Shown piece after piece: positions 1-64,000 of a stretch of DNA of 64,000 bases (the stretch's first letter is position 1; every line of letters starts with the position of its first letter). The notes beneath the pieces are model-generated. The model did no database searches. It was not told the origin of the DNA and saw only the letters and a list, made by a program, of their open reading frames with translations. Origin of the DNA: Curvibacter sp. (lineage in GTDB: Bacteria; Pseudomonadota; Gammaproteobacteria; Burkholderiales; Burkholderiaceae_C); NCBI GenBank assembly GCA_020621965.1, contig JAHRYV010000002.1:62001-126000 (forward strand), read 5' to 3'. Made by a program: the position numbers and the translations under genes.

Positions 1-1
1 G

Positions 2-1327
2 CCCTGGTTGCTGGCGGCGGCGCGCGAGGCCTTGCGCCTGGCCGCGTTCAGTGACACCTTGCGCCATCTGGAGCCGCTGCTCGCCTTCGAGCCCGACCAT
101 GCCGAGGCGCTGCGCCTGCGGGCGGAGGCGCTCGACGCCATGGGGGACCCGGCGGCGCTGGCGGCCTATCGGCTGGCGGCCGAAGCCGCGGACGAGCCGG
201 CCAGCCACGACCTGCGGGCCAAGGCGGCCCTGGCGCAGGTCAAGCTGGGCGATCCCAAGGGGGCGCTGCTGGCCTTGGAGGGCTTGCGCCCCACGTCCAT
301 CGAAGGCCGGCTGTGCGAGGCCCTGGCCTACAGCGGCGCCGCGGCGCTGGGGGTGGCCGATCCGGCCATGGGCACCGCCAAGGCCGCCGTGGCGCGGCGC
401 CTGGCGCTGGAGTCCGGGGACACCACCTCGCTGGTGATCGCTTCCTGGGCGCAGGCGGCGGCCGCCCATGCGCGGGGCGAGCTGCATCGCAGCGTCTGGG
501 CGGACCTGCAGGAGACCAGCCATGTGCCGCACCTCGCGCTGCGGGTGTTCGACGGCCATCTGTGCATCACCCAGCGCTTTCTCTATGGCGCCAAGCCCTA
601 CGCGGACGTCATTGCCTTCGCCGAGCAGCTGGCGCAGGAGGCACGCCGGCTGGGCGCGGCGCGCGGCCATGCCTTCGGGGTCACCCTGCGGGGCGAGGCC
701 GAGTGGCTGGCCGGTGATCTTGCGGCGGCGCGGCTGCACTTGCGCGAGGGCGCCCGCCTGCACCGCGCCATCGGCGGCCCGGTGGGCGAGGCGCTGTCAC
801 TCCAGCGACTGGCCGAGGTCGCCCTGCACGAAGGCCGGCGCGACGAGGCGCGGGCCCTGATCGACGAGGCGCTGGACGTGGCGCGCCAGACCGATATCGG
901 CTTTCACCTGCTGGACCGCATCTACGGCACGCGCATCAACCTGCATAGGGACGATCCGCAGGGGGCGCTGCACGTCATGGCCGACGCCAGCGAGTCGGTG
1001 CGCGGGCCGCTGGAGACCTGCCCGGGCTGCCGGATCACCTTCGCCGTCCCGGCGGCCATTGCGGCTGCGCGTGCCGGCGAACTGGAGCTGGCCGACCGGC
1101 ACGAGGAGCAATGCGCCTACCTGGCCAATGTTGTGATGCGGCTGCCGGCCTGGTATGGCGCGCTGGAGGAGGTGCGGGGCCACATTGCCGCCGCGCGCGG
1201 GAGCACGCCGCAGGAAGCCGTCGGCAAGTTTGCCGCCGCCGCCGCCCGATTCCGCGCGGCGGGCCAGCCCCTGGATGCCGCGCGCTGCGAGCGCCTGGCG
1301 GCCGATCCCGGATCAGATGGCCGCTGA
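2..1327 (+). CDS. TPR-rich C-terminal part of a regulator-like protein (5' end outside window)
   Basis: The reading frame is open to the left edge, so the gene begins before the window; 441 residues are visible. They are almost entirely Ala/Leu/Arg-rich helical hairpins of the tetratricopeptide type (for example GEALSLQRLAEVALHEG and RDEARALIDEALDVA), with a CPGC pair about 100 residues before the C-terminus. Such arrays form the C-terminal half of large AAA/STAND or BTAD-type transcriptional activators, but no nucleotide-binding or HTH domain is visible here, so the assignment to that class is inference. It is followed by a hairpin and converges on the remnant of the VOC gene. Before the island arrived it was probably the direct convergent neighbour of the intact VOC gene at 8533-9174. 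Confidence 0.6.
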   Translation, partial: PWLLAAAREALRLAAFSDTLRHLEPLLAFEPDHAEALRLRAEALDAMGDPAALAAYRLAAEAADEPASHDLRAKAALAQVKLGDPKGALLALEGLRPTSIEGRLCEALAYSGAAALGVADPAMGTAKAAVARRLALESGDTTSLVIASWAQAAAAHARGELHRSVWADLQETSHVPHLALRVFDGHLCITQRFLYGAKPYADVIAFAEQLAQEARRLGAARGHAFGVTLRGEAEWLAGDLAAARLHLREGARLHRAIGGPVGEALSLQRLAEVALHEGRRDEARALIDEALDVARQTDIGFHLLDRIYGTRINLHRDDPQGALHVMADASESVRGPLETCPGCRITFAVPAAIAAARAGELELADRHEEQCAYLANVVMRLPAWYGALEEVRGHIAAARGSTPQEAVGKFAAAAARFRAAGQPLDAARCERLAADPGSDGR

Positions 1328-1366
1328 CTGGTGGCCGCTTTTGCCCGGCGAGGACGGCAGATGGAC

Positions 1367-1390
1367 GAACGGGGCCTGTCGGCCCCGTTC
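1367..1390. terminator. Terminator-like hairpin (left repeat copy)
   Basis: Ten-base arms GAACGGGGCC / GGCCCCGTTC with a 4-nt loop lie 39 nt after the stop of the first gene. The T-run is poor (TCTCC), so termination may be weak. The same hairpin recurs at 8487-8510. Confidence 0.55.
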
Positions 1391-1412
1391 TCTCCGACGC
1401 TCCCGCTTCGAC

Positions 1413-1567
1413 TCACTCGTAGTCAAAATCCTCGCGGTAATCATCGGGATTGATCCCCTCCGCCCGCAGCGGCTCCACCAGGCGGTAGCGGGTGACCTTG
1501 GCGGAGGCGGTGATGTAGCCCTTGATGACGATCTCGCGGGTCACGGGGCTGTGCATCTCCCGGGCCA
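1413..1567 (-). pseudogene. Truncated 3' end of the VOC/PCP_red gene
   Basis: On the minus strand this encodes the last ~51 residues of the protein specified intact at 8533-9174, ending with the same YREDFDYE and stop. One of the few differences changes Gln to His (EMHSPVTR against EMQSPVTR). The similarity stops abruptly near 1567, where island sequence starts. It has no start codon or 5' part. It is best read as the original 3' end displaced by island insertion, or as the extra 3' end carried in by the island. Confidence 0.85.
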
Positions 1568-1613
1568 CCATCTGCGACACACGCTGTCGCATTCATGCGA
1601 ACAATTTCTACCC

Positions 1614-3371
1614 ATGAACCCGGGACAAATTTGGCTGGAAATCGATGGCCGATCCTTTGACTACGCACAGCAGGAGCTATTCCCGCTCGATTCGTGGGGT
1701 GCTGCTCAGTCCTTCTCCGTCATCGACTGGCCTCATCAAGCGATTGCCAGGGCGATGGTAGGCCCGCTTCGCCTCGGCGATCTTGGCGAATCCCGCGAAT
1801 ACTCATTGCAGTGTCTCGCCGTAACGGCTGACGGCGAGTTTGCCGCGTGCATCAGCGTGGAAGGGAGGCAATTTGGGGACGCGAGAGCCATGTGGGCGCA
1901 AGTGGCGTGCGAACTTGATGAAGCCAGGCGACGACCGCTATGCGACAAAGCCCATCGTGCCATGACGCCCAGCGATTGCCTGAGAGCGTGGTCGAATCCT
2001 GAATTCTGGATCACCCCACCAACTAGCGGGGATCCGGTTCATCGCTCGGTGCGTTCTCTGGCGCGGCTACTGGAGGTCCGTGAGATAGCGGAGACAGTCA
2101 TCTTGACGGATGAGCAGCGAATCAGGGTGGAGCGGGACGCGCATGCAGCCGTGGCAGGTCAAGTAGCCCCGGCCGTACTCAGTGTTCTCCGGGGCCTGAG
2201 AGCAGATCTGTTTGAGGTGATCAGCAGGCGGCAGGGCATCAGCATTTCCGTAGTGCACCGCCTCCTGGCACTGGCACGGCAGCATGGCCCCTCTGCCGTG
2301 CCCTTTGCCTTACAGGCCATCAAGACCGAATCGTTGCCGCTACTTCACCTGGCGGCGTCCGGATCCCCTCCGCAAGAGAGCCAACAGGTGCGTGAGGCGT
2401 TATTCAGTGGCCATAGCCTTCCGGATGCCTTGGCCGGAATGGGCGTTGTGAAGGCGGCGCATAGAAGATCACTCAGAAGGCCAGGCAGCAGCGAGGGGAG
2501 AGCTTCCGACGGACATGACGAGTTCAGCGAACTTCCGTTGTCCGGAGTGGAATGGTTGACCGTCATGCGTGCTGTCAAAACGCGGTGGGTTGACAGAGCC
2601 TCTGACTGGTCAGAACTTCGGCATCTGGTGATGAGTCTCTTTTCTTTGGATATGCGGGATCCGGCGACGGCGCCCAAGCTACTGTGGTGGTGCATAGCAC
2701 GCGGGTACAGACAATCCAGGTATCGGTTGGAGCGACTGGTTGAATTGGCACGAACGCTCCAGAAGGCGGCGAATCGCCTTGCGCACACGGAGGCGACTCT
2801 CGATCAGGCAATTTCTCTGGCAATGCCACAGGTCAACGAGTCGCACAGCGGTCAATGTTGCGGGGAAGGGGGGGGCGGCGCCGCGTTCTTGCCCCGGGAT
2901 GCCGGCCAACTCGCGATGCTGGTCTCCAGGCTCTCGGGTCAGTCCGTCGAGAAGCTCACCAGCAGCCTCTTTGAGGCACATCCGGGCATGCCGCCCGGAC
3001 TGCAGTTGCCTGTGGGCGTCACCATTGAGGCGCTGAGCGACGTTCAAGCCATAGTCAGCCACGGGACGGCATGTGGCATCTGCCTTCAAGATGTGGAGCG
3101 GGCGATCCAGTATTCGGCCGATGGGCTGGCTCTGTATGCCGTAACAGTGAAGGGCCGGATTGAAGGCACCATAGCCTTGAGTGGCTACGGATGCAGTCGA
3201 TATCAGAACGTACTGGTATACGAGGTGGCCGGAGTGGACAACGCGGAGCCGTCTGCCGAGTTGAGTCATTCGGCCCAGGCACTTGCTGACGCCTGGACGA
3301 CCGACGAGCAAATGGCCGCGTGGCTAGCCTACGACCGGGCGTGCGAACGGTGGAAGCAGTCCCTGGATTGA
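1614..3371 (+). CDS. Unknown 585-residue island protein
   Basis: I do not recognise this family. The start was set at the ATG beginning MNPGQIWLEIDG because everything upstream in frame runs through the duplicated VOC remnant; no clear Shine-Dalgarno sequence precedes it. No signal peptide or membrane segment is evident. The middle is helical and basic; residues ~408-420 hold a Cys/Gly-rich patch (QCCGEGGGG). The C-terminal 100 residues (SHGTACGICLQDVERAIQYS, then LALYAVTVKGRIEGTIALSG) faintly recall PcfJ-like C-terminal domains; this is only a hint. Base composition is less GC-rich than the flanking core genes, which fits transfer. It converges on the 3392-8301 operon with a 20-bp gap and is the only island gene on the plus strand. 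Confidence 0.6.
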   Translation: MNPGQIWLEIDGRSFDYAQQELFPLDSWGAAQSFSVIDWPHQAIARAMVGPLRLGDLGESREYSLQCLAVTADGEFAACISVEGRQFGDARAMWAQVACELDEARRRPLCDKAHRAMTPSDCLRAWSNPEFWITPPTSGDPVHRSVRSLARLLEVREIAETVILTDEQRIRVERDAHAAVAGQVAPAVLSVLRGLRADLFEVISRRQGISISVVHRLLALARQHGPSAVPFALQAIKTESLPLLHLAASGSPPQESQQVREALFSGHSLPDALAGMGVVKAAHRRSLRRPGSSEGRASDGHDEFSELPLSGVEWLTVMRAVKTRWVDRASDWSELRHLVMSLFSLDMRDPATAPKLLWWCIARGYRQSRYRLERLVELARTLQKAANRLAHTEATLDQAISLAMPQVNESHSGQCCGEGGGGAAFLPRDAGQLAMLVSRLSGQSVEKLTSSLFEAHPGMPPGLQLPVGVTIEALSDVQAIVSHGTACGICLQDVERAIQYSADGLALYAVTVKGRIEGTIALSGYGCSRYQNVLVYEVAGVDNAEPSAELSHSAQALADAWTTDEQMAAWLAYDRACERWKQSLD

Positions 3372-3391
3372 AGGACTTGCCCAGGAGTCAT

Positions 3392-3943
3392 CTACCTCGT
3401 GCCCAGCCATTGCCAGAACTCTTCCGGCATTTCCCCCTCGACGGCTTCGATGGTTCGCACGTCAACCGTTGAATTGCAGCCCATCAGCGGGACCTCGATT
3501 ACCGCCGATTGGCTGGACCAGTCCATGACCAGATATCGGATGTCGTTCTCGTCGTAGGCAATCAACTTGACGCGTCCGTGGCCGAACAGCCTCATGGTCT
3601 TGCCAAACTGCTCCCGCTTCTTCAGCACCACCAGATCGCCGACGCAGATGCTGTTGAAGCGTTCAAGCTGCTGAGTGCTCTCCAGATAGTCAAAACGGCA
3701 GATGCCCTTGGCCTTCCACTCTATGTCCAGGCGATCGTTGAAATCCGCGCCCGGGCAAAAGCCCATGAATAGCACATATGCGTCGGCCGGCTTGGCCTGA
3801 TTGATGGCCGAAACAACGTGCTCAGCGTCCCGGTCCCCTGCTGCAATTTTTGCGTGAGCATTTTCTCGGAGTGCGATCAGGTCAGCGCGGGTCATTGCGC
3901 CACTTTGAATTCGTTCAAGCGCTTTTGCGTACTTCATTAGCAT
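3392..3943 (-). CDS. Small unknown protein, possible PUA/EVE-like fold, last gene of island operon
   Basis: 183 residues, no signal peptide or membrane segment. An N-terminal helix (MKYAKALERIQSG, with MTRADLIALRENAHAKIAAG following) precedes a beta-rich body with GDLVVLKKREQFGKTMRLFG, then RYLVMDWSSQ and a conserved-looking acidic tail EMPEEFWQWLG. The GDxVVLKKR strand followed by glycine-rich turns resembles small nucleic-acid-binding PUA-superfamily barrels (EVE/ASCH type); that is inference without a family match. Two in-frame ATGs (3943 and 3937) are possible; the first is used. It lies 83 bp after the Nmad2-like gene, so it could be co-transcribed or have its own promoter in that AT-richer gap. 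Confidence 0.6.
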   Translation of the reverse strand: MLMKYAKALERIQSGAMTRADLIALRENAHAKIAAGDRDAEHVVSAINQAKPADAYVLFMGFCPGADFNDRLDIEWKAKGICRFDYLESTQQLERFNSICVGDLVVLKKREQFGKTMRLFGHGRVKLIAYDENDIRYLVMDWSSQSAVIEVPLMGCNSTVDVRTIEAVEGEMPEEFWQWLGTR

Positions 3944-4026
3944 TAGAGTTTACGAAAGTGTTTAGCCAGTGTGGGTCGCATTTGGATATTGTGGCTGCCG
4001 ATCTCGACTTCTCATGAAGAAATCGC

Positions 4027-4764
4027 TTAGAAAGTCGTTTCCTCGTCGTTCGCATCATTGACGCGCTCGTCAGCACGACCACGGGCGCATTTGGACTGGT
4101 TCTTCGACTCAGGGGGGATATCTGGCTGTCCATATTTCCCATATGAACGAATTCCTGGATGTTTCTGTAGCTGTCCGTTGAAGTTTTCAATGAACGGCTC
4201 GATGAAGGCACCGTTCAAATTGGATATGTGCCCCCGCCCTGGAAGGCGCATGTCAGGATGAAGAAAGAATTCATAGGGGGCGCCGCGCTCGTCTCTTCCC
4301 GAGCCGAAATACCAGAATCGTGTACTGAGTAACACGAATTTGTTGCCCTTGATGTCCCGATCAAAGGAATCAAGATCATGCCCCGAGTGACCGCTGCGAA
4401 CCTTGGTGTCAATCGTACTCCCGTACCAGATGCAGTCGCCCTGGTCAGTTTCTTTGTTGGGGACCTTGATGCCGATTCGTGCATATTCAGAGCGGTTGCC
4501 TACAGCTGGCGGTGTCGTGCACAGTTTGATGTAATCATCCCATCGCATCTTGTCCGTCACCTCCATGCAGTACACGATGCGACGGGAATCGCCGGGCTCT
4601 AGTCCAACAACAATGTCGCCGACGTTGGCTGCGTTGCGAATTGCCGGTTTACAGATCGCTAGCGTGCAGACTCTTCCGTATGGATTGGGAGCGGTGCCAG
4701 CGTCGAACGCGACTTTGTATGTAAAGAGTCGGGGGCGAGTGGCGCCCACTTCCAAGAGTTCCAT
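4027..4764 (-). CDS. Nmad2-like putative nucleotide-modification-associated protein
   Basis: 245 residues, cytosolic by sequence. The first ~100 residues match the pattern I associate with the Nmad2 family (nucleotide modification associated domain 2): RLFTYKVAFDAGTAPNPYG, then VCTLAICKPAIR, NVGDIVVGLEPG and RIVYCMEVTDKM. A large aromatic middle follows (FVLLSTRFWYFGSG, PYEFFLHPDMRLPGRG) and a charged, probably disordered tail. Nmad families were named for neighbourhoods of DNA base-modification genes; a molecular activity has not to my knowledge been shown. It starts 5 nt after the stop of the Nmad3-like gene, so the two are almost certainly co-translated. Confidence 0.6.
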   Translation of the reverse strand: MELLEVGATRPRLFTYKVAFDAGTAPNPYGRVCTLAICKPAIRNAANVGDIVVGLEPGDSRRIVYCMEVTDKMRWDDYIKLCTTPPAVGNRSEYARIGIKVPNKETDQGDCIWYGSTIDTKVRSGHSGHDLDSFDRDIKGNKFVLLSTRFWYFGSGRDERGAPYEFFLHPDMRLPGRGHISNLNGAFIEPFIENFNGQLQKHPGIRSYGKYGQPDIPPESKNQSKCARGRADERVNDANDEETTF

Positions 4765-4769
4765 GTCTT

Positions 4770-5480
4770 CTACCAGTTGTTGTTGTGCAGTGCCGGATGT
4801 TGCTCATTCAGCCAGGACATGAACTGCGCCGGCCTGTCGAACCAGGGCGGATTCGCGCTGCGCTGGATATATCCGTCTTGGACACCTAAGCCGCCCCATG
4901 CGTCCAGCATGCCTTCTGTCACACGGTAGGCCCCATTTCGGAATTCGCCAATGGAGATTGCGCTGCCAAAGCGCCCTGATCGCTCTGGCTGGCCAAATAC
5001 CACGAGGTGCTCACCATTCATGTCGGCGATCCGGGTATGAGCATTCAGGTGATGCTGTTCCGTCGGCAGGTCGGCAACCCTGACAACTTTGTTCACAACC
5101 AGGATGCCGAAAAGAGCATAGACCAGACGATGTCTGCAGGGGGCGATGGGTTTGAAGCTGGCAAAGAAGGCAATGAAGTCGCCAGGGTTCAGATCGCGCA
5201 CCCGATTGCCTCGGCCGGTCCCCTGGTCGCCATAGGTCAGAGAAGAGAAATCCGGGTCGAGATGACAGTTGAGGTCGATCAGGTGCTTCGGGAACAATTC
5301 AGCAACCCCGTTCCGCTTGGACCATGCGTTGAAGCTGTGCACTATGCTGTTGTAGCTCGTCTGCATTCCCGCCTGGAAGACATGCTTACTCTCAGGTATG
5401 GGGAGATATAGGTAGTCGTTGGTCTCAGGATTGATGGGCGCGTTGTATTGGCCAAATGTCTTGTCGATGCCAACGCGCAT
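4770..5480 (-). CDS. Nmad3-like putative nucleotide-modification-associated protein
   Basis: 236 residues from the chosen ATG at 5480, which is preceded by AAAGGA at proper spacing and gives the typical family start MRVGIDKTFGQ; an upstream ATG at 5504 lacks a ribosome site. Family-like motifs in order: YLYLPIPE near residue 25, HLDPDFSSLTYGD near 75, and NPGDFIAFFASFKPI near 100, matching the HLDPD and GDxFxFF signatures I associate with Nmad3. No signal or membrane segment. It sits between the small repeat protein and the Nmad2-like gene in a tight operon. A role in sensing or making modified nucleotides is a guess from family naming and context. Confidence 0.6.
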   Translation of the reverse strand: MRVGIDKTFGQYNAPINPETNDYLYLPIPESKHVFQAGMQTSYNSIVHSFNAWSKRNGVAELFPKHLIDLNCHLDPDFSSLTYGDQGTGRGNRVRDLNPGDFIAFFASFKPIAPCRHRLVYALFGILVVNKVVRVADLPTEQHHLNAHTRIADMNGEHLVVFGQPERSGRFGSAISIGEFRNGAYRVTEGMLDAWGGLGVQDGYIQRSANPPWFDRPAQFMSWLNEQHPALHNNNW

Positions 5481-5518
5481 CAGAAGTCCTTTGGGCTGAG
5501 TCATCTAGACTACCGCGC

Positions 5519-5839
5519 TCACCACAGGCGCAAGGCCAGCTGCCCTGCAATGACCAAGGCTGGCGCATCACCAATCTCGTAGGTGTTGGCCGAGGTGACG
5601 TTTGCCTTGGGCTTGATCTTGTGGCTGTCAACCACCCAGGTGTTCTGGGAAGTCGCACCGTTTTTCGGTTTCAGTTCCTTGCCGGTCCAGATCCAGGTAT
5701 TGCTGGACAGCGCGCCGATTTTTGGTTTGATTTCGTTGCCGCTCATGACCCAGGTGTTGCTGCTGGTCGCGCCGTTCTTGGGCTTCAACTCGGTGCCGGT
5801 GCAAACCCACTGGTTGGGCAGTTCAATCCGATTGCTCAT
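5519..5839 (-). CDS. 106-residue tandem-repeat beta protein
   Basis: The protein is built from four consecutive ~19-residue units plus a cap: NQWVCTGTELKPKNGATSS, NTWVMSGNEIKPKIGALSS, NTWIWTGKELKPKNGATSQ, NTWVVDSHKIKPKANVTSA, then NTYEIGDAPALVIAG and a short tail. Each unit has a conserved Asn, Trp, (usually) Gly and L/I-K-P-K, the pattern of one beta-hairpin per unit, suggesting a small closed symmetric beta structure comparable to the beta-flower or beta-prism folds. That fold is inference. There is no signal peptide. The start codon overlaps the WYL stop by 4 bp (ATGA), so translation is coupled; this association argues it is a working part of the island system and not a spurious frame. 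Confidence 0.75.
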   Translation of the reverse strand: MSNRIELPNQWVCTGTELKPKNGATSSNTWVMSGNEIKPKIGALSSNTWIWTGKELKPKNGATSQNTWVVDSHKIKPKANVTSANTYEIGDAPALVIAGQLALRLW

Positions 5840-6798
5840 TGCTTTTCCTCCTTCTTTTTAATCTCTGTGACAGCGTCACCAAACCCGCGCAACCACCAGT
5901 CCAACATGGCTGAGTCGACGACCGTGGCGGTAATTGCGTAGGCGGTTTCCAGCTCTTTGACTTGCTGGTCCGTGGACAGCGGCGACTCCAAGAGATGGTA
6001 GCCGGCCTCTTTGTCGATCCTGAAGCTCAGGCGTACTCGTTTTCCCTCGCCATAGCCGAAGCGACCATCGTCGTCGAAGTCCTTGAGATTGAATTCCCGT
6101 GGACGGTCGAAGTGCAGGGTGGACGCCTGGGCGGAACTGAAACGATGCAGCGCCAAGCAGCGTTCGTTGTCATAGCCCTCGAAACGGCAGACCAGGTACA
6201 GGCGCGGACCTTGCTGGGCCAGGCCCAGGGGCATGACGCGGGCCTGGATCTGGTGGCCAGCTGCATTCTTGTAGTCCACATCCAGCCATTGGTCAGCGTA
6301 GAGCGCATTGCTGACCTGCTCGAAGACGTCGGGGTCAACTTTCGGGGGCAGCAGTGGCTGCGTCGTGCTGACGACGCGCACCTTGTTCAGCCACGCCCGA
6401 TCCCGCGCGGGGGTTTCGGGGGCCCCCAGGTTGCTGCGGGCTTGGGCGAAGAAGCCTTCCATGGACTTCATCAGGCGGGCCGGCAGCAGGCTGGACAGCT
6501 GCTGTTCGGCCAGCATCAGCAGCAGGGATTCTTGCGCGCTCAGGCCTGGAAGGGACAGGCCCTTGGCCCGCTCCTTCCAGCAATAGCGGTAGGGCTTGGT
6601 GCTGTCGTCGCGCTCGATGTCGTAGAACTCGGACAGCGTTTCCAGCTGGCGCTGGATGGTGCGCATATCGCGCTCGTAGCCCGCTTCCGCCAGTTGCTGG
6701 TGGAGTTCAGTGGCGGTGACGGTTCGGCCCTTGGGGATGCGGCGCAGCAGCTCCAGCGAGAGCCGCAGGGTTTCCATGGGGTCAGGGCGTTTGGGCAT
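5836..6798 (-). CDS. WYL-domain transcriptional regulator
   Basis: 320 residues. The N-terminal ~70 residues form a winged helix (TVTATELHQQLAEAGYERD, then RTIQRQLETLSEFYDIE), a linker follows, and residues ~165-245 carry a WYL-type domain (WLDVDYKNAAGHQ, then VMPLGLAQQGPRLYLVCRFE) with a C-terminal WCX-like extension (RVRLSFRIDKEAGYHLLESP). WYL regulators often repress anti-phage defence operons and release on a nucleotide or nucleic-acid ligand; that is family knowledge. Here it is the second gene of the island operon, 3 nt after DUF2779, and probably autoregulates through the inverted repeat at 8345-8375. The C-terminus is an unusual lysine/glutamate tail. Confidence 0.88.
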   Translation of the reverse strand: MPKRPDPMETLRLSLELLRRIPKGRTVTATELHQQLAEAGYERDMRTIQRQLETLSEFYDIERDDSTKPYRYCWKERAKGLSLPGLSAQESLLLMLAEQQLSSLLPARLMKSMEGFFAQARSNLGAPETPARDRAWLNKVRVVSTTQPLLPPKVDPDVFEQVSNALYADQWLDVDYKNAAGHQIQARVMPLGLAQQGPRLYLVCRFEGYDNERCLALHRFSSAQASTLHFDRPREFNLKDFDDDGRFGYGEGKRVRLSFRIDKEAGYHLLESPLSTDQQVKELETAYAITATVVDSAMLDWWLRGFGDAVTEIKKKEEKQ

Positions 6799-6801
6799 GG
6801 G

Positions 6802-8301
6802 TCACAGCTCCAGCTCGGTTCGACCGGAAAACACTTGCCACAGACGCACCATGGCATAGGTATCGAGTTGGCAATACGCGAGCAGCTGCCGCCGGATCTC
6901 GCTCTTGCGCTCCGGCGGGGTGGCGGGATGGATGGCTTCGAGGAACGCCTCCATCGCCATGCCGCCGTCCTGCACCCCCTCCAGCTTGTCGTAGCTCAGC
7001 TCGGGAACGGCCGCGGGCAGCACCTTCTTGATGCTCCAGCTGCCCTGCTGACGGGGATGGTAGTAATGATCCCTGGCGACCGGCAGCAGGTCGACGATAC
7101 GTTCGTTCAACGACAGGAGGCGGTCGCGCAGGGCCGGAAAGCGGCTGGCGAGCTCGGCAATGCGGGTCGTTTCGAAGGCTGCGTTGTAGACATAGATCGG
7201 TCCGATCTCTCCGCAGGCCGCGATCAGCTGGTTGGCAAAGGCTGCTGACGGGTCAGCGCCGGAAAGGTCCAGGAAGCCCTGCTGCTGAAGCTGGCCGTGC
7301 GCATCCAGCGTGTGCAGGCTGAACTGGAACGGAATCTGCTGATACGGGCGGGTACCCGCCCAGATCGGCACCGCGAACTGGATGGTTTCGAAATCCAGGA
7401 AACAGGCTGGGAAGCCGTGGTGGGCGAGTGCCGCCACGGCCCCCTCCCGGTCGAAGTAGACGGTATTGGCCAGGGTGTGCGCCCTGACGCGCTGCTGGGT
7501 GGCGTTGAGCAACTCGACCGGCACATCCCGCATCTCGATCACGCCGCACTGCCGGAGCTCCTGGGCTTTTGCTGCGGGAAAACGCGGCAACCACATGACC
7601 GGGTGTTCGGCCTTCGGCTCGTTCTGGCTGCAATAGTCATAGAAACCGCAAGCGTAGGGGATGTCGCAATGCGGACCCGTGCTTCGTTCCGGTTCCGTCG
7701 GACTGGCGTCAACATCTCGTGCTTGGTCGATCCAGGTTCGGACTTCGTCGGACCGCGAAAACGCCTCCTCAGTCAGATCCACCTCGGTCAGCAGCCCGCC
7801 GTAGTCGTTGTTGCCCGGGTAAGTCCAGGAGCTGTCGATGTGGGCCAGTCTCAGTGACCGCAACGACACGCCAGCCGACCTTGCGACGTAGGCCTGGACC
7901 GCCACATCATCGTGGTGATAGTCCTTGACGCTGGTCGAGGACTTGACCTCGACCATGCACCAGCCAGTTTGGCTCCCTACAGGCTCGGGCAACATCACAT
8001 CAGCCAGGGCAAGGGCCCCGCCAGCGGAGAAAGCCGCCTCGAAAATAGGACGATCGCCCAGCAGTGACTCCTGGGTTCGGGTAAAGGCCGTCTGAAAGTC
8101 GCCATTGCTGACATCGATCAGCACGCCGTCGCCAGCCGGGTCGTAGAGTTCGCGCGCGATGTCGCCGACCTGATAACCGGCCTGAAAGCGCGCCTCGGTG
8201 GCAGCGGAGTCGTGGCGCAGTTCCGGGCGATGGATTTCCAGCCATAGCCGCTTCGGGCACTGACGCAACGCCAAGAGCTTGGACTTGGAATATGTACGCA
8301 T
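6802..8301 (-). CDS. DUF2779 protein: Cas4-like Fe-S nuclease fused to DEDD-type exonuclease-like domain
   Basis: 499 residues, first gene of the island operon. Residues 1-225 look like a PD-(D/E)XK nuclease of Cas4/AddB type: D101 (LADVMLPEP), then E118 and K120 (MVEVKSS), with Q136 behind, plus four cysteines placed to bind an Fe-S cluster (C15 in LRQCPKRLWLE; C212, C218 and C224 in HCDIPYACGFYDYC). Residues ~295-490 resemble an RNase H-fold 3'-5' exonuclease: D303 and E305 in CFLDFETIQF, a YVYNAAFE block, and D480 in YCQLDTYAM. This two-domain layout is that of DUF2779. All key residues are present, so it should be active on DNA or RNA. Activity and substrate are inferred. Confidence 0.85.
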   Translation of the reverse strand: MRTYSKSKLLALRQCPKRLWLEIHRPELRHDSAATEARFQAGYQVGDIARELYDPAGDGVLIDVSNGDFQTAFTRTQESLLGDRPIFEAAFSAGGALALADVMLPEPVGSQTGWCMVEVKSSTSVKDYHHDDVAVQAYVARSAGVSLRSLRLAHIDSSWTYPGNNDYGGLLTEVDLTEEAFSRSDEVRTWIDQARDVDASPTEPERSTGPHCDIPYACGFYDYCSQNEPKAEHPVMWLPRFPAAKAQELRQCGVIEMRDVPVELLNATQQRVRAHTLANTVYFDREGAVAALAHHGFPACFLDFETIQFAVPIWAGTRPYQQIPFQFSLHTLDAHGQLQQQGFLDLSGADPSAAFANQLIAACGEIGPIYVYNAAFETTRIAELASRFPALRDRLLSLNERIVDLLPVARDHYYHPRQQGSWSIKKVLPAAVPELSYDKLEGVQDGGMAMEAFLEAIHPATPPERKSEIRRQLLAYCQLDTYAMVRLWQVFSGRTELEL

Positions 8302-8344
8302 TGCGTGCCCTTTTCTTGGAAGTGTTTCTGGGGCAGATTATGAC

Positions 8345-8375
8345 CACACGTGCGACATTTTGTGTCGGACTCGTG
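8345..8375. promoter_or_regulatory. Candidate operator of the island operon
   Basis: An imperfect inverted repeat, CACACGTGCGACA and TGTCGGACTCGTG, separated by 5 nt (10 of 13 positions pair), lies 44 nt upstream of the DUF2779 start. It is the only obvious dyad in the leader. Binding by the WYL regulator is inference. Confidence 0.45.
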
Positions 8376-8484
8376 ATGAGCATTTCTCACTTCGTCTTCC
8401 GCGGTTACGGCTGCTTCTAATGTTGACTGTCCGCTTTCGTCGATCATGAAAACCCGCTCTGGGCCGACCAGAGACTCTCCAAAC

Positions 8485-8687
8485 AGAAACGGGGCCAGCC
8501 GGCCCCGTTTTCCTTGACGCTCCCGCAACGACTCACTCGTAGTCAAAATCCTCGCGGTAGTCGTCAGGATTGATCCCCTCCGCCCGCAGCGGCTCCACCA
8601 GGCGGTAGCGGGTGACCTTGGCGGAGGCGGTGATGTAGCCCTTGATGACGATCTCGCGGGTCACGGGGCTTTGCATCTCCCGCGCCA
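8485..8687. repeat. Right copy of ~200-bp direct repeat flanking the island
   Basis: Counterpart of 1365-1567, in the same orientation. Here it is joined to the complete VOC/PCP_red gene. The island between the copies is about 6.9 kb. Confidence 0.85.
8487..8514. terminator. Terminator of the VOC/PCP_red gene (right repeat copy)
   Basis: Arms AAACGGGGCC / GGCCCCGTTT with a 4-nt loop lie 23 bp beyond the VOC stop; A- and T-runs on both sides allow bidirectional use. Confidence 0.65.
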
Positions 8688-9174
8688 GCAGCTCGATCAC
8701 CTTGGTGGTCTTGCGCCGCGCCAGCATGCGGAACAGGGCCGGCACATGGGTCAGCAGGCGCTTGAGCAGGTCTTCGGCCTCCGGGGTCCACTCGCCCTGT
8801 TTGGGCAGCTCGGGCACGAAACCCCACTCGTCTTCCGTCAGCGCGCGCCACAGCACGATGGAGTGGCCGTCGGCATCGCTGACGCAGGCCATCTCTTCCA
8901 GCTCCGGCGTGCGCATGGGCTCGTAGCGCGCCGCGGCGCCGGCGGCCAGCAGGGCCTGGTAGGCCTCCTGCACATTGCCCACCGTCAGGCGCAGCGAGAC
9001 CTTGGTTTCGACGGCGGGCACCTGCAGCAGGCGGATGGCCACGTTGCCGGTGTCGATGTCCAGATAACCCTCGCCGCGGCGCGACTCGGCAAAACCCATG
9101 ACATCGCGCCACAGGCGGGCGGCGCGTTGCAGATCCGTGACCGGCACGACCAGATGGCTGACCCCGAAGAACAT
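8533..9174 (-). CDS. VOC-fold protein with C-terminal PCP_red domain
   Basis: 213 residues. Residues 1-115 are a vicinal-oxygen-chelate (glyoxalase/bleomycin-resistance) domain: VSHLVVPVTDLQRAARLWRD at the start and CVSDADGHSIVLWRAL at the end. The C-terminal part, from WTPEAEDLLKRLLTHVPALF, matches the PCP_red helical domain known from light-independent protochlorophyllide reductase subunits and stand-alone proteins. The function is unknown; a metal-dependent small-molecule enzyme is possible. The last 51 codons are duplicated at 1413-1567, so this gene's 3' end is the island junction. It is divergent from the PEBP gene. Confidence 0.75.
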   Translation of the reverse strand: MFFGVSHLVVPVTDLQRAARLWRDVMGFAESRRGEGYLDIDTGNVAIRLLQVPAVETKVSLRLTVGNVQEAYQALLAAGAAARYEPMRTPELEEMACVSDADGHSIVLWRALTEDEWGFVPELPKQGEWTPEAEDLLKRLLTHVPALFRMLARRKTTKVIELLAREMQSPVTREIVIKGYITASAKVTRYRLVEPLRAEGINPDDYREDFDYE

Positions 9175-9319
9175 GTGATGACCTACAAACAGTGATGGGC
9201 GGCGAATGGTAGCAGCAGCCGGCGGCCGGCCGGGGCGGGCCGGCGATTGCGCTTGGCGGGTTAAGGGCTATCCTTGTCAGGGCCACCGCCCGGCCCTGCA
9301 CGACACGGAGGTCCACGCC

Positions 9320-9796
9320 ATGTCTCTCACCCTCACGTCACCCGCCTTCACGCACGGGGGCGCCATCCCCGCGCGCTACACCTGCGAAGACGAAGACCTG
9401 TCACCCCAGCTGCTCTGGCACGGCATGCCGGCGGGCACGCGCAGCCTGGTGCTGATCGTCGACGATCCGGACGCGCCCGACCCCAGGGCGCCTCTGATGA
9501 CCTGGGTGCACTGGCTGCTCTACAACCTGCCGCCCGCGGCCACCGGCCTGCCCGAGGGGGTGGCGGCCGACCAGCTGCCCGCCGGCACCCTGCAGGGCCT
9601 GAACGACTGGCAGCGCACCGGCTACGGCGGCCCCTGCCCGCCCATCGGGCGGCACCGCTATTTCCACAAGCTGTATGCGCTGGACGTGCAGTTGTCCGAT
9701 CTGCACCAGCCGGTGAAGGCCGCGCTGGAGCAGGCCATGCAGGGCCATGTGCTGGCGCAGGCCGAGCTGCTGGGCCTGTACCAGAAGCGTTCCTAG
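9320..9796 (+). CDS. YbhB/YbcL-type PEBP-family protein
   Basis: 158 residues from an ATG with GGAGG 8 nt upstream. It shows the phosphatidylethanolamine-binding-protein signature of bacterial YbhB/YbcL: FTHGGAIPARYTCEDEDLSP, then LVLIVDDPDAPDP and TWVHWLLYNLP, and finally GYGGPCPPIGRHRYFHKLYAL. These motifs line the anion-binding pocket. No signal peptide is visible, so it is probably cytosolic. The physiological ligand of bacterial PEBPs is not established. It stands alone between divergent and downstream genes. Confidence 0.92.
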   Translation: MSLTLTSPAFTHGGAIPARYTCEDEDLSPQLLWHGMPAGTRSLVLIVDDPDAPDPRAPLMTWVHWLLYNLPPAATGLPEGVAADQLPAGTLQGLNDWQRTGYGGPCPPIGRHRYFHKLYALDVQLSDLHQPVKAALEQAMQGHVLAQAELLGLYQKRS

Positions 9797-9898
9797 GCGG
9801 GCGGGGCCGGCCGGGCCAGCGCCCGGCGGCGGCCAGGGCGCCAGCACGGGCGGGCGCGGATGTATACACTCCCCGGTATTTACAGAAGGAATCGAAGC

Positions 9899-11035
9899 AT
9901 GAGTTCACCCAAGCGCATCACCGTCATCGGCGCCGGTTTCGGCGCCCTGTCCAGCGTGCGCGAGATCCGCCAGCGCGACCCGTCGGTGGAGATCACCCTG
10001 GTCTCGCCGCGTGCCGAGCTGCATTACCTGCCCGGCATCATCTGGATCCCCAGCGGCCTGCGCACGCGCGATCAGCTGGTGGTGCCGCTGGCCAACTTCT
10101 TCGCCCGCATGAAGGTGCTGCACGTGGCTGCCGAGGTGACCGGCCTGCGCAACGGCGGGCGCGTGGTGGACACCACGGCCGGTGAGGTGCACAACGACGC
10201 GCTGGTGATCGCCAGCGGCGGGCGTTTCATCAAGAAGCTGCCGGGCATCGAGCACGCCATCACGCCCTGCGAGGGCATCGCCGCGGCCGAGCAGATCCGC
10301 GACCGCCTGCGCACGATGCAGGGCGGCACCATCGCCGTCGGCTTTGCCGGCAATCCGAACGAGCAGAGCGCGGTGCGTGGCGGGCCGATGTTCGAATTCT
10401 TGTTCGGCATCGACGAGCAGCTCAAGCGCGAAGGCCGGCGCGACAAGTTCGAGCTGGTGTTTTTCAACCCGGCCAAGGAACCCGGCAACCGCCTGGGCCC
10501 CAAGGCCGTGCAGCACCTGCTGGCCGAGATGGCGCGGCGCAACATCCGCACCCACCTGGGCCACAAGATGGTCCGCTTCGAGGCCGACAAGGTGGTCACC
10601 GAAGGCGGCGAGTTCACCGCCAACCTGATCCTCTTCATGCCCGGCATGACGGGCAATGCCTGGTTCGACCAGGCCGACCTGGCCCGCTCGCCCGGCGGCC
10701 TGCTCAAGGCCGACGCCCAATGCCGTGTGGAAGGCGCGCAGCACGTCTACGTGGTGGGTGATTCGGGCAGCTTCCCCGGCCCCGACTGGATGCCCAAGCA
10801 GGCCCACATGGCCGACCTGCAGGCGGCCGCTGCTGCAGAAAACGTGCTGGCCGGCCTGCGCGGCCAGACACCGACCGCCACCTTCAAGGTGGAACTGGCC
10901 TGCATCATCGACTCCCTCACCCAGGGCACCATGGTCTGGCGCACCCCGACGCGCAACATCATCCTGCCGCCCAGCCGCCTGTTCCACTGGGCCAAGCGCT
11001 GGTTCGAAGGTGTGTATCTGAAGAAATACCGCTGA
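9899..11035 (+). CDS. FAD-dependent NAD(P)/sulfide:quinone oxidoreductase-like protein
   Basis: 378 residues; ATG at 9899 preceded by AGAAGGA. N-terminal Rossmann FAD motif ITVIGAGFGALSSVREI, a second nucleotide-binding region around residue 145, and the C-terminal FAD signature VYVVGDSGSFPG followed by PKQAHMADLQAAAAAENVLA. The layout is that of the NDH-2/SQR superfamily of membrane-peripheral flavoproteins, which pass electrons to quinone. Only one cysteine (TPCEG, near residue 123) lies in the usual redox region, so classical sulfide oxidation with two redox cysteines is doubtful. A conserved-hypothetical SQR-like role is the safest call. It has its own terminator. Confidence 0.85.
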   Translation: MSSPKRITVIGAGFGALSSVREIRQRDPSVEITLVSPRAELHYLPGIIWIPSGLRTRDQLVVPLANFFARMKVLHVAAEVTGLRNGGRVVDTTAGEVHNDALVIASGGRFIKKLPGIEHAITPCEGIAAAEQIRDRLRTMQGGTIAVGFAGNPNEQSAVRGGPMFEFLFGIDEQLKREGRRDKFELVFFNPAKEPGNRLGPKAVQHLLAEMARRNIRTHLGHKMVRFEADKVVTEGGEFTANLILFMPGMTGNAWFDQADLARSPGGLLKADAQCRVEGAQHVYVVGDSGSFPGPDWMPKQAHMADLQAAAAAENVLAGLRGQTPTATFKVELACIIDSLTQGTMVWRTPTRNIILPPSRLFHWAKRWFEGVYLKKYR

Positions 11036-11056
11036 GCGGCCTTTCGACAACCATGC

Positions 11057-11087
11057 AAAACGGGGCCATCGGCCCCGTTTTTGTTTG
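11057..11087 (+). terminator. Rho-independent terminator
   Basis: Perfect hairpin AAACGGGGCC / GGCCCCGTTT with a 3-nt loop and a T-run, 21 nt after the SQR-like stop. Confidence 0.9.
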
Positions 11088-11157
11088 ACCTGGCTGCGCG
11101 TGGCTCGTGTTGGGGGGTGGCCCGGATGAACGAGGCTTAGGTGATGCCGGGCCGTTT

Positions 11158-11207
11158 TTGTTTCTCATTATTGACAAAATGGACTAAATGCCTAGAATGA
11201 GAAACAA
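11158..11207 (+). promoter_or_regulatory. Promoter wrapped in a 12-bp inverted repeat (autoregulatory operator)
   Basis: Perfect arms TTGTTTCTCATT (11158-11169) and AATGAGAAACAA (11196-11207) flank a consensus sigma-70 promoter: TTGACA at 11171 and TAGAAT at 11193, 16 bp apart. The arms cover both ends of the promoter, the usual design for repression by a paired HTH antitoxin. Confidence 0.8.
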
Positions 11208-11208
11208 T

Positions 11209-11694
11209 ATGCCAGCACCAACTCCTATCGTCCCCGCTGCCGTGGCCGAGAAGCTCAAGGCCCTCGGGGAGAAGATTCGCGCCCATCGCAAGGCGCTGCG
11301 CGTCAGCGCCACCACGGCGGCGCAGGCGGCGGGCATGTCGCGTGTCACCTTGCATCGCATCGAAAACGGTGAACCCTCGGTGACCATGGGCGCCTATCTC
11401 AACGCCATGGCGGCGTTGGGGCTGGACTTCGGCATCCTCGGCGCGCCCGCTGCCGACAAGAATGCCGACGAACGCAAAGACTGGATTCCGGCGCGCATCC
11501 GCCTGGCCGACTACCCGCAACTCAAGCAGCTCGCCTGGCAGGTGCACGGCACCGATGCGCTGACACCCGCCGAGGCCCTGAGCATCTACGAGCGCAACTG
11601 GCGCCATCTGGACGTGGCGGCCATGGAGCCGCGAGAGCGCAACCTGGTGGACGCCTTGCGCCTGGCACTCGGAGAGGGTGCGGGCCGTGTTTAG
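11209..11694 (+). CDS. XRE-family HTH antitoxin/regulator
   Basis: 161 residues from the ATG at 11209. Upstream in-frame ATGs (11188, 11197) lie inside the promoter, so a near-leaderless start at 11209 is favoured. Residues ~10-70 are a Cro/C1-type helix-turn-helix: EKIRAHRKALRVSATTAAQ, then AAGMSRVTLHRIENGEPSV and MGAYLNAMAALGLD. The C-terminal ~80 residues (WQVHGTDALTPAEALSIYER) are a helical extension expected to contact the toxin. It overlaps the downstream nucleotidyltransferase by 8 bp. It most likely binds the inverted repeat around its promoter and represses the pair. Confidence 0.85.
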   Translation: MPAPTPIVPAAVAEKLKALGEKIRAHRKALRVSATTAAQAAGMSRVTLHRIENGEPSVTMGAYLNAMAALGLDFGILGAPAADKNADERKDWIPARIRLADYPQLKQLAWQVHGTDALTPAEALSIYERNWRHLDVAAMEPRERNLVDALRLALGEGAGRV

Positions 11695-12391
11695 GCGCTC
11701 GCATCACCAGCGCATTGCGCAGGTGCTGGGCGCGCTCAATGGCCCGCTGCTGCGCGCCAACGGCTGCCTGTTTGGCGGCGACACGGCCATTGCGCTGCGC
11801 TACGGCGAATACCGCGAGTCGGTGGATATCGACTTCATGGTGTCGGACGTGCATGGCTACCGCGCCCTGCGCCAGTTGCTGACCGGCGCGCAAGGCGTAG
11901 GGGCCATGGTGCGCGAAGGCGCCGCGCCCCTGGAGCAGGCCCGCGACATAAGAGCCGATCAGTACGGCATCCGCACCATGCTGCGAGTGACCGAACAACC
12001 CATCAAGCTGGAGATCGTTCTCGAAGGCCGCATCGAATTTGCACCGCCCGGCCCCGCTGACGAAATCTGCGGCATCGCCACGCTGACGCCGCTGGACATG
12101 GCGGCGAGCAAGCTGCTGGCCAACTCCGACCGTTGGAACGACGACGGTGTGTTCAACCGCGACCTCATCGACCTGGCCATGATGAGCCTGCCGCTGCCCC
12201 TGCTGCGCAAGGCCCTGGCCAAAGCCGAGCAGGCCTACGGCCCATCCGTGCGCGATGACCTCGCCAAGGCCATCGACCGCTTCCAGGCCCGCCAGGGCTG
12301 GGCCGAGCGCTGCATGCAAGTCATGGCGATGGACGGCCCCAAGGCGCTGCTGTGGCAGAAGGTGCGCGCGCTGGAGCGGGTGCTGCGGTGA
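11687..12391 (+). CDS. AbiEii/MenT-type nucleotidyltransferase toxin
   Basis: 234 residues; the GTG at 11687 is preferred because GGAGAGG lies 9 nt upstream (a GTG at 11678 is too close to it). The nucleotidyltransferase core is evident: GGDTAIALRYGEYRES followed by VDIDFM, and later PLDMAASKLLANSDRWNDD with FNRDLIDLAMM, as in the AbiEii/AbiGii toxin family. Members transfer nucleotides to tRNA or other acceptors and are held in check by a cognate regulator or antitoxin; that is family knowledge. The overlap with the XRE gene and the shared operator make a toxin-antitoxin or abortive-infection pair likely. A 100-bp remnant-like stretch without a gene follows. Confidence 0.85.
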   Translation: MFRRSHHQRIAQVLGALNGPLLRANGCLFGGDTAIALRYGEYRESVDIDFMVSDVHGYRALRQLLTGAQGVGAMVREGAAPLEQARDIRADQYGIRTMLRVTEQPIKLEIVLEGRIEFAPPGPADEICGIATLTPLDMAASKLLANSDRWNDDGVFNRDLIDLAMMSLPLPLLRKALAKAEQAYGPSVRDDLAKAIDRFQARQGWAERCMQVMAMDGPKALLWQKVRALERVLR

Positions 12392-12492
12392 GTGATTTCA
12401 GACCGACGACGTGAGAGCGAGCGGGGCATCCACGACGTGATTGCGGGCAAGCTGAAGCAGTTTGCCCTCGCGCGCGTGGATGCGCTGGACCA

Positions 12493-14178
12493 TCACATGC
12501 CGCTGTAGTTCGGCCCGCCGCCGCCCTCGGGCGTGACCCAGACGATGTTCTGCGTCGGGTCCTTGATGTCGCAGGTCTTGCAGTGCACGCAGTTCTGGGC
12601 GTTGATCTGCAGGCGGTCGCTGTTGTCGTCGTTCTTCACGAACTCGTAGACGCCGGCCGGGCAGTAGCGGCTCTCGGGGCCGGCGTATTTGGCCAGGTTG
12701 ATGCTCACCGGCACGCTGGCGTCTTTGAGCGTCAGGTGGGCGGGCTGGTTCTCTTCGTGGTTGGTGTTGCTGATGAACACGCTGGAGAGGCGGTCAAAGG
12801 TGAGCTTGCCGTCCGGCTTGGGGTAGCTGATCTGCGCGCACTCGGCGGCGGGCTTCAAGCGGGTGTGGTCGGCTTCCTTGCGGTGGATGGTCCAGGGCGG
12901 GGTCTTGATGCCGATCCTGGGCAGGAACCAGTTTTCGATGCCGGTCATGAGGGCGCCGATCAGGTTGCCCTTCTTGAACCACTGCTTGAAGTTGCGCGAT
13001 TTGTGCAGTTCGTCGAACAGCCAGCTCTGCGCGAAGTTGACCGGGTAGGCGCTGACTTCGTCATGGGCGCGGCCGCTGGTCAGGGCGCCGTACAGGGCTT
13101 CGGCGGCCAGCATGCCGCTCTTGATGGCGGCATGGCTGCCCTTGATGCGGCTGGCGTTCAGGGTGCCGGCGTCACAGCCGACCAGGGCGCCGCCGGGGAA
13201 AACCAGCTTGGGCAGGCTCAGCAGGCCGCCGGCGGTGATGGCGCGCGCGCCGTAGCCAATGCGCTTGCCGCCCTCGATGTGGGCGCGGATGGCCGGATGG
13301 GTCTTCCAGCGCTGCATTTCCTCGAAGGGGCTCAGGTACGGGTTCTGGTAGTCCAGGCCGGTGACGAAGCCCAGCGTGATCTTGTTGCCTTCCAGGTGGT
13401 ACAGGAAGCCGCCGCCGTAGGTGCTGTTGTCCATGGGCCAGCCGGCGGTGTGCACCACGAGACCGGGTTTGGCTTTGTCGGCCGGCACTTCCCACAGTTC
13501 CTTGATGCCCAGGGCGTAGCTTTGCGGGTCCTTGCCTTCGTCGAGCTTGTACTTCGCAATGATCTGCTTGCCCAGGTGGCCGCGCGCGCCTTCGGCGAAC
13601 ACGGTGTACTTGGCGTGCAGTTCCATGCCGAGCTGGAAGCCGTCGTGCGGCTGGCCGTCCTTGCCGATGCCCAGATTGCCGGTGGCCACGCCCTTGACGG
13701 AGCCGTTCTCGTTGTACAGCACCTCGGCGGCCGTGAAGCCGGGGAAGATTTCCACGCCCAGGGCCTCGGCCTGCTCGCCCAGCCACTTGGTCAGCACACC
13801 CAGGCTGATGACATAGCAGCCGTCGTTGTGGAAGTTGTCGGGCACCAGGAAGTTGGGGGTGCGCTTGGCACCGGTCTCGCTCAGGAAGAGCACGTCGTCG
13901 CCGGTGACCGGCTGGAGCAGCGGGGCGCCCATCTCCTTCCAGGTGGGGAAGAGCTCGTCCAGGGCGCGCGGGTCCATCACCGCGCCGGAGAGGATGTGGG
14001 CGCCGGGCTCGCCGCCTTTTTCCAGCACGACGACGGAGACGTCCTGGCCTTTTTCGGCGGCCAGTTGCTTGAGGCGGATGGCGGTGGACAGGCCGGCGGG
14101 GCCGCCGCCAACAACGACGACGTCGTATTCCATGGCTTCGCGGGGGCCGAACTGGGCGAGGATCTCTTCGTTGGTCAT
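12493..14178 (-). CDS. Electron transfer flavoprotein:ubiquinone oxidoreductase
   Basis: 561 residues, full family length. It passes electrons from reduced ETF, fed by acyl-CoA dehydrogenases, to ubiquinone at the inner membrane. Visible: the FAD motif YDVVVVGGGPAGLSTAIRL near residue 18; the characteristic HILSGAVMDPRALDELFP; GGGFLYHLEGNKITLGFVTG; GCDAGTLNASRIKGSHAAIK; and the C-terminal [4Fe-4S] ligands in YCPAGVYEF and CVHCKTCDIKDPTQNIVW, ending GGGGPNYSGM. All four cysteines are intact. It is divergent from the SDR/thioesterase pair, and the 24-bp palindrome in the gap could control both directions, which would fit a fatty-acid or branched-chain oxidation regulon. Confidence 0.96.
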   Translation of the reverse strand: MTNEEILAQFGPREAMEYDVVVVGGGPAGLSTAIRLKQLAAEKGQDVSVVVLEKGGEPGAHILSGAVMDPRALDELFPTWKEMGAPLLQPVTGDDVLFLSETGAKRTPNFLVPDNFHNDGCYVISLGVLTKWLGEQAEALGVEIFPGFTAAEVLYNENGSVKGVATGNLGIGKDGQPHDGFQLGMELHAKYTVFAEGARGHLGKQIIAKYKLDEGKDPQSYALGIKELWEVPADKAKPGLVVHTAGWPMDNSTYGGGFLYHLEGNKITLGFVTGLDYQNPYLSPFEEMQRWKTHPAIRAHIEGGKRIGYGARAITAGGLLSLPKLVFPGGALVGCDAGTLNASRIKGSHAAIKSGMLAAEALYGALTSGRAHDEVSAYPVNFAQSWLFDELHKSRNFKQWFKKGNLIGALMTGIENWFLPRIGIKTPPWTIHRKEADHTRLKPAAECAQISYPKPDGKLTFDRLSSVFISNTNHEENQPAHLTLKDASVPVSINLAKYAGPESRYCPAGVYEFVKNDDNSDRLQINAQNCVHCKTCDIKDPTQNIVWVTPEGGGGPNYSGM

Positions 14179-14297
14179 GGCGGCTGCTTTCGTCTGGAGC
14201 GTTGCTTGAAGTCGCTTGATAATGAGGCCGGGATATTAGGCGGTCTTGCGTTCCCGGACTGTCGGATGCGTGACTGATTCTAAATCGGTTTGACCAA

Positions 14298-14321
14298 AAA
14301 ATAGAACGATCGTTCTATTTT
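14298..14321. promoter_or_regulatory. 24-bp perfect palindrome, probable TetR-family operator
   Basis: AAAATAGAACGA is followed directly by its exact reverse complement. The AGAACGATCGTTCT core is the style of TetR/AcrR repressors of fatty-acid and acyl-CoA metabolism. It lies 19 nt upstream of the SDR start and 119 nt upstream of ETF-QO. No TetR gene is in the window. Confidence 0.8.
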
Positions 14322-14340
14322 GTTCTGCAAGGTGATCCTC

Positions 14341-15123
14341 ATGGCATACAGCATTGATCTCTCGGGCCGCGTGGCCTTCATCACCGGCGCCTCCGGCGGC
14401 CTGGGGGCACAGTTCGCGCGCACGCTGGCGCGCGCCGGCGCCGCCGTGGTGCTGGCCAGCCGCCGCACGGAAAAGCTCAAGGACTTGCGGGCCCAGATCG
14501 AGGGCGAGGGCGGCGACGCCCACGTGGTGGAGCTTGACGTGACGGACCTGGCCTCCATCAAGGCGGCCGTGGCGCGCGCCGAGACCGAGGTGGGTTACAT
14601 CGACATCCTGATCAACAACTCCGGCGTCAGCACCACCCAGCGCCTGGTGGACGTGACGGAAGGGGACTACGACTTCGTGCTGGGCACCAACACCAAGGGC
14701 GCCTTTTTCGTGGCGCAGGAGGTGGGCAAGCGCATGCTGGCGCGCGCCAAGGGCGCGGCCCCGGGCACCTTTACCGGCGGGCGCATCGTCAACGTCGCCT
14801 CCATGGCCGGCCTGAAGGTGCTGCCGCAGATAGGTATCTACAGCATGAGCAAGGCCGCCGTCATCCACATGACGCGGGCCATGGCTATCGAATGGGGCAA
14901 GTTCGGCGTCAACGTCAACGCGCTGTGCCCGGGTTACATCGACACCGAGATCAACCACCACCACTGGCAGACCGAACAGGGGCAGAAGCTCATCAGCATG
15001 CTGCCGCGCAAGCGCGTGGGCCAGCCGGCCGACCTGGACAGCGTGCTGGTGATGCTGTGTGCCAACGAGAGCCATTTCATCAATGGCGCGGTGATCCAGG
15101 CCGACGACGGGTTCGCGGCATGA
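14341..15123 (+). CDS. SDR-family oxidoreductase
   Basis: 260 residues from the ATG at 14341 (AAGGTGA upstream; an earlier ATG at 14320 falls in the palindrome). Classical short-chain dehydrogenase: NAD(P) motif ITGASGGLGAQFA, structural INNSGVS, catalytic Ser in VNVASMAGL and the Tyr/Lys pair in YSMSKAA; the C-terminus INGAVIQADDGFAA is typical. Arg/Ser residues after the second beta-strand (LASRRTEKL) suggest NADP preference, tentatively. Its stop overlaps the start of the thioesterase by 4 bp. With ETF-QO opposite, a hydroxyacyl or keto-acyl-CoA substrate is plausible but unproven. Confidence 0.93.
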   Translation: MAYSIDLSGRVAFITGASGGLGAQFARTLARAGAAVVLASRRTEKLKDLRAQIEGEGGDAHVVELDVTDLASIKAAVARAETEVGYIDILINNSGVSTTQRLVDVTEGDYDFVLGTNTKGAFFVAQEVGKRMLARAKGAAPGTFTGGRIVNVASMAGLKVLPQIGIYSMSKAAVIHMTRAMAIEWGKFGVNVNALCPGYIDTEINHHHWQTEQGQKLISMLPRKRVGQPADLDSVLVMLCANESHFINGAVIQADDGFAA

Positions 15124-15539
15124 GGCTGGAGCTGCCCGCCCAGAAGAAGCTGGTGCACGAGATGACCATGCCCGTGCGCTGGGGCGACATGGACGTGATG
15201 GGCCACGTCAACAACACGGTGTACTTCCGCTACATGGAGACGGCGCGCATCGAGTGGTTCCGCTCCATCGGCTGCTCGCCCGGGCCGCAGGAGGTGGGGC
15301 CGGTGGTGCTCAACGCCTTCTGCAATTTCTACCAGCAGCTGGAGTACCCGGCCGAGATCCTGGTCAAGACCTATGTCAGCGAGCCGGCGCGCGCCACCTT
15401 CGAGAGCTGGACGACCATCGAGCGGGTGGACGAGCCGGGGCAGATCCGCGCGGCCGGCGGCGCCACCATCATCTGGGTCGACATGGCGGTGCAGAAGTCG
15501 CAGACCTTGCCCGACTGGATGCGCCAGATCGTCGGCTGA
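15120..15539 (+). CDS. Acyl-CoA thioesterase, 4HBT hot-dog family
   Basis: 139 residues; the start ATG overlaps the SDR stop (ATGA), implying translational coupling. Signature of the YbgC/FadM-like 4-hydroxybenzoyl-CoA thioesterase group: VRWGDMDVMGHVNNTVYFRY, with the catalytic Asp in GDMD and His/Asn in GHVNN, then the helix ETARIEWFRSIG. It should hydrolyse an acyl-CoA thioester in the cytosol. With the SDR and the palindrome it forms a small two-gene acyl-CoA operon. Confidence 0.92.
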   Translation: MRLELPAQKKLVHEMTMPVRWGDMDVMGHVNNTVYFRYMETARIEWFRSIGCSPGPQEVGPVVLNAFCNFYQQLEYPAEILVKTYVSEPARATFESWTTIERVDEPGQIRAAGGATIIWVDMAVQKSQTLPDWMRQIVG

Positions 15540-15581
15540 GCCCGGGCTTGCGGGCGGTGCAAAGCGGCGCAAAATAGGCCC

Positions 15582-18021
15582 ATGCCCATCGTCAAAGTCT
15601 CCCCCGCTGAGCTGCGCCTGATCGTCGACGCCCAGGCCCTGGGTTATGCCGACACCTCCGAGCTGCTGGACCAGCCGCTGCCCTGGATCGGGCAGGAGCG
15701 GGCCGAGCAGGCGGCGCGTTTCGGCCTGGCCATGGAGCCACCCGACTACAACCTCTTCGTGCTGGGCGAGGTGGGGAGCGGGCGCACCACGCTGCTGTGC
15801 CAGATGATGCAGGCGGTGGCGGCCACCCGGCCGGTACCGCCGGACCTGTGTTACCTGCACAACTTCGACGCGCCCGAGCGCCCGCGCGCGCTGCGCATGC
15901 CGCCCGGCCAGGGCCGGCAGCTGCGCGCGCTGATGCTGCAGCTGGTCAAGACGCTGCAGACCGAAATCCCCAAGCGGCTGGACGGCGAGGATTTCCGCGC
16001 CGAGAGCGAGCACCTGCAAAAGACCTACAAGGCCGAGGACGGGCGCGCCTTCGCCGAGCTGGACGCCTTTGCCGAGGCGCGCAACTTCGCCATCATCCGC
16101 GACCAGGGTCGCATGGTGTTGACGCTGCGCGACGAGAAGGGCGAGCCCATGACCGAGGGCAAGGCGCTGGCCTTGCCCAAGGAGAAACGCGCCGAGATGG
16201 ACCGGCTGGAGGAAGAGCTGCGCGGCGAGATCACCCGCTACCTGGAGAAGACGCGCGCGCTGGAGCGGGTGATGAACGAGGGCCTGGCCGCGCTGCGCCG
16301 CCAGATGATCAAGCCGCTGCTGGAGCACGAGCTGCAGGAAATCCGCAGCGAGCTGCGCAAGCAGATCAAGGACTCGGTCAAGCTGGGCAGCTACCTGGAC
16401 CAGGTGGCGCACGACGTGCTGGAGAACCTGGAGCTGTTCCAGCCTGGCAATGGCGACGAGGAGGAGGAGGACGGCCTGCGCGCGGCCGCGCTGGCCGAGG
16501 TGCTGGCGCGTTACCACGTGAACCTGGTGGTGGACAACCAGGGCCGCGAGGGCGCGCCGGTGATCGTGGAGGACAACCCGCTGTTTCGCACGCTGTTCGG
16601 CAGCGTGGAGTACCAGACCGAGAACGACGTGCTGGTGACGGACTTCGCGTGACCGCGCCGGCAGCTCGCTGCGCGCACGGCGGTTTGATCCTGCTGTACC
16701 TGCGCGACCCGCTGGCCGACGGCCGGTGTGGGAGAAGCTGCGCCGTTTCCTGCGCAGCGGCCGGCTGCAGATCGAGGAGCCCGGCATGATCTACGCGCCG
16801 ATTGCCGCCGTCTCGCTGCAGCCCGAGCCGGTGGACGTGGATGTGAAGATCATCCTGGTGGGCTCGGTAGACGAGTACTACGCCGTGCAGGAGGGCGACC
16901 CGGAGTTCGCCCGGCGCTTCCGCTGCAAGGTGGACTTTGCCGAGAGTTTTACCGCCAGCGCGGCCACGCGCCGCGCCGCCGGCATCTTCGTGGCCCACAC
17001 CTGCCGCAAGATGGGCCTGCCGCATTTCAGCGCCGGCGCCGTGGCGGCCTTGCTGGAAGAGGCGCACCGCGAGGCCGAGGACCAGGCGCGCCAGAGCGCG
17101 ATCTTCGCCCACACCGAGGCGCTGGTGATGGAGGCCGCGGCCATGGCCCGCGCCCGCGAGGCCACGCTGGTCGAGGCAGCCGACGTGGACGCCGCGCGAC
17201 TGGCGCGCATTCGCCGCCACGACTACCCCGAGCAGCGCCTGCAGGAGACCATCGTCGATGGCGAGCGCCTGCTGGATCTGGGCGGCGAGAAGGTGGCGCA
17301 GGTCAACGGCCTGACGGTGGTGGACCTGGGCGACTACCGTTTCGGCTTCCCGGTGCGCGTGACCGCGCGCACCCATGCGGGCGACGAGGGGCTGCTCAAC
17401 ATCGAGCGCGAGGTGGAGCTGTCGGGCCCCATCCACGACAAGGGCGTGCTCATCCTGCACAGCTACCTGGCGGCGCTGTTCGTGCACATCACGCCACTGG
17501 CGCTGAACGCGGCGGTGGTGTTTGAGCAGGAGTACAGCGGGGTGGAGGGCGACTCGGCCTCGTTCGCCGAGTTCAGCGCGCTGCTGTCCTCGCTGGCCAA
17601 CATGCCGGTGCGCCAGGGCATCGCCGTGACGGGCGCGCTGAACCAGCATGGCGAGATGCTGCCGGTGGGCGGCATCAACGAGAAGATCGAGGGTTATTTC
17701 CGCAGCTGCGAGCTCATGGGCCTGAGCGGCCAGCAAGGCGTGCTGATCCCGCGCCGCAACCGCCGCCATCTGATGCTGGACCGCCGCGTGGTGGAGGCGG
17801 TGGCGCAGGGGCGTTTCCACATCTGGACCGCCGACAGCGCCGGCGAGGCCATGGAGCTGCTGACCGGCGTGCTGTTCGGCGCACTCGACGCCAGCGGCAA
17901 TTACCCCGAGGACACGGTGCTGGGCCGGGCCCAAAAGACGCTGCAGGACTACCGCCGTGCCTCGCAGGCCACGGCCAAACCGGCGCGCAAGAGCAAGCGG
18001 CCGCCGGCCGGTCTGAAATAA
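15582..18021 (+). pseudogene. Lon-related ATP-dependent protease (AAA_32 type), frame-disrupted
   Basis: The N-terminal 356 residues (15582-16652) carry a Walker A-like loop with Arg (LFVLGEVGSGRTTLL, normal for this family) and a long coiled helical insert. The C-terminal half (16726-18021) carries the Lon protease domain, with catalytic Ser in EGDSASFAEF and Lys in GGINEKIEGYF. Between them, homologous sequence is readable only across three frames: a stop at 16650, then HGGLILLYLRDPLADG in a second frame, then VWEKLRRFLRSGRLQIEEPG in the third. This needs small deletions near 16648, 16675 and 16723 (2, 2 and 1 nt by my reading), all in GC-rich short repeats and all around the Walker B region. 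Joined, the protein would have the usual ~810 residues. Confidence 0.85.
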
Positions 18022-18048
18022 CGACGCGCGCTTTTCGCCTCTCTCTTG

Positions 18049-18076
18049 ACGGCCGCGGTCCCCGCGGCCGTTTTTC
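18049..18076 (+). terminator. Rho-independent terminator after the Lon-related gene
   Basis: Arms ACGGCCGCGG / CCGCGGCCGT with a 3-nt loop and TTTTT. Confidence 0.9.
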
Positions 18077-18276
18077 TTGTGCCGTGCCCGGGGGAGCCGG
18101 CGACCCTGCAACGCCTTCCGCGCCGGCACTAGGGTTATTCAAACAGCGCCGCTAATGAGAACTAATCCATGGTTCGGCCGGTTTGGTGCCCGTTCCCGTA
18201 TAGGTATTCAGGCGCAGGAACCGTAATCTTGCGTCCGTCACTTGCTCACCACAAAGCAATAAAAGGAGACAAAGTC

Positions 18277-19401
18277 ATGACGAACACCTTGCGTGCGGGA
18301 TTGCTGGCCTTTCTGGGCCTGCTCACCTGGCCGGCGCTGGCGCAGAAAAGCAGCGAGCCCATCCTCATCGGCCAGAGTGCCGGACTCACCGGGGGCCAGT
18401 CCGGCTACAGCGCGGATGTGCGCGCGGGCCTGGAGGCCTATTTCAGCCACGTCAACAAGAACGGCGGCGTCAACGGCCGCCCGCTCAAGCTGCTGGCCGA
18501 GGACGACGGCGGCAAGAAGAAGAACGTGCTGGCCAACACCAGAAAGCTGGTGGAGACCGATCGCGTGATCGCGCTGATCGGCTACACCAGCGGTGCGGGC
18601 GTGGAGGAGTCGCTGGACTACCTGGACAGCATCAAGGTGCCGATGCTGGCGCCCATGACGGGCAATATGGGTATCCGCGCCAGCATGCACCGCAACCTGT
18701 TCCACACCCGCGCCGGCTACGACGCCGAGATGCGCAAGGTCATCGGCAACATGGCCATGATGGGTCTCAAGCGCTTCGGCCTGGTCTATCTGGACGATGT
18801 GGGCCCGGGCAATGCAAAGGCCATGCACGACGCGCTCAAGGCCAACCAGCTGACGGCGGTGGCGGAGGCGCCGGTCAGCCGCAACTCCCTGGACTTCACG
18901 TCGGCCGTCGACCATCTGCTTAAGGGCAGGCCGGAGGTGGTGGTGTTCATCACCAACAACGTGCCGCTGGTCAAGATCGTGCAGGGCATGCGGGCCAAGG
19001 GTTACGGCGGCCAGTTCATCACCAGTTCGTTCGCGGGCATCAAGGTCGTCGAGGACCTGAAGGACAAGGCACCGGGCCTGATCCTGAGCGAAGTGCTGCC
19101 GCACCCGCAGCGCACCCAGTTCAAGCTGGTCAAGGAGCACCACCAGGTGCTCAAGGACTACGCGCCGGACGCCAAGGCCAACTACACCACCCTGGAAGCC
19201 CACGTGGCGGCCAAGGTGCTGGTGGAGGGGCTGCGGCGTGCCGGCAACAACCTCACGCCGGAGCGGCTGGTGGACGCGCTGGAAGACATCCGCAAGCTGG
19301 ACCTGGGGGGCTACGAGGTCAGCTTCTCGCCCAAGAGCCGCGACGGTTCGGTCTACGTGAATACCGGCGTGGTGTCACAGGAGGGCGCACTGCGCTTCTG
19401 A
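18277..19401 (+). CDS. ABC-type branched-chain amino acid-like substrate-binding protein (orphan)
   Basis: 374 residues; the ATG at 18277 follows AAAAGGAGA at good spacing, and frame upstream of it is ignored. Signal peptide (LLAFLGLLTWPALA, cleavage near AQ), then a periplasmic-binding-protein type 1 fold: EPILIGQSAGLTGGQSGY, DVRAGLEAYFSHVNKNGGVN, GRPLKLLAEDDGG, and a C-terminal YTTLEAHVAAKVLVEGLRRA. No permease or ATPase gene is adjacent, so the partner transporter or sensor is elsewhere. A partial paralogue is encoded at the right end of the window. The ligand is not predictable from sequence alone. Confidence 0.92.
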   Translation: MTNTLRAGLLAFLGLLTWPALAQKSSEPILIGQSAGLTGGQSGYSADVRAGLEAYFSHVNKNGGVNGRPLKLLAEDDGGKKKNVLANTRKLVETDRVIALIGYTSGAGVEESLDYLDSIKVPMLAPMTGNMGIRASMHRNLFHTRAGYDAEMRKVIGNMAMMGLKRFGLVYLDDVGPGNAKAMHDALKANQLTAVAEAPVSRNSLDFTSAVDHLLKGRPEVVVFITNNVPLVKIVQGMRAKGYGGQFITSSFAGIKVVEDLKDKAPGLILSEVLPHPQRTQFKLVKEHHQVLKDYAPDAKANYTTLEAHVAAKVLVEGLRRAGNNLTPERLVDALEDIRKLDLGGYEVSFSPKSRDGSVYVNTGVVSQEGALRF

Positions 19402-19428
19402 GGCCGGCGGCGCCAGCGGGTCCGGGTC

Positions 19429-19881
19429 TTAGTTGGCGCGGGCCTGCCGGGCGGCCTCATAGGCGCGCTTGAGGTCGCGGTATTCCTCGCAGGAGAAGAA
19501 ACACAGGCGGTCCAGCGCGTCCAGGTGTTCCTTGGCCTTGTCGAGCCGGCCGAGTTGGAGGTAGGCCTCGCCGATGTACTCATGGGCGCCGCGGTGTTTG
19601 GGGTCCAGCTTGAGGGCCTGGGTGTAGGCGGCCAGCGACTCGTCGTAGCGCTGCAGGTGGCGGTAGCTGTAGCCCAGCAGGTTGTAGCCGTCGGCGCTGT
19701 TCGGCTTGCTGCGGGTATAGCCGGCCAGCAGGGTAGCGGCGCCGGCCCAGTCCTTCTGGCCGATCAGCTGTCGGGCCTGGGTCAGCTCGGCGTCCGCGGT
19801 CGCGACCTCGGGTTCGTCGGCGGCCAGAACGGCCTGGCTGCCCAGCAGCAGCAGGGCGGCGAAGAAGGCATGTAGTCTCAT
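19429..19881 (-). CDS. Small exported TPR protein
   Basis: 150 residues from the ATG at 19881, with AGGAGAG upstream. Signal peptide MRLHAFFAALLLLGSQAVLA, then about three TPR units, the clearest being AEQ-like helices at DGYNLLGYSYRHLQRYDESL, AAYTQALKLDPKHRGAHEYI and GEAYLQLGRLDKAKEHL. A C-terminal Cys pair (CFFSC) could form a disulfide in the periplasm. It converges on the binding-protein gene with a 27-bp gap. The partner is unknown. Confidence 0.82.
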   Translation of the reverse strand: MRLHAFFAALLLLGSQAVLAADEPEVATADAELTQARQLIGQKDWAGAATLLAGYTRSKPNSADGYNLLGYSYRHLQRYDESLAAYTQALKLDPKHRGAHEYIGEAYLQLGRLDKAKEHLDALDRLCFFSCEEYRDLKRAYEAARQARAN

Positions 19882-19974
19882 GGGCACTCTCCTGGCCGCG
19901 ACGGCGGCGGGTGCCCAACTTTAGTGGCCGCGCGCGGGCATTTCAAGCCGCGCCGGCCCCGGTCCACCAGCGGC

Positions 19975-20547
19975 CTATTTCTGCTTCGGCACCCGGCCCA
20001 TGAGATAGAACTCCGGGTTGGGCAGCATGTTGCTGAAGCTGGCCATGCGGTTGGACAGGCCGAAGAAGGCGGTGATGGCGGCGATGTCCCAGGCGTCCTC
20101 GTCGCTGAAACCGTGGGCGTGCAGGGCGGCGAAGTCCTCGTCGCCGATCTCGTGCGAGCGCAGGCAGACCTTCATGGCGAAGTCCAGCATGGCGCGCTGG
20201 CGCGCGCTGATGTCGGCCTTGCGGTAGTTCACGGCCACCTGGTCGGCCACCAGCGGTTTTTTCTCGTAGATGCGCAGGATGGCGCCGTGCGCCACCACGC
20301 AGTACAGGCACTGGTTGGCCGCGCTGGTGGTGGTGACGATCATCTCGCGGTCGCCCTTGGTGAGACCCGAGTCCTCCTTGAGCATCAGGGCGTCGTGGTA
20401 GGCGAAGAAGGCGCGCCACTCGGCCGGGCGACGGGCCAGGGCCAGGAAGACGTTGGGCACGAAGCCGGCCTTCTCCTGCACCTCGAGGATCTTGACGCGG
20501 ATGTCCTCGGGCAGGTCCTTGAGTTCGGGGTGGGGGTAGCGGCTCAT
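19975..20547 (-). CDS. AhpD-like peroxidase-related protein (carboxymuconolactone decarboxylase fold)
   Basis: 190 residues, AAGGAGA before the ATG. The all-helical CMD/AhpD core is recognisable with the redox CxxC and His in NQCLYCVVAHGAILR (near residue 80), preceded by GLTKGDREMIVTTTSAA, and a C-terminal DAWDIAAITAFFGLSNRMA. The length and motif order match the uncharacterised peroxidase-related AhpD subgroup. The expected activity is thiol-dependent peroxide reduction. Both cysteines are present. Its neighbours do not define a pathway. Confidence 0.88.
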   Translation of the reverse strand: MSRYPHPELKDLPEDIRVKILEVQEKAGFVPNVFLALARRPAEWRAFFAYHDALMLKEDSGLTKGDREMIVTTTSAANQCLYCVVAHGAILRIYEKKPLVADQVAVNYRKADISARQRAMLDFAMKVCLRSHEIGDEDFAALHAHGFSDEDAWDIAAITAFFGLSNRMASFSNMLPNPEFYLMGRVPKQK

Positions 20548-20584
20548 GCGGTCTCCTTCTGTTTTTTTGGGGGGTATGCGGGCA

Positions 20585-21139
20585 TTATCCCGCCGTCAAC
20601 TTGTGCACCAGATCGGCCGTGGTGCTGGCCTTGTACTTGCGCATCAGGCGGGCGCGGTAGATCTCCACGGTGCGGTGGCTGATGGCCAGGGCCTTGCCGA
20701 TTTCCTTGGAGGTCAGGCCCGCCAGCAGGTGGGCGGCCACCTCGCGCTCGCGCCCGGTCAGCTCGGCCTTGACGGGGCGGTGCGAGCTGAGGTCCTCGAA
20801 GGTCCAGATGCCGGCGCCGTGCGGCTCGGCCGGGTCGAGCGCGCGGCCGGTGACGTGGCACCAGAACACCTCGCCCTTGCAGCGGCCGTCCACCCGCTTC
20901 ATGATGCGGTCGTCGGCGTAGCTGCCCTGGCGGTTCATGATGGGGGCAATGCGTGCGCCGATGCGCTCGAACTCGTCGGCGCTGGGGTAGAGCACCTGGA
21001 AGGACTGGCCGACCAGCGCCTCGCGCGTGGTGCCGAACATCTCGCACAGGTGGCGGTTGCAGTCCTGGATGATGCGCTGGCGCGACAGCACCAGGCCAAT
21101 GGGGGCGAGTTCGAAGGCGAGGCGGTAGTCGATGTCCAT
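20585..21139 (-). CDS. PAS-LuxR transcriptional regulator
   Basis: 184 residues from the ATG giving MDIDYRLAFELAPIGLVLSR; a 13-residue longer form from 21178 is possible. Residues ~5-115 form one PAS sensor domain; residues ~120-184 form a LuxR-type HTH (ELTGREREVAAHLLAGLTSK and ISHRTVEIYRARLMRKY). No receiver domain is present, so it is a one-component regulator. It is divergent from scoA across a short gap (87 bp), so it is probably the regulator of the CoA-transferase genes. The ligand of the PAS domain is unknown. Confidence 0.9.
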   Translation of the reverse strand: MDIDYRLAFELAPIGLVLSRQRIIQDCNRHLCEMFGTTREALVGQSFQVLYPSADEFERIGARIAPIMNRQGSYADDRIMKRVDGRCKGEVFWCHVTGRALDPAEPHGAGIWTFEDLSSHRPVKAELTGREREVAAHLLAGLTSKEIGKALAISHRTVEIYRARLMRKYKASTTADLVHKLTAG

Positions 21140-21225
21140 CGGGGGGCAGGGTTGCCATTTAGGCGAAACTACGTACATGGATAGGTAGTATCGTACGGTT
21201 CATCGTTTCTTGCGAGGAGAACAAT

Positions 21226-21927
21226 GTGAACAAGGTGTATCCGAGTGCGGCCGAGGCCATCCGGGGCGTGGTCAAGGACGGCCAGCTCATCGCCGTCGGC
21301 GGTTTCGGCCTGTGCGGCATCCCCGAGGCGTTGATCGACGCCGTGCGTGATGCCGGCATCAAGAACCTCACCGCCATTTCCAACAACGCCGGCATCGACG
21401 ACTTCGGCCTGGGCAAGCTGCTGCAGACGCGCCAGATCCGCAAGATGATTTCCAGCTACGTCGGCGAGAACAAGGAGTTCGAGCGCCAGTACCTGGCCGG
21501 CGAGCTGGAGCTGGAGTTCACGCCCCAGGGCACGCTGGCCGAGAAGCTGCGCGCCGGCGGCGCCGGCATCCCGGCCTTTTTCACCAAGACCGGTGTGGGC
21601 ACCATCGTCGCCGACGGCAAGGAGCTGCGCGAGTTCGACGGCGAGACCTATGTGATGGAGCGCTCCCTGGTGCCCGACGTGGCGCTGGTGAAAGCCGACA
21701 TCGCCGACCGCTCGGGCAACCTGCGCTTCAACCTGACGGCGCGCAACTTCAACCCGGCCGCCGCCATGGCCGGCAAGATCTGCATCGTGGAGGTGGAGCG
21801 CATCGTGCCCACCGGCGAGCTGGCACCCGACGACATCCACCTGCCGGGCATCTACGTGCACCGCATCGTGCACAACCCCACGCCCGAGAAGCGCATCGAG
21901 AAGCGCACCACCCGCGACCGCAAATAA
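21226..21927 (+). CDS. scoA: Succinyl-CoA:3-ketoacid CoA transferase, subunit A
   Basis: 233 residues; GTG start with GAGGAGA upstream. It shows the subunit A pattern: [52 protein letters not shown] and a C-terminal [11 protein letters not shown]. It activates acetoacetate or other 3-oxoacids with succinyl-CoA, in ketone-body or short-chain acid breakdown. Subunit B follows 11 bp later. The PAS-LuxR gene is divergent. Confidence 0.95.
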
Positions 21928-21938
21928 GGAGCAAGACC

Positions 21939-22575
21939 ATGCCCTGGACCCAAGACCAGATGGCCGCACGCGCGGCGCAGGAGCTGCAGGACGGCTTTTA
22001 CGTGAACCTCGGCATCGGCATCCCGACGCTGGTGGCCAACTTCGTGCCCGACAACATGGAAGTCTGGCTGCAGAGCGAGAACGGCATGCTGGGCATCGGC
22101 CCCTTCCCCTACGAGGACGAGGTGGACGCCGACCTGATCAACGCCGGCAAGCAGACGGTGACCACCATCAAGGGCTCGGCCATCTTCGGCAGCCACGAGA
22201 GTTTTGCCATGATCCGCGGCGGCAAGATCAACCTGTCCATCCTGGGCGCCATGCAGGTCAGCGGCCAGGGCGACGGCCAACTGGATGATCCCCGGCAAGA
22301 TGGTCAAGGGCATGGGCGGTGCCATGGACCTGGTGGCCGGCGTGCCGCGTGTGATCGTGCTGATGGAACACGTGGCCAAAAAGAAGGACGGCACCGAGGA
22401 CCTGAAGATCCTCCCCTCTTGCACGCTGCCGCTGACCGGCAAGGCCGTGGTCGACCGCATCATCACCGACCTTGGTGTGATGGACGTCACGCCGCAGGGC
22501 CTCAAACTGGTGGAACTGGCGCCGGGCGTGACCCGCGAGCAGATCCAGGCCAAGACCGGCGTGCCGCTGATCTGA
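21939..22575 (+). pseudogene. scoB: CoA transferase subunit B, frameshifted
   Basis: The N-terminal part ([20 protein letters not shown], then [17 protein letters not shown]) and the catalytic Glu region ([14 protein letters not shown]) are in one frame up to MQVSGQGD near 22272. The rest ([19 protein letters not shown] to KTGVPLI) continues in the next frame. The local sequence GGCGACGGCCAACTGG lacks two bases relative to the expected GGCGACCTGGCCAACTGG. Restoring them gives a normal ~212-residue protein. All other motifs are intact, so either a sequencing/assembly indel or a very recent mutation is likely. The ribosome site AAGGAG precedes the ATG. Confidence 0.9.
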
Positions 22576-22600
22576 ACCAGAACGCGCGCGTTCCCCCGGA

Positions 22601-22632
22601 AAAAGCCCGCCGCGTAGCGGGCTTCTTTTTTG
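22601..22632 (+). terminator. Terminator after scoB
   Basis: Arms AAGCCCGC / GCGGGCTT with a 6-nt loop and TTTTTT. The following ~250 bases up to 22887 hold no gene I can support. Confidence 0.88.
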
Positions 22633-22887
22633 TCGCCGCTGCCGGTGTGTGTCGGTGAGGTCTGCCTGTCGGCGGACCGGTCTGGTCTTGTCAGGAAGCT
22701 CATGATTTCCCGAGTTGCAGGCCAAAACCGGTTCCACCCCGTCATCCGATATTGCCGCGGGGCGCAAAAAAGCGCAGCATGCTGGGAAGCGTCAAATTCG
22801 GGGGCATCAGTCTTGCCGGCCACCCGGGCAAGGTGGCTTTCAGGCCGGCAGAAGCCCGCGCCCTGCCTGTCAACTGGGAGTCGAAAA

Positions 22888-23490
22888 ATGAAAAAAGCGC
22901 TTATCGCAATCGCCATGGTTGGCGCCTTGGCCGGGTCGCAAGCCTCGGCGCAGGTCAGCAACTTTGCCGGTTACAGTGCTGGCGTCAATCTGGACTTCTC
23001 GTCTTCCACCGCGGAGATCAATACGGGTGGCCTTTCCGCCAAAGTCGGCGACGCGTCACAGAATGTCAGTCTGTACGCTGCTTATGGCTTCGACTTGCGC
23101 GACCGTGTCGTGCTGGGTCTGGGCCTCAGCTACAGCCTCACCAGTCTGAAGTCCGGGTCGGTCAACATGGCCGGCACCCGTGTGGAGTGGCAAAACCACG
23201 ACATATTTTCCGCCTACATCGAGCCGGGGTATGCGCTGAACAACGACACCCTGCTCTATGCCAAGATTGCCTACGTGGGTGCGAAGGGGGAGCGAATCTC
23301 CAATGGCGTGACGAACAGCCAGAACTACTACGGTGCCGGCTACGGCGCGGGGGCTCGTGTGTTGCTGACCAGACACCTGTACCTTCAAGGTGAATTCATG
23401 CGGGCGGAATATGGCGAGCGGCCCATCGACGGCATGCCGCATAAGCCCGCTTCAACGACCGGGAGCCTCGGTCTGGGCTACAAGTTCTGA
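22888..23490 (+). CDS. Small outer-membrane beta-barrel protein (copy 1)
   Basis: 200 residues from the ATG with GGGAG upstream (frame further upstream is non-coding). Signal peptide MKKALIAIAMVGALAGSQASA, then alternating amphipathic strands (YSAGVNLDFSSSTAEI, VVLGLGLSYSLTSL, IEPGYALNNDTLLYAKIAY) ending in LGLGYKF with the terminal Phe of outer-membrane proteins. The size suits an 8-stranded barrel. It is paralogous to 23818-24423 (matching LLYxKxxYxGxxGE and GTTTGS-like ends). It appears as part of a tandem duplication that also copied the 3' end of scoB. The role is unknown. Confidence 0.85.
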   Translation: MKKALIAIAMVGALAGSQASAQVSNFAGYSAGVNLDFSSSTAEINTGGLSAKVGDASQNVSLYAAYGFDLRDRVVLGLGLSYSLTSLKSGSVNMAGTRVEWQNHDIFSAYIEPGYALNNDTLLYAKIAYVGAKGERISNGVTNSQNYYGAGYGAGARVLLTRHLYLQGEFMRAEYGERPIDGMPHKPASTTGSLGLGYKF

Positions 23491-23605
23491 TCGCGCTTGA
23501 GTAAATTGGCGAATTTTGGGCCTGTTTTGTTGCGGTTTGTCCCGCAATGGTGTGGATTGCTGCTGGGTGGCGTCGGCATGACGGACTTTCATCGTCACGG
23601 TTCGG

Positions 23606-23705
23606 GTGTGATGGACGTGACGCGCAGGGCCTGAAGCGGGTGGAACTGGCGCCGGGTGACCCCCGCGAACAGAGCCAGGCCAAGACCGGCGTGCCGCTGA
23701 TCTGA
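23606..23705 (+). pseudogene. Decayed duplicate of the 3' end of scoB
   Basis: About 100 bases match 22476-22575 (from GTGATGGACGT to GTGCCGCTGATCTGA) with several substitutions and small indels that destroy the frame. It lies between the two barrel genes, so the unit scoB-tail plus barrel was duplicated in tandem and the second tail then decayed. The rest of the 23491-23817 gap holds no gene. Confidence 0.85.
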
Positions 23706-23817
23706 GGCCCCGCGCTCACCCGGGCGTTGGACGGAAACACAGCCCCCGGGGGTATGGGCTGCCGGCCTTTACGCGCCCCGTCCTGCGGCCGATAATGGCC
23801 CGACGGGAGTGTGCAAC

Positions 23818-24423
23818 ATGAAGAACAAGACCGCTTGGATTGCCGCCGCCGCCATCTCGCTGGCGGTCTCGCCCGTGAGCGCCCAGCTCAGCCCTTTCAG
23901 CGGCTGGAGCCTGGGACTCAACCTCAACCGCGCCACCACGGCCACGCAGTTCGGCGGCGCCGGCATCACCTCCACCATGGGGGAAACCGACTACAACAGC
24001 AGCCTGCAGGCGTCTTATGGCCTGCAGTTGGGCCAGCAGTACACACTGGGCCTGGGGCTCACGCTGGGCCTGAGCGACCTGCGCGCCGGCAGCATGAACC
24101 TGGGCGGCAGCGAGCTGAGCTTTCGCACCCGCAATATGTACTCGCTCTACGCCGAGCCCGGCTACTCGCTGGGCGAGACCACGCTGCTGTACGGCAAGGT
24201 GTCCTACCTGGGCGGGCAGGGCGAGGAGTCCTATGGTGGCCAGGTCTTCGGCAAGACCTACGCCGGGCTGGGCCTGGGCGCCGGCGTGCGCACCTTGCTG
24301 AGTGAGCGCCTCTACCTGCAGGTCGAGCTGTCCTACGGTGACTACGAGTGGAAGACCTCGCGTACCGGCGCCTTCCGCCCGAACTCGACCACGGGCAGCA
24401 TCGGGCTGGGGTGGCGCTTCTGA
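23818..24423 (+). CDS. Small outer-membrane beta-barrel protein (copy 2)
   Basis: 201 residues from the ATG with GGGAG upstream. Signal peptide MKNKTAWIAAAAISLAVSPVSA, then strands such as GWSLGLNLNRATTATQ, YTLGLGLTLGLSDLRAGSMN and YAEPGYSLGETTLLYGKVSY, ending GSIGLGWRF with terminal Phe. It is the same architecture and length as the protein at 22888-23490, from which it has diverged considerably, so the duplication is not recent. The function is unknown. Confidence 0.85.
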   Translation: MKNKTAWIAAAAISLAVSPVSAQLSPFSGWSLGLNLNRATTATQFGGAGITSTMGETDYNSSLQASYGLQLGQQYTLGLGLTLGLSDLRAGSMNLGGSELSFRTRNMYSLYAEPGYSLGETTLLYGKVSYLGGQGEESYGGQVFGKTYAGLGLGAGVRTLLSERLYLQVELSYGDYEWKTSRTGAFRPNSTTGSIGLGWRF

Positions 24424-24445
24424 ACCCGGCCCGCGCACGGGCCGC

Positions 24446-24868
24446 TTAGCCGATCCAGCGCACCCCGCCCTGAACGATCTCGTCGAAGAAGCCGCGCAGC
24501 GAGGACGGGCTCATGCTGTAGGGATCGAACTCGGACTTGCGGGAGTACTTCAGGAAGATCTGGCGGTTCTCGGCGATCGAGGAGATCAGGCCCATGTTCC
24601 AGTTGCTGAAGCGGCGCGAGGCGATCTCGCCGAAGTCCAGGATGGCCGGTTCGGTATGGCGGCTGTCTTTCAGGATGCGCAGATAGACCTGGTTGACCAC
24701 GTCACGGTCGCCTTCGAGCTGCTGCAGGAAGATACCGTTGGCCAGGCAGAGCGCCCCGGTGACGCCGACGGCAGCATTGTTGCGCTGCGAAGCTTGCAGG
24801 ATGTCTTTCACGTCGGCGGGGCCGAGGGTGCGCGCAGAGTGGCTGGCGTAGGTCAGTTGGATCAGCAT
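24446..24868 (-). CDS. BLUF-domain blue-light photoreceptor
   Basis: 140 residues, essentially a stand-alone BLUF domain. The flavin-binding and switch residues are present: Tyr7 (LIQLTYAS), Asn31 (RNNAAVGVTGAL), Gln49 (IFLQQLEGD) and the FSNWNMG segment near residue 90 with Trp/Met. The RILKDSRHTEP helix is typical. It should bind FAD and signal through a partner via its C-terminal helices, since no output domain is fused. It converges on the barrel gene. The target is not visible nearby. Confidence 0.93.
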   Translation of the reverse strand: MLIQLTYASHSARTLGPADVKDILQASQRNNAAVGVTGALCLANGIFLQQLEGDRDVVNQVYLRILKDSRHTEPAILDFGEIASRRFSNWNMGLISSIAENRQIFLKYSRKSEFDPYSMSPSSLRGFFDEIVQGGVRWIG

Positions 24869-24997
24869 GGGGTCTCCTAAGTGGGCTGATTATCTGGAGG
24901 CCCTTCTTTCTCCGTCGGCTCGGGAGGAGGTATCCCTGTGATGTGAGGGGAGTTGGCGGTGGGTGCGTGAAATGGTTCACGCTGCGGTGGTGTTTGT

Positions 24998-25014
24998 GAG
25001 CGGGTGATGGGAAT
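24998..25014. repeat. 17-bp direct repeat of the tRNA-Gly 3' end
   Basis: GAGCGGGTGATGGGAAT is identical to 25183-25199, the 3' end of the tRNA gene, in the same orientation. Such tRNA 3'-end copies can be attachment-site scars. Only 168 bp lie between the copies and no integrase is present. Confidence 0.6.
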
Positions 25015-25081
25015 GTGAAATCGCTCGCAACGCTGCGCTGCTCGCCATTTCATCGCTGCGCGACCGTGGCTGCGCCACGTC

Positions 25082-25106
25082 CGAAACAGTCCCCCGGACT
25101 GTTTCG
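25082..25106. repeat. Perfect 11-bp inverted repeat
   Basis: CGAAACAGTCC and its complement around CCC. No T-run follows, so it is not a clear terminator. It could be a REP-like intergenic element. The 24869-25180 gap otherwise holds no gene. Confidence 0.6.
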
Positions 25107-25148
25107 AGCGAACCAGTGGGTTCGATCCCTCATCAGTCCGCCCAAAAT

Positions 25149-25177
25149 AAAAAAAGGCCCGCAGGGGGCCTTTTTTA
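25149..25177. terminator. Bidirectional terminator beside tRNA-Gly
   Basis: AAAAAAGGCCC / GGGCCTTTTTT with a 5-nt loop. On the minus strand it closes the tRNA transcript. Confidence 0.88.
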
Positions 25178-25180
25178 ATT

Positions 25181-25254
25181 TGGAGCGGGTGATGGGAATC
25201 GAACCCACGTTATTTGCTTGGGAAGCAAGAGTCCTACCATTGAACGACACCCGC
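25181..25254 (-). tRNA. tRNA-Gly (anticodon CCC)
   Basis: Minus-strand cloverleaf: acceptor arms GCGGGTG / CACCCGC, D-arm region TTCAATGGTAGGA, anticodon loop TTCCCAA (anticodon at 25220-25222), T-loop GTTCGATTCCC, discriminator T and an encoded CCA (25181-25183). The first anticodon-stem pair is a C-A mismatch; the other four pair. It reads GGG codons. Confidence 0.95.
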
Positions 25255-25268
25255 GATAGTCCGGGATT

Positions 25269-25772
25269 CTAGCGGATGGGCGGCGAGGGGGCGGTGCCGG
25301 AGGGCTGGGTCGGCAAGCGCAGCGTGCCGCTCGATTCGAAGCGGTGGCTGCGGAAGATGGGGCCCGAGAGCTTGCCGCGCAACTGGTAGGTGATGGGCGC
25401 GTTGCGCGCGCCGGTGGCCAGGCCGAAGGCCTGGCGCACGAGGGCCATGGCTGGCACGGTGACGGGCACGTCCACGACCGCCTCGCTGAAGCGCGGCAGG
25501 CTGCCCTGTGCGTCGGTGACGCCGCTGGCGAAGCTCTGGCCGTCCACGTTGATCTCGACGTAGATGCCGTCGTAGGCCACCGCGGTCTCGCCCGGGTTGA
25601 TGATGCGCAGGCGCACCGCCATGCGCAGCTCGGGGCCCTGCCAGGGCAGCGGCTCGACGGCGACGACGTCGACCTTGGGTTGGCTGTCGGGCGCCAGCGT
25701 TGCGCAGCCGGCCAGCAGCAGGGGCAGGGTGCCCAGGGCGAGGCGGCGCAGGCGGAACAGGAGGGCGTTCAT
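25269..25772 (-). CDS. LEA type 2 family lipoprotein
   Basis: 167 residues with a lipoprotein signal and lipobox LLLAGCATL (Cys near residue 23). The remainder has the water-stress/LEA2-like beta-sandwich pattern: LRMAVRLRIINPGETAVAYD, then VEINVDGQSFASGV and SEAVVDVPVTVPAMAL. Such proteins are predicted to be anchored to the outer membrane facing the periplasm; the function in bacteria is unclear. It lies 7 bp downstream of gabD on the same strand, so it is probably co-transcribed. Confidence 0.85.
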   Translation of the reverse strand: MNALLFRLRRLALGTLPLLLAGCATLAPDSQPKVDVVAVEPLPWQGPELRMAVRLRIINPGETAVAYDGIYVEINVDGQSFASGVTDAQGSLPRFSEAVVDVPVTVPAMALVRQAFGLATGARNAPITYQLRGKLSGPIFRSHRFESSGTLRLPTQPSGTAPSPPIR

Positions 25773-25779
25773 GGTGTGC

Positions 25780-27264
25780 TCACTTGAGGATGTCGCCCAG
25801 GCAGAGGTACTTCAGTTCCACGTAGTCGTCCATGCCGTGGTGCGAGCCCTCGCGGCCCAGGCCGGACTGCTTGACGCCGCCGAAGGGCACGTGTTCCGTG
25901 GCCAGGATGCCGACGTTGATGCCCACCATGCCGTACTCCAGCGCCTCGCTGACGCGGAAGATGCGGCCCACGTCGCGGCTGTAGAAGTAGCTGGCCAGGC
26001 CGAAGATGGTGTTGTTGGCCGCCGCGACCACTTCCTGCTCGGTCTTGAAGCGGAACACCGGCGCGAAGGGGCCGAAGGTCTCTTCGGTGGCGCACAGCAT
26101 GCTGGCATTGGCCTCGGCGATGACGGTGGGCTCGAAGAACTGGCCCGACAGCTTCTTGCCGCCGGTGATCACCTTGCCGCCCTTGGCCACGGCGTCGGCC
26201 ACGTGGCGCTGCACCTTTTCGACGGCGGCGTCCTCGATCAGCGGGCCTTGCGAGACGCCGTCCTCGAAGCCGTTGCCCACTTTCACTTCCTTGACCTTGG
26301 CGGCGAACTTCTGCACGAACTGGTCGTAGACACCGTCCTGCACGTAGATGCGGTTGGCGCAGACGCAGGTCTGGCCGGCGTTGCGGTACTTGCTGGCCAT
26401 GGCGCCTTCGACGGCCGAGTCGATGTCGGCGTCGTCGAAGACGATGAAGGGCGCATTGCCGCCCAGTTCCAGCGAGAGCTTCTTGACCGTGGGGGCGCTC
26501 TGCTGCATCAGGATGCGACCCACTTCGGTGGAGCCGGTGAAGCTGATGTGGCGCACGACGTCGCTGGCGCAGAGCACCTTGCCGATGGCAATCGAGTTGT
26601 CGCCGTCGGCACTCAGCAGGTTGAGCACGCCGGCCGGGATGCCGGCGCGTTGGGCCAGCTCGGCCGCCGCCAGCGCGGTCAGCGGCGTGAGCTCGGCCGG
26701 CTTGATGATGACCGGGCAGCCCGCGGCCAGGGCCGGGGCGACCTTGCGCGTGATCATGGCCAGCGGGAAGTTCCACGGCGTGATGGCGGCGCAGACACCG
26801 ATGGGCTGCTTGATGACCATCAGGCGGCGGTTGTTGTCGAACTGCGGCAGGGTCTCGCCGTTGACGCGCTTGGCCTCCTCGGCGAACCACTCGACGAAGC
26901 TGGCGCCGTAGGAAACCTCGCCCTTGGCTTCGGGGTAGGGCTTGCCCTGCTCGGCGGTCATGATGCGGGCCAGATCGTCGCGGTGGGCCATCAGCAGGTC
27001 GAACCACTTGCGCAGCAGGATGCTGCGCTCCTTGCCGGTCAGGGCGCGCCAGGCCGGCCAGGCGGCGTTGGCGGCCTTGATCGCCGCCTCCGCGTCGGCC
27101 GGGCCGAGATTGGCGACGTCGGCCAGTTTCTGGCCGTTGGACGGGTCCAGCACGTCGAAACGTTTCGCTGCCGCGCCCTTGACCCACTGCCCGTTGATCA
27201 GGGCGTCGGTCTTGAGCAGGGTGGGGTCCTTGAGCAGGGCCAGCGGGGAGGTTTTCATGTCCAT
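25780..27264 (-). CDS. gabD: NAD(P)-dependent succinate-semialdehyde dehydrogenase
   Basis: 494 residues from the ATG at 27264 (GAAGAGA upstream), the usual family length. Aldehyde dehydrogenase signatures are complete: ITPWNFPLAMITRKVAPALA, the NAD motif FTGSTEVGRILM, catalytic Glu in LELGGNAPFIVF and catalytic Cys in NAGQTCVCANRIY. The adjacent second Cys (TCVC) is typical of GabD and can form a regulatory disulfide. It oxidises succinate semialdehyde to succinate in GABA-type breakdown; glutarate-semialdehyde activity is also possible. It is divergent from alaS. Confidence 0.93.
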   Translation of the reverse strand: MDMKTSPLALLKDPTLLKTDALINGQWVKGAAAKRFDVLDPSNGQKLADVANLGPADAEAAIKAANAAWPAWRALTGKERSILLRKWFDLLMAHRDDLARIMTAEQGKPYPEAKGEVSYGASFVEWFAEEAKRVNGETLPQFDNNRRLMVIKQPIGVCAAITPWNFPLAMITRKVAPALAAGCPVIIKPAELTPLTALAAAELAQRAGIPAGVLNLLSADGDNSIAIGKVLCASDVVRHISFTGSTEVGRILMQQSAPTVKKLSLELGGNAPFIVFDDADIDSAVEGAMASKYRNAGQTCVCANRIYVQDGVYDQFVQKFAAKVKEVKVGNGFEDGVSQGPLIEDAAVEKVQRHVADAVAKGGKVITGGKKLSGQFFEPTVIAEANASMLCATEETFGPFAPVFRFKTEQEVVAAANNTIFGLASYFYSRDVGRIFRVSEALEYGMVGINVGILATEHVPFGGVKQSGLGREGSHHGMDDYVELKYLCLGDILK

Positions 27265-27344
27265 GGTGTGTCTCTTCGGTGGTTTTGTTCGGATCGATGG
27301 ACGATTCTGCCAGTGAGTCGCGCGTGGGGCCATCGCGGGGGTGA

Positions 27345-30071
<2,727 letters not shown>

Positions 30072-30075
30072 TCCG

Positions 30076-30612
30076 GTGATCCAACGCCGTGATGTCCTGG
30101 GCCTGACGCTGGCCGCCCTGGCCGGCCCCGCGCTCGCGCAGCGCGGCTACGAGGTTACGCCCTTGCCCAAGGGCCTGGCGCTGCCCCCGCTGCAGGCGCT
30201 GGACCTGCAGGGCAAGACCTGGCGCCTGGCCGAGCTGCGTGGCCGCGCCGTGCTGCTGAACTTCTGGGCCACCTGGTGCCCGCCCTGCCGCGCCGAGATG
30301 CCCTCGCTGCAGCAGCTGGCCGAGATCTACGGCCCCGAGCAATTGCAGGTGCTGGCGCTCAACGTCGGCGAAGGGCCGCGCCGGATCAACCAGTACCTGC
30401 AGTCCAGCGGCCTGGACCTGACGGTGCTGCTCGATCCGCGCAGCGAGATTGCCCGGGCCTGGGGCGCCAACACGCTGCCCACCACCTACCTGATCGACAG
30501 CGAAGGGCGGCTGCGTTACCGCCTGCGCGGTGAGGTCGACTGGGCCAGCCGCGAGGCGCAGGCCCTGATCGAGCCCTTGCTGCCGCGTCCCGCCCAAGCC
30601 CCGAAGGCCTGA
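30076..30612 (+). CDS. TlpA-like thioredoxin-fold protein
   Basis: 178 residues from a GTG 4 nt after the alaS stop, suggesting coupling. The N-terminus IQRRDVLGLTLAALAGPALA is a signal peptide with a twin-arginine-like RR. The body is a TlpA/ResA-type thioredoxin: LLNFWATWCPPCRAEMPSL with the CPPC active site, LQVLALNVGEGPRRI and TLPTTYLIDSEGRLRYR with the cis-Pro region. It should be a periplasmic disulfide reductase or thiol-handling protein, for example in cytochrome maturation; the substrate is unknown. Confidence 0.92.
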   Translation: MIQRRDVLGLTLAALAGPALAQRGYEVTPLPKGLALPPLQALDLQGKTWRLAELRGRAVLLNFWATWCPPCRAEMPSLQQLAEIYGPEQLQVLALNVGEGPRRINQYLQSSGLDLTVLLDPRSEIARAWGANTLPTTYLIDSEGRLRYRLRGEVDWASREAQALIEPLLPRPAQAPKA

Positions 30613-30625
30613 GCGCCGCTCAATA

Positions 30626-30663
30626 AAAACAAGCCGCCGGCCCGTTGGGACCGGCGGCTTGTT
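30626..30663. terminator. Strong convergent terminator
   Basis: Arms ACAAGCCGCCGG / CCGGCGGCTTGT with a 10-nt loop. A T-run (TTTTT) follows on the minus strand, so it mainly closes the leftward envelope operon; the plus-strand tail is weaker. Confidence 0.88.
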
Positions 30664-30704
30664 CGTTTCAGGCCAGGCGCCGCGCGCCGCGCCTGCGCGC
30701 CGGA

Positions 30705-32135
30705 TCAGCCGGCCGGCAGGAAGTCGATCGGGTAGAGGATGGTGACCGGGGGCACACCGTCCTTGGCACCGAAGCTGAACTTCAGCACCCGCTCCACGAT
30801 CTCCGTCGACAGGGCCGGGGAGGCCAGGTCGGTGGACTTCACCGCGCAGGCGGACACGCGGCCATCGGGCTCGATGGTCAGGCGCAGCACCATCTTGCCG
30901 CGCAGGCTGGGGTTGTTGCGCAGCTCGCGGTTGTAGATGCGGTACAGCGCGGCCTTGTAGCGGTCGAAGACGATCTGGATTTCCTCGTCCGTGCGCGAGG
31001 GACCGGCGCCCTTGCTCAGCGGCCGGTCGTCGGCCACGCCGGCGCTGGTCGCGCTCTGGACGCGGGCGATCTTCACGCCGCCGCCGGTGATGCTCTGGCC
31101 GCCACCGCCCGAGCCGGTGCCGCTGCCACCCGTGCCGCCGCCCGTGCCGTTGCGGCTGATGGCCGAGGTGTTGATGCCGCCGCTGCCGCCCGAGGCCTGC
31201 GACGTGATGAGCGAACGGGTCGCCGCCTGGCCCGCCGCAATCTGGCCGGTGTTGGAGATGCGTCCCTCCGCCCCGACCTTGGCCGCGCCGGGGCTGTCGA
31301 CCAGGTCGGCAAAGTCGTTCTTGAGCGCGAGCACGCCCTTGCCCTCGGCCGAGGCGCGCGCCGCGCTCTGGGCCTCGGGGCTGCCGGGTGGCGCGGGGGC
31401 GCGGTCGGACGGACTCTGGCGAGTGTCCTGCGCGTTGGGGTTGCCCGTGGCGTCCGACTTCTCGACCGGCTTCTTCTCGGCCGGCTTGGGCTCTTCCTTC
31501 TTCTTCACCACCAGCTCGGCGATGTGCTCGGGCAGTACCTCTTCCTCTTTCTTCTCGTGCGTCGGCTTGAAGAACACCAGACCGCTGGCGGTCACGAAGG
31601 AGAACAACAGCGTGAGCAGGAAGATCTTGCGGTAGCGCCGGTCGTCCTCGCTGCCCTTGGCCCAGGGCATGACCAGGGGACGGTAGGGAATGTCGGCCGG
31701 GTTCCGGTAGACGGGGAACTCGTTGCGCAGGCGCTCGGCTTCTTCCTCCAGGTCCGCCAACTCGTGGTTGAGCCGGCGCAGATTGTCGGACTCGACCTTG
31801 ATCTCAGCTTGCACCTCACCGCGGCGGCCTTCGATGACGCCGATCTTGTGCTCGAAGGCGAGGAGCGAGTTGCGCGCGCGGCGCAGCTGGTTCTCCGGAT
31901 CGTAGCCGGTGGTCTGGCGATCCCAGAAGAGATCGACGGCGCCCACCTCTTCGAGCTTGTCGAGCGAGGACAGGATGGTGCCGAGCAGGCTGAACTGGGC
32001 GCGCTGGCTCGAATGGGAATGGAGTTCCGCGTCGAGGTCGGCGAGCTTCTTTTCCAGGCCGTCGAGGATGCGGCTGATGTTGCCGATCTGGATCCCGAGG
32101 GAGTGCTCTCTTTGTGACAGGTGGTAGGTACTCAC
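30705..32135 (-). CDS. AgmX/PglI C-terminal-domain protein, TonB-like energy transducer
   Basis: 476 residues, GTG start. A long cytoplasmic coiled-coil N-terminus (residues ~1-165), one membrane segment at ~171-189 (IFLLTLLFSFVTASGLVFF), a charged/proline-rich then Gly/Ser-rich periplasmic linker, and a C-terminal ~95-residue domain (DEEIQIVFDRYKAALYRIYN, then GKMVLRLTIEPDGRVSAC and LKFSFGAKDG) of the AgmX/PglI TonB-like type known from Myxococcus gliding proteins. The cytoplasmic coiled-coil is unlike TonB and may dock a cytosolic partner. It is the last gene of the operon, after ExbB and two ExbDs, and should transmit motor force across the periplasm; that role is inferred. Confidence 0.82.
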   Translation of the reverse strand: MSTYHLSQREHSLGIQIGNISRILDGLEKKLADLDAELHSHSSQRAQFSLLGTILSSLDKLEEVGAVDLFWDRQTTGYDPENQLRRARNSLLAFEHKIGVIEGRRGEVQAEIKVESDNLRRLNHELADLEEEAERLRNEFPVYRNPADIPYRPLVMPWAKGSEDDRRYRKIFLLTLLFSFVTASGLVFFKPTHEKKEEEVLPEHIAELVVKKKEEPKPAEKKPVEKSDATGNPNAQDTRQSPSDRAPAPPGSPEAQSAARASAEGKGVLALKNDFADLVDSPGAAKVGAEGRISNTGQIAAGQAATRSLITSQASGGSGGINTSAISRNGTGGGTGGSGTGSGGGGQSITGGGVKIARVQSATSAGVADDRPLSKGAGPSRTDEEIQIVFDRYKAALYRIYNRELRNNPSLRGKMVLRLTIEPDGRVSACAVKSTDLASPALSTEIVERVLKFSFGAKDGVPPVTILYPIDFLPAG

Positions 32136-32157
32136 TAAAACGAGCCCGAATAGTTTC

Positions 32158-32646
32158 TTATTTCTGGTTCACGGCGAAGGAAATCTTCCCGTAACCGGCA
32201 TTGCTGCTGGACAGCATCACTTTCTTCAGCACCTTGTACGGAACGCCGCGGTCGGCCACGATGGTGACTTCGGTCGCCACGCCGGCCTGGTCCTTCTTTT
32301 TCTCCGCCTCGGTCTTGATGCGTACGATGGCCTCGCGGATGGGCTCGATCTCGGGCCGGTTGCTGGACTTCACCTCGGCCATGGACACGATGGACTCACC
32401 CTGGATCTTCACGTCCTGGTCCGACAGCACGACCATGATCGAGGGCCGCGGCATGGTGTCCACGCCCGAATCGGGCAGGGTCACGCGGTAGGGCGGCTCG
32501 ATATTGACGCCGTCGCTCTGGTTGACCAGCAGATACAGCACCAGCACGATGAAGATGTCCATCAGCGAGGTCAGCATCATGCCGGTGGACTCGCTGCCTT
32601 CCGCCTGGCCCTTCTTCTTCCTGCGTTTGGAGCTGACGATGCTCAT
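32158..32646 (-). CDS. ExbD/TolR-like protein with intact proton-site Asp
   Basis: 162 residues. Basic cytoplasmic N-terminus (SSKRRKKKGQAEG), one membrane helix beginning MMLTSLMDIFIVLVLYLLV, with Asp30 at the position of the essential Asp of ExbD/TolR, then a periplasmic domain (PYRVTLPDSGVDTMPRPSIM, later VTIVADRGVPYKVLKKVML) typical of ExbD/TolR. Its start overlaps the stop of the neighbouring ExbD gene by 4 bp. It should pair with the ExbB-like channel. Confidence 0.9.
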   Translation of the reverse strand: MSIVSSKRRKKKGQAEGSESTGMMLTSLMDIFIVLVLYLLVNQSDGVNIEPPYRVTLPDSGVDTMPRPSIMVVLSDQDVKIQGESIVSMAEVKSSNRPEIEPIREAIVRIKTEAEKKKDQAGVATEVTIVADRGVPYKVLKKVMLSSSNAGYGKISFAVNQK

Positions 32647-33128
32647 GGCGCGTCACCCACGGTCACGTTGGGGAACAGGACGACGGTCAGCGGGGGCGAG
32701 CCCTCGCGCGGTGCGGGCACCTTGACGAACTTGAGCGCGTCCATCACCTCGATCATCGTCGCGTAGTCGATCTCGGGCTCCAGCAGCAGGATCGCGTCTT
32801 TCTTGCTCATGTACTGGTCCTTCAGCAACTTGAGTTTGCGCGACAGGGTGGCGGTGTCGTACTTGTCACCAGCCAGGGGGATGCGGTCGGTGACGGTCTT
32901 GCCGTTGCCGATCTCCAGGCCGGACTTGCGCAGGAACACCTCGATCACCACCGGTGGTGGGGCGTTCGCGGGCGGGGCCGCGCCGCCGGCATTGGCCGGC
33001 ATGTTGAGTTCCTGGATCGTGACCTTGGAGAAGACCGCCGAGAGGATCAGGAATGACACCAGCACGACCATGATGTTGAGCAAGGTCGTGAGGTCGACTT
33101 CTTCGCTGTCGGGACTGCCTGCAGCCAT
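32643..33128 (-). CDS. ExbD/TolR-like protein with Asn at the proton site
   Basis: 161 residues. The membrane helix starts EVDLTTLLNIMVVLVSFLIL. Aligned with the ExbD/TolR consensus (xVTPLIDVM), the proton-carrying Asp is Asn18. An Asp (D12) sits six residues earlier, at the membrane edge. The periplasmic domain is normal (ILLLEPEIDYATMIEVMDAL). It lies 4 bp after the ExbB-like gene and overlaps the second ExbD gene. In known motors two ExbD-type subunits sit inside an ExbB pentamer; here the dimer may be an Asp/Asn heterodimer. Confidence 0.88.
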   Translation of the reverse strand: MAAGSPDSEEVDLTTLLNIMVVLVSFLILSAVFSKVTIQELNMPANAGGAAPPANAPPPVVIEVFLRKSGLEIGNGKTVTDRIPLAGDKYDTATLSRKLKLLKDQYMSKKDAILLLEPEIDYATMIEVMDALKFVKVPAPREGSPPLTVVLFPNVTVGDAP

Positions 33129-33132
33129 GGTC

Positions 33133-33792
33133 TCAAGCCTTCGGCTGGTTGCGCGCGGCGGCGTGAACGCGGGCGATCATGTTGACCGTCTTGAGCGCTG
33201 CAATCTCCAGGCCGGCGACGATGCTCTTGGACTTGTTGTTGAGCAGCAGGCTGAAGGTCAGCATCGGCATGGCCACCGTCAGGCCCATGGCGGTACAGCT
33301 CATGGCCTCGGAAATCGCCAGCGACAGCAGGGCCGACTTCTCCGAAGGTGCCGCCGTGGCCACCGTGGCGAAGGCTTCGATCAGGCCCAGAATCGTGCCC
33401 AGCAGACCCAGCAGCGTGGCCAGGTTGGCGAACAGCCCCAGGAAGGGGATGCGGGTGTGGAACTGGTGCGAGACCGACAGCATGATTTCTTCCATCGACA
33501 GCTCGATGTCTTCGCGCCGGCGCATCACGCCTTCGCTTTCCAGGCCGACGTTGATGATCTCGCTGAGGGTGGACTTGTCGTCGCGCGTGAGTTCGCGCGC
33601 CTTCTCGAACTCGCCCCTGTGCAGCAGCTCCTGGATCGACTCCCAGGACTTGGCGTTGCGCTTGATGTGGCGATTCAGGACGATAAAGCGCTCGACCACG
33701 ATGCCCATGCCGATGGCGCCGATGACCAGGATGGGGATCACCCAGATGCCGCCGGCGGCGATGAACTTCAATACTTCCTGAAGAAAATGCAT
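33133..33792 (-). CDS. MotA/TolQ/ExbB proton channel protein
   Basis: 219 residues with three membrane segments: one near residues 14-34 (GGIWVIPILVIGAIGMGIV) and two C-terminal ones carrying the family signature NLATLLGLLGTILGLIEAF and SEAMSCTAMGLTVAMPML. The cytoplasmic loop (residues ~40-115) is basic and helical. It forms the pentameric proton-channel stator for the two ExbD subunits and the AgmX-like transducer encoded next. The first gene of the motor block, it follows a small exported protein after 32 bp. Confidence 0.93.
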   Translation of the reverse strand: MHFLQEVLKFIAAGGIWVIPILVIGAIGMGIVVERFIVLNRHIKRNAKSWESIQELLHRGEFEKARELTRDDKSTLSEIINVGLESEGVMRRREDIELSMEEIMLSVSHQFHTRIPFLGLFANLATLLGLLGTILGLIEAFATVATAAPSEKSALLSLAISEAMSCTAMGLTVAMPMLTFSLLLNNKSKSIVAGLEIAALKTVNMIARVHAAARNQPKA

Positions 33793-33824
33793 TCTTGAAC
33801 TCCTGCTAGTGACTATGTGAACGG

Positions 33825-34118
33825 TTAATTGGGGTTGCTGAGGCGGTAGAACTCGAGTTCGCGCAAGAAGGCAGACTTGTCCACGGGGACCATCTCCTGA
33901 TTGAGCAGGCTCGAATTGAAGTTGGTCTCCTGGCCGATCTCCGAGCTCTTCCAGGGAACGATGGTGAGTGACTTGGGCGTCTCGTTGTTGCCGACGATGG
34001 ACATGCCCGAGACCTCCTTGGCCTCGACCTCTTCCTTCTTGGCCTTGCCCTTGTCCTGCGCCGCGGCCAGGCAGGTGGCCAGCAGCAGGCAGCTTGCGAA
34101 CAGTGTCCTGGTTTTCAT
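33825..34118 (-). CDS. Small exported protein of the motor operon
   Basis: 97 residues from the ATG with TAGGAGC upstream. Signal peptide MKTRTLFASCLLLATCLAAA, then a Lys/Glu-rich stretch and a conserved-looking core (SIVGNNETPKSLTIVPWKSS, then ETNFNSSLLNQEMVPVDKSA). I do not recognise the family. Its position between the TPR lipoprotein and the ExbB gene suggests a periplasmic component of the same machine. Confidence 0.8.
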   Translation of the reverse strand: MKTRTLFASCLLLATCLAAAQDKGKAKKEEVEAKEVSGMSIVGNNETPKSLTIVPWKSSEIGQETNFNSSLLNQEMVPVDKSAFLRELEFYRLSNPN

Positions 34119-34126
34119 GGGTGCTC

Positions 34127-34825
34127 CTATTTGCCGGTGCGCTTGCGCAGATCGGCGATCCAGATCTGCACGTTCTTGTCGCCCGGTGCGTTCAGGGCGT
34201 AGCTCTGGTAGTGGCTGAGGGCGCATTCATAGTCCCGCAGGTACAGATCGCAGAGCACCCCCAGGTTCTTGTGGACCATGCTGAAGTTGGGGTACTTGAC
34301 CAGCAGCCGCTCGTAGACGGGCCGGGCCTCCGCGAAACGTCCGCTCTTGCGGTAGAGCAGGGCCAGCTCGTTGCCGGCCACCGGATTGGTCGGCTCGATC
34401 TCCAGCGCCTGCTTCAGGTGCTGTTCGGCCAGCTCGGGCTTGTCGAGCTTTTTGTAGATCAGGGCCAGATTGGTCAGGGGGATGGGGTTGTCGGGCAGGG
34501 CAGCGACCAGTTTCTTGAACGCCTCGATGCTCTGTTCGTACTGCTCGGCCTTGGCCAGGGCCAGGGCCGCATCCATCTCGGCCTGCAGCGCGGGCGCGAC
34601 GGTCGTCTTCGGAGTGCCGTCGGTTTTTTCCACCGGCTTGGCGACGACCGGCGGCGGGGCGCTGGCGCAGCCCTGCAGCAGGACCAGGGCCAGCGGCAGC
34701 GTGAGCGCTGCCGCGCCGCCCAGCGCGCGCCGCACGGCCCCAGGCAGGGCGGCCCCGGGGGTCATCGATGCCGTGGAGTGTGCGCGGGTTTGCATGGCGG
34801 GCTGGGTGTTCGGTGGAGCGCTCAT
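34127..34825 (-). CDS. TPR lipoprotein (small)
   Basis: 232 residues; ATG overlaps the preceding stop (ATGA). The lipobox LVLLQGCASA puts the Cys near residue 53, so either a long N-region or a later start (M11 or M21) is used. About four TPR units follow, for example DNPIPLTNLALIYKKLDKPE and NPVAGNELALLYRKSGRFAE. It is expected to be outer-membrane-anchored in the periplasm. Comparable TPR lipoproteins accompany AgmX-type systems. Confidence 0.85.
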   Translation of the reverse strand: MSAPPNTQPAMQTRAHSTASMTPGAALPGAVRRALGGAAALTLPLALVLLQGCASAPPPVVAKPVEKTDGTPKTTVAPALQAEMDAALALAKAEQYEQSIEAFKKLVAALPDNPIPLTNLALIYKKLDKPELAEQHLKQALEIEPTNPVAGNELALLYRKSGRFAEARPVYERLLVKYPNFSMVHKNLGVLCDLYLRDYECALSHYQSYALNAPGDKNVQIWIADLRKRTGK

Positions 34826-37800
34826 TGGGGCGTGGCGGCGCCGGGCGTGACGTTGCCGGCGGCGGCCGTCGGTGCCGGTGTGGCGGCCGGCGCCGGCGCT
34901 TCGGCCGGGGCGGGGGCGGGGCCGGGGGGCGGTGCCGGTGCAGCCGGCTCGGCGCCGGGTGCTGTTGCGGCGGCGGGCTCGGAGGCCGGGGTCTGGGCGG
35001 CGGGTTGCTGCGCAGCGGCGCCGCCCGGGGCGGGTGCGGTGGCAGCCACGGGGACCGCCACGACCGGCGGCATGGGGTCGGTCAGCTCGGCGTAGGCCAC
35101 CGCGCGGTTGAAGGTGGCGACGTAACCGCTGCTCTCTTCGTACTTGGCGTAGCGCGCGGGCACCAGCTTGGCAAGTTTGGTGTAGCTCTTCTCGACCCAG
35201 GCGTTGAAGACCCCCAGCGTGACCAGGTCGGTGTTCTTCTGGTGGATCTCGATGGCCTTTTCCTCGAAGGGGTAGGCCTGATCCTCCAGCGCCAGTTCGT
35301 ACTGCTCCTTCTCGTCGCCGACCAGATCGTCCGGCCGCTCGGACTCCACCAGGGAGCGGTTGAAGTCGTAGTACATCTCGGCCAGGTAGTAGGTCGCCGC
35401 GGCCGTGGTGTCGCCGATCTCGTAGCGCAGGATGTTCTCGAAGCCGTCCTTGACCTGCCGCAGCGCGGTCTTCTTCTTCGCCAGGTTCTGATCGAAGGGC
35501 TTGACCAGCTTGATGCGGGTGAACTGCTCGAAGGTCGGCTCCGTCAGGGCCAGCAGGGACGAGGCCGCCAGGTAGCGGGTGCGGTCGGTACGCCCGTCGC
35601 CGCCCTTGGCGTCGGCGCTGACGATCTGCCGGAGTTCCTCCTGGTAGGCGGCGTCTTCGTTGCGCGCCTTCAGCAGGCCGGCGATCTTGAAGCGGTTCTC
35701 GATGGCGATGTCCAGCGGCTTGGGGAAGTAACCCAGATAACGCCGGTACACGGCCAGCGCCTTGTCGGTTTCCTTGGCCTGGACGTACAGATCGCCGGCG
35801 AGCTGCAGCGCGGCGCTGCGGACCTCGACGTCCTTGGACTCGGTCTCGATGCGCTCGTACTCGGCCGCGGCCAGGGCCAGCTTGCCAGCTTCGCGGTAGA
35901 CGAAGGCCATCTTCTTGGTGACCTCCGGCTGCAGGGTGTGGCGCGGGAAACTGTCGCGGAAGGCGCTCAGCACCTCGGCTGCGCGGTCCCAGTCCTTGAG
36001 CTGGATCAGGGCCACGGCGCCGTCGTATTCGGCCGTGGGACGGATGGTCGAGGTCGGCGCCGCCTGGGCCACGCGCAGGAAGTGCCCGGCCGCCGTCTTG
36101 AAGTCGGACTTCTTGTTGGCGTCCTCGCCCTGTTTGTAGATCGAGGCCGCCAGGGCTTCCACCAGGTCCTTGCGCGACTTGTCGCTCTCCGCCGTCAGCG
36201 GCAGCACCTGCTGGTAGCCTTCCTCGGCGTCCTTGTAGTTGGCCAGCTCGAAGGAGGAGTGCGCCAGGATCAGCCAGGCGGTGCGGCGGATCGGCTGCTC
36301 GGCGTTGGGGAAGAGGGCGATCAGACGGCGGCTGCTGGTGACGGCCTGGCCGTAGTTCTTCATCGCATACAGGTCGTCGAGCGCCGCGCTCATCACCAGC
36401 GGCGCCTTGTCATGGCGCGGGAAGGTCTCGGCGAACTTCAGCGAGCTGCGGATGATGTCCTGCTTGACCTTGTCGTGGTCCGCCGCGCCGGGGCTGGCCA
36501 GGTGCAGGCGATGGGCGTAGACGGCGGCGTAGCCGGCCTCGGCGGATTTCTCGTGCGCCGGATAGTCGTAGGCGGTGCGCTCGAATTCCACGGCCGCCTG
36601 GTCCAGTGTCTTGTTCTCCAGCAGCAGTTCGGCCATCTGGAAATGGATGAGCGGGGACTCGCTCTCCTTGGGGAAGGAAGCCAGGAACTCGCGGTACCAG
36701 CGCATGGCCTCGTCGAAGTTGGCCGGCTTGTCCTTCTCGAACTTCTTCTCCTGATACAGGGCGTGGTAGTGGTTGGCCAGCTCCTTGAGGCTGCCCTTGA
36801 CATAACCGACCACCTCCGGGAAGGCCTTGACGTCGAAGTGGTTCCAGTACGCAGACTTGAGGCCGTAGTTGACGACGAATTCCTTGTTGGCGTCGATCAC
36901 CAGCTTGGGGAAACCGCCCTTCTTGTAGATGTCGATCACCCGCGTGTCGTAGTGCGGCGCGACCTTGTGGTACGGGTTCTGCTTGACGAAGGACTTGTAG
37001 GCGACGGCAGCGTCGCTGTAGCGGCGCTTTTCCAGGTAGTACTCGCCCAGGTTGCCGTAGACGCTGGCCTCGTAGCTGCGCTTGCCGTACTTGTTGAAGT
37101 AGGCCACCACGGCTTCGGAGCCGCCCAGGTTGGAGAACGCCAGGCTGATGACCTGGTAGGTGTCCTCGACGCGCTTGTGCTCCAGCGGGTCCTTGGGGTT
37201 ATCGAAGTCGTAGCCGGTCTTGATCTTGTGGTCGAGCAGGGCGACGAAACGGTGCAACGAGTCCTCGTACAGCTCCTGCTTGTAGAAAGTCCAGCCCAGC
37301 TTGTACAGCGAGAGCTCGTAGAAGGAGGAGCCCGGCCCCATGTCCACCACGGACTTGTAGGCGTCCTCGGCGTCGAGGAACTTCTTGCGCGTGAAGTTGT
37401 ATTCGCCGACGCGGAACTGGATTTCGTCGAAGTAGCGCGACTTCGGGTAGTCGCGCGGAATCTGCTTCATCACCGTCATGGCCTCGTCGACCAGGCCCAG
37501 TTCCTCATAGGCGCGCGCCAGCTGGTAGAGCACCTGGTCGTTGCGCTCGTAGTTCGGATACTTGGCCAGCAGCTTCTTGTACAGCTGCACTGCCTCGCCG
37601 GCGCCGCCCTGCAGCTCGGCGTTGCTGCCGTCCGGCGCCACCAGGGCGGGCGCGGCGGCGGTGGGCACCGGCGTGGTCTTGCTGGCGCGGGCCTCGAAGT
37701 CCTGGCTCGACTCGCGTGCCGGCGTGGTGCCCTTGCCTTTGCCCTTGGCCTTCTTGTCAGCCTTGGCGCCCTTGGCGTCGCGTTCCTTCTTGCTCGCGGC

Positions 37801-38196
37801 TGCGACGATGACGGGGGCCGCCTTCACCGGCGGGGGCAGGGCGGTCGACGCCGCCGGCACGGCCGGCGCGCCGGGCGCGGCGGCCTCGACGGCGCGCGGC
37901 TCGCTGGCGGCCAGCCGCTTCTCGTTGCGGGTGGCGCCCTCGACGGTGCCGTACTCCTTCTGGATCTTCAGGTCGGCCAGGCGGCGCAGGGCCTCCGGCG
38001 TCATGGCGGTCTCGGGGGTCTGCTCCAGGAACTTCTGGTAGCTCTGCATGGCCTTGTCGCTGCCGGCGTCGATCTTCACGTCGGTGAGGTCGATCTTCAC
38101 GTCCCGCAGCTGGCCGATGGAGTTCTTGCTGGTATCGGTGGTGCAGGATGCGAGGGTGACCAGGCAGGGCAGCAGGAGCAGGCGAAAGGGCCTCAT
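34822..38196 (-). CDS. Large TPR lipoprotein scaffold
   Basis: 1124 residues. Lipoprotein signal MRPFRLLLLPCLVTLASCTT (lipobox LASC). A Lys/Ala-rich low-complexity linker occupies residues ~85-185. Then an almost continuous array of TPR-like helical hairpins runs to about residue 1050 (for example NDQVLYQLARAYEELGLVDE, YGNLGEYYLEKRRYSDAAVA, EVTKKMAFVYREAGKLALAA). The last ~70 residues are Pro/Ala repeats, a disordered tail. It probably acts as a periplasmic scaffold at the outer membrane. It overlaps both neighbouring genes by 4 bp, so the block is tightly co-translated. Confidence 0.87.
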   Translation of the reverse strand: MRPFRLLLLPCLVTLASCTTDTSKNSIGQLRDVKIDLTDVKIDAGSDKAMQSYQKFLEQTPETAMTPEALRRLADLKIQKEYGTVEGATRNEKRLAASEPRAVEAAAPGAPAVPAASTALPPPVKAAPVIVAAASKKERDAKGAKADKKAKGKGKGTTPARESSQDFEARASKTTPVPTAAAPALVAPDGSNAELQGGAGEAVQLYKKLLAKYPNYERNDQVLYQLARAYEELGLVDEAMTVMKQIPRDYPKSRYFDEIQFRVGEYNFTRKKFLDAEDAYKSVVDMGPGSSFYELSLYKLGWTFYKQELYEDSLHRFVALLDHKIKTGYDFDNPKDPLEHKRVEDTYQVISLAFSNLGGSEAVVAYFNKYGKRSYEASVYGNLGEYYLEKRRYSDAAVAYKSFVKQNPYHKVAPHYDTRVIDIYKKGGFPKLVIDANKEFVVNYGLKSAYWNHFDVKAFPEVVGYVKGSLKELANHYHALYQEKKFEKDKPANFDEAMRWYREFLASFPKESESPLIHFQMAELLLENKTLDQAAVEFERTAYDYPAHEKSAEAGYAAVYAHRLHLASPGAADHDKVKQDIIRSSLKFAETFPRHDKAPLVMSAALDDLYAMKNYGQAVTSSRRLIALFPNAEQPIRRTAWLILAHSSFELANYKDAEEGYQQVLPLTAESDKSRKDLVEALAASIYKQGEDANKKSDFKTAAGHFLRVAQAAPTSTIRPTAEYDGAVALIQLKDWDRAAEVLSAFRDSFPRHTLQPEVTKKMAFVYREAGKLALAAAEYERIETESKDVEVRSAALQLAGDLYVQAKETDKALAVYRRYLGYFPKPLDIAIENRFKIAGLLKARNEDAAYQEELRQIVSADAKGGDGRTDRTRYLAASSLLALTEPTFEQFTRIKLVKPFDQNLAKKKTALRQVKDGFENILRYEIGDTTAAATYYLAEMYYDFNRSLVESERPDDLVGDEKEQYELALEDQAYPFEEKAIEIHQKNTDLVTLGVFNAWVEKSYTKLAKLVPARYAKYEESSGYVATFNRAVAYAELTDPMPPVVAVPVAATAPAPGGAAAQQPAAQTPASEPAAATAPGAEPAAPAPPPGPAPAPAEAPAPAATPAPTAAAGNVTPGAATPQ

Positions 38197-40076
38197 TTCG
38201 ACCCGCTTTCCTGTTGTTTGCTGGCGCGGTCGTAGTTCTCGGCCAGGGCGAAGCGGGCCTGGACCTGGTAGTCCTCCAGCCGGCGGCGGCGCTGTTCGAG
38301 CTCGTCCGCGGCCATGACGTTGAGCATATTGCCCTGGCGGGCCATCAGCGTGTCCACCTTCTCGCGCGCGTCGCGCACGCGGATGCGCAGCTGGCGCAGC
38401 TGCACGTCGTAGCCCTTGTAGCTTTGGGTGGCGGCCTGGCGCGTGCGGATGTACGAGCGGTAGATCTTGTTGAGCCGGTCCACGTCCGCATCGAGCTGGT
38501 GCAGATGCTTGTAGGCCAGGGTCAGGCGCTGGTTGTAGGTGGTATGCAGAGCCCAGGTCTGCAGGCCCTGCAGGCGCTGCAGGCGCCGGCGCGCCTCGAT
38601 GCCACTCTCGCTGCTGTCGTCCTTGTAGCGTTCGGCCAGCAGGTTCAGCTGTTCGCGCTGCACCCGCTCCTCGGCGGTCTCCAGGAATTCCGGCCGGGGC
38701 GACACCAGCAGCTTCTGCAGCCGCTCGTTGAGCGTCTGGCGCTGCTCGATGCGCAGGCGCATCTGGGAATCCAGCACGTTGAACTGCTTGTCGCTGGCGG
38801 GCAGGATGCCCTCGTAGTACTGGCGCCGGATCTGGATGACCTCCTCATAGGCGTCCAGATGCTCGGCCCAGGCGGTCAGCCGCTTGCGCAGGTCTTCGAG
38901 GTCGAAGTAGTTCTGCAGCGACTCCTGGAAATCGTTGGAAGCCATCAGGTCCACGAGATAGTGGGTCTCGGGGGTTTCGGGCAGCTCGCGCAGCTTGATC
39001 ACCCAGTTGCGGTCCTGCTTCAATTCGTTGCGCACCAGGGCCTTGAGGAACTTGCCCTCGCGGATGCTCTTGAGGGAGGCGTCGAGCTTGGCCAGCTCGG
39101 TCGCGAAGCTTTCGAGGGCGGCGCCGTAGAGCTGGGCCGCGCGGCCGTACAGCTTGAGCTTGCTGTAGGCGTGAGGCACGCCCATCCAGCCCTCCTGCAC
39201 GGCCTTGTCCGTCACATTGCGCTTGATCAGCAGGGTCCAGGGCACGAGGGCGCGATCGAATTTGCCTTCCGAGGCGTCGGCCCAGCCCGAGCCGAGCAGC
39301 GCCTTGTTGGAGTAGGGGCCGCTCAGACGCACCCGGTCCAGGTGCTGCTTGGCCTGGTCCGCCTGGCCCTTGGCAATGAGGCGGTTGCCCAGCAGCAGAT
39401 TGGACTTGTCGCGGATGGCCAGCGCGCTTTCGTCGTCGGCCTTGAGCTGGCCGGCCTGCTCCAGTGTCGTGAGGCCTTGCACCTCCTGGCCGCTCTGAAT
39501 CAGGGCCATGGCCAGGTTGTAGCGGGCGAAACCCTCGTAGCCCTTTTCGCCCTGCAGCTTCTGCAGCAGCGCGATGGCCTCGGGAAACTTGCCGGTATGG
39601 ATGTAGATCTGGGCGCGCAGGAAGGATTCCTCGTTGCGGATCTTCTCCGGGATGCGGCCCTTGATGGTCTCGACGGTCTGCAGCGCGTTGCGCGCGTCGC
39701 CCTTTTGCATGTAGATGCGGGCCAGGCGCCAGGCGGCCTCGTTGCGGATCGCTTCGTCCACATTGCCTTCGAGCACCGCCTTGATGGCGCGGCCGGCGCG
39801 CTGGTGCATGCGGTAGGACAGCTCGAAGTCGCCGACCGAGAAGTTGGCCTGGTTGACCTGGTAGTGCAGGGGGTCGCGCCCGGGGTCGTCCAGGCGGTAG
39901 AACTGCCCGAGCTCGGCGTCCAGGCGGGCGATGGCATCGAAGTGGCTGTCCTGGGCGGCGTAGAAGTAGGCCTCGCCCAGGTAGAGATCCTTGGGCGGCG
40001 CCTTGCCGCCGGGCCCGGCGGCAAGTGCCAGCGGGCTGATGCACAGCCCCAGCGCGCAAAGATGGCGTCGCAACAC
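38193..40076 (-). CDS. Exported TPR / coiled-coil protein
   Basis: 627 residues. Signal peptide MLRRHLCALGLCISPLALAA, then TPR repeats over residues ~30-330 (LYLGEAYFYAAQDSHFDAIA, EAAWRLARIYMQKGDARNAL) and a long charged coiled-coil region over ~400-620 (RLRIEQRQTLNERLQKLLV, then LRQLRIRVRDAREKVDTLMA). It is predicted to be periplasmic, with the coiled-coil able to span part of the envelope. It overlaps the large TPR lipoprotein by 4 bp. Confidence 0.85.
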   Translation of the reverse strand: MLRRHLCALGLCISPLALAAGPGGKAPPKDLYLGEAYFYAAQDSHFDAIARLDAELGQFYRLDDPGRDPLHYQVNQANFSVGDFELSYRMHQRAGRAIKAVLEGNVDEAIRNEAAWRLARIYMQKGDARNALQTVETIKGRIPEKIRNEESFLRAQIYIHTGKFPEAIALLQKLQGEKGYEGFARYNLAMALIQSGQEVQGLTTLEQAGQLKADDESALAIRDKSNLLLGNRLIAKGQADQAKQHLDRVRLSGPYSNKALLGSGWADASEGKFDRALVPWTLLIKRNVTDKAVQEGWMGVPHAYSKLKLYGRAAQLYGAALESFATELAKLDASLKSIREGKFLKALVRNELKQDRNWVIKLRELPETPETHYLVDLMASNDFQESLQNYFDLEDLRKRLTAWAEHLDAYEEVIQIRRQYYEGILPASDKQFNVLDSQMRLRIEQRQTLNERLQKLLVSPRPEFLETAEERVQREQLNLLAERYKDDSSESGIEARRRLQRLQGLQTWALHTTYNQRLTLAYKHLHQLDADVDRLNKIYRSYIRTRQAATQSYKGYDVQLRQLRIRVRDAREKVDTLMARQGNMLNVMAADELEQRRRRLEDYQVQARFALAENYDRASKQQESGSK

Positions 40077-40083
40077 GGTCAGC

Positions 40084-40602
40084 CTACTCTTTGAACTGGA
40101 TCGCGCCGTCGGCGCCGCCGACGACGATCTCGACGAGTTTGGGCTCGACCAGTTTCTTGAATTTGTAGGTCGCGACGGGTTTGAATTCGGTGTTGCTGCC
40201 GGTCTTGCCGATCAGGGTGACTTCGACCGAGTGTTCCCCGGTGCGGATGTTGCCGGTGTGGATGCGCTGGATGCCGCCGCTGCGCAGCGCCTCGATTTCC
40301 TTGAAGGTGTAGATGTGGTGGGCGGCGTCGTTGCCGTCGACCTTGATCGTCACGGAATCGATCTGCACCTTGGAGCCGGGGGCCAGGCTGACGAAAAACG
40401 AGACCTGGGTGTTGGACGGGTAGAGCAGCTTCTCCTCCAGCTGCAGCAGTTCGGAGGAAATGGCCAGCACGTCCTTCTTGATGTCCTGCACCTGTTCATC
40501 CAGGCCCTTGATCTGCTCTTTCGAGGTCGGCTGCGCCATCACCCCGCTCAAGGATGCGCCGAGCAGGGTGATCGCTATGAGGAGCTTCTGAAGACGGTTC
40601 AT
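40084..40602 (-). CDS. Small exported protein, first gene of the motor operon
   Basis: 172 residues. Signal peptide MNRLQKLLIAITLLGASLSG with cleavage near VMAQ, a coiled-coil segment (KGLDEQVQDIKKDVLAISSE), then a beta-rich domain (QVSFFVSLAPGSKVQIDSVT, then RTGEHSVEVTLIGKTG). The C-terminus is short and charged. I do not know the family; the body resembles a small Ig-like sandwich. It lies 7 bp before the TPR protein gene and is divergent from the giant surface protein gene across a 727-bp region. Confidence 0.8.
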   Translation of the reverse strand: MNRLQKLLIAITLLGASLSGVMAQPTSKEQIKGLDEQVQDIKKDVLAISSELLQLEEKLLYPSNTQVSFFVSLAPGSKVQIDSVTIKVDGNDAAHHIYTFKEIEALRSGGIQRIHTGNIRTGEHSVEVTLIGKTGSNTEFKPVATYKFKKLVEPKLVEIVVGGADGAIQFKE

Positions 40603-41329
40603 CGCGTGGTGGAAAAAATAGGGAAGGGATGGCTGGCACCCGGTTCAGCGGGGCCGAAGGATGCAGCGTTGCCGCTGCATCATGAAAATTCCTGGCGATA
40701 TCGATCTATTCATTCCTGCATCTGGGTCCGGGCAAGGGCTCGCAAGCGTTGCCGGCGTGCGGGGCCTGAGGCCCGTATCTCCGGGCATCAAGCATCGTGC
40801 CTGGCCGCATCGGATTCGAAGTGACGCACCGCGCACAGCACATCACTTCAGTCTTGAAAAAATTTTAGTGGCCGCGTCGATACGATTCGGCCCCCATTTG
40901 TTACCGACTGTGTGGGTTGTGCGGATTGGTTGTTGCCGGCGACCCGCTGCGCAAGGCGTCCCGGCTGGGCGTAGCGGCGACATGCGCTTTCGCTGGAGAA
41001 ATGGTGTTTTTCCCCGCAGCCGCGGGGCACCCTGCCGCGCATCGGCGCACGTCGACCAGGCAACAAACATTTACTTGTTGCAACCCGGACGTGCAAAACA
41101 TCGCGTGACCCGTTGATAGACTCGCGCGCTCGTGCTGGGTGGATTGCGTTCGATGCGAACGGGTCCGCGCGTCATCAATGAACCTAGGAAAGAACTGATC
41201 GTGCTTGTGTGTGCCTGTTGGTATGAGCGTATGTGCTGCGGCGGCGCCGGCCTGAAGTGCCGCGTCGCCTTCGGTTTCCTGCGGTGAAGCGGCGCCTGCT
41301 CAGATCGCATGCATAGGAACAAGGGTGTC
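40603..41329. promoter_or_regulatory. 727-bp divergent control region of the envelope supercluster
   Basis: No supported gene. Notable parts: a perfect 9-bp inverted repeat GATGCAGCG / CGCTGCATC with a 4-nt loop at 40660-40681, 58 nt upstream of the leftward operon; an AT-rich patch near 40855-40870 (TTGAAAAAATTTTAG); and a locally AT-rich stretch near 41063-41080. The leader is unusually long for this genome, so binding sites for regulators or a long 5' UTR are likely. Promoters could not be fixed with confidence. Confidence 0.5.
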
Positions 41330-44300
41330 ATGGTGTCTGTCCTGCGGCCGCTTCTGCGGTGCGTGGTGGCACTGGCCATGGCGCTGGTCGCGGCGACGGC
41401 CTGGGCGGCGCCCTGCGACATCAAGACCGGCGCGCCGGCTTTCATCCGCCACGACCTGACGGCCAATCAGGCCACCAGCGTCAGCTATTGCGAGCTGTGC
41501 GGTTACGGTTACGTGACCATCGTCGTCACCAACCCCTACCAGGGTGCGGACATGACCGGCATCCGGGTGGTGGAGAGCCTGGGGGCTTCGGGTCTGACCT
41601 ACGCCCCGGCCGCGCCCACGCCCGTGCGCTACAGCATCAACGGCGGTGGCGCGGTGAACGGGCCGGCGCCGGCGGTGAGCGGCGCCAACGGCTCGGTGCT
41701 GACCTGGGCCGCGGGATCGTTTCCCACGCTCAACGCCGTCGGCGGCAACAACACCTACGGCACCCTGGCGATCACCGTGGCCGTCACGCGGGCCACCGGC
41801 CTGAGCCTGGAAGGTCTTATCACGGCGCCGCGCCAGATCCAGGCCACGCTGGACTACAACACCAACCCGATCTGCACCACCAGCACGCAGAGTACCGGCG
41901 CGAACACGCTGCCGCTGCGCGAGCCGATCCCGCAGATGATCAAGCGCGGCCGCAACGTGGACGCCAACCAGCCCGCGGGCAGTTATGCCGCCACCGTGTT
42001 CGGCAATATCAACGACGACGTGATCTGGCGCATCCAGATCAACAACACCGGCATGGCGGCCCTGCAGGACCTGCGCATCGACGATACGATGGCGCCCGGC
42101 GGCATGAACGTCCATTACGCCTGCTCGACCGAAGGCACGGCGACGACGGCGGCCACCAACCTCAATGCCATCGTCACCGGCTCACCGCCGCCGGCCCCGC
42201 CGGCGGGTTGCGTGGCGGCCAGCAACACCGTCGGCGACTTCGTCGTCAACAACCCTTTCGGCAATCCCGCCGGCGACAGCCCGGACCTGGTCGACGTGCC
42301 GGCCAACGGCACGACCTACATCTACCTGGTGGGCAAGATCGCCAGCTCCTGCGCCACCAACACCGTCAACACGGCCTCCGACCTGCAGTGGGGTTGCACC
42401 CTGCAGGCCCCGGCCGGCGGCATCACCACCACCTCCACCGGCGTGACACCGGGCAACGCCACAGCGACGCTCAGCGACCGAGTGGTGGGAACCAACCTGA
42501 ACGTGACACGACAGCTCAGGGGTGTCAACACCGCACAGCCGGTGGGCAGCCGTGGCCTGATGACCATCACCATCAACAACAACACCGGCGGCACGATCAA
42601 GAACATCCGGCTGCGCGACGTGCTGCCGCCCGAGTACGTGGTGGATTCGACCTTCACGCCCACGATCAACGTGACGCCGGCCTATGGCGCCTACCCGGGC
42701 ATGATCAACACGATCAACTGGGTCAATCCGGCGCCCGGTACCTTCCCGCTGACCTCCACCAACCCGGCCGATCCGCTGGCCAACACGGCGCCCGAGTTCA
42801 CGCTGACCACCGGCGTGAACGGCGCCGGGCCGGCGCACCCCAGCTACCCGGACCAGATCAACATGCTGCGCCACGGCGACCGGGTGGTCGTCACCTTCCG
42901 CGTGGTGCTGATCAAGTCGTCCAGCTACGACCGGCGGGCCAATCTGGACGTGACACCCGAGGTCACGGCCGATGGCACCGACCCGCTGAACGCGACCACG
43001 CTGAGCAACCAGCTCTACCTGAACTACGAGGACTTCTGCGCTCCGGGCACGGTGCGCAACGCGCCGAGTTATCCCTATAACGACAATTTCCCCGCCTCGC
43101 CCGAGGACCTGGACATCGCCATCAACGGCACGGTGTTCATCCTCACCAACGACCCGCTGCAGCCGCTGACGCTGCCGGTGGTGGTGAACAACGCCGGCGG
43201 CCACGATGCCCGCGATTACCGCGTCTTCGTCACCTTCGGCGCCACCATGCAGGTGCAGACGGCGCCGGCGGGTTGCACGCCGATCACGCTGTCGGGTTCG
43301 CCGCCGCAGCCCGCGCCCTGGAAGGTGTGGACGCTGCCGGCGCCGTTGCCGGCCACGGCCACCGTCTACCAGTGCGTGCCGGGCGGCGTCTTGCCCAACC
43401 CGCTGGGGCCCGGCGCCTCGCGCACGCTGAACTTCACCGTGGTCAAGACCACCGACCCCGCGCGCCTGGCCATCGACGATCTGAGCTTCCGCGCCGACGT
43501 GGTGGGCGAGATCACGCTGAGCAACGGCACGCCGCTGTGGTTCCCGGCGCCGATCGCCCGCGCCGACGGCCAGACCGACCGCGCCAACAACTACAGCCTG
43601 GACGGCGTGCGCGCGCGTGTGGTCGGCTTCAACCTGGCCAAGAGCAGGGTGGGCACCTGTACCGAGAACAATCCGCCGGCGCTCACGCCCGACAGTCAGG
43701 TGCAGATCGGCGAGGAGTGCACCTTCCACGTCGACACCGGGGGCTGGTTCGGTTTCCAGACGCCGGGTTTCACCTATATCGCGGTGCAGGACATCGTCAT
43801 CACCGACGAGATGCCCAACGGCCAGGGTTATGTCTCGTCCACCAACCCCGCGCTGAGCAGCACCGTGCAGGTCAAGCCCTACTCGCTGATGGCGCGCACC
43901 AGCCCGCCGCTCAACCCGCTGGACCAGGGCTGGATCGACTGGGTCACCAACCCGGTGACGCTGGCCGGCGGTGTGCTGTCCAACCGCATCACGCAGAAGG
44001 ACGAGTGGTTCCGGGTCGACGTGACAAGCCGCTTCCTGAACTCGGCGCTCAACGCCAGCGCCGCTCCCAACCTGCACGCGGCCCCCAGCAGCAACGTGCT
44101 GAATTCGACCTTCAAGGCCGTCTTCAACAACGCCAGCACCGGCCTGGAGGAAATCTTCGACCTGGGGCCGACCACCATCGGCTACCCGCAGGCGGTCGCG
44201 CGCACCGTCACCCAGACCGTGACCGAGCCCAGCGTCACGGTGGTCAAGATGGTCTGCAACGAGACCCTGTACGGCGTGGGCCCGGCCTGCAGCAACTTCG

Positions 44301-47300
44301 TGCCCCTGGCCAACAACGGCGACACCTACGACACCTATATCTATAGAGTGGTCGTCAGCAACGCCGCCGCCGCCGGCGGTGTACCGCGCGCGCCGGCCTA
44401 CGACGTCAGCACGCTGGACGTGCTCGACCCCACCGATCTGATGTACGTCATGCCCTTTGCCAGCGACGGCCTGGACAACGACGGCGACGGCCTGGTCGAC
44501 GGTGCCGACACCAACGGCGAAGGCAGCATCAGCGACAACGTCGTCAACAACGCGATACCGGCCCAGGTCGCCTTCTCGCACACCCATAGCAATCCGCTGC
44601 TGAAGATCAACGCCGGCAGTTCGGTCACCCTGTACTACCGCGTCGACCCCGACAAGGCGGTGCAGGCCGGCCAGCAGCTGCTCAACAGCGTCACGGCAAG
44701 TTACGACAGCCTGGCCGGCGCCTCCGGGGCGCAGACCGTGGTGGCCTCGGCCAGCGGCACCACCGGCGGCGCGCGCACCTATACCTCGGCCGCTTCCACC
44801 GCCACGGTGCAGATGCTGACCCCGTCGGTGCAGCCCAAGCGTATCGTGACGCTGTCGCAGCCCAACCATACGGTGGTCGCCACGCCGCCGGCTTCGCAGC
44901 CGGTCTCGGTGGGCGAGGAGATCCGCTACGAGCTGCACGCCACCCTGCCGATCACCGAGCTGCGCAACTTCGTCATCCGCGACCAGCTGCCCGCGGGCCT
45001 GCGGTGCGCCGAGGCGCCCGTGGTGGACCTCGGTCCCGGCGGCCCCCACGCGGCGGCCGGTTTCTTCCCCGGCGGCCTCATCACACCCACCTGTACCGAC
45101 ACGCTGGTGGAGTGGAACTTCGGCACCCAGGCGCTGACCAACGGCGCCGGCATCTCCTATTACGACCTGGCGGTGCATTTCGTCGGCCGCATCGAGAACA
45201 CGGCCGGCACCAACGACGGCAACATCATCTCCAACGGCAGCGGCGCCTCCGTTGTGACGGCGTCCTATACCAATAGCGGCGGCACCGTGGTGACCCTGCC
45301 CATCGGCAGCGTCAATGTCCAGGTGCAGGAGCCGCGCATCGTGCTGACCCAGGCCATCGCGCCGGCCACCGCCGACGCCGGCGACGTCCTGACGGTGACG
45401 GTGACGGCCACCAACACCGGCACCGGCACCGCCTACAACCTGCGTGTGCTGAACGACCTGGTCGCGCTGGGCAAGCTGAGCTACGTGGGCAGCGGCATCG
45501 GCGGGCTCGATCCGCCGGACGCGGTGGACGTGACCACCCTGGGCGCCAACCGCCCCATCTTCAGCTGGAACCCGGCCAATCCGAAATACGCGATTGCGCC
45601 CGGCGCCAGCCGCAGCTTCACCTTCAAGGTCAGTGTCAACATCGGCGCGCAGCCGCTGGAAGTCATCAACAACACGCTGCAGGCCAAGTGGGATTCGCTG
45701 CCCGGCCGCACGACCGCCCTCAACAGCAGCGGCCAGATCGGCGTGGATGGCACGGCCACCGGTCTGCGCAACGGCACCTTGCCCAATGCCGGCCTGCAGC
45801 CCAATGACTACGAGGCCAGCGCCAGCGCCAGCTTTGCGGTCGGCGCGGTGACGATGAGCAAGAGCGATCTGACGCTGGGCCTGGTGCCGGCCATCGGCGC
45901 CTACAAGAACTTCCAGATCGACATCAACCTGCCCGAGGGCACGACCCAGAACGTGCTGGTCACGGACAACCTGGCCTTCGGCGGCCTGAGTTATCTGCTG
46001 GCCAACAACGCGACCTACGACATCACCTACAGCTTCCAGGGCATCGCCTCCATCAACGGCGCGGCGCCCACCGAGGCGGCCTTCATCGCCTTCCCGGCCG
46101 ACGCCAGCACGGGCAACGTGGTGTGGAACATCGGCAACGTCGTCACCACCAGCGAAGACGACCTGGCCACCAACGCCATCAGCCCGCGCATCCGCATCAA
46201 CTACTGGGCGCGCATCGACAACACGACCAGCGCCAACACCGGCAGCACCCTGCGCAATGCCGTCACCGCGAACTACCGCAACGGCGCCACGGGGGCCGCG
46301 ATGGTCCTCACCGCCACCACGCCCCAGATCACGGTGGTCGAGCCGCAGCTGACCCTGGCCAAGGCCCTGGCCAACATCACCCAGCCCGGCCTGCCGCCCG
46401 ATGGCGGCGATGTGCTGGAGTACACGCTGACCCTGGTCAACACCGGCAACTCGACCGCCTACGACCTCAACCTGGTCGACACCCTGTCGTCGCTGCTGCG
46501 CCTGGACGCCGCCTATACGCCGACGGCCACCATCGCCGGCACGCCGGTGGCCGGCTTCGTGGCCAGCCCCGCCGGCGCGCCGGCCGGGCCGCTGGTCTGG
46601 GGCCGTGGCAACGGCGACGGCAGCCTGGACCTGCCGGCGGGCCAGACCCTGCTGGTGAAGTACCGGGTCGTGGTGCAGACGGCGGCGCAGCCCGGCATGA
46701 CGATCAGCAACAGCGTGGTGGCCGACTGGACCTCGCTCGACGGCGCCAGTACGTTCGAGCGCACGGGCGCCGGTTGCCCGGCCATCACCGCGCCCAACGA
46801 CCACTGTGTCGGCCCCGTGGTGTCCAGCGCAACGACACCCGACAACAACGCCATCACCAAGCTGGTGGTGGCCGACAGTTATGCCGTGGCGCCCTTGAGC
46901 ACCGCCACCGACGCGCGGCTGCGCATCGGCGACACCGTGACCTACCGCCTCAGCGTCGCCCTGCAGGAAGGCCAAACCCGTAACGTGGTGGTGCGCGACG
47001 TGCTGCCCGCCGGCCTGGCTTTCGACGGCATCGTCAGCATCAACGGCGTCACGGGCGCGCCCTATGCGGCGCCCATTGCCGGGCCGGGCTCCAACTTCAG
47101 TTATGCGCTCGCCAGCATTCCGGCGGCCGGGCAGACCGGTACCGTGAGCTGGAATTTCGGCACGGTCGACAACAACGGCCTGGGTGACCCGACCACCGAC
47201 GTCCTGGTGATCGAATACCGCGCCCGGGTCGTCACCGGTGTGCTGCCCCAGGTGGCCAGCACCACGCTGACCAATACCGCCACGCTGAGCTACATCGACG

Positions 47301-50300
47301 GCAACGGCAATCCCTCGCCCGCGGTGGCGCGCCTGAGCAGCAGCGCCGCCATCACCGTGCTGCAGCCCATCATCGCGACGATCAGCAAGACCGACCTGAC
47401 CCCGCGCGCCTCCGGCGTGACGATCAATCCGGCCGGCGACTTCATGCGTTTCCAGCTGGCCGCCTGCAACACAGGCCAGGCGCCGGCCTACAGCGTGCTG
47501 CTGACCGACACGCTGGCCACCCAGTTCAACAACGCCAGCCTGGTCTCGCCCACCAACCCGGCCAAGTTCGAACCCGATGTGCTGATCAACGGCACGCTGG
47601 CGACGCCGGTCACCGACTACGTCTACACACCGGCGCCGGCCGACGGCGGCAGCTTCACCGTCAACCTGATCCAGGGCGTGAACCCGGGGCAGTGCGTCAA
47701 CGTGCGCTTCAACATCGGCTTCGACCCGATCGCCCCCAACCAGTCCTGGAACAACCAGCTCAACCTGGCGCCCTACTGGTCGCTGCCGGCTGCGACTGGC
47801 CAGCAATACGCGCCCCTGGGGCCGGTGCTGTTCGCCATGAACAACGCCTCTGTGCTGTCGGCGCCGACCAAGGTGCTGCTGTCGAGCACAGGCACCGTGG
47901 CCGGCGAGGTGGTCGTCGGTGACGAACTGGTCTACCGCATCACGGTGCCGGGCACGCCGGTGGGCGGCACCCTGTTCGACGTCAAGATCAGCGACACCCT
48001 GAATCCGGCCCTGGAGTTCGTCAGCGCCAGCATGAACGGCGGCGCCACACCGGTGCCCAACTCCGGCACGCCGTCGGCCGTGGTCCTGGATCTGGGCCCG
48101 GTGACCAGCCAGGCCGTGGTCGACCTGCGGGTGCGGGTAGCCAATAACGCGGCCGCGAACGCCGGCGTGCTGCTCGACAACGCCGCGTCCTACAGCTACG
48201 CCCTGTCCGGCGGCGGTGTGCCGATTGCCGGCGGCAGCGCCAGCACCACGCTGGCCGAACAGCGCAAGATCGTCGAGCCGCTGGTCGGCCTGGCCAAGAG
48301 CGTGGCCAACGTCAGCCGTCCGGGCTTGGCGCCCAAGGCCGGTGATGTGCTGCGCTACACCCTGGCGCTGACGGCCGCGGCGGGGGCCAATATTTCCAGC
48401 GCCTACGACATTTCCGTGCTCGACACCCTGAGCCTGGGCCTGGCCTACCAGGGCAACCCCACGGTCACGGGCGCGGGCAACACCATCGCCGCGCCCACGG
48501 TCGTCAGCGGCAACGGCGTGAGCGCCCCGCAGGTGCTGAACTGGAGCCTGGCCGGCGGCAGCAACATCGACATTCCCGAAGGCAGCACGGTCACGGTCAC
48601 GTACGACGTGCGCGTGCTCGACGGTGTGCAGGCCAACCAGGCCCTGAGCAACAGCGCCGTCGCCCAGTGGACCAGCCTGAACGGCACCAGCGCCTATGAG
48701 CGCAACGGCAGCGGCACGCCGGTGGAAAACGACTACGTCACCGCGCCGGCCACCACCACGCTGACCACGCTGGACAGCACCACGCTCGCCAAGACCCGCC
48801 TGACCGATACCTATGGCGGCGCCGACGCCAATGTGCGCGTGGGTGACGTGGTGGACTACGAGCTGCGCCTGCGCCTGCCCGAGGGCACCACGACCAACGC
48901 CGTCCTGACCGACGTGCTGCCGCAGGGCCTGAAGTTCGAGGCCGTGGTCAGCATCAACGGCGTGGGCAGCGCGCCTTATGGCAGCGTGGCCCCCTTCACC
49001 CACAGCGCGATAACGGCGCCCACCGTGACCGGCAATCCGCTCACGGGCACCAGCACGGTGAGCTGGAACCTGGGCAACATCGTCAATGCCGGCGACAACA
49101 ACCCGGCCAACGACGACTTCGTGGTCGTCTACCGCACGCGGGTGCTTGACGGGGCCCTGGCCCAAGGCGCCGGCGCCGCCCAGACCCTGACCAACAACGC
49201 CACCCTGGCCTACAGCACCGCCACCGGTCCGGCCAGCCGCACGGCCAGCCAGGCCCTGACCCTGCAGCAGCCCATGCTGTCGGTGACCAAGACCGCGCTG
49301 CCGGTGGCCGGCAGCACCATCGCCTCCGGCGAGCTGATCACCTACACGGTGGACATCGCCAACACCGGCACGGCACCGGCCTACGACGTGCAGCTGCGCG
49401 ACATCCTGCCCCTGGGCCTGCGCAACGGCGCCACCGCCATCAGCACCCAGAGCATCACCCTTGTGGGCGCGGGCACGGTGCTGCCCATCCTGGCGCCGTC
49501 CTACAGTGCGGCCACCGGCGTGGCGAGCTGGAACTTCGACACCGGTGTGGCCAATGCCTACACCATCCCGGCCGGCGAGCGGCTGCGTGTGGTCTACCGT
49601 GTGCAGGCCGACGCCGGCCTGGGGGCAGGGCTGACCATGAGCAACCAGGCCCAGGTCCAGACCTACTGCTCCTTCGACAACAACGCGGTGCCGGCCCTCG
49701 GCGGCGTCAGCGGCGTGCGCCAATGCTACGGCCCGAGCAACATCGCCACGCTGGCGCTGCTCACGGCCGCGCCCAGCCCGCTGGCCAAGGCCATCACCCA
49801 GCCCACGGCGGCGATCGGCGAGCCTTTCCGCTACCGCATCACGATTCCGGCCACGCCACAGACCACGGCCCTGTACGACGTGCGGGTGCTGGACGACCTG
49901 GGCCTGTCCGCGGCCGACATGAGTTTCGTCAGCGTGACGCCGGTCTCCGGTCCGGCCTGGACCCCGGTGGTCGGCGGCGCGCCCAAGAACCTGGTGATCA
50001 GCGGCAGCGGCGGCGGCCTGGACATCCCGCCCGGGCAGCAGGCCGTGTTTGACATCACGGTGGCCCTGAACGACAGCGCCACCAACGTGGCCGGCCTGAG
50101 TTTCCAGAACAGCGCTAGCTACACCTACAACCAGATCAACGACCTGGCCAACCCCATGCCGGGCGGCGCTGGCATCGCCGCCGCCATGACGGTGGTGGCG
50201 CCCGACAGCGTGACCCTGCAGAAGTCCGGCCCGGCCACCATGCGCGCCGGCGTGCCCGGCACGTTCACCCTCAATGTGCAGAACACCGGCAGCGGCACGG

Positions 50301-53300
50301 CCTGGGACCTGACCCTGGTGGACGTGCTGCCCGATGCCACACCCGGCGGCATCTGCGCGGCCGCGCCCGTGGTCACGGCGGCCCGGGTGTACCTGGCCGA
50401 CGGCACCACCGCGGTGGGCCCGGCCCTGGTGGCCGGCACCGACTACACGGCCAGCTTCGCGCCGGCCCCGGCCTGCACCCTGACCCTGAGCATGCACACG
50501 GCGGCGGCGGCCATCGCGCCGACCCAGCGCCTGATCGTCAGCTACCAGGCTTCGCTGGATGCGGACAACGTCAGCGGTACGGTGCTGACCAACCGCGCCG
50601 CGGCCACGCAATGGTTCAGCGCCGACACCCCGGCCAATGTGGCCACGGGCCAGATCCATACCTACAGCCGCACCCTGACGGACGGCACACCCGCCGTGCT
50701 GGACCACCAGGACGCGCACGCGCTCACCACCGAAGCGCCGGTGCTGGAGTTCCGCAAGACGGTGCTCAACGTCACCACCGGCCAGAACCCGGGCAGCGCG
50801 GCGCGCCCGGGTGACGTGCTGCGCTACACGGTGAGCGTGCGCAACGTCAGCACCTTGCCGCTGAGCAACGTGACGCTGAGCGACGAGCTCGACCGCCTCA
50901 ATGCCACGGCCATGTTCGCGCCGGGCAGCCTGACCCTGATCTCCGTGCCGGCCGGCGCCATCACCAGCGGCACCAACGCCAGCGGCGGCGCCAAGGGCAG
51001 CGGCCTGGTCGACGTGCGCGGCCTGAACATCGCGGCCATGGGCGCGCCCGGAGACACGCTGCAGCTGGTGTTCGAAGCCCGGCTGGCACCGGTCATCAAC
51101 CACGGCGCCGTGGTGCTGAACCAGGCCCAGCTGCCCGGCGTGATGGCCACGCCGCTGCTCAGCGACGATCCGAACGTCAACGGCGCCGACAACCCCCTGG
51201 TCATCGGCGACGAGGATGCCACCCGCACCGTGATCACCTCCAGCCCGCTGCTGCAGGTGCAGAAGACCGCGCAGGACCTGACGGGCGACCCGGCCGTGCT
51301 GATGGCGGGTGACCGCCTGCGCTACACCCTCACGGTCAAGAACATCGGCAGCGAAAACGCCGTCAATGTGTCGCTGCGCGACCAGCTGCCGGCCAACACC
51401 AGCTACGTGGCCGGCAGCACCCGCCTCAACGGCACGGTCGTGGCCGACGTGGGCGGGGCCTCGCCGCTGCAGGCCGGTTTGCTGGTCTACGCGCCCGAGA
51501 ACAGCACCCCCGGCGCGCTGCGCGCCGATGCCTCGGTCACACCGGCCAACGTGGCCACCGTGACTTTCGAGGTGCAGATCAATGCCAGTGTGCTCAACGG
51601 CACGCTCATCAGCAACCAGGGTTTTGTCGACGGCTCGGGCGCCGGCAGCGGCGTGTTCGCCGAGGTGCCGTCCGACGACCCGGCCACCGCCATCGCCGCC
51701 GACCCCACCCGCAAGGTGGTGGGCAACTTCCCGCTGCTGGTGGTGCAGAAGACCGTGGCGCTGAGCAACGACGCCAACAGCAACGGCGTGCTCGATCCGC
51801 TGGACGTGGTGCGCTACACCATCACCGTCAACAACTTCTCCGCCCTGGCCACGACCGGCGTGCTGCTGACCGACCTGGTGCCGACCAACACCGGCTACGT
51901 GGCCGACAGCGTGACACTCAACGGCGCGCCCGTGGGCACACCCGACGCCGGCGTCTCGCCGCTGATCGCCGGCATCTCGGTCAACTCGCCCGGCGCCGCC
52001 AGCGGCACCGTGGCCGCCAACGCCAGCGCGGTCGTCGGCTTCGACGTGCGCGTCAATGCCGGCGTCGCCGCCGGCACCGTCATCAGCAACCAGGGCAGCG
52101 TGGCCAGCAACGAGCTGCCGGCCCAGCTGAGCGACGTGGACGGCAACAGCGCCAACGGCTACCAGCCGACCACCATCGTGGTGGGCAGCGCGCAGCAGCT
52201 CTCCATCACCAAGGAGGTGACGGTGGTGGGCGGCGGTGCGGCCCTGGCCGGTGCGCAACTCGAATACCTGGTGACCGTGAGCAACACCGGCGCCGTGGCC
52301 GCCACCAACGTGGTGCTGACCGACGATCTGGCGACGCTGCCGCTGGCCTCACAGGTCAGCTACGTGGCCGGCTCGGCCGTGCTCAACGGCTCGGCCACCG
52401 GCGTCAGCGTGACCGGCGGGCTGATCCGCGCCGACTACGCGGCCAGCTACGGCAACCTGCTGCCGGGCGCCAGCGCCCAGCTGCGCTTCCGCGTCCAGCT
52501 GGCCGGCAGCCTGGCCATGGGCACCACCGTGACCAACACCGCCCAGGTGGCCTGGAATGCGCCCGCGCTCACCGCCACGGCCAGTGTCGCGCTCGCCGTG
52601 GGCGGCACCCCGGGCGCGGCCAGCCTCAACGGCCGCATCTGGCATGACGTCAATTTCAACCGCGTGAGCGACGCCGGCGAGACCAATCTGGCCGGCTGGT
52701 CGGTGGAAGTGCTGCGCAACAACATCCTGCTGGGCAGCGTGACCACGGACACCAACGGCCAGTACAGCATCACCGGCCTGACGCCGTCGGCGAGCCCCGC
52801 CGACCAGTTCTCGCTGCGCTTCAGCGCGTCGGGTGCCGGCGCCACCACGGCCAAGCTGGGCCGGGCCGATTCGCCCTACGTGAACGGCCTGCAGTCCATC
52901 AGCGGCATCAACGCGCCCTCGGGCAGCAATCTGCAGAACCTGAACCTGCCGGTCTCGCCCAATGGCGTGGCCTTCGATTCCATTGTGCGCACTCCCGTGG
53001 CCGGCGCGCGCCTGGCCATGGTGCGCTCGGGCAGCACCATGGCCCTGCCGGTCAACTGCTTCGACGACCCGGCCCAGCAGGGGCAGGTCACGCTGGGCAG
53101 CGGCCACTACCGCTTCGACCTGAATTTCAGCGACCCGGCCTGTCCCTCCGGCGGCGACTACCTGATCCAGCTGACGGCGCCGACGACCTACGCGGCGGGC
53201 CCGTCCCAGGTCATCCCGCCGATGTCGGACGCGACCACGACGCCGTTCTCCGTGCCGGCCTGCCCGGCCAGCATCGCCGACGCGGTGCCCGCCACCGGCA

Positions 53301-54442
53301 CCTATTGCGAAGCGCAGCCCACGCCCTACGCCCCCGCCGTGGGCGTGACCGGCGGCACCGCCACCGCCCACTACCTGCGCCTGACGCTGGGCAACAGCCT
53401 CATGCCGGGCAGCAGCCAGATCTACAACAACCACATCGCCATCGACCCGGTGCTGACCAACGCCGTGTCCATCACCAAGGTGGCGGCGCTGCAGAACGTC
53501 ACCCGCGGCCAGTTGGTGCCCTACACCATCACCGTGAGCAACACGCTGCCGGTGACGCTGGGCAGCTCGGCCATCGTCGACACCTTCCCGGCCGGCTTCA
53601 AGTACGTGCCGGGCTCGGGGCGCCTGGACGGCGTGCCGGTGGAGCCGGTGGCCGTGGGCAACCAGCTGAGCTGGGGCAATCTGCAGCTGGCCACCAACAC
53701 CAAGCGCGTGATCCAGCTCATGCTCATCGTGGGCGCGGGTGTCAGCGAAGGCAAGTACATCAACCGGGCGCAGGTGTTCAATGCCCTGACCGGCGGCGCC
53801 GCCTCGGGCGAGGCCTCGGCGGCCGTGCGCGTGGTGCCCGACCCCACGCTGGACTGCTCGGACATCATCGGCAAGGTCTTCGACGACCGCAACCTCAACG
53901 GCTACCAGGACGAGGGCGAGCCGGGCCTGCCGGGTGTGCGCCTGGTGACGGCGCGCGGCCTGATCGTGACCGCGGACAAACACGGCCGCTTCCACCTGAC
54001 CTGCGCGGTGGTGCCCGATCCGGACCGCGGCTCCAACTTCATCCTCAAGGTGGACGACCGCTCGCTGCCCAGCGGCTTCCGCATGACGACGGAAAACCCG
54101 CGGGTGCAGCGCGTCACGCGCGGCAAGATGGCCAAGTTCAACTTCGGCGCCGCGATCCACCGGGTCGTCACGCTCGAACTCTCGGACGGCATCTTCGAGC
54201 CCGATTCGACCGAGATCCGCGTGCAGTGGCGCCAGCGCCTGGAGCTGCTGCTGGGCGAACTCAAGAAGTCGGCCTCCGTGCTGCGCCTGTCTTATCTGGC
54301 CGACGCCGAGCGGCCGGGCCTGGTCGACGACCGGCTGGGCGCCGTGAAGCGCGAGATCACGCAGGCCTGGAAGCAGCAGGGCGGCGGCTACGACCTGAGC
54401 GTGGAGACCGAGATCTTCTGGCGCACGGGGGCACCGCGCTGA
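41330..54442 (+). CDS. Giant DUF11-repeat surface protein
   Basis: About 4370 residues. The ATG at 41330 is chosen (AAGGG upstream), giving signal peptide MVSVLRPLLRCVVALAMALV ending in AWA; an ATG 21 nt earlier is possible. The mature N-terminus has a Cys pair (SYCELCGYGYVTIVV). The rest is on the order of 25 DUF11/TIGR01451 Ig-like repeats of ~150 residues, best seen at DVLRYTVSVRNVSTLPLSNV, RLRYTLTVKNIGSENAVNVS and QLEYLVTVSNTGAVAATNVV. An Asp-rich calcium-type loop (DGLDNDGDGLVDGAD) lies near residue 1050. Two SdrD_B-like domains (near 3765 and 4178: GRIWHDVNFNRVSDAGETN and GKVFDDRNLNGYQDEGEPG) precede a C-terminal degenerate OmpA-like half-domain. It probably reaches the cell surface as a fibre or adhesin. 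The downstream barrel gene is 24 bp away. Confidence 0.9.
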   Translation: MVSVLRPLLRCVVALAMALVAATAWAAPCDIKTGAPAFIRHDLTANQATSVSYCELCGYGYVTIVVTNPYQGADMTGIRVVESLGASGLTYAPAAPTPVRYSINGGGAVNGPAPAVSGANGSVLTWAAGSFPTLNAVGGNNTYGTLAITVAVTRATGLSLEGLITAPRQIQATLDYNTNPICTTSTQSTGANTLPLREPIPQMIKRGRNVDANQPAGSYAATVFGNINDDVIWRIQINNTGMAALQDLRIDDTMAPGGMNVHYACSTEGTATTAATNLNAIVTGSPPPAPPAGCVAASNTVGDFVVNNPFGNPAGDSPDLVDVPANGTTYIYLVGKIASSCATNTVNTASDLQWGCTLQAPAGGITTTSTGVTPGNATATLSDRVVGTNLNVTRQLRGVNTAQPVGSRGLMTITINNNTGGTIKNIRLRDVLPPEYVVDSTFTPTINVTPAYGAYPGMINTINWVNPAPGTFPLTSTNPADPLANTAPEFTLTTGVNGAGPAHPSYPDQINMLRHGDRVVVTFRVVLIKSSSYDRRANLDVTPEVTADGTDPLNATTLSNQLYLNYEDFCAPGTVRNAPSYPYNDNFPASPEDLDIAINGTVFILTNDPLQPLTLPVVVNNAGGHDARDYRVFVTFGATMQVQTAPAGCTPITLSGSPPQPAPWKVWTLPAPLPATATVYQCVPGGVLPNPLGPGASRTLNFTVVKTTDPARLAIDDLSFRADVVGEITLSNGTPLWFPAPIARADGQTDRANNYSLDGVRARVVGFNLAKSRVGTCTENNPPALTPDSQVQIGEECTFHVDTGGWFGFQTPGFTYIAVQDIVITDEMPNGQGYVSSTNPALSSTVQVKPYSLMARTSPPLNPLDQGWIDWVTNPVTLAGGVLSNRITQKDEWFRVDVTSRFLNSALNASAAPNLHAAPSSNVLNSTFKAVFNNASTGLEEIFDLGPTTIGYPQAVARTVTQTVTEPSVTVVKMVCNETLYGVGPACSNFVPLANNGDTYDTYIYRVVVSNAAAAGGVPRAPAYDVSTLDVLDPTDLMYVMPFASDGLDNDGDGLVDGADTNGEGSISDNVVNNAIPAQVAFSHTHSNPLLKINAGSSVTLYYRVDPDKAVQAGQQLLNSVTASYDSLAGASGAQTVVASASGTTGGARTYTSAASTATVQMLTPSVQPKRIVTLSQPNHTVVATPPASQPVSVGEEIRYELHATLPITELRNFVIRDQLPAGLRCAEAPVVDLGPGGPHAAAGFFPGGLITPTCTDTLVEWNFGTQALTNGAGISYYDLAVHFVGRIENTAGTNDGNIISNGSGASVVTASYTNSGGTVVTLPIGSVNVQVQEPRIVLTQAIAPATADAGDVLTVTVTATNTGTGTAYNLRVLNDLVALGKLSYVGSGIGGLDPPDAVDVTTLGANRPIFSWNPANPKYAIAPGASRSFTFKVSVNIGAQPLEVINNTLQAKWDSLPGRTTALNSSGQIGVDGTATGLRNGTLPNAGLQPNDYEASASASFAVGAVTMSKSDLTLGLVPAIGAYKNFQIDINLPEGTTQNVLVTDNLAFGGLSYLLANNATYDITYSFQGIASINGAAPTEAAFIAFPADASTGNVVWNIGNVVTTSEDDLATNAISPRIRINYWARIDNTTSANTGSTLRNAVTANYRNGATGAAMVLTATTPQITVVEPQLTLAKALANITQPGLPPDGGDVLEYTLTLVNTGNSTAYDLNLVDTLSSLLRLDAAYTPTATIAGTPVAGFVASPAGAPAGPLVWGRGNGDGSLDLPAGQTLLVKYRVVVQTAAQPGMTISNSVVADWTSLDGASTFERTGAGCPAITAPNDHCVGPVVSSATTPDNNAITKLVVADSYAVAPLSTATDARLRIGDTVTYRLSVALQEGQTRNVVVRDVLPAGLAFDGIVSINGVTGAPYAAPIAGPGSNFSYALASIPAAGQTGTVSWNFGTVDNNGLGDPTTDVLVIEYRARVVTGVLPQVASTTLTNTATLSYIDGNGNPSPAVARLSSSAAITVLQPIIATISKTDLTPRASGVTINPAGDFMRFQLAACNTGQAPAYSVLLTDTLATQFNNASLVSPTNPAKFEPDVLINGTLATPVTDYVYTPAPADGGSFTVNLIQGVNPGQCVNVRFNIGFDPIAPNQSWNNQLNLAPYWSLPAATGQQYAPLGPVLFAMNNASVLSAPTKVLLSSTGTVAGEVVVGDELVYRITVPGTPVGGTLFDVKISDTLNPALEFVSASMNGGATPVPNSGTPSAVVLDLGPVTSQAVVDLRVRVANNAAANAGVLLDNAASYSYALSGGGVPIAGGSASTTLAEQRKIVEPLVGLAKSVANVSRPGLAPKAGDVLRYTLALTAAAGANISSAYDISVLDTLSLGLAYQGNPTVTGAGNTIAAPTVVSGNGVSAPQVLNWSLAGGSNIDIPEGSTVTVTYDVRVLDGVQANQALSNSAVAQWTSLNGTSAYERNGSGTPVENDYVTAPATTTLTTLDSTTLAKTRLTDTYGGADANVRVGDVVDYELRLRLPEGTTTNAVLTDVLPQGLKFEAVVSINGVGSAPYGSVAPFTHSAITAPTVTGNPLTGTSTVSWNLGNIVNAGDNNPANDDFVVVYRTRVLDGALAQGAGAAQTLTNNATLAYSTATGPASRTASQALTLQQPMLSVTKTALPVAGSTIASGELITYTVDIANTGTAPAYDVQLRDILPLGLRNGATAISTQSITLVGAGTVLPILAPSYSAATGVASWNFDTGVANAYTIPAGERLRVVYRVQADAGLGAGLTMSNQAQVQTYCSFDNNAVPALGGVSGVRQCYGPSNIATLALLTAAPSPLAKAITQPTAAIGEPFRYRITIPATPQTTALYDVRVLDDLGLSAADMSFVSVTPVSGPAWTPVVGGAPKNLVISGSGGGLDIPPGQQAVFDITVALNDSATNVAGLSFQNSASYTYNQINDLANPMPGGAGIAAAMTVVAPDSVTLQKSGPATMRAGVPGTFTLNVQNTGSGTAWDLTLVDVLPDATPGGICAAAPVVTAARVYLADGTTAVGPALVAGTDYTASFAPAPACTLTLSMHTAAAAIAPTQRLIVSYQASLDADNVSGTVLTNRAAATQWFSADTPANVATGQIHTYSRTLTDGTPAVLDHQDAHALTTEAPVLEFRKTVLNVTTGQNPGSAARPGDVLRYTVSVRNVSTLPLSNVTLSDELDRLNATAMFAPGSLTLISVPAGAITSGTNASGGAKGSGLVDVRGLNIAAMGAPGDTLQLVFEARLAPVINHGAVVLNQAQLPGVMATPLLSDDPNVNGADNPLVIGDEDATRTVITSSPLLQVQKTAQDLTGDPAVLMAGDRLRYTLTVKNIGSENAVNVSLRDQLPANTSYVAGSTRLNGTVVADVGGASPLQAGLLVYAPENSTPGALRADASVTPANVATVTFEVQINASVLNGTLISNQGFVDGSGAGSGVFAEVPSDDPATAIAADPTRKVVGNFPLLVVQKTVALSNDANSNGVLDPLDVVRYTITVNNFSALATTGVLLTDLVPTNTGYVADSVTLNGAPVGTPDAGVSPLIAGISVNSPGAASGTVAANASAVVGFDVRVNAGVAAGTVISNQGSVASNELPAQLSDVDGNSANGYQPTTIVVGSAQQLSITKEVTVVGGGAALAGAQLEYLVTVSNTGAVAATNVVLTDDLATLPLASQVSYVAGSAVLNGSATGVSVTGGLIRADYAASYGNLLPGASAQLRFRVQLAGSLAMGTTVTNTAQVAWNAPALTATASVALAVGGTPGAASLNGRIWHDVNFNRVSDAGETNLAGWSVEVLRNNILLGSVTTDTNGQYSITGLTPSASPADQFSLRFSASGAGATTAKLGRADSPYVNGLQSISGINAPSGSNLQNLNLPVSPNGVAFDSIVRTPVAGARLAMVRSGSTMALPVNCFDDPAQQGQVTLGSGHYRFDLNFSDPACPSGGDYLIQLTAPTTYAAGPSQVIPPMSDATTTPFSVPACPASIADAVPATGTYCEAQPTPYAPAVGVTGGTATAHYLRLTLGNSLMPGSSQIYNNHIAIDPVLTNAVSITKVAALQNVTRGQLVPYTITVSNTLPVTLGSSAIVDTFPAGFKYVPGSGRLDGVPVEPVAVGNQLSWGNLQLATNTKRVIQLMLIVGAGVSEGKYINRAQVFNALTGGAASGEASAAVRVVPDPTLDCSDIIGKVFDDRNLNGYQDEGEPGLPGVRLVTARGLIVTADKHGRFHLTCAVVPDPDRGSNFILKVDDRSLPSGFRMTTENPRVQRVTRGKMAKFNFGAAIHRVVTLELSDGIFEPDSTEIRVQWRQRLELLLGELKKSASVLRLSYLADAERPGLVDDRLGAVKREITQAWKQQGGGYDLSVETEIFWRTGAPR

Positions 54443-54466
54443 GGCGGCGGCAGGAACCGATACAAC

Positions 54467-57400
54467 ATGGCAAGACTCGTTTTCTCCTTTGCGCTGCTCA
54501 CCCTGGTGTCGGCCCTGGCGCTGGCCCAGACGGCCGAGGCGCCCGCCACGCCGAGCGGGCAGGGCAGCGCAGCGGTCTTCCAGCTGCCGGCGCTGGGCGA
54601 GGCGACCGAGAAGCAGCTGTTGCCCGAGCGCCCGTTCACACCCTGGGTGCAGGACCCGTCCACGCTGCCCGCGCCCCTGGCCGACCGCATCGAGGTGCGC
54701 CAGGTGCTGGAGCAGAACGTGCGAACCATCAAGCTGCCCAACGTGGTGCCGCCCATCCTGTTCAGCTCCGGCGAGGCCCAGATCCCGGACGAGTACATCG
54801 GCAAGGTGCGCGCCATCCTCGACGGCATGAAGGATCGCAAGAACGTGCGCCTGCACCTGGTGGGCCACACCGACAACGTGCCCCTGCGCGGCGAGGCCCT
54901 GACCCGTTATGTCGACAACGCCGGCCTGGCGCGCGAGCGCGCGGGTGTGGCGGCCGAGTTCTTCCAGAAGGCGCTCAAGCTGCCGCCCGAGTCCGTCACC
55001 TACGAGGGCCGCGGCGAAAGCCAGCCGGTCGCCTCCAATGCGACCCCCGCCGGGCGGGCGCAGAACCGCCGCATGGAGGTGGAGGTCTGGTACGACGAGA
55101 TCGACGAGAAGATGGTGGACAAGCAGGTGGTGGTGCCCCAGCACACCAAACGCATCCAGATCTGCCGCGTCGAGCAGATGTGCCGCATCAGCTACAAGGA
55201 AGGCCATTCCCGCCGCACCCGGGTGAAGAACCTGATCGCCCCCTTCCAGTACGACGACGACACCACCGCGGTGCCCGCGGCCTACCAGCAGAAGCTGCTG
55301 CAGGTGCTGGGCGACCTGGGCAACAAGCAGGGCGTGGTGATCAAGTTCATCGGCTACACCGACAACACGGCGCTCAGCGGGCGCGACGAACGCATCTACG
55401 GCAGCCATCTGGGCATCTCCAAGGCGCGCGCGCGTCGTTTCGCCATGGCGCTGCAGGATGCGCTGCGGCTGCCCGCCAGCGCGATCGAGAGCGACGGCAA
55501 GGGCGCCAGCCACCCGGTGGCGCCCAACGACACCGAGACCGGGCGCGCGGCCAACCGCCGCATCGAGGTCGAGTTCTGGCACGACGATCCGCTGCAGGTG
55601 CTCTCCACCGAGCCGCAGCTGTGCCCCGACGCGGCCGGCGCGGAGACGGTCACGCGCGTGCACAACTCGCCCACCACCACCATCAAGCCCGTGCCGTACG
55701 AGAACGGCAAGCCCGTGCTGCCGCCGGGTTACGCGCAGGATCTGGCCAGCGTGCTGGCCGAGGTCAAGGACAAGACCCGCGTGCGCCTGCGTTTCCTCGG
55801 CTACACCAACAACGACCGCCTGGACCGCCGCACGGCCCTGGCCTACGGCGACGACATCGGCCTGTCGACGGCGCGCGCGCGCCTGGTGGCCGAGACCATC
55901 CGCCAGCAGCTCGGCCTGACGGCCGAGCAGATCGAATTCGAGGGGCGCGGTTACGTGCAGTCGTCCGACGTGGTCAGCACCGGCTTCACCGAGGCCGAGG
56001 TGTCGCGGGTGCAGGCGCAGGTGGTCTACGACGAACTGGCCGCGCTGGACGAGCAGGACGGCCTGGACATCACCCGCCTGACGCGCGAGGTCAAGGTGGC
56101 CAACCCCTATGCGCTCAACCAGATGCGCATCACGGTCGACGGCAAGCCGCTGGACGATCCGGGCAAGAACATCGCCGACGTGCAGCGCTGTACCGACGTG
56201 GCGCTGGAGAAGGCCAAGATCCAGTTCAAGTACGACAACCTGCAGCTCAAGCCGCGCCTGAACGTCACCGCCTGGCCCAACTCGATCCGTTATCAGGACG
56301 ATCCGGCCACCGACATCCGCGACGACCAGGTCGACTTCCGGGCCTACTCCAACTTCTCCGGCTTCATCGTCAAGTCCGAAGTCCGGATCTTCGATCAGGA
56401 CAAGTCCCTGCGCGACGAGCCGCTGGCCGTGGTGCCGCTGGACAAGGAAGGGCGCGGACAATGGCGCGCCAACCTGCCCGAGTACTCGGCCAACGGGCGC
56501 GACCTGCAGTTCGTGCTGCGCGTCTACGACAAGGACGGCAACTTCAACGAGACGGCGCCGCAGCTGCTGTGGGTGCTGCACCAGAGCGCGCCCGGCCTGC
56601 AGGAGCAGGACGTCGAGCGCGAGCTGCTGGTGGGCTACGGCGAGAACCGGCTGGCCGTCGAGAACATCAACCTCAACGGCGGCACCATCAAGGTCTACGG
56701 CACGAACATCCCCGAGGGCCATCGCCTGTCGGTGGCCGGGCGGCCGGTGCCGGTGGCCACGGGCGGCGAGTTTGCCGTCGAGGAAATCCTGCCGCGCGGG
56801 CTGCATACGGTGGAAGTGTCGGTGCTCGACCAGGCCGGCAACGGCGAGGTCTATCTGCGCGACCTCGAACTGGAGAAAAACGACTGGTTCTACGTCGGCA
56901 TTGCCGACGTCACCGCCGCGACGGGGGTGACCAGCGGTCCGGCCAAGCTGGTGACCAATGAGTCCGGCCATTACGACAACAACCTGTCGCTCGACGGCCG
57001 CCTGGCTTTTTATACCAACGGCCGTTTCGGCGACCGCTGGTCGCTGACCGCCAGCGCCGACACGCTGGAGGGGCCGGTCGACGGCCTGTTCTCCAACTTC
57101 ATGCAGAAGACGCCGGACGCCATGTTCCGACGCATCAACCCGGACTACTTCTATCCCAGCTACGGCGACGACAGCACGACCGAGGAGGGCGCGCCCACCC
57201 TGGGCAAGTTCTACGTCAAGCTCAAGCGCGACGCGCACTACGGCCTGTGGGGCAACTTCAAGGTCGGCTATACGGGCAACAGCCTGGCCCACGTGGACCG
57301 CACGCTGTACGGTGCCAACCTGCACTACGAGCCCGAGGCCACCACGAGCTTCGGTGAGAAGCGCCTGCTGGTCGACGGCTTTGCCGCCCAGCCCGGTACG

Positions 57401-59581
57401 GTGGCCGGCCGCGATGAATTCCGCGGCACGGGCGGCTCGCTCTATTACCTCAAGCACCAGGACATCATGTCCGGCTCCGACCGCGTGCGCATCGAGATCC
57501 GCGACAAGGTCTCGGGCATGGTGGTCGGCGTGAAGAACCTGGTCGCGGTGCAGGACTACACCATCGACTACCTGCAGGGCCGCATCCTGCTGTCCTCGCC
57601 GCTGTCGCCGGTGGCCAGCGACAACCTGCTGGTGGTCGGCGACATGGGGCCGGGCAACGAGGCCTACCTGGTGGTGCGTTACGAGTACTCCACCGGCTTC
57701 GAGCAGGTCGACAACCTGTCCAGCGGCGGGCGCATGCACTACTGGCTGGGCGACTCGGTCAAGCTGGGCCTGACGGGCAACCGCAACACCGATCCCGGCG
57801 CCGAGAGCACGCTGCGCGGCGCCGACGTGACCTGGCGCAAGAGCGCGGGCACCTGGGTCAAGCTGGAACAGGCGCAAAGCGAGGGCCCCGGTGCCACGGC
57901 CTATGGCTCCAACGACGGCGGTTTCAACTTCTCCTCCACCGGCAACAGCATGGCGCTGGTCGGCCCCGACAGCGGCCAGCACGGCGCCAGCCGGGTGGAT
58001 GGAACAGTCGACTTCAAGGACGTGGTCGAGGACGGCAAGGGCAACGCCACCTTCTACCGCCAGTCGGTCGATGCCGGCTACTCCGCGCCGGGCCTGGTCG
58101 CCGCGACCCGGGTCGAACAGTACGGCGGCTCGGTCAAGACCTCGGTCACCGAGAGCACCGACGTGCGGGTCAAGACTGACAAGAAGTCGCAGGACATGGC
58201 GCTGGAGACCGCGGCGCTGGAAGTCAACGTCGACCACCGGCTCGACGAGCACTGGACGCTGAGCTCGGGTGTGCGCAACGACAACCGCGTCGACCATTCC
58301 CCGGTGGTGCCGCTGACCCAGGTCCAGGGCGAGCGCACCGACGTGGTGGTGCGCGCCGGGTATGACTCGCGCGAGAAATGGACGGCCTATACCTATGCGC
58401 AGGACACGGCCTCGACCAGCGGCAACCGCGAGAAGAACGCCCGCCTGGGCGCCGGTGGCAGCTATCGCCTGAACGAGCGCTTCCGCATGAATGGCGAGGT
58501 GTCCGACGGCGACCTGGGCCTGGGCGCGCGGCTGGGCTCGGAGTACCTCTACTCCGACCGCACCACCACCTACCTGAACTACGCGCTGGAGAACGAGCGC
58601 AGCGACAACGGCGTGCGCGCCAACCGCGGCAACATGACCGCCGGCGCCAAGAGCCACTACTCCGACACCCTCAGCGTGTTCGCCGAAGAGAAGTATTCGC
58701 ACGGCGACGTGCCCACCGGCCTGATGCATTCGACCGGGGCCGACTATGCGCCCAACGACCGCTGGAACTTCTCCGCCCACGTCGACGCCGGCCGCCTGCG
58801 CGACAACCTGACCGGCGCCGCCATGGAGCGCTCGGGCTTCGGGGTGGGTCTGGGTTACGGCTTCGACGCGATCAAGATCTCCAGCCTGTTCGAACTGCGG
58901 CGCGACAACATCCAGTCACCCATCGACCTGAGCTACTCCACCCGCAGCAACTTCCTGACCAAGAACAGCCTCAAGTACCAGCTCAACCCGGACTGGCGCC
59001 TGATCGGCAAGCTGAACTACTCGGAGAGCAAGAGTTCACTGGGCGAGTTCTACGACGGCACCTACACCGAGGCCGTGCTGGGTTACGGTTATCGCCCGGT
59101 CAACCATGACCGCCTGAACCTGCTGTTCAAGTACACCTACTTCTACAATCTGCCGGCGGCGGGCCAGACCACGGTGGCGAACACGGCGGCGTCCTTCATC
59201 CAGAAGAGCCATATCCTCTCCGTGGACAGCATCTATGACCTGACGCGCAGCTGGTCGGTCGGCGGCAAGTACGCGCACCGCGTCGGCCAGGTCAGCCAGG
59301 ACCGGGTCAATCCGGTGTTCTTCGAGAGCACGGCCGATCTCTACGTGGCCCGCATCGACTGGCACGTGGTCCGCAAATGGGACCTGACGCTCGAAGGCCG
59401 CATGCTGTCCTTGCCGCAGGCGGGCGACACCCGCAGCGGCGCGCTGACCGCGGTCTATTACCACCTGTCCGACAGCATCAAGCTGGGCGCCGGCTGGAAC
59501 TTCACCGATTTCTCGGACGACCTGACCAACCTGAGCTACACGCACCGCGGCGTGTTCATCAACCTGGTCGGGAAAATCTAA
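54467..59581 (+). CDS. OmpA-like triple-domain outer-membrane beta-barrel protein
   Basis: 1704 residues. Signal peptide [20 protein letters not shown]. Three OmpA-like peptidoglycan-binding domains follow at about residues 85-205, 255-370 and 405-520. The first two keep the binding Asp ([25 protein letters not shown]); the third reads [13 protein letters not shown] with Asn. Ig-like strands cover ~560-800 ([20 protein letters not shown]). From ~830 to the end, alternating strands form a large predicted barrel ([38 protein letters not shown]), ending [13 protein letters not shown]. The odd order, OmpA domains before the barrel, would let the N-terminus hold peptidoglycan. It likely anchors or exports the giant protein encoded 24 bp upstream. 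Confidence 0.87.
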
Positions 59582-60620
59582 GAGCCTGTTCAAAGTTGAG
59601 CCGCGCCAGCGGCGCTTCGACGCGGCGCTCGAACAGCAAGGCCAGCGCCATCGCGGCCAGCCAGCAGCCCAGCAGGAACGCGGCCGTGGCGGGCGCGCTC
59701 TGCAGGCCCAGCCGCGCGTACAGCGCATTGCCCAGCATCAGCACCGGAAAGTGCACCAGGAACAGCGCGTAGGAGCTGCGGCCCAGCGCATGCAAGGGCT
59801 GCGCCAGGGCGGCGGGCACGGAGCGGCCCGCATGCCGGCGCCACTGCAGCAGGCCCAGCAGCAGGGCCACGGCCAACGCCAGCGCCAGGCGGGTGCGCCA
59901 GTCCAGCGCCAGGGCCAGCAGGCCGGCGGCGGCCAGCAGCGCCAGCCAGCGGGCCGGCTGCTGCGCGCGCGCCGCGCGCCAGGCCAGCGCGCCCAGGGCG
60001 TAGCTGCCGAAGAAATACAGCCCCCAGCGGTCCCAGTCCGCGTCGCGGTTGAAGTACAGCAGCGAGGCCAGCATCAGCGCGGCCACCAGCGCCAGCGCCG
60101 GGCCGGGGCGCGCGCCGCGCTGGCCCAGCCACAGCAGCAGCGCCAGCAGGGCGTAGAGCTGCAGGTCGATGGCCACGTACCAGACCCCGGCCGACAGCGC
60201 CTCGGCGTCGACCAGACCGTGCAGCAGCAGCGCATGCGCCAGGGCCTGGCCCCACTGCGGCGCGGCGGGGATGAAGTCGGCCGCCAGCCAGGCGCGCGCC
60301 AGCGCCGCCGCCGCCACCGCCAGCACGAGCGCGGCGACGAAGGGCAGGGCCAGGCGCAGGTAACGGCGCAGCAGGGTGCGCCCCAGCGTGGCCGCGTCGC
60401 GGTACATGGCCGGCTTGAGCACCTGCACGGCCAGGTAGCCGCCCAGCACCAGGAAGATCTGCACCGCCATGCGGGCGTAGTCGTAGAACCAGCCCGCCAG
60501 CGCTGGCGCCAGCCGGTGCAGGGCGTCGGCCAGCGGGCCGTAGGCGCAGAAATGGTGCAGCACGATGAGCTGCGCGCCCAGCGCCTTGAGGGCGTCGAGG
60601 TGCATCTGCCTCGCGTGCAT
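59559..60620 (-). CDS. Acyltransferase 3 family membrane protein
   Basis: 353 residues from the ATG at 60620 (upstream frame overlaps the next gene). About ten hydrophobic segments and the family hallmarks: [19 protein letters not shown] near the N-terminus (catalytic His), [17 protein letters not shown] and, near the end, [15 protein letters not shown]. OafA/YrhL-like proteins O-acylate surface glycans or other envelope molecules; the acceptor is unknown. It converges with the barrel gene, the 3' ends overlapping by 23 bp. Confidence 0.88.
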
Positions 60621-60636
60621 GCGTGCGTTGCGCGGC

Positions 60637-61842
60637 TTAGGTGCGGGGAATGGGCATGTCGCTGGTGCCGGGGCGTACCCAGCGGGCGAACTCGCGGGTG
60701 GTGTCCATGCAGCCACCGGCCTCGGTGTAGACACCGCGCGGCTCGCGCCAGCGGGTCATGCGCGCCATCACGCGCGCCAGCTCACCGGGGTCGTTGAGCG
60801 TGGCCTCGATCATCGGTTCGATGTGGGCCTCGTCGATCTGCGACTCGCCCTGTTCGTCGCGGTACAGGCCGTGACGCCAGTGGTAGATCTCGACGCACTT
60901 GCGCATGAGCGTGTAGGGCTGGTGCTGCTTCCAGAAGTTGGTGAACAGGCCGCCGCCCAGGTACATGACCCAGGAGCCCTCGAAGCCACAGGCGTCGGCC
61001 GAGGCTTCGTCGGGGTTGCGGAACCAGACCCGGTCACCCGGCACGTAATACAGCGGCGGCACCGGTGCGTCCATGCTGCCCTGCTCGCGCAGGAAGACGG
61101 TGTGGAACTCCTCCGACATGATGGCGCGCTGGCGCCAGACGCCCTGCAGGCGCTCGAACAACTCGGCGTTGCTGCGCGCCAGCTCCTGGGCGATGCCCAG
61201 CAGGGTCACGTACTCGGTGGCGCGGTAGCAGGAGAAGGAGTAGAGCCGGCCCGAGACCTCGGGCTGGGTGGTCTTGATCAGGGCGTCGACCAGATGCACA
61301 CCCGGCAGCAGGGTGAAACCCCGGTCCTCGTCGTAGGTCCAGCAATCCTCGGGGCGCTCGGCGGCCTCGGTCTCGAAGGCCAGGGTGGTCTTGCGCGCAC
61401 CCTGCACGATGTTGCGCCGGATGTGGATGGCCGAATCCAGCTCGTCCAGGCTGGGGAAATCCAGGCCGGTCGGGCTCATGAGCATGGTCAGCAGGATCTC
61501 GCGCTGCAGGTCGTCCACGTTGTCCAGCGTGCGCAGGCCCAGCGTGTCGGCCAGGTGCATGGTGTCGTAGCCGGGCGCCCAGGCCTGGGCGGTGGGCTGG
61601 TCCAGCCACAGGCGCAGCCAGGGGCCGCGGGCATCCTGGCCGTCTTCAGCGTGCACCTGTCCCGCCAGATCGGCGGCGCCCAGCTGTTCCAGGGCCGCAC
61701 GTCGGCGGTGCTCGGCGGTGCCGGCCGGCAGGCCGCGCAGGGTGACGCCGCGGCTCACGGGCGCGTGCTGCGCGCCAGCCTGCTGCATCGTGTTGTAGGT
61801 TTCCAGCAACTTTCTCATGGGTAGGTGTTCAATATACCCCAT
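60637..61842 (-). CDS. Putative protein-glutamine gamma-glutamyltransferase (Tgl-like)
   Basis: 401 residues; an ATG at 61818 is an alternative, since a CCCCAT/ATGGGG hairpin spans the first ATG and neither has a clear ribosome site. No signal peptide. The pattern of Bacillus-type transglutaminase Tgl is detectable: [20 protein letters not shown] (candidate catalytic Cys) and [14 protein letters not shown] followed by [15 protein letters not shown], paralleling the YxFECATA and PGDxxYFxNP motifs. The rest is unfamiliar. The activity is inference; a papain-like amidase of unknown type is the alternative. The acyltransferase gene follows 16 bp later on the same strand. Confidence 0.5.
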
Positions 61843-61987
61843 CGTTTATGGGGCTTAGCCTGGGGATTACGCCGAGGTGGAGGTGGGGCGTTAACCTCCA
61901 CCCGCGGCCTGCGGGCCGCGCGCACGCTGTTCCGGGGCATCTTCACCTGCGCCGGCGGCGTTTTTTCCCCATTCCGGAGTTCTCTGC

Positions 61988-63100
61988 ATGACCACCGTAC
62001 GTCGTACATTCCTTAAGAACGCGGCAGCCCTGTCGGCCGCCTACACGCTGCCCACCCTGGGTCGCGCCCAGGGCGCGTCAGCGCCGCGTCAGTTCAACCC
62101 CCAACCCGGCGCCTGGCGCACCTTCGAGGTCAGCACCCGCGTCGACGTCCAGCAGGCCGAGGGCGCCACCCGCGTCTGGCTGCCCGTGCCGTCGGTGGAT
62201 TCCGACTGGCAGCGTTCGCTGGACAGCCACTGGTCCAGCAACGGCCAGGTCCGCCTGGGCAGCGATGCCGTCTACGGCGCCCGGCTGCTGCAGGTGGAGT
62301 TCAATCCCGGCGAAACCAGACCCTGGGTCGAGCTGACCAGCCGTGTCCAGACCAACAACCGCGCGGTGAACTGGGCCGCGAAGCAGGCCGTGCCGCAGGA
62401 TGCGGCCAGCCTGCAGTTCTGGACCCGGCCCACCGCGCTGCTGCCGACCGACGGCATCGTGCGCCAGACGGCGCTGGAGGCCACGCGCGGCGCCAAGGGT
62501 GACGTCGAGCGGGCGCGCGCCATCTACGACTGGGTGGTGCGCAACACCTGGCGTGAACCCACGGTGCGCGGCTGCGGCGAGGGCGACATCAAGACCATGC
62601 TGGAGACCGGCAACCTGGGCGGCAAGTGCGCCGACCTCAACGCCGTTTTCGTCGGCCTGTGCCGCGCCGCCGGCCTGCCCGCGCGCGATGTCTACGGCCT
62701 GCGCCTGGCGCCCTCGGCCTTCGGCTACAAGGAACTGGGCGGCAACCCGGCCAACCTGAAGGGGGCGCAGCACTGCCGGGCCGAGGTCTACCTGCAGGAC
62801 CACGGCTGGGTGGCCATGGACCCGGCCGACGTGGCCAAGGTCATGCGGCTGGAAACGCCGCAGTGGATCAAGAACACCACCGACCCGGTGGTGGCGCCGG
62901 TCAACCAGGCCCTGTTCGGCGGCTGGGAAGGCAACTGGGTGGCGTGGAACATGGCGCACGACGTGGCCTTGCCCGGCGCCCAGGGCCCCAGGCTGGGTTT
63001 CCTGATGTACCCGGTATGCGAGACGGCCGACGAGCGGATCGATTCGTATTCGCCCGACGGCTTCCGCTACCAGATCACGGCGCGCGAAATCACGGCCTGA
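61988..63100 (+). CDS. Tat-exported transglutaminase-like protein
   Basis: 370 residues. Twin-arginine signal TTVRRTFLKNAAALSAAYTL, cleavage near GRAQG. A beta-sandwich N-terminal half (WRTFEVSTRVDVQQAEGATR, VWLPVPSVDSDWQRS) is followed by a transglutaminase core with its triad: Cys in NLGGKCADLNAVFVGLCRAA, His in QHCRAEVYLQDHGW and Asp in VAMDPADVAK. It may act as a periplasmic peptidase or cross-linker; most family members cleave or ligate amide bonds. It is divergent from the Tgl-like gene (145-bp gap). Confidence 0.9.
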   Translation: MTTVRRTFLKNAAALSAAYTLPTLGRAQGASAPRQFNPQPGAWRTFEVSTRVDVQQAEGATRVWLPVPSVDSDWQRSLDSHWSSNGQVRLGSDAVYGARLLQVEFNPGETRPWVELTSRVQTNNRAVNWAAKQAVPQDAASLQFWTRPTALLPTDGIVRQTALEATRGAKGDVERARAIYDWVVRNTWREPTVRGCGEGDIKTMLETGNLGGKCADLNAVFVGLCRAAGLPARDVYGLRLAPSAFGYKELGGNPANLKGAQHCRAEVYLQDHGWVAMDPADVAKVMRLETPQWIKNTTDPVVAPVNQALFGGWEGNWVAWNMAHDVALPGAQGPRLGFLMYPVCETADERIDSYSPDGFRYQITAREITA

Positions 63101-63103
63101 ACC

Positions 63104-63131
63104 AAAAAAAAAAGGGCGCCCGCTGGCGCCC
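63104..63131 (-). terminator. Terminator of the right-end binding-protein gene
   Basis: Hairpin GGGCGCC / GGCGCCC with a 4-nt loop; on the minus strand a run of ten T follows. It lies 20 bp beyond the stop of the leftward gene. Confidence 0.9.
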
Positions 63132-63150
63132 CTGGAGGAACGATGCGGGC

Positions 63151-64000
63151 TCAGTTGCGCAGCTTGCCGCCGCGCGTGACCATGGCCAGTTCCACGTACT
63201 TGCTGCCGTGGTTCTGGTCGGGGCCGTAGCTCACGGTGAAGCCGCCGACGTCGTAGCTGCCCAGATTGCGCATGGAGGCCAGCAGGGCCCGGGTGTCGCC
63301 GGGTTTCTTGCTGCGGCGCATGGCTTCGGCCAGCACCTTGGCACCGATGCAGGCTTCCAGATGGGTGCTGTTCATGGCCTTGGTGACACCCGCGTCGGCC
63401 AGGGCCTTGCCGCATTCGCGGATCACGGGCAGCGAGGCCGTGGTGTTGGGCACCACCTGCGAGATCGAGGCGCCGGCGCCGGCCTCGCCGGCGGCGTCAA
63501 TGTACTGCTGCGCGCCGACGAAGGACAGGCTGGACATGGGGATGAACAGGCCGCGCGCGGACAGCTGCTTGCTGATCTCGGCCGCCGGGCCCGAGAGCAC
63601 GGTGTTGATGATGACCTCGGGTTTGAGGGCCACCAGCTGCTCGAAGCGTGCGTCGTCGATCTTGGCGTTGCGTTCCAGCGCAAAGGCCAGCGGCTTCTTG
63701 CCCTGGCGCGCCAGATAGTCGCTGACCACACCCAGGTTCTGCACGCCGACCTCGTCGCTGTAGTGCACCACCACCACCTGCTTCATGCCCAGGCCGGTCC
63801 AGAAGCTCAGCATCTTCTCCAGCTCGTCGCCGTAGGAGGCGCGCAGTGTGTAGACCACGGGGTTGGCCTTGCGCACCGGGTTGGCGCCGGAGAAGGGGGC
63901 AAAGAACAGCGTGCCGTCCTTTTCGGCCTGCGGCATGGCGTCCAGACTCAGGGTGGCCGAGGCGTAACCGAACAGGGCCACCAGCCCCTTGGTGTCCAGC
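63151..64000 (-). CDS. ABC-type substrate-binding protein, 5' end outside window
   Basis: About 282 residues are visible and the frame remains open at the right edge, so signal peptide and N-terminus are missing. Periplasmic-binding type 1 fold: LFFAPFSGANPVRK, VVVVHYSDEVGVQNLGVVSD, then LEACIGAKVLAEAMRRSKKP and GGFTVSYGPDQNHGSKYVEL at the end. It is related to the orphan protein at 18277-19401 (shared Lxx-GGYEV/GGFTV-S ending). No transporter gene lies within the window, but neighbours to the right are unseen. The ligand is unknown. Confidence 0.88.
   Translation of the reverse strand, partial: LDTKGLVALFGYASATLSLDAMPQAEKDGTLFFAPFSGANPVRKANPVVYTLRASYGDELEKMLSFWTGLGMKQVVVVHYSDEVGVQNLGVVSDYLARQGKKPLAFALERNAKIDDARFEQLVALKPEVIINTVLSGPAAEISKQLSARGLFIPMSSLSFVGAQQYIDAAGEAGAGASISQVVPNTTASLPVIRECGKALADAGVTKAMNSTHLEACIGAKVLAEAMRRSKKPGDTRALLASMRNLGSYDVGGFTVSYGPDQNHGSKYVELAMVTRGGKLRN

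Follow-up and report, generated by a model that had tools for sequence, protein, structure and literature searches.

The families Nmad2 and Nmad3 carry Pfam names that reportedly come from earlier association studies, and to our knowledge these are profile names only, with no activity assigned to either protein. An NMAD-labelled protein appears in a figure legend on the validated systems of DefensePredictor (PMC13092281), and 48% of the homologues of the WYL-domain regulator BrxR co-localize with known phage defense systems according to the BrxR paper (PMC9122601). Here we describe an operon of Curvibacter sp. that encodes a DUF2779 nuclease, a WYL regulator, Nmad3, and Nmad2, located near one end of a 64,000-nucleotide stretch of DNA that was analyzed as a whole (the window). 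No system-specific PADLOC profile matched the operon or its neighbor gene A; genes A to E gave no match at all, and F and G gave generic WYL and Cas4-type matches. No description of an operon of this composition was found in the limited collection of literature searched. Since its four-gene core also occurs in three other bacteria, the operon may represent a defense system, as yet undescribed, that acts on viruses or on foreign DNA of other kinds.

An operon within a repeat-bounded island

The features of the island are as follows.

6802 to 8301, minus strand: G, DUF2779 protein of 499 aa (Pfam, alignment of 26 proteins, plasmid relatives)
5836 to 6798, minus strand: F, HTH-WYL regulator of 320 aa (Pfam and PADLOC WYL profiles, plasmid relatives)
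5519 to 5839, minus strand: E, 19-residue-repeat protein of 106 aa (repeat phase; no Pfam family of its own)
4770 to 5504, minus strand: D, Nmad3, short form, 244 aa (Pfam PF18754)
4027 to 4764, minus strand: C, Nmad2, 245 aa (Pfam PF18753)
3392 to 3943, minus strand: B, orphan of 183 aa, final gene of the operon (no Pfam family at E ≤ 10)
1614 to 3371, plus strand: A, orphan ORF of 585 aa, convergent with B and within the island (no family)
1368 to 1573: left direct repeat, a partial copy of the 3′ end of a VOC/DUF2621 gene with its hairpin
8488 to 8693: right direct repeat, the 3′-terminal segment of the intact VOC/DUF2621 gene (8533 to 9174, minus strand) with its hairpin

By these coordinates, G and F are 3 nt apart, F and E overlap by 4 nt, and gaps of 14, 5, and 83 nt follow between E and D, D and C, and C and B, respectively. 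The island bears signs of horizontal acquisition: the flanking repeats (1368 to 1573 and 8488 to 8693) span 206 nt at 93% identity, and GC content between them is 0.592, versus 0.673 across positions 8694 to 64000 of the window. GC content also breaks inside the operon (0.551 for B to E versus 0.627 for F and G). Upstream of the window, the repeat occurs a third time. The VOC gene was not found in the 11 relatives checked for an empty site, and no such site could therefore be demonstrated. Upstream of G, we found no promoter and, at 8295 to 8500, no inverted repeat of at least 8 nt. An AbiEi/AbiEii pair is encoded 2.9 kb from G, outside the direct repeats. Pfam searches of the island proteins recognized neither a methyltransferase nor any other enzyme known to modify DNA, no MazG or UDG family, and no TIR, SIR2, or other NADase-type family.

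G is a probable DNA-cutting enzyme, predicted from its residues to combine an N-terminal Cas4-like region of the PD-(D/E)XK type with a C-terminal DEDD-type exonuclease region. It exceeds the curated cut-off for DUF2779 (PF11074; 6.3e-43, 146.5 bits versus 23.3) and falls short of that for Cas_Cas4 (PF01930; 18.1 bits versus 22.7). In an alignment of 26 DUF2779 proteins, the columns shared by 24 or more of them include the catalytic-type residues C15, D101, E118, K120, Q136, C212, and C218 in the N-terminal part of G and D303, E305, D404, Y476, and D480 in the C-terminal part, sets that we take to be the Cas4-type and DEDDy motifs. With the conserved Cys and D/E/K/Q pattern kept and the Cas4 cut-off missed, its working may be called Cas4-like at most. 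The closest relatives of G (∼60%) are found on Rhodoferax and Diaphorobacter plasmids; two of the four nearest (57 to 60%) have no WYL gene in the same stretch, and none of the four has Nmad genes. A PDB search returned no solved-structure relative of either G or D.

F, a probable repressor or sensor of the operon by analogy with other WYL regulators, matches the WYL profile (PF13280) above its cut-off (3.4e-9, 37 bits versus 21.8), the PADLOC WYL profile at 4e-15, and WCX at 4.3e-4, which is under the cut-off of that profile. Its plasmid relatives (51 to 65%) adjoin various operons, and no PDB chain matched it (phmmer, E ≤ 0.01).

D and C likewise exceed their curated cut-offs for Nmad3 (PF18754; 1.2e-22, 81.2 bits versus 27) and Nmad2 (PF18753; 9.7e-32, 110.5 bits versus 26.1), and D shares 58% with two Methylobacter Nmad3 proteins. 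Invariant columns include G12, H81, D83, P84, G92, G108, D109, and H156 of D (13 aligned Nmad3 proteins) and Y16, D21, C38, K39, P40, D110, H129, D137, Y152, and G154 of C (35 aligned Nmad2 proteins). Neither a relationship between Nmad2 and Nmad3 nor B as a third Nmad-type protein was supported by hhalign (probability ≤1.1%), and the sole PDB match of C (0.57) was taken as chance. C and one long-form Nmad3 matched nothing in 50,697 phage records, and alignments A6 and A7, used to look for phage-side relatives of Nmad2/Nmad3, had no match in viral contigs. D itself has one 31-residue match in the viral contigs and in part resembles phrog_34025, a phage family of unknown function (2.7e-7, PHROGs), so a phage-side role may remain.

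E contains four 19-residue repeats starting at residue 11 and, by eye, a hydrophobic stretch at its C terminus. It is a rare repeat protein and, judged by sequence, perhaps a beta-flower-like one. Its two Pfam matches are at chance level, it is not listed at E ≤ 10 for the beta-flower profiles PF21784 to PF21786, and a Salinibacter relative approaches Bflower_3 (PF21786; 1.6e-4) with 22 bits versus a cut-off of 34. Its PDB match is the glucosaminidase chain 7pl2 (6.2e-5). In the other loci scanned, a residue-pattern search gave no E-like repeat that we took as real; one long protein of locus L113 matched twice. Relatives of B were confined to its own genome among 396 genomes searched, and none was found in 72,556 plasmids. 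Its matches to TIGR00624 (20 bits versus a cut-off of 232.5) and to the PDB (0.81) were taken as chance. A has no Pfam family and no plasmid match.

A sequence-only reading had listed these six minus-strand ORFs, five of them tightly packed, in a bounded island, as a DUF2779 nuclease with catalytic residues, a WYL protein, a 19-residue-repeat protein, Nmad3-like and Nmad2-like proteins, and a small unknown protein, and it knew of no named system so composed. The searches uphold that inventory, and they place neither Nmad-like protein elsewhere; A and the third copy of the repeat are additions to it.

Recurrence of the four-gene core

The combination of DUF2779, WYL, Nmad3, and Nmad2 occurs in three loci besides the window (L090, L103, and G006), two of them on short MAG contigs of 7.0 and 7.5 kb. 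L090 and L103 keep the window order G-F-(x)-D-C, with the four families on one strand; in G006/L074, order and strand differ. The intervening genes vary: a PcfJ protein (6.1e-9) lies between the DUF2779 and WYL genes of L090, in L103 a RhuM/Fic-type gene of opposite orientation is inserted between F and D, and a gene of 457 aa, transposase-like by eye, splits the two halves in G006. A is similar in length to the L090 PcfJ protein, but with no Pfam match for A and no significance in pairwise and HMM comparisons between them (E, 0.79 and 0.47), we rejected A as a PcfJ-like partner. All three loci carry the long form of Nmad3, and the window carries the short form. No relative of B or E, both rare, was seen in them. 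The conserved unit is thus a core of four genes (G, F, D, and C), with B outside it, and not a six-gene system. The sequence-only reading, which took all six genes as a candidate system, had named a lack of conserved co-occurrence beyond DUF2779-WYL as a refuting outcome; that outcome did not arise, since co-occurrence extends to these four families, although not to B and E.

Nmad2 and Nmad3 genes are repeatedly found side by side. In a phylum sample of 398 genomes, Nmad3 was found in 9 and Nmad2 in 6, and the two were adjacent in all three genomes with both. Raw DNA gave 15 same-strand adjacent pairs besides the window. In a neighborhood survey that took in the best 80 of 229 matches, DUF2779 and WYL lay within 6 kb of 3 of these 15 pairs, of 0 of 73 Nmad2 loci lacking Nmad3, and of 0 of 8 Nmad3 loci lacking Nmad2. 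For the 13 ORF-called pairs, 0.0024 DUF2779 genes would be expected within 6 kb (Poisson probability of at least three, 2e-9, or 2e-6 at ten times the DUF2779 rate). The Nmad3-first order is found in the window, L090, L103, and two Methylobacter pairs only, the other 11 pairs being Nmad2 first; those Methylobacter pairs, the two nearest relatives of D-C, lack G-F. Three pairs (L097, L119, and L137) lie, by eye, amid housekeeping-like genes or without a recognized defense gene.

Nmad2 often stands behind a ThsB-like TIR gene and ahead of MazG and UDG genes. Among 72 loci, a ThsB-like TIR accompanies it in 37 (36 such genes being directly upstream on the same strand; two examples, PADLOC ThsB at 6.5e-58 and Pfam ThsB_TIR at 1.2e-18), MazG in 29, and UDG in 24, and one locus has a 5-hmdU-kinase-type protein beside Nmad2.

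Candidate mechanism and alternatives

Our leading reading, held tentatively, takes the island for a WYL-controlled module against phages or mobile elements that was gained by horizontal transfer and has G-F-D-C as its core; association makes an anti-phage role plausible. We infer the defensive role, the target, and each of the following steps. F would hold expression low and, like BrxR/CapW-type WYL regulators, release it upon binding a nucleic-acid-type infection signal. Nmad3 and Nmad2, produced together, would then recognize abnormal bases in invading DNA, whether modified or damaged, or process them, a role suggested by the UDG, MazG, ThsB-like TIR, and 5-hmdU-kinase-type neighbors of Nmad2. 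G, whose conserved residues point to a Cas4-type nuclease and a DEDD-type exonuclease region, would degrade the DNA so marked, starting at the ends thus created. The whole would behave like a modification-directed restriction system, with E and B as accessory cargo. A more specific version, in which the four genes constitute an undescribed class of base-excision-like restriction, with a two-subunit Nmad3-Nmad2 enzyme or reader opening DNA wherever a base is hypermodified or damaged and G, its Cas4-type and DEDD-type nucleases in one chain, resecting both strands from there under WYL control, strikes us as distinctly unlikely.

It is possible, and on balance doubtful, that the island instead houses two independent modules, a mobile DUF2779-WYL nuclease-switch pair and a separate Nmad3-Nmad2 unit, which share a promoter and an island and not a mechanism, with E and B as unrelated cargo. 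The two halves do occur apart: DUF2779-WYL is found without Nmad genes in Diaphorobacter and in Rhodoferax, where the G-F relative lies between an IetA-like ATPase and PDC-M27A/B/C, another candidate defense operon; the same WYL type occurs without DUF2779 in Pantoea, Raoultella, Vibrio, and, from annotation only, Citrobacter; and 12 of the 15 other Nmad pairs lack DUF2779. The GC break falls within the operon, and in trees the Nmad-linked DUF2779 genes are placed apart, as are the Nmad2 genes. However, DUF2779 with WYL accompanies 3 of 15 other pairs versus 0 of 81 single-Nmad loci, the order is identical in three diverged loci, and the Nmad3-first arrangement has the narrow distribution given above.

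An abortive-infection or nucleotide-depleting system, with Nmad2 and Nmad3 as a toxic or signal-handling part and G in support rather than cutting modified DNA directly, would suit the ThsB-like TIR genes beside Nmad2 elsewhere and the AbiEi/AbiEii pair beyond the repeats. We consider it unlikely; the island proteins include no NADase-type family, and the partners of Nmad2 here are Nmad3 and a nuclease. Very improbable is a host DNA-modification system, the sense of the names that C and D have in Pfam and an option in the sequence-only reading, in which C and D would modify host DNA and G would cut unmodified DNA: no modifying enzyme was recognized in the island, and C and the long-form Nmad3 lack matches in phage records, where modification genes would be expected.

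If, as in the leading reading, one compact operon ties Nmad2 and Nmad3 to a single nuclease and a single switch, their substrate becomes testable, and phages with different modified bases become usable probes. The distribution of DUF2779-WYL suggests a reusable module that joins different candidate defense operons.

Comparison with known systems

Modification-dependent (type IV-like) restriction, such as EVE-HNH, is alike in proposed logic, joining the handling of abnormal bases to a nuclease, whereas C and D match no EVE, SRA, or YTH family in Pfam and the island encodes no McrBC-type protein. With beta-flower proteins (PF21784 to PF21786; PMC10584680), the short repeat and C-terminal hydrophobic stretch of E fit the description, although E itself, compared by sequence alone, matches none of the three profiles. 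Like BrxR/CapW-type regulators, F is an HTH-WYL protein encoded inside a defense-type operon; unlike them, it is the second gene, behind the nuclease. The Rhodoferax antarcticus plasmid locus has adjacent DUF2779 (60%) and WYL (65%) genes in the same order as the window, but an AAA ATPase comes first and PDC-M27 candidates lie downstream in place of the Nmad genes. Finally, in the TIR-Nmad2-MazG-UDG operons of plasmids and genome contigs, Nmad2 likewise belongs recurrently to a defense-like operon, whereas in the island, with no TIR, MazG, or UDG gene, its partners are Nmad3 and a DUF2779 nuclease.

An island of seven ORFs between direct repeats

All six leftward ORFs that the sequence-only reading had placed at 3392-8301 are present, and its family calls (DUF2779, WYL, Nmad3 and Nmad2) each lie above the curated Pfam cut-off. 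The operon is real and was apparently acquired horizontally.

ORFs of the island, in window coordinates
G, 6802-8301, - strand: Pfam DUF2779, above curated cut-off
F, 5836-6798, - strand: Pfam WYL, above curated cut-off
E, 5519-5839, - strand: 19-residue repeats; chance-level Pfam matches only
D, 4770-5504, - strand: Pfam Nmad3 (short form), above curated cut-off
C, 4027-4764, - strand: Pfam Nmad2, above curated cut-off
B, 3392-3943, - strand: no Pfam match
A, 1614-3371, + strand: 585-codon ORF in the same island

Among PADLOC profiles, F and G match generic WYL and Cas4-type entries only. G retains C15, D101, E118, K120, Q136, C212 and C218 as well as D303, E305, D404, Y476 and D480, each at an alignment position shared by 24 or more of the 26 DUF2779 proteins. 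This conservation fits PMC3985635, in which DUF2779 is grouped with presumed 3'-5' exonucleases (RNase H-like superfamily) and reported to carry a DUF83 domain. A has no family by profile search and no plasmid relative; B matched its own genome alone among 396 genomes and had no match in plasmids. E's only clear relative in the material searched is a repeat protein (43-47%) encoded on a Salinibacter plasmid, and that protein matches the beta-flower profile PF21786 below the cut-off; the paper that named this fold (PMC10584680) gives its features as short repeats and a [DNEQ]XXG motif, in many cases with a hydrophobic helix at the C-terminus. E may also be a wall-binding-type repeat, given its one match to a glucosaminidase chain in the PDB (6.2e-5). 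One further match, among 396 genomes, is borderline (6.3e-4), and viral contigs gave no confirmed match. At L090, a locus compared below, E's operon position is taken by a small protein of 92 aa (L090:5147-5425, + strand) that by eye is a Cys-rich repeat protein and unlike E; different small repeat proteins may occupy this position between WYL and Nmad3 from locus to locus.

GC content is 0.592 between the repeats versus 0.673 across 8694-64000 of the window, and within the island it is 0.551 for B-E and 0.627 for F-G. The flanking direct repeats (1368-1573 and 8488-8693) are 206 nt long, 93% identical, and consist of the 3' end of a VOC/DUF2621 gene with a hairpin. A third, partial copy (171 nt, 88%) lies on the same contig, 3.0-3.2 kb before the window begins (window -3187..-3017; L185:15815-15985), and the end points of the extra copies within the VOC gene differ. 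Three direct copies suggest that this one gene end looks like a site of repeated insertion, or of recombination across it. Profile search found no integrase family match among the island proteins, and no empty site was seen because the VOC gene was absent from the search results in 11 relatives. Left of the third copy is a 1241 aa protein with no Pfam or PADLOC match (L185:11041-14766, + strand). Beyond the repeats, 11188-12391 (+ strand) encodes a type IV toxin-antitoxin pair, an AbiEi-type HTH protein with an AbiEii nucleotidyltransferase, at a distance of 2.9 kb from G, the first gene of the operon.

Recurrence of DUF2779, WYL, Nmad3 and Nmad2

In a phylum sample of 398 genomes that includes the window's own, 9 carry Nmad3 and 6 carry Nmad2; 3 carry both (own, G006 and G070), adjacent in each. 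DUF2779 relatives of G occupy 28 places in 24 of the 398 genomes. Of the 27 places that lie outside the window, 25 were viewed in larger stretches. A WYL gene is present in 9 of these (L055 and L056 being weak WYL matches), and in 5 (L061, L068, L069, L070 and L074, the last being the G006 locus) no more than 200 nt separate it from a same-strand DUF2779 gene. G006 carries DUF2779-WYL on one strand and Nmad2-Nmad3 on the other, 2.1 kb off, and the gene between resembles a transposase by eye only.

We also analyzed the best 80 of 229 relatives from an Nmad2 alignment scan of the genome collection. Their raw DNA holds Nmad2 in 80/80 and Nmad3 in 14/80; ORF calling gave Nmad2 genes in 71, with Nmad3 alongside in 12. 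Co-occurrence beyond DUF2779-WYL, on which the sequence-only reading depended, is borne out by L090, L103 and G006, which hold all four genes. L090 and L103 (2 of the best 80 of 229) share the order DUF2779-WYL-Nmad3-Nmad2 on a single strand, with a PcfJ protein inserted between DUF2779 and WYL in L090 and an opposite-strand RhuM/Fic-type gene separating WYL from Nmad3 in L103. In Polaromonas (L108), a shortened WYL ORF 73% identical to F adjoins Nmad2-Nmad3, with no DUF2779. The recurrent core is four genes.

How often the halves meet bears on whether this core is one undescribed defense system, our best reading, or two modules side by side, the strongest counter-reading. Besides the window there are 15 same-strand adjacent Nmad2-Nmad3 pairs (13 of 14 collection loci, L111 being left out because its Nmad3 lies on the opposite strand, together with G006 and G070). 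DUF2779 is found at 3 of these 15, all three with WYL, at 0 of 73 Nmad2 loci without Nmad3, and at 0 of 8 Nmad3 loci without Nmad2, among loci that vary in length, are sometimes ended by contig ends and, for the 80, were picked by similarity to C. Within 6 kb of the 13 ORF-called pairs, 0.0024 DUF2779 genes are expected (Poisson probability of three or more, 2e-9; 2e-6 at tenfold DUF2779 density), at a density that assumes 3.7 Mb per genome and is drawn from one phylum; taking 15 pairs makes the flanks about one-seventh longer and leaves the picture unchanged. Nmad3 comes first in the window, L090, L103, and two Methylobacter pairs, and Nmad2 in the other 11.

In a DUF2779 tree of 31 rows, Nmad-linked genes do not form one group and three changes are needed, possibly a single gain plus two losses. 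A 48-row Nmad2 tree, made up of the window, the 14 Nmad3-bearing loci that ORF calling had given and roughly half of the remainder, unites the window with L090, Methylobacter and Hydromonas (100/100); G006 falls elsewhere, and the branch of L103 is long. Together these placements indicate that the four-gene combination was assembled, exchanged, or lost more than once.

By eye, the two Methylobacter loci have a similar short segment, which in one (L089:8707-8940) is upstream of the Nmad pair and in the other (L088:9974-10954, C-terminal part) ends the Nmad2 ORF; it may mark mobile-unit ends. At L110:9998-12171 (+ strand), the gene after Nmad2-Nmad3 encodes a protein of 206 aa in which one stretch looks PD-(D/E)XK-like by eye; the protein has no Pfam or PADLOC match.

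Separate settings of the two halves

Each half also occurs apart from the other, as two neighboring modules would. Nmad genes are in 0/4 stretches around G's four nearest relatives (57-60%). A Rhodoferax antarcticus plasmid (L174) has an IetA-like ATPase, a G relative, WYL, and PDC-M27A/B/C in one run, so that DUF2779-WYL there sits inside another candidate defense operon. The G relative follows an ATP-binding protein gene and precedes WYL on a Diaphorobacter plasmid, lacks WYL on a Paraburkholderia plasmid, and in viral contig L172 lacks WYL and is followed by a PLD-type protein. F-type WYL genes head other gene runs without DUF2779 in Pantoea, Raoultella, Citrobacter, and Vibrio; we do not claim all of these as defense genes.

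For Nmad2, neighbors were counted at 72 loci (71 with a called gene, of the best 80 of 229, plus the window), their clusters being identified via named examples. A ThsB-like TIR gene lies within four genes of Nmad2 at 37 loci, and 36 such genes immediately precede Nmad2 on its own strand; MazG and UDG are that close at 29 and 24 loci, respectively. The run ThsB-like TIR, Nmad2, MazG_C, UDG recurs in L008, L005, L111, L007, and others, with a 5-hmdU-kinase-type protein in L007 and, by eye, a thymidylate-synthase-like protein in L085 and L117. No paper on this set was found in the literature searched.

Comparison with known systems

Defense is the best inference for the role of the four-gene core, which would act by modification-directed cutting. 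The core is absent as a named system from the profile libraries searched and from papers in the literature searched. Of 50,697 phage records, none matched C or a long-form Nmad3; residues 63-144 of D match phage family phrog_34025 (function unassigned; 2.7e-7). In the legend to its validated systems and in its predicted-systems figure, the DefensePredictor paper (PMC13092281) carries the label "NMAD," without a family number.
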